Shown here piece after piece: positions 1 to 32,686 of a stretch of 32,686 nucleotides of DNA. The position numbers were made by a program, and so were the translations under genes. Below the pieces are notes generated by a model. That model was given only the letters and a program-made list of their open reading frames with translations. It was not told the origin of the DNA and searched no databases. The first letter of the stretch is position 1. Every line of letters starts with the position of its first letter. The stretch lies in contig CACXFC010000009.1 of assembly GCA_902766835.1 (NCBI GenBank), positions 1 through 32,686 of the forward strand, in the 5' to 3' direction. The stretch is from an uncultured Coriobacteriaceae bacterium (GTDB lineage: Bacteria; Actinomycetota; Coriobacteriia; Coriobacteriales; Atopobiaceae).

Positions 1-113
1 GCGCTCGGACAGCGCCGCCCTCCCGCCGCGCCTGCGCTCCTCGCATCCCGCGGAATTCGCTTTGGGCCACGCGCCCCGCGCCCGAGGCTCGTCCCCTCCC
101 CGTAGGAGGTCTG
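1..113. other. Left edge, no gene assigned
   Basis: I see no supported gene here. On the minus strand a reading frame beginning with a GTG near position 70 stays open to the window edge (it would begin MAQSEFRG), but no ribosome binding site sits at a sensible distance. It could be the start of a neighbouring gene or chance in GC-rich DNA. Confidence 0.3.
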
Positions 114-177
114 GGAAACTAAGGGACACGCCCTTTTTTGCCCCTTGGGGCAAAAAAGGGCGTGTCCCTTAGTTTCC
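114..177. repeat. Long palindrome A, copy 1
   Basis: This is a 64-bp inverted repeat with 31-bp perfectly complementary arms (114-144 and 147-177) around a central TT. The arms contain AACTAAGGGACACGCCC followed by T6GCCCC, and the mirror image on the other side. It starts 32 bp 3' of the stop codon of the minus-strand oxidoreductase. This copy carries the CTAAGGG variant, where copies 2, 3 and 5 have TTAAGGG, with the matching change in the other arm. Inside the stem the T-run precedes the GC tip and the A-run follows it on both strands, so there is no U-tract after the hairpin as in a standard intrinsic terminator. Confidence 0.95.
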
Positions 178-209
178 ACCGAGGTCAGTCCCCAGTGCAG
201 GTTGCGTCA

Positions 210-1880
210 TCAGTTGCTCTCGTCCTTGTGGGCTGCCATTACCCACTGGGCGCAGCGGATGCCGTCGGCTGCAGCGCTCATGATGCCGCCCGCATAGCCG
301 CCGCCTTCGCCACAGGGGAAGAGTCCGCGCGTACCCAGAGACTGTCCATCCTCGCCGCGCGTTACGCGCACCGGCGAGCTCGACCTCGTCTCAACACCGG
401 TCAGCACTGCCTCCGCTGCGTCAAAGCCGTGCAGCCTGCGGCCCATGAGCGGGATTGCCCCGCGCAGGGTTTCGGTGACGTATGCCGGCAGGCACCCGTC
501 GATGGCGCCCCAGGAAACGCCGCGCGGGTAGGTGGGCACCACGCTCGCTCCGGCGCTCGAGGGCTGGCTGGCCAGGAAGTCGCCCACCAGCTGCGCCGGT
601 GCCACATAGCCGCCGCCACCTGCGGCAAATGCCGCGCGCTCGCATGTGCGTTGCAACTCGACGCCGGCAAGCACGTCGTCTCCGGGAAGGTCCTCGGGCA
701 GCACGTTGGCAAGCAGTCCAGAGTTGGCATTGGTGCCCGCGCGGTCTGAGAGGCTCATGCCGTTGGTCACCACGCCGCCCTTCTCGCTTGCCGCAGCCAC
801 CACATACCCACCGGGACACATGCAGAAGCTGAAGGCGCTGCGGCCGTTGGGCAGATGCACCGCAAGCTTGTAGGGTGCGGCTCCCAGGCCGGGATGTCCG
901 GCGGCGGGGCCGTATTGGGCCTGGTCGATGGTACTCTGCAGATGCTCGATGCGCACGCCCATGGCGAAGGTTTTGCGCTCGAGCGTGACGCCACGAGCGC
1001 GAAGCAGCTGGTAGACGTCGCGAGCCGAGTGCCCGCAGGCGAGCACTACCTGTGATGCCGCAAGGCGTTCCTCGCGCATCAGCCCACTTTCCGTACGCGT
1101 CTCAAGCGTGGCGGAGCGCACCTTGCCCCCGGTCACGTCGATGTCGGTCATGCGCGTGCGCAGGCGCACCTCACCACCAAGCTCGCGAATGCGGGCAAGC
1201 ACGTTCTCCACCACCGTGGGGAGAATGTCGCTGCCCACGTGCGGCTTTGCGTCCCAGAGGATGCGCTCGGGCGCGCCTGCCGCAACGAGGGTCTCGAGGA
1301 TCAGGCGATGGCTGGGGCTTTTGGTGCCCGTGGCAAGCTTGCCATCCGAAAAGGTCCCGGCACCACCGAGGCCAAACTGGATGTTGCTCTCGGGGTCAAG
1401 CACACCGGTTTGGTTGAAGGTCTCGATGGCCTTCGTGCGCTCACGCGAGCCGTCGCCGCGCTCCACCAGAATGGGCGCGTAGCCGGCCTCGGCCAGGGCG
1501 AGGGCGCAGAAGAGGCCCGCGCATCCGGCGCCCACGACTATCGGCCGCTCGTCGGAGGGTGCGCCTAGAGCCTGGGGCCACGAGATCGTCTGTGCGTCAA
1601 CCTGTCGCACCTGCTTGCCCACACGACGCTTGCGAAGCTTCTGCAGCAGTGCGCGCTCAGCGTTACCGCCTCCGCGCAGGGCAACCCGTGCGGTGCAGGT
1701 GAGGTGCACGTCCGACCTCTTTCGCGCATCAATCGAGCGTTTGCGCAGCTCAAGCGATGCGATGTCGTCGGGGGCAAGGTGCAGCATGCGCCGAACTGCG
1801 CCACGCACCGCCCGAAGCTCGGCGGCGTCGGTGCCGTCGAGCGCGTTCAAGCCCACTGAGATGTTGCTCACTTCGATCAT
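210..1880 (-). CDS. FAD-dependent dehydrogenase, COG2509-like
   Basis: A 556-residue NAD(P)/FAD-dependent oxidoreductase of the uncharacterised COG2509 type. About 110 residues of N-terminal domain precede a dinucleotide-binding motif (VVGAGCAGLFCALALAEAG) and an acidic strand end (LVERG). A glycine-rich segment (FGLGGAGTFSDGKL) and a C-terminal FAD-contacting region (LFPCGEGGGYAGGIMSAA) are typical of the family. I chose the start at 1880 because its ATG overlaps the TGA of the upstream flavoprotein in an ATGA arrangement, which indicates translational coupling. A longer frame up to 1937 lies inside that gene and is unlikely to be used. Substrate and pathway are unknown. The coupling suggests the two flavoproteins are made together. 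Confidence 0.9.
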   Translation of the reverse strand: MIEVSNISVGLNALDGTDAAELRAVRGAVRRMLHLAPDDIASLELRKRSIDARKRSDVHLTCTARVALRGGGNAERALLQKLRKRRVGKQVRQVDAQTISWPQALGAPSDERPIVVGAGCAGLFCALALAEAGYAPILVERGDGSRERTKAIETFNQTGVLDPESNIQFGLGGAGTFSDGKLATGTKSPSHRLILETLVAAGAPERILWDAKPHVGSDILPTVVENVLARIRELGGEVRLRTRMTDIDVTGGKVRSATLETRTESGLMREERLAASQVVLACGHSARDVYQLLRARGVTLERKTFAMGVRIEHLQSTIDQAQYGPAAGHPGLGAAPYKLAVHLPNGRSAFSFCMCPGGYVVAAASEKGGVVTNGMSLSDRAGTNANSGLLANVLPEDLPGDDVLAGVELQRTCERAAFAAGGGGYVAPAQLVGDFLASQPSSAGASVVPTYPRGVSWGAIDGCLPAYVTETLRGAIPLMGRRLHGFDAAEAVLTGVETRSSSPVRVTRGEDGQSLGTRGLFPCGEGGGYAGGIMSAAADGIRCAQWVMAAHKDESN

Positions 1881-3217
1881 GAGAGGGCCCACTTCGCCGC
1901 GGCTTCTCCGGCTACCATGCCACTCTTCCAGGCCCATGCCAGGTTGAACCCGCCGCAGTCGGCGTCCACGTTTAGCGCCTCGCCGCAGGCGAAGAGCCAG
2001 GGGTGCTGACGCGAGGCAAGCGTTGCGGGGTCAAACTGGCTGGTAAGGAGCCCGCCGCGCGTAACCTGCGCACGTTCGACCTCCGCAGGGCCCACCACTA
2101 CAAAAGGAAGTGCCTTCACAAGCTTGATGAGCGCCTCCGAGGGCGTGGCGGGAGCGTCGTGCTCGGGCCACTCCACGTGCCACAGCTCGCGTGCTAGCCT
2201 CTCAAGCTGGATAGCAATCGCCGGGTCGAGCACGCCGTCAAGGCATCCCGTCTCAAAGCTGCCGCGCGCGAACTGGTCCACCAGCTGCTGCAGCTCGGAC
2301 TTGTTGAGGTCGGGCACCAGGTCAAGTTCCACCAGGTCACCCGGCTCGGCGCGGCGCGAGAGGTCGAAGGTCACGATGCCCGAGATGCCATAGTCGCGGA
2401 ACAGCACCTCGCCGCGCTCCTGCCAGCTGGGGAAGAAGGAGTCCTTCTTGGTGAGGAGCGCCTTCACGTGAGCCCGACGCCCGTCCAGGGCGGCTAGCGG
2501 AGAGTCCTCGCAGGCGAGTGGGCAGAGCACCGGCGTGCGTGGCGCGGTTGCCAGCCCGAGGTTGCCCAGGAAGGGTGTGGCCTCGCCGCCAGATGCGATG
2601 ATGACGGTGCGCGACCCAGGCATAAGATAGAGCGATTCAAGCGGCAGGGTGTGCACCACCTCTGCCAGACCGGCGGGTTCGTTCTTGCTTTTCGCTGGGT
2701 CGTAGTGGAGCTCGGGCCCATGCGTGCCAACATGTTCGGGCGCTATCCAGCTCGCGTCCTGAAACTCGCGTGCTGGGGCCAGCACAACGCCTGCCTTGCG
2801 CGCGCGAGCCAAAAGCACGTTGCGCACGCTGGCCGCCTGGCGGCTCACGGGGTAGAGGCGATCGTCCTCCAAGCACCAGCGCATGCCGCAATCGCGGAAG
2901 AATCCCAGTACGTCGTCGAGCCAGCGAGACCCGCAGACCTCGGCCACGAACTGTGGATCGTTGAACCTGCGGGGATCGAGGCTGATGTTGGCAAAGTTGC
3001 AGCGCCCGTTGCCAGTGGCAAGGATAGAGCGGCCGCATTCCAGGTCGCGCTCCAGCACCACCACCGAGGCGCCTGCCTCGGCTGCGCTGATGGCGGCCGC
3101 AAGTCCTGCCGCGCCGCCGCCCACCACCGTCACGTCGCAGTCGTCGGGTGTCTGTATCTCTGCTGCCTTACGCAGCAGGCGCTCACGCTGGGCGGCGCGA
3201 GATTCCTTCTTTGCCAT
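1877..3217 (-). CDS. BaiN/HI0933-family flavoprotein
   Basis: A 446-residue FAD-binding oxidoreductase of the HI0933-like family, often named aminoacetone oxidase or BaiN/RdsA family. Visible signatures are the N-terminal Rossmann motif VVGGGAAGLAAAISAAEAG (about residues 31-49), the family hallmark GNGRCNFAN, and a C-terminal block ending in GEALNVDADCGGFNLAWAW that closes over FAD. A clear AGGAGG ribosome binding site lies 5 bases upstream of the ATG. The gene is first in a two-gene unit and overlaps the next gene by four bases. BaiN of Clostridium scindens is linked to bile-acid 7-dehydroxylation, but most relatives are uncharacterised and nothing else of a bai operon is visible. I therefore do not assign that role. 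Confidence 0.92.
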   Translation of the reverse strand: MAKKESRAAQRERLLRKAAEIQTPDDCDVTVVGGGAAGLAAAISAAEAGASVVVLERDLECGRSILATGNGRCNFANISLDPRRFNDPQFVAEVCGSRWLDDVLGFFRDCGMRWCLEDDRLYPVSRQAASVRNVLLARARKAGVVLAPAREFQDASWIAPEHVGTHGPELHYDPAKSKNEPAGLAEVVHTLPLESLYLMPGSRTVIIASGGEATPFLGNLGLATAPRTPVLCPLACEDSPLAALDGRRAHVKALLTKKDSFFPSWQERGEVLFRDYGISGIVTFDLSRRAEPGDLVELDLVPDLNKSELQQLVDQFARGSFETGCLDGVLDPAIAIQLERLARELWHVEWPEHDAPATPSEALIKLVKALPFVVVGPAEVERAQVTRGGLLTSQFDPATLASRQHPWLFACGEALNVDADCGGFNLAWAWKSGMVAGEAAAKWALS

Positions 3218-3243
3218 TGAAGCCTCCTGTCATTCGGCCATCG

Positions 3244-3249
3244 ATTGTA
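3244..3249 (-). promoter_or_regulatory. Candidate -10 for the flavoprotein pair
   Basis: On the minus strand TACAAT lies 26 bases upstream of the ATG at 3217, a good -10 match at a plausible distance. I cannot find a convincing -35 at 16-18 bases, so this is a weak call. Confidence 0.35.
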
Positions 3250-3291
3250 CCGCAGGGGTGTGAGGTGCTACGTTCCGAAGTCAGAGGGCAT

Positions 3292-3452
3292 TTCATGACG
3301 GAGAAACCGCATTAGTGAGTAGTTCGATCTTCATTGAGTGGCCAACAGGGTCATATGCCTTCATGCGAACAGCGCTTTTGTCAGCAAGAGTACGACCGTG
3401 GATGACGCTGTCCGCGTATGACCACTCACTAACGCGGTTTCCCCGCCATGAA
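3292..3452 (-). repeat. 161-bp inverted-repeat element (MITE-like or structured RNA)
   Basis: Two 32-bp arms (3292-3323 and 3421-3452) are inverted copies with four differences and enclose 97 bp. All four differences are transitions of one kind. If the region is transcribed from the minus strand, every one becomes a G-U wobble pair. From the plus strand they would be A-C mismatches. The loop contains a reading frame with a YDPVGHSMKIE stretch that faintly resembles the end of a glyoxalase/VOC domain. The element sits between the mrp terminator and the promoter of the flavoprotein pair. It could be a decayed miniature transposable element or a minus-strand structured RNA. No clear target-site duplication is visible. 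Confidence 0.75.
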
Positions 3453-3490
3453 GTACGTGCATTGTTCGCAAACGCCCCAAGCGCCAGACA

Positions 3491-3538
3491 CAAGAAAGGC
3501 CCGGGCGCAGCTGGTCTCAGACCGCCCACGCCCGGGCC
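3491..3538 (-). terminator. Intrinsic terminator of mrp
   Basis: A 10-bp perfect stem GGCCCGGGCG/CGCCCGGGCC (3498-3507 and 3529-3538) lies 24 bp beyond the mrp stop. Read on the minus strand it is followed by TTTCTTG, a short U-rich tail. Confidence 0.8.
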
Positions 3539-3561
3539 CGTGCATTGCGTGTGCGTAGTGA

Positions 3562-4422
3562 CTACGCTTGTGCGTCGTGCTCGGTGATGATGGCCACGGC
3601 GTCGGGGAGCATGCCCTCGGGGAGGCCCAGCTCGATGATGCCCTTGTCGCAGGCCTCGGCGATCTTGGGGTCAATGGGCAGCTGGCCGAGCATGTCGATG
3701 CCGTAGAGCAGGCAGGTCTCGCCGGCGCGGCTGGGGCCAAACAGCTGGTGGCGCTTGCCGCAGTCGGGGCACTTGAAGTAGGCCATGTTCTCCACCAGGC
3801 CTACCACGGGAATGTCCATCATGGCAGCCATGTTGACGGCCTTGCCCACCACCATCTGCACCAGGTCCTGCGGCGTGGAGACGATCAGCACGCCCTCGAT
3901 GGGCAGGCTCTGGAACACGGTCAGCGCCACGTCGCCCGTTCCGGGAGGCATGTCAACCAGCAGGTAGTCGATGTCGCCCCACATGGTCTGCTCGTAGAAC
4001 TGCTGCAGCGCGTTGGCCAGCACCGGTCCGCGCCAGACGACGGGGTCGGTCTCGTTCTCAAGCACGAGGTTGGTGCTCATCATCTTGATGCCGGTCGAGC
4101 TGGTGACGGGCAGAATCATGTCGTTTGCGCCTTTGGCACGCTCGTTGGACAGGCCGAACATCTTGGGGATGGACGGGCCGGTGATGTCACCGTCAAGGAT
4201 GGCCACCTTGTAGCCGGCGCGCTGCAGCTCGATGGCAAGAATGCCGGTGACCAGCGACTTTCCTACGCCGCCCTTGCCCGAGACAACACCCAGCACATGC
4301 TTGATGTTGGAGTACTCGTTGGTCTGGAACTGCGTGGGACCCTGATGCTGCGGGGCGGCGTGGCCCTGCTTGCGTGAGGCCTCGAACTCGCGGCGGATGG
4401 CCTCTTCTTCCTCTGGTGTCAT
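3562..4422 (-). CDS. mrp: Mrp/NBP35-type Fe-S carrier P-loop ATPase
   Basis: A 286-residue cytosolic ATPase of the Mrp/ApbC/NBP35 family, which binds and transfers iron-sulfur clusters to apo-proteins. The deviant Walker A motif GKGGVGKS is at residues 49-56, a Walker B-like segment (LLVDMPPGTGD) follows, and the cluster-binding CxxC pair is C218 and C221 (KCPDCGKRHQLFG). Length is normal for the short form without the N-terminal DUF59 domain. The start is ATG at 4422, preceded by a GGAGAGGGGAAG purine stretch. A longer frame to 4611 would add 63 unconserved residues. It appears monocistronic, with its own terminator. Confidence 0.93.
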   Translation of the reverse strand: MTPEEEEAIRREFEASRKQGHAAPQHQGPTQFQTNEYSNIKHVLGVVSGKGGVGKSLVTGILAIELQRAGYKVAILDGDITGPSIPKMFGLSNERAKGANDMILPVTSSTGIKMMSTNLVLENETDPVVWRGPVLANALQQFYEQTMWGDIDYLLVDMPPGTGDVALTVFQSLPIEGVLIVSTPQDLVQMVVGKAVNMAAMMDIPVVGLVENMAYFKCPDCGKRHQLFGPSRAGETCLLYGIDMLGQLPIDPKIAEACDKGIIELGLPEGMLPDAVAIITEHDAQA

Positions 4423-4587
4423 TGCTTCCCCTCTCCTGAAGGCGCCGCCACGGGGGCTGGCCCCTCCTCTACACATTGCAACGCACATGATTCTACCCAA
4501 ATACCGACAGAATGGGAGCGCGCCCGCGCCGAGCCCCTTTGGCGGCAAGACGCGCGGGGCAGCATGCGATGAGGCCTGGCCCCAACG

Positions 4588-4593
4588 TATACT
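4588..4593 (+). promoter_or_regulatory. Candidate -10 for small lipoprotein gene
   Basis: TATACT lies 38 bases upstream of the ATG at 4632, in the gap between the divergent mrp and lipoprotein genes. No good -35 is visible at 17 bases (TGCGAT), so the call rests on the -10 alone. Confidence 0.4.
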
Positions 4594-4631
4594 ATTCGGT
4601 GTTGCGGGCAATCGACGAGGGAAAGAGTGCC

Positions 4632-5249
4632 ATGGGAAACGTGCGTGCTATGAGACGTGCCGCTCTGTGTGGGGCGCTGTCGGTGGCGCTGCTGGCTGGC
4701 TGCGGGGCAGCTGCGGAGCCTGCTGCGCAGAGCGAGCAGCCGGCGCAGGAGGTGCAGCAGCAAGCTACCCTTGGTGCGCAGGTGGCCGATGCGTTCAAGG
4801 CTGTGCTGGCCAATCCCTCATCCATCGACTTCGCCGCGGAAGGCGATGCGCTGAAGTATTGCTACGCGCTGGTGAATATGAATGAGGACGGCATTCCCGA
4901 GCTTTTGCTGGCACGCCAGGGGAGTGAGACCGACTGGTTCTGCCGGGTGCTTACCTTCGAGCAGAGCGTTGGGCAGGCGGTGCTTGTGGGCGAGCCCTTC
5001 AGGTACACCACGTCCTCCGAGGCCCTGTACAACGCCAAGGACATGCACGGCCTGGCGCGCGCTACTGTGGTGGGGGAGCAGCTGGTGGTTGAGGAGCTGA
5101 GGATCCAAGAAGGGCAGTTGGCGGTCGCGCAAGTTGGCTCCTTTGCCGTGGCCGAGCCTCCGCAGCTAGGTGAAGCGACGGGCTCGGCGATAACGTTTTT
5201 GGACGCCACGGACATCAGGCCGGTCGAGTGCCTGCGTCAGTTGGGATAG
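4632..5249 (+). CDS. Small lipoprotein, function unknown
   Basis: A 205-residue predicted lipoprotein. After a basic start (MGNVRAMRR) and a hydrophobic stretch comes the lipobox LLAG-C with the lipidated cysteine at residue 24, then a low-complexity Ala/Glu/Gln linker. The mature domain contains NMNEDGIPELLL, a DxNxDGxxEL-like calcium-loop motif found in many secreted proteins of Gram-positive bacteria. I do not recognise the rest. The start at 4632 is chosen because it gives a proper signal peptide and has GAGGGAAAGAG just upstream. A frame opening at 4512 would bury the signal peptide. Likely anchored on the outer face of the membrane. Confidence 0.8.
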   Translation: MGNVRAMRRAALCGALSVALLAGCGAAAEPAAQSEQPAQEVQQQATLGAQVADAFKAVLANPSSIDFAAEGDALKYCYALVNMNEDGIPELLLARQGSETDWFCRVLTFEQSVGQAVLVGEPFRYTTSSEALYNAKDMHGLARATVVGEQLVVEELRIQEGQLAVAQVGSFAVAEPPQLGEATGSAITFLDATDIRPVECLRQLG

Positions 5250-5320
5250 GGCCATCGGGGGCGCGGGTCACGTAGGAGTTGGCCTTCGTTGAGGATGGAT
5301 GCGCAGCGGAAGGGTTGCAA

Positions 5321-6523
5321 ATGGGAAACATCATCAGCTATGCGCGCGAGGCGCAGGACACCTTTGCCGAGCGGCCGTTCTGCCGCGTTGATGCGCTCTG
5401 CCTGGCATGGCTTGCCTACCTGCGCCTGCCTCAGGAGCTTGGGGTTGGTACCCGAGCTGGCGTGCGCCTGGTCGACCTCTGCGACGAGCGCCTGATACCG
5501 GCAATGACTTCCAGCCTGCATGATGCGGAAAGCTCGCGCGAGCTGCTCGTAGCCATGGCAGCCTCGCCGCGCTTTGCCAATGTGCGCGCCTGCCTGCATG
5601 TGGCCGAGACGGACGAATCCGAGGCCATGCAGTTCGCCGCCACCACCTTTGTGCTGCCCGAGGGCGCGGGGTCGTGCATCACGTTTCGTGGCACCGACAA
5701 CACGCTTCTGGGCTGGAAGGAGAACATGCACTTCGTCTGCATGCGCGCCATCCCTGCCCAGCGCCGTGCGGTTGCCTATGTGGAGCAGACGGTCGAAGAG
5801 CTAGGCGGGACCATATGGGTGAGCGGACACTCCAAGGGTGGCGCGCTGGGCGTCTATGCGTGCGGCATGGCCCGCGAGGAGATTCAGGCGCAGATTGACT
5901 GCTGCTACTGCTTCGATGGCCCGGGCATGAGCCCCCAGGTACGCAAGGACGCTTCCTGGCACGATGGCGTGGTGGTGATTAAGGTGGTGCCGCGCGCCTC
6001 GCTGGTGGGCATGCTCTTCGAGCGCAGCCAGCAGGAGCTGGTGGTGGTGAGCAGCTCGGCCGAGGGGGTCATGCAGCACGCGCCTTTTTCGTGGGAGGTG
6101 CGCGGGGGCGACTTCGTCGGGGTGCAGGGCCTGGACTACGACGCCTGGAAGCTGTCGCAGCGCGTGAACGACTGGCTGGAGGCCATGGCCCCTGCGGAAC
6201 GCGAGGACTTCTCGGGCCTCCTGTCCTGGCTGATCGACGTGACGGGAGAGCCTTCGTTCTCGGCACTGCTGCGACGTTGGTCGCTGAATGCCAAGGCGAT
6301 GCGGGCGGCGCTGGAGGCGGCTCCCGCGGGAGACCGCGAGCTCTTTGGGCGCGTGATGGACGACCTGGTGGCAACCGTGCTTCTGGGGTCGCGGCGCGAG
6401 CTGGGACTGGAGGACGACGACACTCCGAAGGGGAGCGCCGGTGCCGCGGCACGCAAGCTTGAGGACCTGACGGCAAAGGTGAACGACCGCCTGTCAAAGC
6501 TGGACCGGCTGACGGGACGCTAA
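5321..6523 (+). CDS. DUF2974 (Mbeg1-like) lipase-fold hydrolase
   Basis: A 400-residue alpha/beta-hydrolase-like protein of the DUF2974/Mbeg1-like family. The N-terminus MGNIISYAREAQDTFAERPF and the segment FRGTDNTLLGWKE are family signatures. The nucleophile elbow GHSKGG places the likely catalytic serine at residue 171. I see no signal peptide, so it is probably cytosolic. ATG 5321 was chosen over an upstream TTG at 5279 because conserved sequence begins there and GGAAGGG precedes it. Substrate is unknown. The family is common in Firmicutes and Coriobacteriia. It follows the small lipoprotein by about 70 bp and ends 16 bp before palindrome copy 2. Confidence 0.85.
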   Translation: MGNIISYAREAQDTFAERPFCRVDALCLAWLAYLRLPQELGVGTRAGVRLVDLCDERLIPAMTSSLHDAESSRELLVAMAASPRFANVRACLHVAETDESEAMQFAATTFVLPEGAGSCITFRGTDNTLLGWKENMHFVCMRAIPAQRRAVAYVEQTVEELGGTIWVSGHSKGGALGVYACGMAREEIQAQIDCCYCFDGPGMSPQVRKDASWHDGVVVIKVVPRASLVGMLFERSQQELVVVSSSAEGVMQHAPFSWEVRGGDFVGVQGLDYDAWKLSQRVNDWLEAMAPAEREDFSGLLSWLIDVTGEPSFSALLRRWSLNAKAMRAALEAAPAGDRELFGRVMDDLVATVLLGSRRELGLEDDDTPKGSAGAAARKLEDLTAKVNDRLSKLDRLTGR

Positions 6524-6539
6524 TGCGATGGTGCAGGTT

Positions 6540-6605
6540 GGGGCAATTAAGGGACACGCCCTTTTTGCCCCGCTGGGCAAAAAGGGCGTGTCCCTTAATT
6601 GCCCC
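6540..6605. repeat. Long palindrome A, copy 2
   Basis: A 66-bp inverted repeat with 31-bp perfect arms (6540-6570 and 6575-6605) and a CGCT loop. The T-run and A-run are one base shorter (T5/A5) than in the other copies, and both arms changed together. The arms carry AATTAAGGGACACGCCC. It lies 16 bp after the hydrolase stop and 32 bp before the lipoprotein start. Confidence 0.95.
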
Positions 6606-6637
6606 TTACTACCGTTGCGAAGGGAAGGAACGAACAG

Positions 6638-7597
6638 ATGAGGCAGGGTAGAGGCCGTAAAGGTACGAGCGCACAGACGATGCTGGGTTGCGTACTCGCG
6701 TTGCTGCTGATGGGCGGTTGCGGCGCTAAGCCTGCCGATAGCTCTGGCCAAACGGCGGTCTCTGCAGGGGAGGAAACTGCTGCCGAAGAGCAGGCCCCTG
6801 CCGAGGAGGTGCAGCCTGCCAAGAAGGAGACCGACCCTGTTCTGAGCGCGTGCGAGGCCGAGACGCGCGAGTACTTGGAGAACCTCGACCAGCATCATGC
6901 CGAGCGTCGCGCGCCGTTCGAGGAGATGGGCTGGCAGACCTTCGAGGGAACGGTGGTCATTATGGGCGGGGAGGACGTGTGTGCTCTCTCGGGTGTGCCC
7001 ATCACTGCCAACGGCGAGTCCTGCGCACAGGAATGGCGCAACGCGCAATATGTATTCCTCAAGTTTGACCAACCAACCGAGGTACGTGACGTTCTGATTG
7101 CCGATGACCACATCACCGGTGTCTACGATTACGTGTGCATCGGGCGCAACGACTACGGCTCCTCGTCGGTTGACCAGTGGCGCGAGTATGAGGGCAAGCG
7201 CATCTGTGTGACGAGCTCGCTTGTTGGCATGTCGAGCGGTGTCGACCTGCTCGCATGGCCCTCGCTCGACAGCGCCATGCTGCTCTACCGGGTGCGTACC
7301 TCCACGGTGGAGCAGATGCTCGACCACGACTTCAACACGAAGTACTTCTACGTTGACGTGCCGGATAGCTGGGCGGATGAGAGCTGGCAGGTGGAGAAGG
7401 TCGACGAGTTCACCTACAACTTCACGCAGACGGCAGATGGACAGGGGAGTGCCACCATCACGGGAGGCAATGGCCTGCAGGAGGGCTTTGAGATTCTGGG
7501 CACCGTAGACTCCGACGGTGGCCTCCTGTTGAAGCAGGAAGGCGATGGCTTCTTCGGTGAGGGCAAGGCGCAGGTCTCTGTGCGCTCGTACCTGTAG
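6638..7597 (+). CDS. Hypothetical lipoprotein between two palindromes
   Basis: A 319-residue predicted lipoprotein. A basic N-terminus (MRQGRGRKGTS) and hydrophobic core lead to lipobox LMGG-C with the modified cysteine at residue 28, then an acidic, Ala/Glu/Pro-rich linker. The mature part has a two-part appearance. A segment around residues 95-150 (TFEGTVVIMGGEDVC) is followed by a similar-sized one (YEGKRICVTSSLVGM). Both look like small beta domains, but I do not recognise the family. ATG 6638 is supported by AAGGGAAGGAA upstream and by signal-peptide placement. A longer frame from 6599 would begin inside the palindrome. The gene is bracketed by palindrome copies 2 and 3. Confidence 0.75.
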   Translation: MRQGRGRKGTSAQTMLGCVLALLLMGGCGAKPADSSGQTAVSAGEETAAEEQAPAEEVQPAKKETDPVLSACEAETREYLENLDQHHAERRAPFEEMGWQTFEGTVVIMGGEDVCALSGVPITANGESCAQEWRNAQYVFLKFDQPTEVRDVLIADDHITGVYDYVCIGRNDYGSSSVDQWREYEGKRICVTSSLVGMSSGVDLLAWPSLDSAMLLYRVRTSTVEQMLDHDFNTKYFYVDVPDSWADESWQVEKVDEFTYNFTQTADGQGSATITGGNGLQEGFEILGTVDSDGGLLLKQEGDGFFGEGKAQVSVRSYL

Positions 7598-7611
7598 AGC
7601 AGGCCAATGTG

Positions 7612-7675
7612 GGCAATTAAGGGACACGCCCTTTTTTGCCCCGCGGGGCAAAAAAAGGCGTGTCCCTTAATTGCC
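7612..7675. repeat. Long palindrome A, copy 3
   Basis: A 64-bp inverted repeat with 32-bp arms meeting at a central GC, and a single mismatch (C7631 opposite A7656, a G-to-A change that makes A7 instead of A6). The arms contain AATTAAGGGACACGCC. It begins 14 bp after the lipoprotein stop. Confidence 0.95.
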
Positions 7676-7689
7676 ATCTATAGGAGACA

Positions 7690-7709
7690 GGGCGATACCC
7701 CTTTGAAAC
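7690..7709. repeat. Module B repeat, copy 1
   Basis: GGGCGATACCCCTTTGAAAC. Read on the minus strand it gives TTTCAAAGGGG-TATCG-CCC, the same arrangement as 23521-23541 except that the 5-base loop is inverted. It lies 14 bp from palindrome copy 3, on the same relative side as the copy next to palindrome 4. Confidence 0.65.
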
Positions 7710-7755
7710 GTGCGCCTTAGGCGAACGGGTTGTGGCTGCCGTGTGATTGAAAAAT

Positions 7756-7769
7756 AGAACACTTGTTCT
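7756..7769. promoter_or_regulatory. LexA/SOS box of uvrA
   Basis: AGAACACTTGTTCT is a 14-bp inverted repeat matching the Gram-positive/actinobacterial LexA pattern GAAC-N4-GTTC. It overlaps the -35 element of the uvrA promoter, where a bound repressor would block transcription. uvrA is a classical SOS gene. Confidence 0.8.
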
Positions 7770-7791
7770 TCGATGGATATGGGGTTAAACT
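7763..7791 (+). promoter_or_regulatory. uvrA promoter
   Basis: A -35 TTGTTC (7763-7768) and -10 TAAACT (7786-7791) are separated by exactly 17 bp, 33 bp upstream of the uvrA ATG. The -35 is inside the LexA-type box. Confidence 0.65.
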
Positions 7792-7824
7792 AGTACCTCA
7801 CGCTAGACTCTGTTGGGAGGCCCC

Positions 7825-10698
<2,874 letters not shown>

Positions 10699-10699
10699 C

Positions 10700-11200
10700 A
10701 TGGCGCGCAAGGAGAAGCTTGCCAAGACCAATGCCATGCGCGAGCTGGAGCGTGGCGGCGTAGCCTTTGAGGCGCAGACCTACGAGGACGATGGCAGCAA
10801 TGCCACCGGATACGGCATCCATGTGGCCGAAGCCCTGGGAGAAGACCCCGACACCGCGTACAAGACGCTCGTCACCGTGGCGCCCTCGGGCAACCACGTG
10901 GTCTGTTGCATACCGGTGGCCTTTGAGATAGACCTCAAGAAGGCGGCTGCGGCGGCAGGGGAGAAGTCGCTCTCCATGCTGCCCATGCGCGACCTCGAGG
11001 CCACCACAGGATACATTCGCGGCGGCTGCTCGCCGGTGGGCATGAAGAAGAGCTTCCCCACGCTCATCGATGAGACCGCGCAACTGTTCGACCAGATCGG
11101 CATCTCGGGAGGGCGCCGCGGGCTCAGCCTGCGCGTGAGCCCGCTCGAGCTTGCGTCGTTTCTGAATGCGACGTTCGCCGACATTACAAGGGAGGCGTAA
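10700..11200 (+). CDS. ybaK: Cys-tRNA(Pro) deacylase YbaK/EbsC
   Basis: A 166-residue member of the YbaK/EbsC family, stand-alone editing domains that hydrolyse Cys-tRNA(Pro) mischarged by prolyl-tRNA synthetase. Typical blocks are TAYKTLVT, a central substrate-pocket segment (VCCIPVAFEIDLKKAA) and the GYIRGGCSPVGMKK motif carrying the functional lysine region. Length is normal. The ATG lies one base after the uvrA stop, with AAGGGG at the end of uvrA as ribosome binding site, so the two are co-transcribed and probably translationally linked. There is no functional link to repair that I know of. Confidence 0.93.
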   Translation: MARKEKLAKTNAMRELERGGVAFEAQTYEDDGSNATGYGIHVAEALGEDPDTAYKTLVTVAPSGNHVVCCIPVAFEIDLKKAAAAAGEKSLSMLPMRDLEATTGYIRGGCSPVGMKKSFPTLIDETAQLFDQIGISGGRRGLSLRVSPLELASFLNATFADITREA

Positions 11201-11206
11201 GGGCGT

Positions 11207-12895
11207 ATGGCACAGGCCCCCAAGCACTTTGCGACAAGCGTCAAGGCAGACGAGCGAGCGTCTGCCAGCGTGGCACAGGAGACACCCAAGGAGGGCGAGC
11301 TGAGCGCCGAGGAGGCGCGTGACGCACAGGTCGGCCGTTCCACCGCCCTCATGAGCGCGCTTGTTATCGTGAGTCGCCTCACGGGCTTCCTGCGCACGTG
11401 GGGCCAGGCCTACGCGCTGGGCGTCACGGTCACGGCCAGCTGCTACTCGGTGGCCAACAACCTGCCCAACCAGCTCTACGAGATCGTCATCGGCGGCATG
11501 CTGGTGACGGCCTTCCTGCCGGTCTATCTCTCGGTCAAGCAGCGCGAGGGCACCAAGGGGGCCTCCGCCTACACCTCAAACCTCGTCTCTATCGTGCTGG
11601 TGCTGATGGGTGCCGTCACTATTCTGGGCTTCGTGTTTGCCCGGCAGGTGGTGTGGACCCAGTCCTTCACGGCAACGGAGGAGTTTGACACCGACCTTGC
11701 CGTCTACTTCTTCCGCTTCTTCGCCATCGAGGTCGTGCTCTACGCGCTCTCGTCCATCTTCTCGGGCGTGCTCAATGCGGAGCGCGACTACTTCTGGAGC
11801 AGCGCCGCCCCCATCTTCAACAACTTCGTCACCACGGCTTCCTTTTTGGGCTACGCCGCGCTCGTGTACTCAAACCCCCAGCTGGCGCTTGTCATCCTTG
11901 CCCTGGGAAACCCGCTCGGCGTGGCGGTGCAGGTCATCATGCAGATGCCCAGCCTGCGCCGGCATGGCATCAAGCTGACCCCATACATCAACTTGCGCGA
12001 CCCTGCGTTGAAGGACACGCTCTCCATTGGCATCCCGTCGCTGGTGGTGATGCTCTGCTCGTTCGAGACCGTCTCGGTCATGAACAGCGCGTCGCTTTCG
12101 GTCACGGCGGTGGGCGCCTCGGTCTCGTACTACGCGCGCCTATGGTACACCCTGCCCTACGCCATCCTGGTGGTGCCCATCACCACGGCTATGTTCACCG
12201 AGCTCTCCGACAGCGTCTCGCAGGGCGACATGGACTCCTACCGTCGTGGGGTCTCGTCTGGTTCGTCCAAGATCGTCTTCCTCATGGTTCCCTTCGCGCT
12301 GTATCTGGTGGTGTTTGCCACGCCGCTCATCTCGCTTCTGGCGGCTGGGCGCTTCTCGGACGGCGAGATTCAGATGACGGCCACCTACCTGCAGGCGCTT
12401 GCGATCTCGCTGCCCGTGTATGGCGTGTGCACCTACCTGCAGAAGGTCTGCTCGTCCACGCGCCGCATGGGCCTCTATGCCACCGCGCACGTGATTGCCG
12501 CCGTGTTCCAGACCATCATCTGCCTGTCGCTGGCCCAGCGTCTGGGCCTGTGGATAGTGGCGTTCAGCAGCACCGTCTACATGATCGTGGTCGACATCGT
12601 GTCGTTTGTGAGTCTGCGCCGCTCGCTTGGTCCTCTGGGCCTGGGCAGCGTGTTCGTCGCGTTCCTGCGAGCCTGCGTCTTTGGCGTGGCAGGGGCCGCG
12701 GTTGGTGCGCTCATCCTGCGCTTCATGCCGCAGATGCTCGGCGGCATTCCCTCGTCTACGCTGCGCGCGCTCATCAGCGTGGTGGCAGGAGGCATCCCCG
12801 CGGTGTTGGTGACCTTTGGACTGGCCTTTGCCTTCCATGTGCCTGAGGTCGCTGTCATGAAGCGCCTGCTCGCTCGCTTCACGCGGCGCTCATAA
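11207..12895 (+). CDS. murJ: Lipid II flippase MurJ (MviN)
   Basis: A 562-residue polytopic membrane protein of the MurJ/MviN family, which flips the peptidoglycan precursor lipid II across the cytoplasmic membrane. After a hydrophilic N-terminal tail of about 45 residues, the family block begins with LVIVSRLTGFLRTWGQAYALG, and NLPNQLYEIVIGGMLVTAFLPVY is diagnostic. About 14 hydrophobic segments follow to the C-terminus. It starts six bases after the ybaK stop, so it is the third gene of the uvrA unit. A GGAGG lies 12 bases upstream, and AAGGG lies closer. MurJ is a reasonable partner of the wall-building genes at 23.6-28.2 kb. Confidence 0.93.
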   Translation: MAQAPKHFATSVKADERASASVAQETPKEGELSAEEARDAQVGRSTALMSALVIVSRLTGFLRTWGQAYALGVTVTASCYSVANNLPNQLYEIVIGGMLVTAFLPVYLSVKQREGTKGASAYTSNLVSIVLVLMGAVTILGFVFARQVVWTQSFTATEEFDTDLAVYFFRFFAIEVVLYALSSIFSGVLNAERDYFWSSAAPIFNNFVTTASFLGYAALVYSNPQLALVILALGNPLGVAVQVIMQMPSLRRHGIKLTPYINLRDPALKDTLSIGIPSLVVMLCSFETVSVMNSASLSVTAVGASVSYYARLWYTLPYAILVVPITTAMFTELSDSVSQGDMDSYRRGVSSGSSKIVFLMVPFALYLVVFATPLISLLAAGRFSDGEIQMTATYLQALAISLPVYGVCTYLQKVCSSTRRMGLYATAHVIAAVFQTIICLSLAQRLGLWIVAFSSTVYMIVVDIVSFVSLRRSLGPLGLGSVFVAFLRACVFGVAGAAVGALILRFMPQMLGGIPSSTLRALISVVAGGIPAVLVTFGLAFAFHVPEVAVMKRLLARFTRRS

Positions 12896-12950
12896 GCGGG
12901 GCCGTCGCGTTTCGTCCACGTTAACGGATGCGCGGCGTGGCGGGCTAGGC

Positions 12951-12968
12951 ACTTTAGCGTGCTAAAGT
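12951..12968. promoter_or_regulatory. Operator-like palindrome upstream of his operon
   Basis: ACTTTAGCGTGCTAAAGT has 8-bp perfect arms around GT and is the only strong short palindrome between murJ and the his operon. Its right half includes TAAAGT, which could serve as a -10. A repressor bound here would control hisZG-hisF. TrpR-like YerC/HisR proteins are known his regulators in some Gram-positives, but whether one binds here is inference. Confidence 0.5.
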
Positions 12969-13045
12969 AGTCGAGCCATTGATGCAAGAGGGACCAGTGG
13001 CCAGTGCGCTCCCGATGCGGATGCAACTGTTCGATGTAACCTACC

Positions 13046-13061
13046 GGATGCAAGCGCATCC
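13046..13061 (+). promoter_or_regulatory. Hairpin next to the hisZG ribosome binding site
   Basis: GGATGC-AAGC-GCATCC forms a 6-bp perfect stem immediately before the purine-rich AAAGGA that precedes the GTG start. An earlier GATGCG (13014-13019) could pair with the same 3' arm through CGCATC, giving an alternative fold. No T-box consensus and no histidine-rich leader peptide are visible. Confidence 0.35.
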
Positions 13062-13077
13062 TTGAAAGGACGGACTC

Positions 13078-14742
13078 GTGCAAACTGGAACTCCGGGCGG
13101 TTTCCGCGACATTTTGCCTACCGAGGCGGTGGCACGCGAGCGTATCTCCGACAAGGTTCGTGAGTGCTTCTCCTCGCATGGCTACCTGCCGGTAGAGACT
13201 CCCATGCTCGAAGACAAGGCTACGCTCGAGCGCGGCGGTCGCGTTCCGGAGTCTCCCTTCCAGCTCTTCGACGGCGACGGCAGCCTGCTGGTCATGCGTC
13301 CCGACATCACGCTGGCCATTGCGCGCATGGTTGCCGGGCGTATGGGGGAGGCCACGCTGCCTCTGCGCCTGCGCTACAACGCGCCGGTCGTGCGCGAGGA
13401 GTCGAGCCTCTCCGGTCAGCCACGCCAGTTCACGCAGCTTGGCGTGGAGCTGGTGGGCGGTGAAGGCATCGAGGCCGAGGCTGAGGTCATCGAGCTTCTG
13501 GCCGAGGTGCTGCGCTCGCTCGAGGTGCCCGCATGGCGCATCGTCTGCGGATCGGTCACGCCCTTCACGGCACTGCTCGACGTCTGCGCGCCCAACGACG
13601 CCTTCCGTGCGCGCGTGCTCGAGCTCGTGCACGAGTCTGACCTCGTGGGGCTCGACGAGTTCGTGCGTGCCTCGGGCATAGCGCCCGCGGCGGCGCGTGC
13701 CCTGTGCCGCCTGCCGCGCCTTGCCGGCAACGAGAAGGTCATCGACGAGCTGGACGACCTGCTCGAAGACGCGGGCGTTGCCCAAGAGCAGCGCGGCGTG
13801 CTCGAGCTTCGTGCGTTGGTGTCGGAGCTGGGAGAGCTTACCGCCAAGGGCGTGCTCAGCTTCGACTTCTCGGTCATGAACTCCTTCGACTACTACACGG
13901 GCGTCATCTTCAAGGGCTATGCCGAGGGCATCACCGCGGCCATCGCCTCGGGCGGACGCTACGACGCGGTGCTCAAGAGCTTCGGGCTCTCCAACGTGGC
14001 AGCCTGCGGCTTCATGCTCTCGCTCGAGCGTCTCCAGGAGATTCTGGGCGAGCAGGGCGAGTCGGGCGTGGTGGCACCGGGCGTGCGCGTGGCCGAGCGG
14101 CCGCTGCGCATCGCGGTGCCCAAGGGCGGCCTCTTCCGCGACGCGGTGCGCCTGCTTGCGCAGGCGGGCCTGCCCACCGAGGAGCTTGCCAATCCTGGGC
14201 GCCGGCTCATCATCCCCGCCGGCGACGTAGAGTACGTGATCGTGCGCGCACAGGATGCGCCGGTGTTCGTGGCCCATGGTGGCGCGGACTGCGGCATCTG
14301 CGGCAGCGACTCCATCATCGAGGCGGGCGTTGACCTCGTGCAGCTGGTTGACCTGCGCTTTGGCGGATGCCGCTTTGTGGTGGCAGAGCCGGGCGCGCGC
14401 GAGGGTGCGGCAGACCGTGCCTACGCCTGGCGCGGAACGGTGCGCGTGGCAACCAAGTACCCGCGCATCACGCGTGCCTACTACGAGCGCATCGGACAGC
14501 AGGTCGACATCGTGCAGCTGCACGGCAACATAGAGCTGGGCCCCATCGTGGGCATGACCGACCGCATCGTCGACATCACTGCCACCGGCACCACCTTGGC
14601 CGAGAACGACCTGGTCATCGTGGACGAGGTCCTGGAGTGCACGGCGCGCTTCTTCTCGGGCCCGGCGGCCTATCGCACCAACCCGCGCATCCGCGCGCTG
14701 TCGCAGCGCCTGAATGCGCTTGTCTCCAAGAGCGAGGAGTGA
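13078..14742 (+). CDS. hisZG: HisZ-HisG fusion, ATP phosphoribosyltransferase
   Basis: A single 554-residue frame joins two proteins that are normally separate. Residues 1 to about 335 are HisZ, a catalytically silent histidyl-tRNA-synthetase-like regulatory subunit, with blocks MRPDITLAIARMVA, FDYYTGVIFKGYAEG and ASGGRYDAVLKSFG. Residues 342 to about 550 are the short form of HisG, which transfers phosphoribosyl from PRPP to ATP in the first step of histidine synthesis. It starts PLRIAVPKGGLFRDAVRLL and carries the signature GMTDRIVDITATGTTLAEN. A short linker joins them with no stop or frameshift. Short HisG depends on HisZ for activity and histidine feedback, so the fusion fixes a 1:1 ratio. 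The GTG start has AAAGGA eight bases upstream. First gene of the his operon. Confidence 0.93.
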   Translation: MQTGTPGGFRDILPTEAVARERISDKVRECFSSHGYLPVETPMLEDKATLERGGRVPESPFQLFDGDGSLLVMRPDITLAIARMVAGRMGEATLPLRLRYNAPVVREESSLSGQPRQFTQLGVELVGGEGIEAEAEVIELLAEVLRSLEVPAWRIVCGSVTPFTALLDVCAPNDAFRARVLELVHESDLVGLDEFVRASGIAPAAARALCRLPRLAGNEKVIDELDDLLEDAGVAQEQRGVLELRALVSELGELTAKGVLSFDFSVMNSFDYYTGVIFKGYAEGITAAIASGGRYDAVLKSFGLSNVAACGFMLSLERLQEILGEQGESGVVAPGVRVAERPLRIAVPKGGLFRDAVRLLAQAGLPTEELANPGRRLIIPAGDVEYVIVRAQDAPVFVAHGGADCGICGSDSIIEAGVDLVQLVDLRFGGCRFVVAEPGAREGAADRAYAWRGTVRVATKYPRITRAYYERIGQQVDIVQLHGNIELGPIVGMTDRIVDITATGTTLAENDLVIVDEVLECTARFFSGPAAYRTNPRIRALSQRLNALVSKSEE

Positions 14743-14747
14743 CACCC

Positions 14748-16151
14748 ATGCGAGAGATCATCCTTTCGGGCGAGCAGCGCCTGACACTTGAGGAAATTCG
14801 GCGCACGAGCGCCCTTCCGCGCGAGATAGAGCGGTCCGCGCATGCCATCGTGGATGACGTGCGTGCGCGGGGCGACGAGGCGGTGCGCGAATACTGCCTG
14901 CGCTTCGACGGCGCATGCCCCAAGAGCTTCCTGGTGCCGCAAGAGGTGGTCCAGGGCGCTCTTGATATGGTCGACCCTGAGTTTCTGGAGGCCCTGCGCC
15001 TTGCGGAGCGCCAGATTCGCAGCTTCCACGAGCGCGAGCGCGAGCAGTCGTGGTTTACCACGCGCCCTGACGGAACGCTGCTGGGCGTGAAGGTGACGCC
15101 GGTTCCCTCGGCGGCGGTATATGTGCCGGGCGGTCGCGCGCAGTATCCCTCGACGGTGCTCATGGACACGATCCCGGCCAAGGTCGCCGGCGTCGAGCGC
15201 GTCGTCATGGTGACGCCGCCGCAGCGCGACGGCTCGCTCTCTGCCTACACGCTTGCTGCCGCGGCGCTTGCGGGCGTCGACGAGGTCTACGCCGTGGGTG
15301 GCGCCCAGGCCATCGGCGCCGTTGCCTATGGTACCGAGAGCATTCCCAAGGTTGCCAAGATCGTGGGCCCGGGCAACGCCTTCGTGGCGGCGGCCAAGCG
15401 CTACGTGTCGGGCGACGTGGGCATCGACATGGTGGCGGGCCCCTCCGAGGTGTGCGTGCTGGCCGACGGCACGGCAGACCCCGTGGTGGTGGCAGCCGAC
15501 CTCATGGCACAGGCCGAGCACGACCCGCTGGCCGCCTGCTATCTGGTTACCACCGACGCGTCGCTGGCAAGCCGTGTGACCGCAGCCCTCGAGCGCCTTC
15601 TGGTGCAGAGCCCGCGCGAGGAGATTACCCGCGCCTCGCTCGACGATCAGGGCATCATCGTTACCTGCGACTCGCTCGATGCCGCCATCGACGCCGTGAA
15701 CCTCATTGCGCCCGAGCACCTCGAGCTGCATGCGCCCGAGGCCATGTCGCTGGTGGGACGCATCCAAAACGCTGGCGCCATCTTCGTGGGCCCGTGGAGC
15801 TCGGAGCCCCTGGGCGACTACGTTGCCGGCCCGAACCACACCCTTCCCACGGGTGGCACCGCGCTCTTTTCCAACCCGCTGGGGGTCTACGACTTCCAGA
15901 AGCGCTCGAGCGTCATCTCGTACACGCCCGAGGGCTTGGCAACCGACGCTCCTGCCGTGCAAGCCCTGGCGCAGGCGGAGGGCCTGTGGGCCCATGCGCT
16001 GTCGGTGGGCATGCGGCGCAAGCTGGTGGAGCAGGGCATCGAGAGCTTTGACGACCCCGTTGCGGCCTGCGAGGACGCGATGCACACGGCCTGGCCGCGC
16101 GAACTCGATGCGCCTGGCATTCCCAACCTGGGCGAACAGGTGGAGGCGTAG
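14748..16151 (+). CDS. hisD: Histidinol dehydrogenase
   Basis: A 467-residue HisD, the zinc- and NAD-dependent enzyme that oxidises histidinol in two steps to histidine. The signature GPGNAFVAAAKRYVSGDVG and adjoining VAGPSEVCVLAD are intact, and zinc-ligand and active-site segments MAQAEHDP and GPNHTLPTGGTA are present. It is about 35 residues longer than most HisD, the extra lying at the C-terminus (after the QGIESFDD segment). ATG 14748 lies five bases after the hisZG stop with GAGGAG eight bases upstream. Second gene of the operon. Confidence 0.96.
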   Translation: MREIILSGEQRLTLEEIRRTSALPREIERSAHAIVDDVRARGDEAVREYCLRFDGACPKSFLVPQEVVQGALDMVDPEFLEALRLAERQIRSFHEREREQSWFTTRPDGTLLGVKVTPVPSAAVYVPGGRAQYPSTVLMDTIPAKVAGVERVVMVTPPQRDGSLSAYTLAAAALAGVDEVYAVGGAQAIGAVAYGTESIPKVAKIVGPGNAFVAAAKRYVSGDVGIDMVAGPSEVCVLADGTADPVVVAADLMAQAEHDPLAACYLVTTDASLASRVTAALERLLVQSPREEITRASLDDQGIIVTCDSLDAAIDAVNLIAPEHLELHAPEAMSLVGRIQNAGAIFVGPWSSEPLGDYVAGPNHTLPTGGTALFSNPLGVYDFQKRSSVISYTPEGLATDAPAVQALAQAEGLWAHALSVGMRRKLVEQGIESFDDPVAACEDAMHTAWPRELDAPGIPNLGEQVEA

Positions 16152-16152
16152 G

Positions 16153-17244
16153 ATGGCCGGCCTGTCCGAGCGCGTGCGGGCACTGGTGCGCAGCGATGTG
16201 GCGTCGCTTGAGCCCTACGACCCCAACTTCACGCCGTGCAAGATCAACCTCTCGGCCAACGAGAACACCTATGGCATGCCGGAGGCGGTGCGCTCCGCCA
16301 TAGACGCCGCCATCGTGCGCACGCAGACCAATCGCTATCCCGACCCCATGTCGAACGACCTGCGCGACAAGATTGCCGCGTGGCACGGGGTGCGGCGCGA
16401 GAACGTGTGCGTGGGCAATGGCGGCGACGAGCTGCTCTTCAACTTCTTTCTGGCCTTCGGCGGGCCCGAGAAGACGCTGCTCGACTGCCCGCCCACCTTC
16501 ACGGTCTACGACATCTACTCGCGCATGCTGGGAACGCGTCTGGTCCGCTGCCCGCGCGACCCGCAGACCTTCGAGCTCGACCTTCCCGCCATGCTCGAAG
16601 CGGCGCCCACGGCAGACATGGTCATCGTCACCTCGCCCAACAACCCCACGGGCAATGTGATCGCGCGCGCCGACGTGGCGCGCCTGTGCGAGGCCTGCCC
16701 GGGCATCGTCATGATCGACGAGGCCTACACCGAGTTCTCGGACGAGGGTGTGTCTTGCGAGGAGCTGCTGGGCACCTACGACAACCTGGTCATCCTGCAC
16801 ACCTTCTCCAAGGCCTACTGCCTTGCGGGCGTGCGCGTGGGCTATGTGCTGGCGGCCCCCGATGTGATCGACGTGCTGGGCGCGGTCCGCCAGCCCTATA
16901 CGGCAGATGTCTTCGCGCAGGCGGCGGCGGAGGTGGTGGCGGACCATCGCCACGAGTTCGACGCCACCATCCAGCAGATTCGCCAGGAGCGCGAGCGGCT
17001 TGCCGCGGGCCTTGCCGCCATCGACGGTGTGCAGGTGTGGCCGAGCCAGGGAAACTTCCTGCTGGTGCGCATGCCGGAGGCGGGTGTGGTGCGCGCACGC
17101 CTGCGCGACGAGCGCTCCATCCTGGTGAGGGACTTCTCCGCGGCACCCGGCCTTGAGGGCTGCCTGCGCATAACGGTGGGTACCCCGACGGAAAATGACG
17201 AGCTCATCGATGCTATTGCAACAATCGTGAAGGAGGTAGCATGA
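16153..17244 (+). CDS. hisC: Histidinol-phosphate aminotransferase
   Basis: A 363-residue class I/II PLP aminotransferase that converts imidazole-acetol phosphate and glutamate to histidinol phosphate. Motifs seen are the N-terminal KINLSANENTYG, the TSPNNPTGN loop, DEAYTEF with the PLP-nitrogen-binding aspartate, and FSKAYCLAGVRVGY with the Schiff-base lysine at residue 220. Length is normal. It starts one base after the hisD stop, using GGAGG inside the end of hisD, and its TGA overlaps the hisB ATG. The operon position and the KINLSANEN block favour HisC over other aminotransferases. Confidence 0.96.
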   Translation: MAGLSERVRALVRSDVASLEPYDPNFTPCKINLSANENTYGMPEAVRSAIDAAIVRTQTNRYPDPMSNDLRDKIAAWHGVRRENVCVGNGGDELLFNFFLAFGGPEKTLLDCPPTFTVYDIYSRMLGTRLVRCPRDPQTFELDLPAMLEAAPTADMVIVTSPNNPTGNVIARADVARLCEACPGIVMIDEAYTEFSDEGVSCEELLGTYDNLVILHTFSKAYCLAGVRVGYVLAAPDVIDVLGAVRQPYTADVFAQAAAEVVADHRHEFDATIQQIRQERERLAAGLAAIDGVQVWPSQGNFLLVRMPEAGVVRARLRDERSILVRDFSAAPGLEGCLRITVGTPTENDELIDAIATIVKEVA

Positions 17245-17828
17245 CGCGGACGGCCACGGTGGTGCGCACAACGGGCGAGACCGACATCACCATCACGCTC
17301 GACCTCGACGGGACGGGCACTTGCAACATCAGCACGGGTGTGGGCTTCTTCGACCACATGCTCAACGCCCTGGGGCGTCATTCGCTCATCGACCTCACCA
17401 TCACGTGCAAGGGCGACACGTGGGTGGACGACCACCACACGGTTGAGGACGTGGGCATAGCCATGGGGCAGGCCCTGCGCGAGGCCTTGGGCAACAAGGC
17501 GGGCATCCGTCGCTTCGGTGACGTGTGCGTGCCGCTCGACGAGGCCCTTGTGCTTGCCGCCGTCGACATCTCGGGGCGCGGCGAGCTGTTCTGGGACGTG
17601 CCCATCGGGCCCGACAAGGTGGGCACCTTCGATACCGAGCTTGGTCACGAGTTCTTCGCGGGCTTTGCCCGTGACGCCGGGCTCACGCTGCACCTGCGCG
17701 AGCTGTGCGGTGAGAACGCGCATCACATCCTGGAGGCCGCGTTCAAGGCGTGCGCTCGCGCGCTACGCGCGGCCATCGAGCCCGACCCGCGGGTGACCGG
17801 CATCCCCTCGACCAAGGGAGTCTTGTAA
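17241..17828 (+). CDS. hisB: Imidazoleglycerol-phosphate dehydratase
   Basis: A 195-residue monofunctional HisB that dehydrates imidazoleglycerol phosphate to imidazole-acetol phosphate. The metal-binding histidine motifs FFDHMLNALGRH, DDHHTVEDVGI and the second-half counterpart GHEFFAGFARD are complete. There is no N-terminal phosphatase domain as in E. coli, so histidinol-phosphatase must be supplied by another gene. ATG 17241 overlaps the hisC stop (ATGA) and has a strong AAGGAGGT four bases upstream. Confidence 0.97.
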   Translation: MTRTATVVRTTGETDITITLDLDGTGTCNISTGVGFFDHMLNALGRHSLIDLTITCKGDTWVDDHHTVEDVGIAMGQALREALGNKAGIRRFGDVCVPLDEALVLAAVDISGRGELFWDVPIGPDKVGTFDTELGHEFFAGFARDAGLTLHLRELCGENAHHILEAAFKACARALRAAIEPDPRVTGIPSTKGVL

Positions 17829-18481
17829 TGTCTCACGAGATCGTTGTTGTCGACTACCACAAGGGAAACTTGCTCTCGGTGGCGCGCAGCCTCTCGGCAG
17901 TTGGTGCCGAGGTGGCAATCAGCGACGACCCACGCACCATCTCCGAGGCCCGCGGCGTGGTCCTGCCGGGCGTGGGCAGCTTCGAGGACGCCATGAGCTA
18001 CATGCGCCCGTCCGGCCAGGCTGACGCAGTGGTCTCGTCGGTGCAGCGTGGCGTTCCCTTCCTGGGCATATGCCTGGGCCTGCAGCTGCCGTTCCAGCGG
18101 GGCTCCGAGCTGACGAGCGAGGCGTGGGGCAACGGCTGGTGCCCGGGCCTTGGGCTCTTGTCTGGCTCGGTCTCGCGCCTCGAGTCCAGCAGGCTGAAGG
18201 TGCCGCACGTGGGGTGGAACCAGCTGCACCTTACCGAGCGGGGCAGGCAGTGCCCGCTGCTCGTCGACGTGCCGGAGGGCTCCAACGTCTACTTCACCCA
18301 TTCGTACGCCCCGGCCGACGACATAGACGAGTCCATCATTGCCACAAAGACCCACTATGGGCGCACCTTTGCCTCGACCGTCTGGCACGAGAACCTCTTT
18401 GGCGTGCAGTTTCATCCCGAGAAGTCCTCGGCCACGGGACTGCGCATCCTGTCGAACTTCGTGTGCATCGTGAGGGGATAG
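17828..18481 (+). CDS. hisH: IGP synthase glutamine amidotransferase subunit
   Basis: A 217-residue class I glutamine amidotransferase that feeds ammonia to HisF. The nucleophile is C82 in GICLGLQL, and the catalytic His-Glu pair is H196 and E198 in FHPEKS. The N-terminal VVVDYHKGNLLSVARSL and GVGSFEDAM blocks are typical of HisH. Its ATG shares one base with the hisB TAA (TAATG), with GGGAG just upstream. It should act as a heterodimer with the hisF product. Confidence 0.97.
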   Translation: MSHEIVVVDYHKGNLLSVARSLSAVGAEVAISDDPRTISEARGVVLPGVGSFEDAMSYMRPSGQADAVVSSVQRGVPFLGICLGLQLPFQRGSELTSEAWGNGWCPGLGLLSGSVSRLESSRLKVPHVGWNQLHLTERGRQCPLLVDVPEGSNVYFTHSYAPADDIDESIIATKTHYGRTFASTVWHENLFGVQFHPEKSSATGLRILSNFVCIVRG

Positions 18482-18484
18482 GCC

Positions 18485-19222
18485 ATGATCGTCTTTCCTG
18501 CTATCGACCTGATTGACGGCCAGGTGGTGCGCCTCCGTAGGGGAGAGCGCTCGCAGATGGACGTCTACTCGACAGATCCCGTTGCCGTGGCGCAGGACTT
18601 TGCCCGCAGGGGCGCCACCTGGATCCACGTGGTCGACCTCTCGGCAACCTTCGAGGAGGACGAGAGCGCCCTTGCCCACAACCGCTCTGCCATCGAGGGC
18701 ATCTGCCAGGTTCCGGGCATATCGGTCGACACGGGCGGTGGCGTGCGCAACCTTGCCGCCATCGAGCGGCTAGCCGAGGCCGGTGCCAAGCGCATTGCCG
18801 TGGGAACGGCGCTCGTGCGAGACCGCGCCTTTGCGCGCGAGGCAGCCCAGCGCTATGGCGAGCTGCTGGTGGCCGATGTGGCAGCCGCAGGCGGCGTCGT
18901 GCGCGTCAACGGATGGCGCGAGGGTGCGGGCATCAGCGCCGACGAGCTGGTGGCCCAACTGGTTGACCTGGGGTATCGGCATCTCGTGTTTACCGACGTA
19001 ACACGCGATGGCATGCAGACCGGCATCGATGCTGTTGCCTACCAGCACATCGCCGAGGTGGCGGGCTTTCCCGTCGTTGCCTCGGGCGGCATAGCCACGC
19101 TCGACGACCTGCGCGCGCTCGCTGCCCTGGGGCCAGAGGTCATCGAGGGAGCCATCACGGGGCGCGCCCTGTACGAAGGCAACTTCAGCCTCGAGGAGGC
19201 CCTTGCGGCCGCCCGCTCGTAA
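18485..19222 (+). CDS. hisA: ProFAR isomerase HisA
   Basis: A 245-residue (beta-alpha)8-barrel isomerase that converts ProFAR to PRFAR. The catalytic aspartates lie in the N-terminal FPAIDLIDGQVVRL block and the TDVTRDGMQTG block, with phosphate-binding segments DTGGGVRN and ASGGIATLDD. It starts three bases after hisH, with GAGGGG upstream. No trpF is seen in this window and I cannot tell whether the protein is bifunctional PriA. The sequence looks like ordinary HisA. Confidence 0.95.
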   Translation: MIVFPAIDLIDGQVVRLRRGERSQMDVYSTDPVAVAQDFARRGATWIHVVDLSATFEEDESALAHNRSAIEGICQVPGISVDTGGGVRNLAAIERLAEAGAKRIAVGTALVRDRAFAREAAQRYGELLVADVAAAGGVVRVNGWREGAGISADELVAQLVDLGYRHLVFTDVTRDGMQTGIDAVAYQHIAEVAGFPVVASGGIATLDDLRALAALGPEVIEGAITGRALYEGNFSLEEALAAARS

Positions 19223-19258
19223 AAGCTGTCCGCATCGCTCATGAGTTAGGAGAAGCAC

Positions 19259-20026
19259 ATGCTCACCAAGCGCGTCATACCCTGCCTGGACGTAAAGGAC
19301 GGCCGTGTGGTCAAGGGCGTGAACTTTGTCAATCTCGTCGATGCGGGCGACCCCGTTGAGCTGGCGAGCGTCTATGATCGCGAGGGAGCCGACGAGGTCA
19401 TCTTCCTCGACATCACCGCCACCTCCGATGACCGCTCGACCACCATCGAGCTGGCCTCGCATGCGGCCGAGGAGCTGCGCATTCCCTACACGGTGGGTGG
19501 CGGCTTCCGCGACATCGCCGGCATGACCAAGATGGTTGCCGCGGGTGCCGACAAGGTTTCGGTCAACTCGGCGGCCATCAAGAACCCCGAGCTCATTTCG
19601 CTCGCTGCGGCGGCGTTTGGCAGCCAGGCCGTCATCTGCGCCATCGACGCCAAGCGTGTGGGCAAGGCCGACAAGTGGGAGGTCTATGTGGCGGGAGGCC
19701 GCAAGGCCACCGGCATCGATGCCCTTGAGTGGGCCCAAGAGGCAGCCCGCCGTGGCGCAGGCGAGATTCTGCTCACCAGCATGGACCGCGATGGCACCAA
19801 GGAGGGCTTCGACCTTGCGCTGACCCGCGCCGTTGCCCGCGCCGTCCCCATCCCGGTCATCGCCTCGGGTGGCGTGGGAACCCTCGAGCACTTTGCCGAG
19901 GGCGTCATCGAGGGCGAGGCCGACGCGGTGCTGGCAGCTAGCGTCTTCCACTTTGGCACCTTCAGCATTCGCCAGGTGAAGGAGTACATGGCTTCGCAGG
20001 GGATTCCCGTACGCCTCGACTTCTAG
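19259..20026 (+). CDS. hisF: IGP synthase cyclase subunit HisF
   Basis: A 255-residue (beta-alpha)8 barrel that, with HisH, turns PRFAR plus ammonia into imidazoleglycerol phosphate and AICAR. Catalytic aspartates are in the N-terminal [16 protein letters not shown] and the [12 protein letters not shown] block, and phosphate-binding VGGGFRDI and [10 protein letters not shown] are present. A 36-bp gap after hisA holds a good AGGAG seven bases upstream of the ATG. This is the last gene of the operon. Its TAG shares a CTAG with the stop codon of the convergent flavoprotein. Confidence 0.97.
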
Positions 20027-21510
20027 GCGCCGCTGTCGGCGCGGTGGTGCGAACCCAAGCTCTCGCTCCGCGCGCGCATGGCGCCGAGCATGGCCTCGGC
20101 CGCGCGCAGCTGATGCGCAAGGCGCAGGCCCTGCACGCTGCCGTGAAGCGACTCGCCCTCCTGAAGGCAATTGCGCATTGCCGCTACGGCATCGAGTGCG
20201 GCGGTAAGCCCCTCTTCGGTTCGGCCCACCAGCGCGTGGGCCGACATCGTATGGCGCAGCTTTTCGGCCAGAGCCTTCGTGCCAGAGGATGCACTTGCGC
20301 AGGGAACCGGACCGTCCCAATGTACCGGGGCAGCACCTCCGGCAAGGCATGCCGCCTCGACGCCAGCCCTGCGACCGAACACCAGAGCCGAGGCGCTTGC
20401 AAGTCCACCGATGCGGTCGGCCCCGTGCATGCCTCCTGCGCACTCGCCGCAGGCAAACAGCCCCGCAGGCCCGCCTTTGCAGGAGGTATCCTCGCGGATG
20501 GCAATGCCGCCGTTCGATGCATGGGCGTACAGCGCCATGCGCATGGGGTTGGTTGCGCGAATGCCCTGGGCCCGCTCGAGCCAACTGAAATAGGTTTGCA
20601 CGAACTCGGGCGGGTCGTGGGGGAGGGCATAGCCAAGCGGCAGGCCCGTATCTCCCGCCTGTGCAATGGCCAGGTCGATGACGTGTGACGCCAACCGCGT
20701 GGTAAAGGGCCCATAGCCCGAGCGCTCCTCCAGCAGGTCTGCGGGGAAGGCAAGCGTCGAATAGCGAAACGCCTTCTCGTTGACGACGATGCCCGCCTTG
20801 GGCCTCACGAGCCCTGGCATGATCTGCAGGAACTCGGCATTGACGAGCTGGCATCCATGGGCAAGGGCGATGCCCTGCGCACTGCCCGCATTGTCAGCGG
20901 GGTTGAGGCTTCGCGCGTACAGGCCTGCCAGCCCGCCTGTGGCGAGAACGACCGCCGGGCAGGCAACGCTTACCGCCGCTCCCGCCTCATGGGAGAAGAG
21001 CTGCGCGCCACAGATGCATCCGTCCCGCACCACAAGGTCAACAAGCTCGCAGCGGGGTAGCACCGCAATGCCCAGCTGCGCAAACTCCCGCGACCACGTA
21101 TCCTTGAGGCTTGCCCGACCCACGCCGTGCCAACTGCGCGTCTTGTGGTCGAAGCAGGGGATGTAGGCGCGCTCAGAGGCGTCGGTGGGGTATTTGAGCT
21201 CGACGCCCATCTCCTCGAGCCACCGTACGGCAGGCGCCACGCCCAAGACCAGCTCGTGCACGAGCGTGGGATTGGCCACGCCACCGCCCACGGTGTGGAT
21301 CGTCTGCTCAAAGTCCTCAACGTCGGCCTCGCCGGAGGGCCCCACCAGCCCCAGCCCCCAGGTTCCCCCGTAGAAGCTCGAGCCCGAGAAGGTGGCGCCG
21401 AGGCTGGCAACGACGACGCGTGCGCCGCGGCGTGCCGCCTCGATGGCCGCCGAGCAGCCGGCAATGCCCGAACCCACCACAAGCACGTCGCACGTGCGCT
21501 GGGCTTCCAT
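20023..21510 (-). CDS. FAD flavoprotein of the FrdA/SdhA/NadB superfamily
   Basis: A 495-residue flavoprotein related to fumarate reductase/succinate dehydrogenase flavoprotein subunits and L-aspartate oxidase. The N-terminus has the FAD motif [19 protein letters not shown], and the C-terminal FAD segment is [22 protein letters not shown]. It lacks a Tat signal and a heme domain, so it is probably cytosolic. No nadA or nadC is nearby, so I do not call it NadB. ATG 21510 has GGGAGG five bases upstream; conserved sequence starts there rather than at 21561. It is encoded opposite the his genes, convergent with hisF and divergent from hisI. Substrate unknown. Confidence 0.85.
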
Positions 21511-21591
21511 AGCGGCCTCCCTTGCAACCTCTCCGTTACATGTGCGTGGTAGAGTGGGCATCCCAGCCAGGCACAGCAGCTAGGAGCTCCC

Positions 21592-21969
21592 ATGACCACA
21601 CCTTTCGATTCTACCAGTGCCACCTACGCCGGCGAGACGCTCGAGCAAGTCAGCCTTGACAGCCTGAAGCTCAAGCTCGATGCCAACGGCCTCATTCCTT
21701 GCGTCGTGCAGCAACAGGGTACGGGCGAGGTGCTCATGGTGGCTTGGATGAGTGAGGAGTCGCTGCGGCTGACGATGGAGACCGGCACCACCTGGTTCTG
21801 GTCGCGCTCGCGTCAGGAGCTCTGGAACAAAGGCGCTACCAGCGGAAACATGCAGCAGGTAAAGCAGCTGCTCATAGATTGCGACGCCGATACGCTGGTG
21901 GCGGTGGTCGATTCGCCCGGCCCCGCATGCCACACCGGACACCGCAGCTGCTTCTTCCGCAGCCTCTAG
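21592..21969 (+). CDS. hisI: Phosphoribosyl-AMP cyclohydrolase
   Basis: A 125-residue stand-alone HisI, the zinc enzyme that opens the purine ring of phosphoribosyl-AMP in the third step of histidine synthesis. The substrate block [16 protein letters not shown] and the metal-binding cysteine region [11 protein letters not shown] with [10 protein letters not shown] are intact. There is no fused HisE domain. AGGAG lies five bases upstream of the ATG. It is separated from the main his operon by the oppositely oriented flavoprotein, so it needs its own promoter in the 81-bp gap, where I see no convincing -35/-10 pair. Confidence 0.96.
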
Positions 21970-21981
21970 GAAGCGGTTGTC

Positions 21982-22016
21982 TGCCTGCTAATGGGAAGCC
22001 ATCCCATTGGCAGGCA
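21982..22016 (+). terminator. Hairpin 3' of hisI, possible terminator
   Basis: A 15-bp stem (21982-21996 and 22002-22016) with a 5-base loop and one U-G wobble lies 12 bp after the hisI stop. It is strong enough to terminate, but it is followed by ATTAGGGG rather than a U-tract. It could equally be the first stem of the leader of the next gene. Confidence 0.45.
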
Positions 22017-22024
22017 ATTAGGGG

Positions 22025-22061
22025 CAGGAGTGGCGCTCCTGATACAAGCGCGGCACTCCTG
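22025..22061 (+). promoter_or_regulatory. Mutually exclusive hairpins before NlpC/P60 gene
   Basis: CAGGAG (22025-22030) can pair with CTCCTG (22036-22041). The longer CAGGAGTG (22025-22032) can instead pair with CACTCCTG (22054-22061). The two folds exclude each other. I see no match to the c-di-AMP (ydaO) riboswitch core, which often precedes such hydrolases. Whether this region is transcribed with the hydrolase is not known. Confidence 0.35.
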
Positions 22062-22130
22062 TCAGAAACCAGCCCAAATGCCTCCACTGAGATATGTCAG
22101 CGATGCGTTGAAGGGATGGAGTATGGGTGC

Positions 22131-22158
22131 TTGTCCTTACAAAGTGCTAACGTATTCA
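22131..22158 (+). promoter_or_regulatory. Candidate promoter of NlpC/P60 gene
   Basis: TTGTCC and TATTCA are spaced by 16 bp, 38 bp upstream of the ATG. Match quality is modest. Confidence 0.3.
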
Positions 22159-22195
22159 ACCATCTGACGGAACTCGCCAGTTTTAGGGAGACCGA

Positions 22196-23449
22196 ATGAA
22201 ATTGACACGACCGGGCAGAGCCGCCTTAAGCGCGGGCCTTTCGCTGGCCCTTGCGCTGTCGCCTCTGTCCACTACTATTGCCGCGGCGGCAACGAACGCC
22301 TCTATCGAGAGCACGAGCGCCGAGCTCGAGACCGCACGAGCCCGTCTCGACGAGCTTTCTGCTCAGTGCGAGACCAAGTTTGCCGAGCTTGAGGATGCCC
22401 GCGCCGAGCTCGAGGGCACCAACCAGCAGATTACCGACACCGAAGAGCAGATCAAGGTCAAGGAGGGGGAGCTGGTCGTCGCACGTGGCGTGCTTTCCGA
22501 GAGCATGGCCGAGAACTACAAGAGCGGCGTGAACTTCCTCTCGTTCGTGCTGGGTTCCAGCTCGTTCGATGACCTCGTCTCGCGCGTGTACTACGCCGAC
22601 AAGGTGGCTGCCCACCAGTCCGAAGCCATCAACAACGTCCTCACCATTCAGGAGGAGCTCGACGTTCACAAGGCAAACCTGGTGAGCGAGCAGCAGAAGC
22701 AGGAAGAGCTGGTCAGCAAGACCGAGACGGCCGCCAGCGAGCTGCAGAGCGTGGTTACCGAGCAGCAGGAGTACGTCAACGGCCTTGACTCGCAGCTGCA
22801 GGCACAGATCCAGGCCCAGATCGAGGCCGAGCGCGCGGCTGCGGAGGAGCAGGCACGCAAGGAGGCCGAGGCTCGCGCAGCCGAGGAGGCACGCCAGCAG
22901 GCAGCCCAGGCCGAGCAACAGCAGACGCAGCAGCAGGAGGGTGAGGCCGCTGCGACCACGCCCGCAACTCCCACTACCTCGAACACCGAGGAAGAGAGCT
23001 ACACGCCGTCCACCACGCCCACGGCAACCCGCACCACGGGCAACTACGGATCGGGCGTGAGCGCAGCCATCCAGTACGCCCTCTCTCAGCAGGGCGTGAG
23101 CTACTCGTGGGGCGGCAACGCCATCGAGGGCGTCGAGTTCGACTGTTCCGGCCTTGTGTGGTGGGCCTTCAACCGCGCGGGCATCTCCATCCCGCGTGGC
23201 CAGCGCCTGAGCAACGGCCGCGGCAACTCCATGATTGGCTGGTGCCTCGACGGCGGCGGCTGGACCACCAGCCAGGCCAACCTTCAGGCCGGCGACCTCA
23301 TGTTCTGGGGCTCGAGCGTCGAGTCCACGGGCCATGTGGGCCTGTGCATCGGCAATGGCCAGATGATTCACTCCAACTGGAACGGCGTTGAGGTCACGAG
23401 CGTGTACTACAACTCCGGTTCCTTCGTCGGCGGTGGCCCCATCGTCTAA
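22196..23449 (+). CDS. Secreted coiled-coil NlpC/P60 peptidoglycan hydrolase
   Basis: A 417-residue exported wall hydrolase. A signal peptide (MKLTRPGRAALSAG, hydrophobic core, cleavage near AAAATNA) is followed by a long coiled coil (about residues 35-240), rich in Glu/Ala/Gln and similar to CwlO/PcsB/RipA-type stalks. A Thr/Pro-rich linker leads to a C-terminal NlpC/P60 domain from about residue 285. Catalytic residues are C317 in FDCSGLVWWAF, H380 in GHVGLC and the third polar residue H392 in MIHSNW. Such enzymes cut D-Glu to diamino acid bonds and are usually activated by FtsEX-type partners through the coiled coil. AGGGAG lies five bases upstream of the ATG. It is monocistronic, with a strong terminator. 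Confidence 0.94.
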   Translation: MKLTRPGRAALSAGLSLALALSPLSTTIAAAATNASIESTSAELETARARLDELSAQCETKFAELEDARAELEGTNQQITDTEEQIKVKEGELVVARGVLSESMAENYKSGVNFLSFVLGSSSFDDLVSRVYYADKVAAHQSEAINNVLTIQEELDVHKANLVSEQQKQEELVSKTETAASELQSVVTEQQEYVNGLDSQLQAQIQAQIEAERAAAEEQARKEAEARAAEEARQQAAQAEQQQTQQQEGEAAATTPATPTTSNTEEESYTPSTTPTATRTTGNYGSGVSAAIQYALSQQGVSYSWGGNAIEGVEFDCSGLVWWAFNRAGISIPRGQRLSNGRGNSMIGWCLDGGGWTTSQANLQAGDLMFWGSSVESTGHVGLCIGNGQMIHSNWNGVEVTSVYYNSGSFVGGGPIV

Positions 23450-23473
23450 GGTCGCTTCCTGTAGAGACAAGCA

Positions 23474-23505
23474 AAGGCGCGGCATCCTTGCGGGTGCCGC
23501 GCCTT
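23474..23505 (+). terminator. Intrinsic terminator of NlpC/P60 gene
   Basis: A 14-bp stem with one U-G pair and TTGC loop (arms 23474-23487 and 23492-23505) is followed by CTTGTGT, 25 bp after the stop codon. Confidence 0.85.
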
Positions 23506-23520
23506 CTTGTGTGAGATGCC

Positions 23521-23541
23521 TTTCAAAGGGGCGATACCCCT
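23521..23541. repeat. Module B repeat, copy 2
   Basis: TTTCAAAGGGG-CGATA-CCCCT, an inverted repeat with GGGG/CCCC next to the loop. Compared with 7690-7709 read on the other strand, the left arm is identical and the 5-base loop is reversed. It lies 53 bp from palindrome copy 4. Confidence 0.65.
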
Positions 23542-23594
23542 GCCTCTGAAGATGAGTCAAACGGGGCCGTAGCGCCTGCTTCGGCTAGCTCAGT

Positions 23595-23660
23595 GGGCAA
23601 CTAAGGGACACGCCCTTTTTTGCCCCGCGGGGCAAAAAAGGGCGTGTCCCTTAGTTGCCC
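23595..23660. repeat. Long palindrome A, copy 4 (perfect)
   Basis: A perfect 66-bp palindrome, 33-bp arms meeting at a central GC with no mismatch. It has the AACTAAGGG variant of copy 1. It lies between two convergent genes and ends one base before the stop codon of the racemase. The NlpC/P60 gene already has its own terminator upstream, so the palindrome is not needed for that purpose. Confidence 0.97.
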
Positions 23661-23661
23661 C

Positions 23662-24387
23662 TCATACCACCAGCACGCCGCTTTCGTGGGCGGCGAGGTA
23701 GAGCCTCACGCAGCGCTCCGCGAGGATGTCGAGCGAGTCGTACAGCCATGCCGGCTTGTCCGCAAGGCCCTGGTAGATGACCGAGAGCTCGGTGCAGCCC
23801 ACGATGACGGCGTCGGCGCCACGCTCGCGCAGGCGCTGCGCCAGGCTCACCAGTTGGTCGGGGTCGTAGCTGGCGCCAGCCTTCACGCCGTCGTAGATGA
23901 GCGCGGTGACCTCTCGCTGGTCCTCCGCCGTGGGTTCCATGGTCTTGAGCCCATAGAGCTCGAGATAGTCCTGGAAGACGCCCGAGGCCACGGTGCCCTC
24001 GGTGGCGAGCAGGCCAATGGTGCTGCCGCGGCCCATGTCACGTGCCAGGCGCCGGGCCGTCTCCTCCATGATGTTGACGACGGGCACATGCACCGCCCGG
24101 TTGATGCCCTCGTAGTAGTAGTGGGCGGTGTTGCAGGCAATGGCGATGTAATCCGCACCGGCACGCACGAGCCAGCGGGCCACCTTCTCCATCTCGGGCT
24201 GCGGGTCGGGCTTGGTGTGGTCGAGGATGTGCGCGGTGCGGTCGGGTATCTGCGGATCGTTGAAGACGATCATCGGCATGTGGTCTTGGTCGCGCCGGGC
24301 GGGGGTCTTGCGAATGAGGGCCTCCATGAAGCAGGCGGTGGCCAGCGGCCCCACGCCGCCAATGATGCCAAGTACGGGTTTGTTCAT
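23662..24387 (-). CDS. Aspartate/glutamate racemase family protein
   Basis: A 241-residue cofactor-independent racemase of the aspartate racemase type, about the usual length. The N-terminus KPVLGIIGGVGPLAT is typical. The two catalytic cysteines are C85 in IACNTAHY and C198 in GCTELS. It most likely interconverts L- and D-aspartate, given a D-aspartate ligase homologue three genes on. ATG 24387 is preferred, with CGGGAG four bases upstream and conserved sequence starting there. Upstream extensions run into the repeat array. It is transcribed away from the femAB-like gene, from the 363-bp intergenic region holding the repeats. Confidence 0.9.
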   Translation of the reverse strand: MNKPVLGIIGGVGPLATACFMEALIRKTPARRDQDHMPMIVFNDPQIPDRTAHILDHTKPDPQPEMEKVARWLVRAGADYIAIACNTAHYYYEGINRAVHVPVVNIMEETARRLARDMGRGSTIGLLATEGTVASGVFQDYLELYGLKTMEPTAEDQREVTALIYDGVKAGASYDPDQLVSLAQRLRERGADAVIVGCTELSVIYQGLADKPAWLYDSLDILAERCVRLYLAAHESGVLVV

Positions 24388-24473
24388 CGTGCTCCCGATA
24401 ATGGTGGGTAGAAAGGAATAGTCGTCCCATTCTACCCGTGCCATGTGGAGGACGCCGGGGCCACCTTCGCATA

Positions 24474-24655
24474 AGTGAAAATCGCACACGGATGTGCCGT
24501 GAGAACCGACCCCAAGGCACACGGATGTGCCGTGAGAACCGACCCCAAGGCACACGGATGTGCAACTTGCGGTCGATCGGGCAGGGGGTCAAAGTTCACG
24601 CGAAAATCGCACACGGATGTGCAACTTGTGGTCGATTGGCTACGGGGCAAAGTTC
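24474..24655. repeat. Mosaic hairpin repeat array (four GCACACGGATGTGC cores)
   Basis: The 14-bp core GCACACGGATGTGC (5-bp arms around CGGA) occurs four times, at 24484, 24517, 24550 and 24609. The first two are heads of identical 33-bp units whose tail reads CGTGAGAACCGACCCCAAG. The last two share a different tail starting AACTTGYGGTCGATYGG and ending CAAAGTTC. AAAATC precedes the first and fourth cores. At the third core the two tails face each other. A 12-bp flank (24538-24549) is an inverted copy of 24566-24577 with two mismatches, making a long hairpin around the core. The array fills the gap between divergent racemase and femAB-like genes. It could be regulatory, RNA-coding or a decayed mobile repeat. 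Confidence 0.85.
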
Positions 24656-24697
24656 TGTTTCTACGGTGCAAATGGAGCCCTACCCATGGCCCGTATC

Positions 24698-24703
24698 TAC
24701 AAT
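24698..24703 (+). promoter_or_regulatory. Candidate -10 for femAB-like gene
   Basis: TACAAT lies 47 bp upstream of the GTG start and just downstream of the repeat array. No clear -35 is seen. Confidence 0.35.
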
Positions 24704-24750
24704 GGTCGAGATGTGTCGATACGGCCCTTTGGGCCCAGTGAGGAGTACAC

Positions 24751-25770
24751 GTGACCGAAGTCAGAAAGCTCACGAAAGAAGAATTCGAGCGCTTGGTGAG
24801 CGCGGCAGACATAGTGGTTCCCATCGAGCAGACGCTTGCATGGGCAAAGTATCAGCAGACGGTGGAGGGCAGGTCCTTCTGGGGCTGTCTGGCGCTTGCC
24901 CGCGACGGGCATGACGTTGCCTACGTGCTGTTCATCGACTACGAGACCCACGGCTACCACTACCTGCGTGCCCACCACGGGCCCATGTGGCTCGAGCAGC
25001 CGACCGAGGAGCAGGAGCGCGAGGCGGTAGAGGCCCTCGTGTCGTACGTGCATGCCGCCGACAGGCACGTGGTCTTCCTGCGCATGGCGGTGGACCACGA
25101 GCTCGCCCAGACCCAGCCCACACTCTCGTCGATTCCCTACGACACCACGGTGCTGGTCGACCTCACCGGTGGCGACGAGCAGATCCTCGCCCACATGAAG
25201 GCCCGCGGCCGCCGCGACGTGCGCAAGGCCCTGCGCGAGGCGCCCGTCACCTGCGCCGACGAGACGACGCGCGCCTTGGCCTCGTTTGACGAGTACTACC
25301 AGATCATGGTCGAGACGGCCGAGCGCGACGGGTTTGCCCCGGCGCCCAAGAGCGACTACGAGGACATGATCAAGCTGCTTGGCCCCGAGCACTGCCGCGT
25401 CTTTGCGGGTCGCCTCGAGGACGGCCGCGTGTGCACGTGGTCCATCTGCACCATCTCGGGCACGCGTGCCACCTACTACTACGCCGCCTCCAGCAGCGAG
25501 ACGCGTCGCGGCTACGTGACCGACAAGCTCTTCTACTTCGCCTGCTGCGAGCTGGGCAAGCTGGGCTGCACCGCCTTCGACCTGATGGGCATCGGCTCGG
25601 AATTCTCGCCCAAGCTCAACGGCCTCAACACCTTCAAGACAAAGTTCGCCAACGAGGTGACCCATGTGGCACCCGACCGCGACGTTCCCGTGAAGGCCGC
25701 CTTCTACAAGTCGCTGCAGATGGGCAAGCGCGTGCTGCAGAAGGTGCGCAACCGTGGCGAAAAGAACTAG
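24751..25770 (+). CDS. FemAB-family peptidoglycan bridge aminoacyltransferase
   Basis: A 339-residue protein of the FemABX family, tandem GNAT folds that add amino acids from aminoacyl-tRNA to the peptidoglycan stem. Visible blocks are HMKARGRRDVRKA (the substrate-binding helix after the first GNAT lobe), the second lobe with YYYAASSSETRRGY, and the C-terminal FDLMGIGSEFS...FKTKFANEV motif. The GTG start has AGGAG five bases upstream. It heads a tight unit with the D-aspartate ligase homologue 15 bp downstream, which supports a wall cross-bridge role. The amino acid it adds cannot be read from the sequence. It lacks the inserted coiled-coil arm seen in staphylococcal FemA. Confidence 0.88.
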   Translation: MTEVRKLTKEEFERLVSAADIVVPIEQTLAWAKYQQTVEGRSFWGCLALARDGHDVAYVLFIDYETHGYHYLRAHHGPMWLEQPTEEQEREAVEALVSYVHAADRHVVFLRMAVDHELAQTQPTLSSIPYDTTVLVDLTGGDEQILAHMKARGRRDVRKALREAPVTCADETTRALASFDEYYQIMVETAERDGFAPAPKSDYEDMIKLLGPEHCRVFAGRLEDGRVCTWSICTISGTRATYYYAASSSETRRGYVTDKLFYFACCELGKLGCTAFDLMGIGSEFSPKLNGLNTFKTKFANEVTHVAPDRDVPVKAAFYKSLQMGKRVLQKVRNRGEKN

Positions 25771-25785
25771 CTACCTGGAGACGAA

Positions 25786-27000
25786 ATGAGTCAGCAGTTT
25801 GTACCCGTTCTTCTGGGCACCGAGATTGGCGCCTATGGCATGGCGCGCGCCTTTTGGGAGGCCTATGGGGTCAAGAGCGTGGCCTATGGTACCTTCCCGC
25901 TAACCCCCACGGCCTACTCGAAGTTCATCGAGCAGCGCTGTGACGCGGACTTTGCCACGCCGGAGCGCTTCGTGGCGGTCCTCAACCGCGATGCGGGGAC
26001 CTTCGGTGGCGCCACGCCGCTCATCATCCCCTGCGGCGACGACTATTCGGTGCTGCTTTCCGAGCACAAGGGCGAGCTGGACGACCGGTACGTGGCCATC
26101 TGCTCGGGCCCCGGCGTGCTCACCGAGCTCGAGAACAAGGCACGCTTCTACGCGCTGTGCGAGCGCACGGGCGTGCCGTATCCCAAGACGGTGCGCATCG
26201 ACAGCCCGCAGGTGCCCGAGCTGCCCTTCCCGTTCCCGGTGGCCGTCAAGCCCACCAACGCGGCGCTGTACCGCGAGCATCCCTTCGAGGGCCAGAAGAA
26301 GGCCTTCATCATCAACGACGAGCCGATGCTGGCTGAGACCCTGCGGCGCATCTACGCCTCGGGCTACGACGAGGGTCTGGTCATCCAGGACTTCATCCCC
26401 GGCGGTGACGAGAACATGCGCGTGCTCAACGGCTACGTGCGCTCCGACGGTTCGGTGTCGCTGCTGTCGCTGGGCCACCCCATCCTTGAGGACTGCGCGC
26501 CCATGCGCATCGGCAACTACGCCGCCATCGTGAGCTACGGCGACGAGCAGGTCTACCAGACGGTGGAGCGCCTGCTTGAGCACGTCAACTACTTTGGCTA
26601 CTTCAACATCGACATGAAGTTCGACGAGCGCGACGGCACCTTCAAGCTGCTGGACTTCAACCCCCGACAGGGGAGGAGCAGCTTCTTCACGACGCTGTCG
26701 GGCCACAACCTGGCAAGGCAGGCGGTGGAGGACGTCGTCGAGGGCAAGCGCGAGGCACCTGTCCACGCAACAGAAGAGGTGCTGTGGGTGGGCGTGCCCA
26801 AGACCATCGTGCGCCGCTACGCCGCCGAGGGGCCGGCCAAGGACTGGGCGATGCGCCTGATGCGCGAGGGTCGCGTGGGCACCACGCTCTTTGGCGCGAA
26901 CGACCTGCATCCGCGCCGCCTGTGGAACATGGCGAAGCTTTGGATCCATTACTTCGTCGACTTCAAGAAGTACTTCGGTCACCGTGACCTAGAGGAGTAG
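25786..27000 (+). CDS. ATP-grasp D-aspartate ligase (Aslfm-type)
   Basis: A 404-residue ATP-grasp ligase. From memory, it resembles the Enterococcus faecium D-aspartate ligase Aslfm along its whole length. Shared blocks include an N-terminal PVLLGTEIGAYGMARAFWEA, the central VIQDFIPGGDENMRVLNGYV, SLGHPILEDCAPMRIGNYA, and the metal/ATP-binding FNPRQGRSSFFTTLSGHNLA. Aslfm attaches D-Asp through its beta-carboxyl to the side-chain amine of the diamino acid in the peptidoglycan precursor, and its gene is next to an aspartate racemase gene in E. faecium. Here a racemase gene lies about 1.4 kb upstream on the other strand. No signal peptide or membrane segment, so cytosolic. GGAG lies six bases upstream of the ATG. 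Confidence 0.88.
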   Translation: MSQQFVPVLLGTEIGAYGMARAFWEAYGVKSVAYGTFPLTPTAYSKFIEQRCDADFATPERFVAVLNRDAGTFGGATPLIIPCGDDYSVLLSEHKGELDDRYVAICSGPGVLTELENKARFYALCERTGVPYPKTVRIDSPQVPELPFPFPVAVKPTNAALYREHPFEGQKKAFIINDEPMLAETLRRIYASGYDEGLVIQDFIPGGDENMRVLNGYVRSDGSVSLLSLGHPILEDCAPMRIGNYAAIVSYGDEQVYQTVERLLEHVNYFGYFNIDMKFDERDGTFKLLDFNPRQGRSSFFTTLSGHNLARQAVEDVVEGKREAPVHATEEVLWVGVPKTIVRRYAAEGPAKDWAMRLMREGRVGTTLFGANDLHPRRLWNMAKLWIHYFVDFKKYFGHRDLEE

Positions 27001-27007
27001 ATGCCAG

Positions 27008-28186
27008 ATGACGATGGCGCAAGACGAGCTTCGGGAGCTGCTGGCCAAGCGCACCAATACCCAGGCGCAAGACTGGTTTTTGGTGTATCGGGCACGCCAT
27101 GGCATGCTCGTGGTGCTCCGCGAGCTGTGCCGGCAGCGTGGGGCCGGCGCGGTGATCACGCAGCTCTTGACCTGTTGCACGGCGGTAGACCCCATCGTGG
27201 CGGCAGGGCTGCGCCCCGTCTACGGCGACGTCTCGCCCGAGACCCTTGCGCTTGACCCCCTCGCGCTGCCTCAGACCACAGCGACGCACGCCATCGTCTG
27301 CCAGCACACCTTTGGCTTCATCGACCAGGCCTCCACGGAGGCCCTGCGCGCCGCGGCGCATGCGCAGGGCGCCCTGCTGCTTGAGGACTGCGCGCACTGC
27401 GTGGGGCGCCTGGCCACAGACAGCCAGGGTGCGCCCCTTGCCGACGTCTCGTTCCACTCGTTTGGCGTGGAGAAGATGCTACCCACCTACTTTGGTGGCG
27501 CGGTCTGGGTGAACCCGGAGCTTTCCGATCACGGCCTGCGCGAGGCGCTGGTGGCGGCGCTGGGCAGCCTGCCTGCGCCTGCCGGGAAGCTGGCCCGCGC
27601 GATGCGTTCCTACCGCACGCAGATCAGGGTGCTCAACCATCTGCCCCGGCCCCTTGCTCATGCGCTGCGCGGCCTGTGGACGAAGGTCGGCGCCTTCGAG
27701 CCGGCCATTGCCGGCCGCGAGATGGCCGGCGCGGTGGCTCACGAGCCCATGGGGATGGACGACTGGGCCTGCGAGCAGGTGCTGGGCCATCTGCGGGAGT
27801 TGCCGCAGGTGCAGGGCACCCGCGTGAGCGCGCTGGAGGCCTATCGCGCAGAGCTCGAGGACGTGGCCGGCCTGCGCGTTCCGGCTGCCATGCTGAAGAG
27901 CGGTCACCCCCTGCTGCGGCTGGCGGTGAACCTCCCAGACGACGAGGCGGCCGACCGCGCCCTTGCCGCCGTCAACGCCCTGGGGCTCTATGCGGTGCCC
28001 TGGTATAGGCCACTGCTGTTCCCCGGCGTGAGCGACGCGGACGCCTACGGATACGACCCTGCCCTGCCGGGGCTGCCCAACACGGCGGCGCTTGCGCGCG
28101 GTGCGGTGGCCCTTCCGTGCGACCTTACGAATGGCCAGGTGCGCGAGGTGGTTCAGGCACTGCGCCAGATTGCGACGGCATCATGA
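27008..28186 (+). CDS. DegT/DnrJ-like PLP aminotransferase family protein
   Basis: A 392-residue fold-type I PLP protein resembling the DegT/DnrJ/EryC1/StrS sugar aminotransferase family, but divergent. The likely PLP lysine is K156 in SFHSFGVEKMLPTYFGG, and LLEDCAHCVG supplies the ring-stacking and aspartate positions. The middle (LARAMRSYRTQIRVL) and C-terminus are less typical. It starts seven bases after the ligase stop, with GAGGAG about eleven bases upstream of the ATG. An ATG at 27014 is an alternative. Its TGA overlaps the uvrC ATG. Being in the femAB-ligase unit, it may act in cell-envelope sugar or amino-acid chemistry; the substrate is unknown. Confidence 0.82.
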   Translation: MTMAQDELRELLAKRTNTQAQDWFLVYRARHGMLVVLRELCRQRGAGAVITQLLTCCTAVDPIVAAGLRPVYGDVSPETLALDPLALPQTTATHAIVCQHTFGFIDQASTEALRAAAHAQGALLLEDCAHCVGRLATDSQGAPLADVSFHSFGVEKMLPTYFGGAVWVNPELSDHGLREALVAALGSLPAPAGKLARAMRSYRTQIRVLNHLPRPLAHALRGLWTKVGAFEPAIAGREMAGAVAHEPMGMDDWACEQVLGHLRELPQVQGTRVSALEAYRAELEDVAGLRVPAAMLKSGHPLLRLAVNLPDDEAADRALAAVNALGLYAVPWYRPLLFPGVSDADAYGYDPALPGLPNTAALARGAVALPCDLTNGQVREVVQALRQIATAS

Positions 28187-30156
28187 GCTCCCGCGACTCC
28201 GCCCGCGTGCCCGACCTAGACGCCTCTGCGCCTCGCCCCGAGGAGGAGGGGCTGGCAAGCATTGCCGAGCAGGTTGCGCGCGTGCCCACCGAGCCGGGCT
28301 GCTACCTGTGGAAGGACGCGGCAGGGGAGGTCATCTATGTGGGCAAGGCGAAGAACCTGCGCTCCCGCATGCGCCAGTACGTGACCCTCCAGGACGACCG
28401 CGACAAGATTCCCCTGATGATGCAGGTGGTGCGCAGCTTCGACTACGTGGTGGTGGGAAGCGAGCACGAGGCGCTGGTCTTGGAGCGCAACCTCATCGAG
28501 CAGTACCATCCCTACTTCAACGTCGACTACAAGGACGACAAGAGCTATCCCTTCATCGCCATCACCGAGAGCGACGCCTATCCGGCCATCAAGTACACGC
28601 GCGAGAAGCATCGCAAGGGAACGCGCTACTTTGGCCCCTACACCGACGCCAAGGCCGCCCGCGAGACCATCGCCCAGCTGCGCAAGGCCGTGCCCATATG
28701 CATAGGCACCTGCGCGGAGTGGAAGCGCGCCAAGCGCTATCTCGACAGCCATCCCGACGAGGTGCCCGTGGCAAACCTCGTGCTGGCCGAGCGGGGACGT
28801 CCCTGCTTCGACAGCCATGTGGGGCGCGGCCCGGGCGTGTGCTGCGGCGCCATCACCACGGCAGACTACGGGCGCAACGTGCGCCAGGTGGAGCAGTTTC
28901 TGGAGGGCCGGCGCTCGGCCATCATCGGCGACCTGCGCGAGCAGATGGCCGAGGCGGCCGCCGAGCTCGAGTTCGAGCGGGCGGGGCGCATCAAACACCG
29001 CATCGAGGTGCTGGAGGGCCTGGACGACCGCCAGCAGGTGGTGTTCTCCTCCGACGTGAGCCTCGACCTGGTGGGCTTCTACCGCGAGGAGACCATCTCG
29101 GCCGCCTGCGTGTTCGTGGTGCGCGAGGGCCGCGTGATCCGCTCGTCGGAGTTCGTGCTCAACAAGGGCGCCGACGTGAGCGAGGTCGAGCTGACTGAGG
29201 GCTTCCTCAAGCGCTACTACGGCGAGACCGCAGACATTGGTGCCGAGGTGTGCGTGGCCACAGACCTGCCCGATGCGCAGCTGCTGAGCGAGTGGCTGAC
29301 CGAGCGGCGCGGGCGCATCTGCCGGGTGCACCGCCCGCAGCGTGGCGAGAAGCGTCACCTGCTCGACATGGCAGAGGCAAACGCCCGCCATGCGCTCAAC
29401 CGCTACATGGTGCGCACGGGCTATGCCGACGACCGCACCAACCAGGCGCTCCTGCAGCTGGAAAGCGCCCTGGCGCTGGACGCGCCACCCCTGCGCATCG
29501 AATGCTTCGACATCTCGACGCTGCACGGCGCCTTCACGGTGGCCTCGATGGTGGTGTTCACCAATGGCCGTCCCGACAAGGGCCAGTACCGCAAGTTCAA
29601 GATCCGCACCGAGCTCGACGAGGCGAACGACTTCGTGAGCATGCAGGAGGTGCTGGGGCGCCGCTACGGGCAGAAGAACATGGCCGACGAGCGCTTCGCG
29701 GCGGCCCCGCCCGACCTTTTGGTGGTGGACGGCGGCAAACCGCAGCTCACCGCTGCCATGGAGCAGCTGGCCGAGCTGGGGCTCGACATCCCCGTGTGTG
29801 GCCTGGCCAAGTCCGACGAGGAGGTCTTCGTGCCCTGGGACGACACGCCGGTGGTGCTGCCGTCGGGCTCGCCCTCGCTCTACCTCATCAAGCAGGTGCG
29901 CGACGAGAGCCACCGCTTTGCCATCACCTTCCACCGCGAGCTGCGCACCAAGGCCCAGGGCGTCTCGGTGCTCGACGAGGTGGAGGGCGTGGGGCCCAAG
30001 CGCAAGCGCGCCATCATGCGCCAGTTTGGCTCGTTCAAGCGCCTGCGCGCGGCCAGCGTCGAGGAGATCGCTGCGGTGAAGGGGGTCCCGCAGCAGGTGG
30101 CCGAGGACGTGTGGCGTACCCTGCGCGCCTGGGAGCACGAGCGCGAGGACCAATAG
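28183..30156 (+). CDS. uvrC: Excinuclease ABC subunit C
   Basis: A 657-residue UvrC, the dual-incision nuclease of nucleotide excision repair. An N-terminal extension of about 35 residues precedes the GIY-YIG domain (PTEPGCYLWKDAAGEVIYVG, then KAKNLRSRMRQYV) that makes the 3' cut. A UVR motif for UvrB contact (AAAELEFERAGRIKHRIEVL) follows. The RNase H-like domain with FDISTLHG and LLVVDGGKPQL makes the 5' cut. A helix-hairpin-helix pair (GVGPKRKRAIMRQFG) ends the protein. The ATG at 28183 overlaps the preceding stop (ATGA) and has no good ribosome binding site, so it probably depends on translational coupling. No SOS box is seen. Confidence 0.97.
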   Translation: MSSRDSARVPDLDASAPRPEEEGLASIAEQVARVPTEPGCYLWKDAAGEVIYVGKAKNLRSRMRQYVTLQDDRDKIPLMMQVVRSFDYVVVGSEHEALVLERNLIEQYHPYFNVDYKDDKSYPFIAITESDAYPAIKYTREKHRKGTRYFGPYTDAKAARETIAQLRKAVPICIGTCAEWKRAKRYLDSHPDEVPVANLVLAERGRPCFDSHVGRGPGVCCGAITTADYGRNVRQVEQFLEGRRSAIIGDLREQMAEAAAELEFERAGRIKHRIEVLEGLDDRQQVVFSSDVSLDLVGFYREETISAACVFVVREGRVIRSSEFVLNKGADVSEVELTEGFLKRYYGETADIGAEVCVATDLPDAQLLSEWLTERRGRICRVHRPQRGEKRHLLDMAEANARHALNRYMVRTGYADDRTNQALLQLESALALDAPPLRIECFDISTLHGAFTVASMVVFTNGRPDKGQYRKFKIRTELDEANDFVSMQEVLGRRYGQKNMADERFAAAPPDLLVVDGGKPQLTAAMEQLAELGLDIPVCGLAKSDEEVFVPWDDTPVVLPSGSPSLYLIKQVRDESHRFAITFHRELRTKAQGVSVLDEVEGVGPKRKRAIMRQFGSFKRLRAASVEEIAAVKGVPQQVAEDVWRTLRAWEHEREDQ

Positions 30157-30158
30157 GA

Positions 30159-30217
30159 GCCATACCCCTTACGTGTGCGGGAAGGGGGCCGTAAGTGGGC
30201 AATTAAGGGACACGCCC
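30159..30217. repeat. Half copy of palindrome A with module-B-like flank
   Basis: Positions 30197-30217 repeat one 21-bp arm end of palindrome A, including AATTAAGGGACACGCCC, and then diverge completely, so the second arm is missing. Upstream, GCCATACCCCTTACG (30159-30173) resembles module B (core GCGATACCCC). CTTACG and CGTAAG could pair across 30168-30195 as a small hairpin 3' of uvrC. This is either a truncated element or an intermediate form. Confidence 0.75.
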
Positions 30218-30272
30218 CGGCCCGCGCGATGTGTGATCGTTGGGATGTCAATCCCGCGCTGGAGCTTTGCGC

Positions 30273-30278
30273 TATGCT
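30273..30278 (+). promoter_or_regulatory. Candidate -10 for rapZ-whiA
   Basis: TATGCT lies 31 bp upstream of the rapZ ATG, in the 153-bp gap after uvrC. No matching -35 was found. Confidence 0.4.
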
Positions 30279-30309
30279 AGACCCACATCACCTCTTGAAG
30301 GAGCGCCTC

Positions 30310-31227
30310 ATGCCAGAAGGACCGTACGTGCGCGAATCCGCGCTAAACAGCCCGGACGTGATTGTCATCACGGGAATGTCGGGAGCGGGCCGAACCGAGG
30401 CCATGCACACCTTCGAGGACCTGGGCTATTACGTCATCGACAACCTGCCGCCCAGCCTGCTGCTTGCCGTGGCGCAGATGAGCGGGCTCTCCTCGGGCGT
30501 GGGGCGCCACCTGGCCGTGGTGTGCGACCTGCGCAGTCAGGGCCTCTTCGAGGAGCTGGCCGACGCGCTCAAGGAGCTCTCGGCGCACGAGTTCACCTAC
30601 GGGATCCTGTTCCTCGACGCCTCCGACGAGGTGCTGCTCTCGCGCTATGCCCTCAACCGGCGCCCGCATCCGCTCGCACGCGAGGGGGAGTCGACCCTCG
30701 ACGCCATCCGTCGCGAGCGCCAGCAGCTCGCTGCCATCCGCGAGCGGGTGACGCTGACCATCGACACCTCCAACCTCAAGCCCAAGCAGCTGCGCTCGCG
30801 CCTGCTGGCGGAGTTCACGCACCTCACCGAGCAGCAGCTCATGGAGGTCCACGTCTTCTCCTTCGGCTTCAAGTACGGCATGCCCGAGGAGGCCGACATC
30901 ATCATCGACGTGCGCTTCCTGCCCAACCCCTACTGGAACCCCGAGATGCGCCCGCTTACCGGACGCGACCCGCTCGTGCGCGACTTCGTCATCGAGCACC
31001 CGCAGACCCAGGCATTCTTGGAGCGCTGGTGCGCCCTGCTCGACACGGTGATGCCCGGATACGTGGGGGAGGGCAAGAGCCGGCTTTCGGTGGGTGTGGG
31101 CTGCTCGGGTGGCCAGCACCGCTCGGTGGCCATTGCCGAGGAGACGGCGATGCACCTCACCAAGGCGGGCTACCACGTGCTCACCTCGCATCGCGACCTA
31201 GCCCGTGCCGAGCGGCGCAGCTCGTAG
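30310..31227 (+). CDS. rapZ: RapZ (YvcJ) nucleotide-binding protein
   Basis: A 305-residue P-loop protein of the RapZ/YvcJ family. The Walker A is GMSGAGRT at residues 22-29, with arginine where most families have lysine, a form I recall from actinobacterial RapZ. The next block, TFEDLGYYVIDNLPPSLL, is diagnostic. The C-terminal domain has VFSFGFKYGMPEEADIIIDVRFLPNPYW and GVGCSGGQHRSVAIAE. In E. coli RapZ is an RNA-binding adaptor controlling GlmS; in Gram-positives its role is less clear. ATG 30310 has GAAGGAG six bases upstream. It is followed after 13 bp by whiA. Confidence 0.96.
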   Translation: MPEGPYVRESALNSPDVIVITGMSGAGRTEAMHTFEDLGYYVIDNLPPSLLLAVAQMSGLSSGVGRHLAVVCDLRSQGLFEELADALKELSAHEFTYGILFLDASDEVLLSRYALNRRPHPLAREGESTLDAIRRERQQLAAIRERVTLTIDTSNLKPKQLRSRLLAEFTHLTEQQLMEVHVFSFGFKYGMPEEADIIIDVRFLPNPYWNPEMRPLTGRDPLVRDFVIEHPQTQAFLERWCALLDTVMPGYVGEGKSRLSVGVGCSGGQHRSVAIAEETAMHLTKAGYHVLTSHRDLARAERRSS

Positions 31228-31240
31228 CAGGCGGCACGCC

Positions 31241-32179
31241 ATGTCGTTCACCGCTCAGGTAAAAGACGAGCTCTCACGCGTGGAGGGTAGCTGCCCCCTG
31301 TGCGCCTACGCCGAGCTGTCGGCCATCGTGCGTATCTGCGGCACCCTCTCGTATCGAGGCCCCGGCCGCTATGCCATTCGCGTCTCGACCGAGACCGGGG
31401 CTGTGGCGCGCACGATGATCAAGCTGACCCACGAGCTTTTCGGCCTCGAGACGCCGCTTACCGTGCGCCACTCCAACCTGCACAAGACGCGCAACTACCT
31501 CATCGAGATACCCGAACAGGACGAGCTGGAGGCCGACCTGGTTCGCCTGGGCATCCTCGTTCCGGGGCGCGGGCTTGCGGAGGGCGTGCCCGTCCGCCTG
31601 CTGCAGCGGCGCTGCTGCCGCGCGGCCTTCGTCCGCGGCGCCTTCATGGCGGGAGGCTTCGTGGCCGACCCCCGCGGCGACTTCCATCTGGAGATTGCCG
31701 TCGAGGGCGAGACGTTTGCGCAGGACATCATCAAGCTCATCTCGGAGTTTGGCGTCAAGGCGCGCCTCAACCGCAGACGCGGGGCCTATGCCATCTACCT
31801 CAAGAGCTTCGACGACGTGGTCAAGATGCTCGCAGGCATCGGTGCGGTGCGCTCAGCTCGGGCCATTGCGGGCGTGCGCCACGTCAAGTCGCTCAAGAAC
31901 GACGTGAACCGCCTTGTCAACGCCGAGACGGCCAACCTCAGGCGCACGACGCATGCGGCGGGCACCCAGATGGCGCTCATCGACGACGCTGAGCGGTTGA
32001 TCGGCCTTCGCCAACTACCGCCTGCCGTTCGCGAATTTTGCGAGCTGCGCCGCGAGAACCCCGAGCTGTCGCTTGCGGAGCTGGGCGCGCTGGCATCGCC
32101 GCCAACCAAAAAATCGGGCATGTACCATAGGCTTTTGCGTTTGCGCACGCTCGTGGACGAGGCGCAGAAGAACGAATAG
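31241..32179 (+). CDS. whiA: DNA-binding protein WhiA
   Basis: A 312-residue WhiA, a conserved Gram-positive DNA-binding protein linked to cell division and, in streptomycetes, sporulation. The N-terminal half is the LAGLIDADG-homing-endonuclease-like domain (RAAFVRGAFMAGGFVADPR and GAYAIYLKSFDDVVKML). The C-terminal half is a helix-turn-helix (LRRENPELSLAELGALASPP) that binds DNA. ATG 31241 has only a weak AGGCGG seven bases upstream. In most Gram-positives yvcK lies between rapZ and whiA; here they are adjacent with no room for it. Confidence 0.97.
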   Translation: MSFTAQVKDELSRVEGSCPLCAYAELSAIVRICGTLSYRGPGRYAIRVSTETGAVARTMIKLTHELFGLETPLTVRHSNLHKTRNYLIEIPEQDELEADLVRLGILVPGRGLAEGVPVRLLQRRCCRAAFVRGAFMAGGFVADPRGDFHLEIAVEGETFAQDIIKLISEFGVKARLNRRRGAYAIYLKSFDDVVKMLAGIGAVRSARAIAGVRHVKSLKNDVNRLVNAETANLRRTTHAAGTQMALIDDAERLIGLRQLPPAVREFCELRRENPELSLAELGALASPPTKKSGMYHRLLRLRTLVDEAQKNE

Positions 32180-32354
32180 AAGCCCGTTCGTCTTGCGTTT
32201 GATTGAGCCCCAAGCTACCAAACACGGAATAATTTGAATACGTCGGGGACTTTGCTCCGCCAATGGGTTGCGTTTCGGTGTAGACTGCCTCCAGTATGTT
32301 GGTTAAGGCCTGTCTCGGGGAACGGCCTCGAGGGGCCTCGCGAAAGGAGAAAGT
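32180..32354 (+). promoter_or_regulatory. gap leader and promoter region
   Basis: A comparatively AT-rich 175-bp gap. TAGACT (32281-32286) and TATGTT (32295-32300) are candidate -10 elements and TTGCGT (32268-32273) a candidate -35, but no pair is spaced by 17 bp. A leader hairpin AGGCC/GGCCT (near 32305-32330) and a strong AAAGGAGA precede the ATG. I see no clear terminator for whiA. Confidence 0.35.
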
Positions 32355-32686
32355 ATGGCAGTTAAGGTTGCTATCAACGGCTTTGGTCGCATCGGTCGCC
32401 TGGCTTTCCGTCAGATGTTTGGTCATGAGGGCTCCGAGATCGTCGCTATCAACGACCTCACCTCCCCCTCGATGCTTGCTCACCTTCTGAAGTATGACTC
32501 CTCCCAGGGCAACTATGCTCGCAACCACACCGTCGTGGCTGGCGAGGACTACATTGAGGTCGACGGCAAGAAGATCACCATCTACGCCAAGGCCAACGCG
32601 GCAGAGCTCCCGTGGGGCGAGCTCGACGTCGACGTCGTGCTGGAGTGCACCGGTTTCTACACCAGCAAGGCCAAGGCCCAGGCTCA
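32355..32686 (+). CDS. gap: Glyceraldehyde-3-phosphate dehydrogenase, 5' part
   Basis: The first 110 residues of a phosphorylating type I GAPDH, the glycolytic NAD-dependent enzyme; the gene runs off the window. The N-terminal NAD-binding motif [16 protein letters not shown] is diagnostic, followed by [22 protein letters not shown] and the [16 protein letters not shown] block. The catalytic cysteine lies beyond the edge. Codon choice differs from the rest of the window, with GGT, GCT and CGT frequent in place of GGC and GCC, as expected for a very highly expressed gene. AAAGGAGA sits just upstream of the ATG. Confidence 0.97.

Follow-up and report, generated by a model that had tools for sequence, protein, structure and literature searches.

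Can the regulatory and the catalytic subunit of a histidine-controlled enzyme be carried by one gene and still form that enzyme? The question is raised by a locus of an uncultured Coriobacteriaceae bacterium, lying in a stretch of 32,686 nucleotides (the whole of the DNA that was analysed, here called the window), in which HisZ and a short-form HisG follow each other in one chain. In ATP phosphoribosyltransferase (ATP-PRT), a model enzyme for allostery, one and the same protein, HisZ, acts on another both as activator and as inhibitor. The initial annotation held that HisZ and HisG are normally separate subunits of a hetero-octamer, and this agrees with the accessible text of two papers, in which the known short-form enzyme has two HisG dimers flanking a HisZ tetramer, i.e., a 4:4 complex (PMC9734150, PMC10795190).

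Frame, domains and genomic setting of the fused gene

Positions 13078-14742 of the forward strand form a single open frame, with a GTG start at 13078 and a stop at 14742, encoding 554 amino acids (Table 1). Pfam places tRNA-synt_His at residues 8-319 (E 1.6e-70) and HisG (PF01634) at residues 390-546 (E 1.4e-43), and the profiles built in this work locate HisZ at residues 5-325 and HisG at residues 341-546, with the 15-residue linker between them. The NCBIfam model for HisG, TIGR00070, matches residues 343-525 with 178.9 bits against a cut-off of 75.75, and its best matches among solved proteins are short forms, e.g., 2vd2; the chain terminates at residue 554, just past the HisG domain, and has no long-form C-terminal regulatory domain. 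The NCBIfam model for HisZ, TIGR00443, covers residues 10-323 with 268.2 bits, which is 3.5 bits below its cut-off of 271.65. Because the hisS model scores only 173.3 bits on the same chain, the N-terminal part is read as a divergent HisZ; it is an HisRS-like domain without the tRNA-anticodon part, in which histidine-pocket residues are retained. The claim that HisZ and then short HisG lie in one 554-residue frame is therefore borne out by the frame and by the Pfam and NCBIfam domains, and one frame is found here in place of the two polypeptides of the hetero-octameric enzyme.

No second HisZ or HisG was found in the bacterium's own draft genome (2.55 Mb, 291 contigs, 90% complete), the sole other match there being a histidyl-tRNA-synthetase-like gene with 29% identity (E 1e-9). 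An AlphaFold2 model of one chain, made from 21 sequences, had two domains and a loose linker (pLDDT 68.3, pTM 0.61); residues 328-336 in the linker, and likewise several other stretches, were below a pLDDT of 50. A Foldseek search with this model returned HisZ and HisRS chains.

Table 1. Features of the fused gene and its surroundings in the window
Feature	Positions	Strand	Description and basis
HisR-operator-like palindrome CACTTTAGCGTGCTAAAGTA	12950..12969	.	one mismatch to the 20-base HisR consensus in the accessible text of PMC9413887
HisZ part, residues 1-325	13078..14052	+	regulatory HisRS-like domain that lacks the C-terminal domain of HisZ; profiles
15-residue linker, residues 326-340	14053..14097	+	gap between the profiles built in this work
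Short-form HisG part, residues 341-554, and stop	14098..14742	+	Pfam, NCBIfam, solved relatives
hisD, histidinol dehydrogenase	14748..16151	+	Pfam PF00815
hisC-like aminotransferase	16153..17244	+	Pfam PF00155; name from position in the his cluster
hisB, imidazoleglycerol-phosphate dehydratase	17241..17828	+	Pfam PF00475
hisH, glutamine amidotransferase	17828..18481	+	Pfam PF00117; name from position
hisA	18485..19222	+	Pfam PF00977; hisA versus hisF by order and sequence start
hisF	19259..20026	+	Pfam PF00977; hisA versus hisF by order and sequence start
hisI, phosphoribosyl-AMP cyclohydrolase	21592..21969	+	Pfam PF01502

The fused gene is the first of a his gene cluster, which is split between hisF and hisI by an FAD-binding gene on the reverse strand (20023-21561) with a make-up like that of fumarate reductase or L-aspartate oxidase. 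No clear hisE (PRA-PH) accompanies hisI, and the draft genome yields a single weak match, located on a different contig in a frame of 295 aa that is perhaps MazG-like. No Rfam family matched in the window.

The palindrome upstream of the fusion, CACTTTAGCGTGCTAAAGTA, is the sole such site in the window, where 0.02 would be expected by chance. The genome also has a TrpR-family gene (TIGR02531) with a similar site upstream, an arrangement that the accessible text of PMC9413887 describes for Actinobacteria; a cacTTTAnnnnnnTAAAgtg-like palindrome and a TrpR-family gene, the sequence marks of a HisR regulon, are thus both present. With the consensus from that text, related loci, which are grouped below by numbered families (f1 being the window's own), were searched for sites with up to two mismatches over the 350 bases upstream of the HisZ profile match. 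Such sites precede fusions in 43 of 57 f1, 22 of 40 f2 and 7 of 12 f3 rows, with 0 in one shuffle per stretch, and they are also found before separate genes, in 10 of 22 f6, 4 of 5 f8 and 8 of 41 Bacillota rows. HisR probably represses transcription of the fusion through this candidate site.

Fused and separate genes across the class

The source genome is a 291-contig draft, and an assembly or sequencing error might have joined two genes; in Bacillota, some apparent fusions from the search did turn out to contain stop codons. This explanation is refuted by independent genomes, several of them single-contig assemblies, and we give it practically no credence. When the class was surveyed for the same fusion, as the initial annotation had proposed for Coriobacteriia, at least 182 of its 296 genomes were found to carry it, by searches and stop-to-stop frames that were recounted. 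In at least 149 of the 296 one match covers both halves, 148 times without an internal stop, and the remaining one (G060) is fused by its stop-to-stop frame. A repeat search of 50 and then 40 of the 296 genomes, mostly ones not among the matches listed, gave 9 and 7 further full-length matches, and another 17 genomes (15 in the window's order and two in f10), in which a long linker or a deletion broke the match, are fused by stop-to-stop frames. The count leaves out two genomes with a fused-looking gene (G009, G269) and two in which a contig end cuts the gene (G224, G291). Because spanning matches and stop-to-stop frames recur in independently assembled relatives, the hidden stop or frameshift near the junction that had been considered as an objection is excluded. 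The fusion is confirmed as real and is not a sequencing error.

In f1, 64 of 80 genomes are fused, G291 is cut and 15 have matches at HisRS level only. Fourteen of these 15 genomes without a HisZ or HisG match above that level (e.g., G044, G056, G068, G082, G174 and G241) are smaller than 2 Mb, and they are perhaps histidine auxotrophs. Fusions also occur in f7, f9 and f10, which belong to other orders of the class (9 rows). The two fused f10 proteins, L064 (G014) and L144 (G026), have frames of 486 and 466 aa, and their HisZ part is without some 60-70 positions in the middle of the profile. In a collection of named records (Coriobacteriaceae, Atopobiaceae, Coriobacteriales, Olsenella, Slackia and others), whose names are the basis for taking the class as Coriobacteriia, 22 of 24 loci are HisZ-HisG relatives and 20 of them span both parts, though these records partly overlap with the 296 genomes (L051 and G227 share coordinates), and not all row counts are independent.

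Separate genes were found in all 19 rows of f8, f11-f18, f21 and f22, from other orders of the class; the frame check within the class left out f19, f20 and f23-f25. Beyond it, the 18 loci taken from other Actinomycetota (in a search of 296 genomes, some of the class) are all separate, and so are the 41 loci taken among the matches listed for Bacillota (249 genomes searched), many of them in one read-through frame. These loci were picked from the best matches, in Bacillota partly for looking fused: several matches there spanned both genes, but stop codons lie between HisZ and HisG in 41 of 41 loci, including L198. The open-frame figure of the search reads through stops and is not proof of fusion; a candidate from another Actinomycetota family (G553, f44) was rejected for stops in its frame, as in Bacillota.

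Within the window's own order, the genes are separate in 5 of 5 f4 rows, 26 of 28 f6 rows and two f2 rows (L072, L073). Each of the 31 f4 and f6 rows with separate genes has the pair on one strand, 29 of them with different frames for the two; in 18 of the 31 the HisG start codon nearest the profile overlaps the HisZ stop. These overlapping genes share gene order, strand and tree clade with the window's fusion; they differ from it in having two reading frames and a HisZ with part of the C-terminal domain (see below). Relatives with separate genes had been named beforehand as evidence that would count against the fusion. Such adjacent genes do exist in f4, f6 and other orders, but the fusion is not made false by them; what they reveal is a difference in architecture from lineage to lineage.

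Lost domain, conserved residues and the proposed enzyme

In the 19 separate rows of the class, HisZ extends 49-107 residues beyond the profile end, by at least 86 in 17 of them. A profile built from these tails (E <1e-3) matches all 19 of its own tails, 25 of 36 from Bacillota, 5 of 5 from f4 and 15 of 25 from f6. The linkers of the fused proteins are 4-16 aa long in f1 (median 15, n=57), 5-95 aa in f2 (median 13, n=39) and 15-45 aa in f3 (median 22, n=12), with 7 aa in f5, 13-16 in f7, 10-31 in f9 and 10-16 in f10. None of the 100 linkers of at least 10 aa from f1, f2, f3, f7, f9 and f10 matched the profile of the C-terminal domain, and the window's linker is also without it. Since the domain is retained in none of them, HisG is, as judged from sequence, placed in the main lineages where other HisZs of the class have their C-terminal domain. 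One of the two fused f6 proteins (L259) keeps a remnant of the domain inside a 132-aa linker. The HisZs of L. lactis and T. maritima function without a C-terminal domain, according to the accessible text of PMC10795190, and several separate HisZs here end in tails of less than 12 aa; hence, the domain is dispensable and does not define all HisZs.

The linkers are short and variable, and of low complexity where long, and the chain might be cleaved or also started internally, with free HisZ and HisG then assembling as in the two-gene enzyme; the parts would work apart, as they do in relatives. Against this, the frame is kept across many genomes and the linkers go down to 4 residues between profile ends, and we regard cleavage or internal starts as very improbable.

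In the HisG part, K349, G350, D411, D499, G504 and T506 are invariant in 120 of 120 fused rows, with D404 variable in a single row. Arg375 is conserved throughout, in all rows of all groups; its equivalent in P. arcticus HisG, Arg56, is proposed in the accessible text of PMC9734150 to stabilise the leaving group. The window's HisG thus has the catalytic KG, the Arg56 equivalent and the D..T.GT loop. The equivalent of P. arcticus Arg32 is Gly in the window; its loss was considered as fusion-specific and rejected, as the 19 separate HisGs of the class also vary at this position (Ala 14, Ser 4, Val 1). In the HisZ part, the alignment shows the equivalents of E. coli HisRS Glu83 (as Asp or Glu), Gln127, Glu131, Tyr263, Tyr264 and Tyr288, which we take to line the histidine pocket, kept in 120 of 120 fused rows. 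The equivalent of HisRS Arg259 is Asn268 in the window. An Arg is found at this position in all 19 separate rows of the class other than those of f4 and f6, in 36 of 41 Bacillota rows and in 13 of 18 rows from other Actinomycetota; the fused proteins of f1, f2, f3, f5, f6, f7 and f9 and the separate ones of f4 and f6 lack it, and both fused f10 rows keep it. The loss marks most of the clade and not the fusion as such. The equivalent of the motif-2 residue Arg113 is lost in f5, f10 and most of f4.

Because the catalytic HisG residues and most of the HisZ pocket residues are conserved, a working, histidine-regulated enzyme is the best reading. Its HisG part would open histidine synthesis by joining ATP to PRPP; the HisZ part would switch HisG on, and histidine bound to the HisZ part would shut it off. 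Four chains would most likely assemble in the 4+4 manner of the two-gene enzyme, HisG being tethered at the position of the C-terminal domain of other HisZs of the class and with transcription probably repressed by HisR. The fused form would have been kept by selection, given the number of genomes of the class that carry it. We consider it likely, with good confidence, that the gene encodes a complete short-form ATP-PRT of this kind in one chain. Both domains are complete by profile and the gene heads a his cluster; the loss of the Arg259 equivalent, that of the motif-2 Arg in f5 and f10, the sub-cut-off HisZ score and the poor structural model speak against it.

It had been suggested at the outset that the fusion forces a 1:1 stoichiometry and would change assembly and feedback. 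The ratio is right, but it brings no change, as the known complex already consists of four HisZ and four HisG, and the conservation of residues argues that assembly and feedback would both be retained. A tether that altered regulation, leaving the enzyme permanently activated and weakly or not at all inhibited by histidine, with feedback mainly through HisR, would fit the loss of the Arg259 equivalent in nearly all fused rows and the HisR-like site upstream. We hold this to be unlikely: all fused rows retain the other pocket residues that were tested, the Arg loss does not track fusion, being found in separate f4 and f6 proteins and not in fused f10 ones, and HisR-like sites also stand before the separate genes of f6 and f8.

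Origins of the fusion and comparison with known systems

Trees were computed from joined HisZ and HisG alignments of a chosen subset of 124 rows with a Bacillota root; they were quick trees without bootstrap, and L277, L271 and L198 were omitted for their long branches. The fused rows and those of f4 and f6 make up a single group (SH-aLRT 84), next to which stand the separate genes from other orders. This group comprises a subgroup of f7, f9 and f10 (9 fused, support 100), one that unites f1, f3 and f5 with part of f2 (37 fused, support 98), one of most f2 (22 fused, support 100) and one of f4 and f6 (26 separate and 2 fused, support 90), the last adjoining f2 with a support of 36. The tree requires at least four changes between the fused and the separate state. 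Constraining the 68 main fused rows to one clade was 37.9 log units worse, with a borderline p-AU of 0.0508, and the same constraint on the 59 fused rows of the window's order was not rejected (p-AU 0.524). A single fusion event was accordingly not reached as a settled fact.

Since f4 and f6, which lie inside the fused group, are mostly separate and have a truncated C-terminal domain, the fusion may have arisen more than once. Their half-domain is hard to derive by splitting a fusion that lacks the domain, which argues for separate fusions; an early fusion with a remnant in its linker, as in L259, and a later split would also explain it. Three f2 genomes have divergent, Bacillota-like copies of HisZ and HisG, two of them separate (L072 of G219, L073 of G261) and one fused (L143 of G255), and the fused copy groups with the two separate ones and with Bacillota-like rows. 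This suggests that the three copies were acquired by transfer, and L143 is probably an additional origin, by transfer and then fusion. L143, L243 and L259 each come from one genome, incomplete in the case of the latter two.

Both parts of the fusion match by sequence the HisZ4-HisG4 enzymes of L. lactis (1Z7M), T. maritima (1USY), P. arcticus (5M8H) and A. baumannii (8OY0), with which the catalytic and most pocket residues are shared, whereas the fusion is one chain and not two. The HisZs of P. arcticus and A. baumannii have the C-terminal domain in the accessible descriptions, and the fused HisZ part lacks it, like those of L. lactis and T. maritima. The fusion resembles the long-form HisG-L in having the catalytic and the histidine-sensing parts in one chain; the sensor of the long form, however, is a C-terminal domain after HisG, while that of the fusion is a HisZ ahead of a short HisG.

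The fusion is already in print as a phrase: hisZ-hisG is named in PMC9413887 among the fusions of his genes that occur in various genomes. The genome set of that paper includes 22 Coriobacteriales and Eggerthellales genomes, and the fusions it names are apparently of the window's kind. The accessible text of that paper yielded no species list, structure or biochemistry for them; the word hisZ is absent from that of the 2007 source which it cites (PMC1963479), and a 2023 review (PMC10138114) has, in the portion available, seven fused his genes, with hisZ and hisG not among them. In the open-licence PMC literature, we found no study or biochemistry of a fused HisZ-HisG enzyme and no description of its spread, the missing domain or the f4 and f6 state.

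A bolder reading, tentative and rather doubtful at present, is that the fused HisZ-HisG would be a third, stably inherited architecture of ATP-PRT, which arose several times, with HisG in place of the C-terminal domain of HisZ in the main lineages, and in which the tether and the altered pocket without the Arg259 equivalent would give a different allosteric set point. The 4-7 residues that separate the profile ends in some relatives limit the distance from the C-terminus of HisZ to the N-terminus of HisG in a working complex, and the natural fusion offers structural studies and engineering a version encoded by one gene. An intermediate may resemble the overlapping separate genes of f4 and f6, in which the HisZ domain is half lost.
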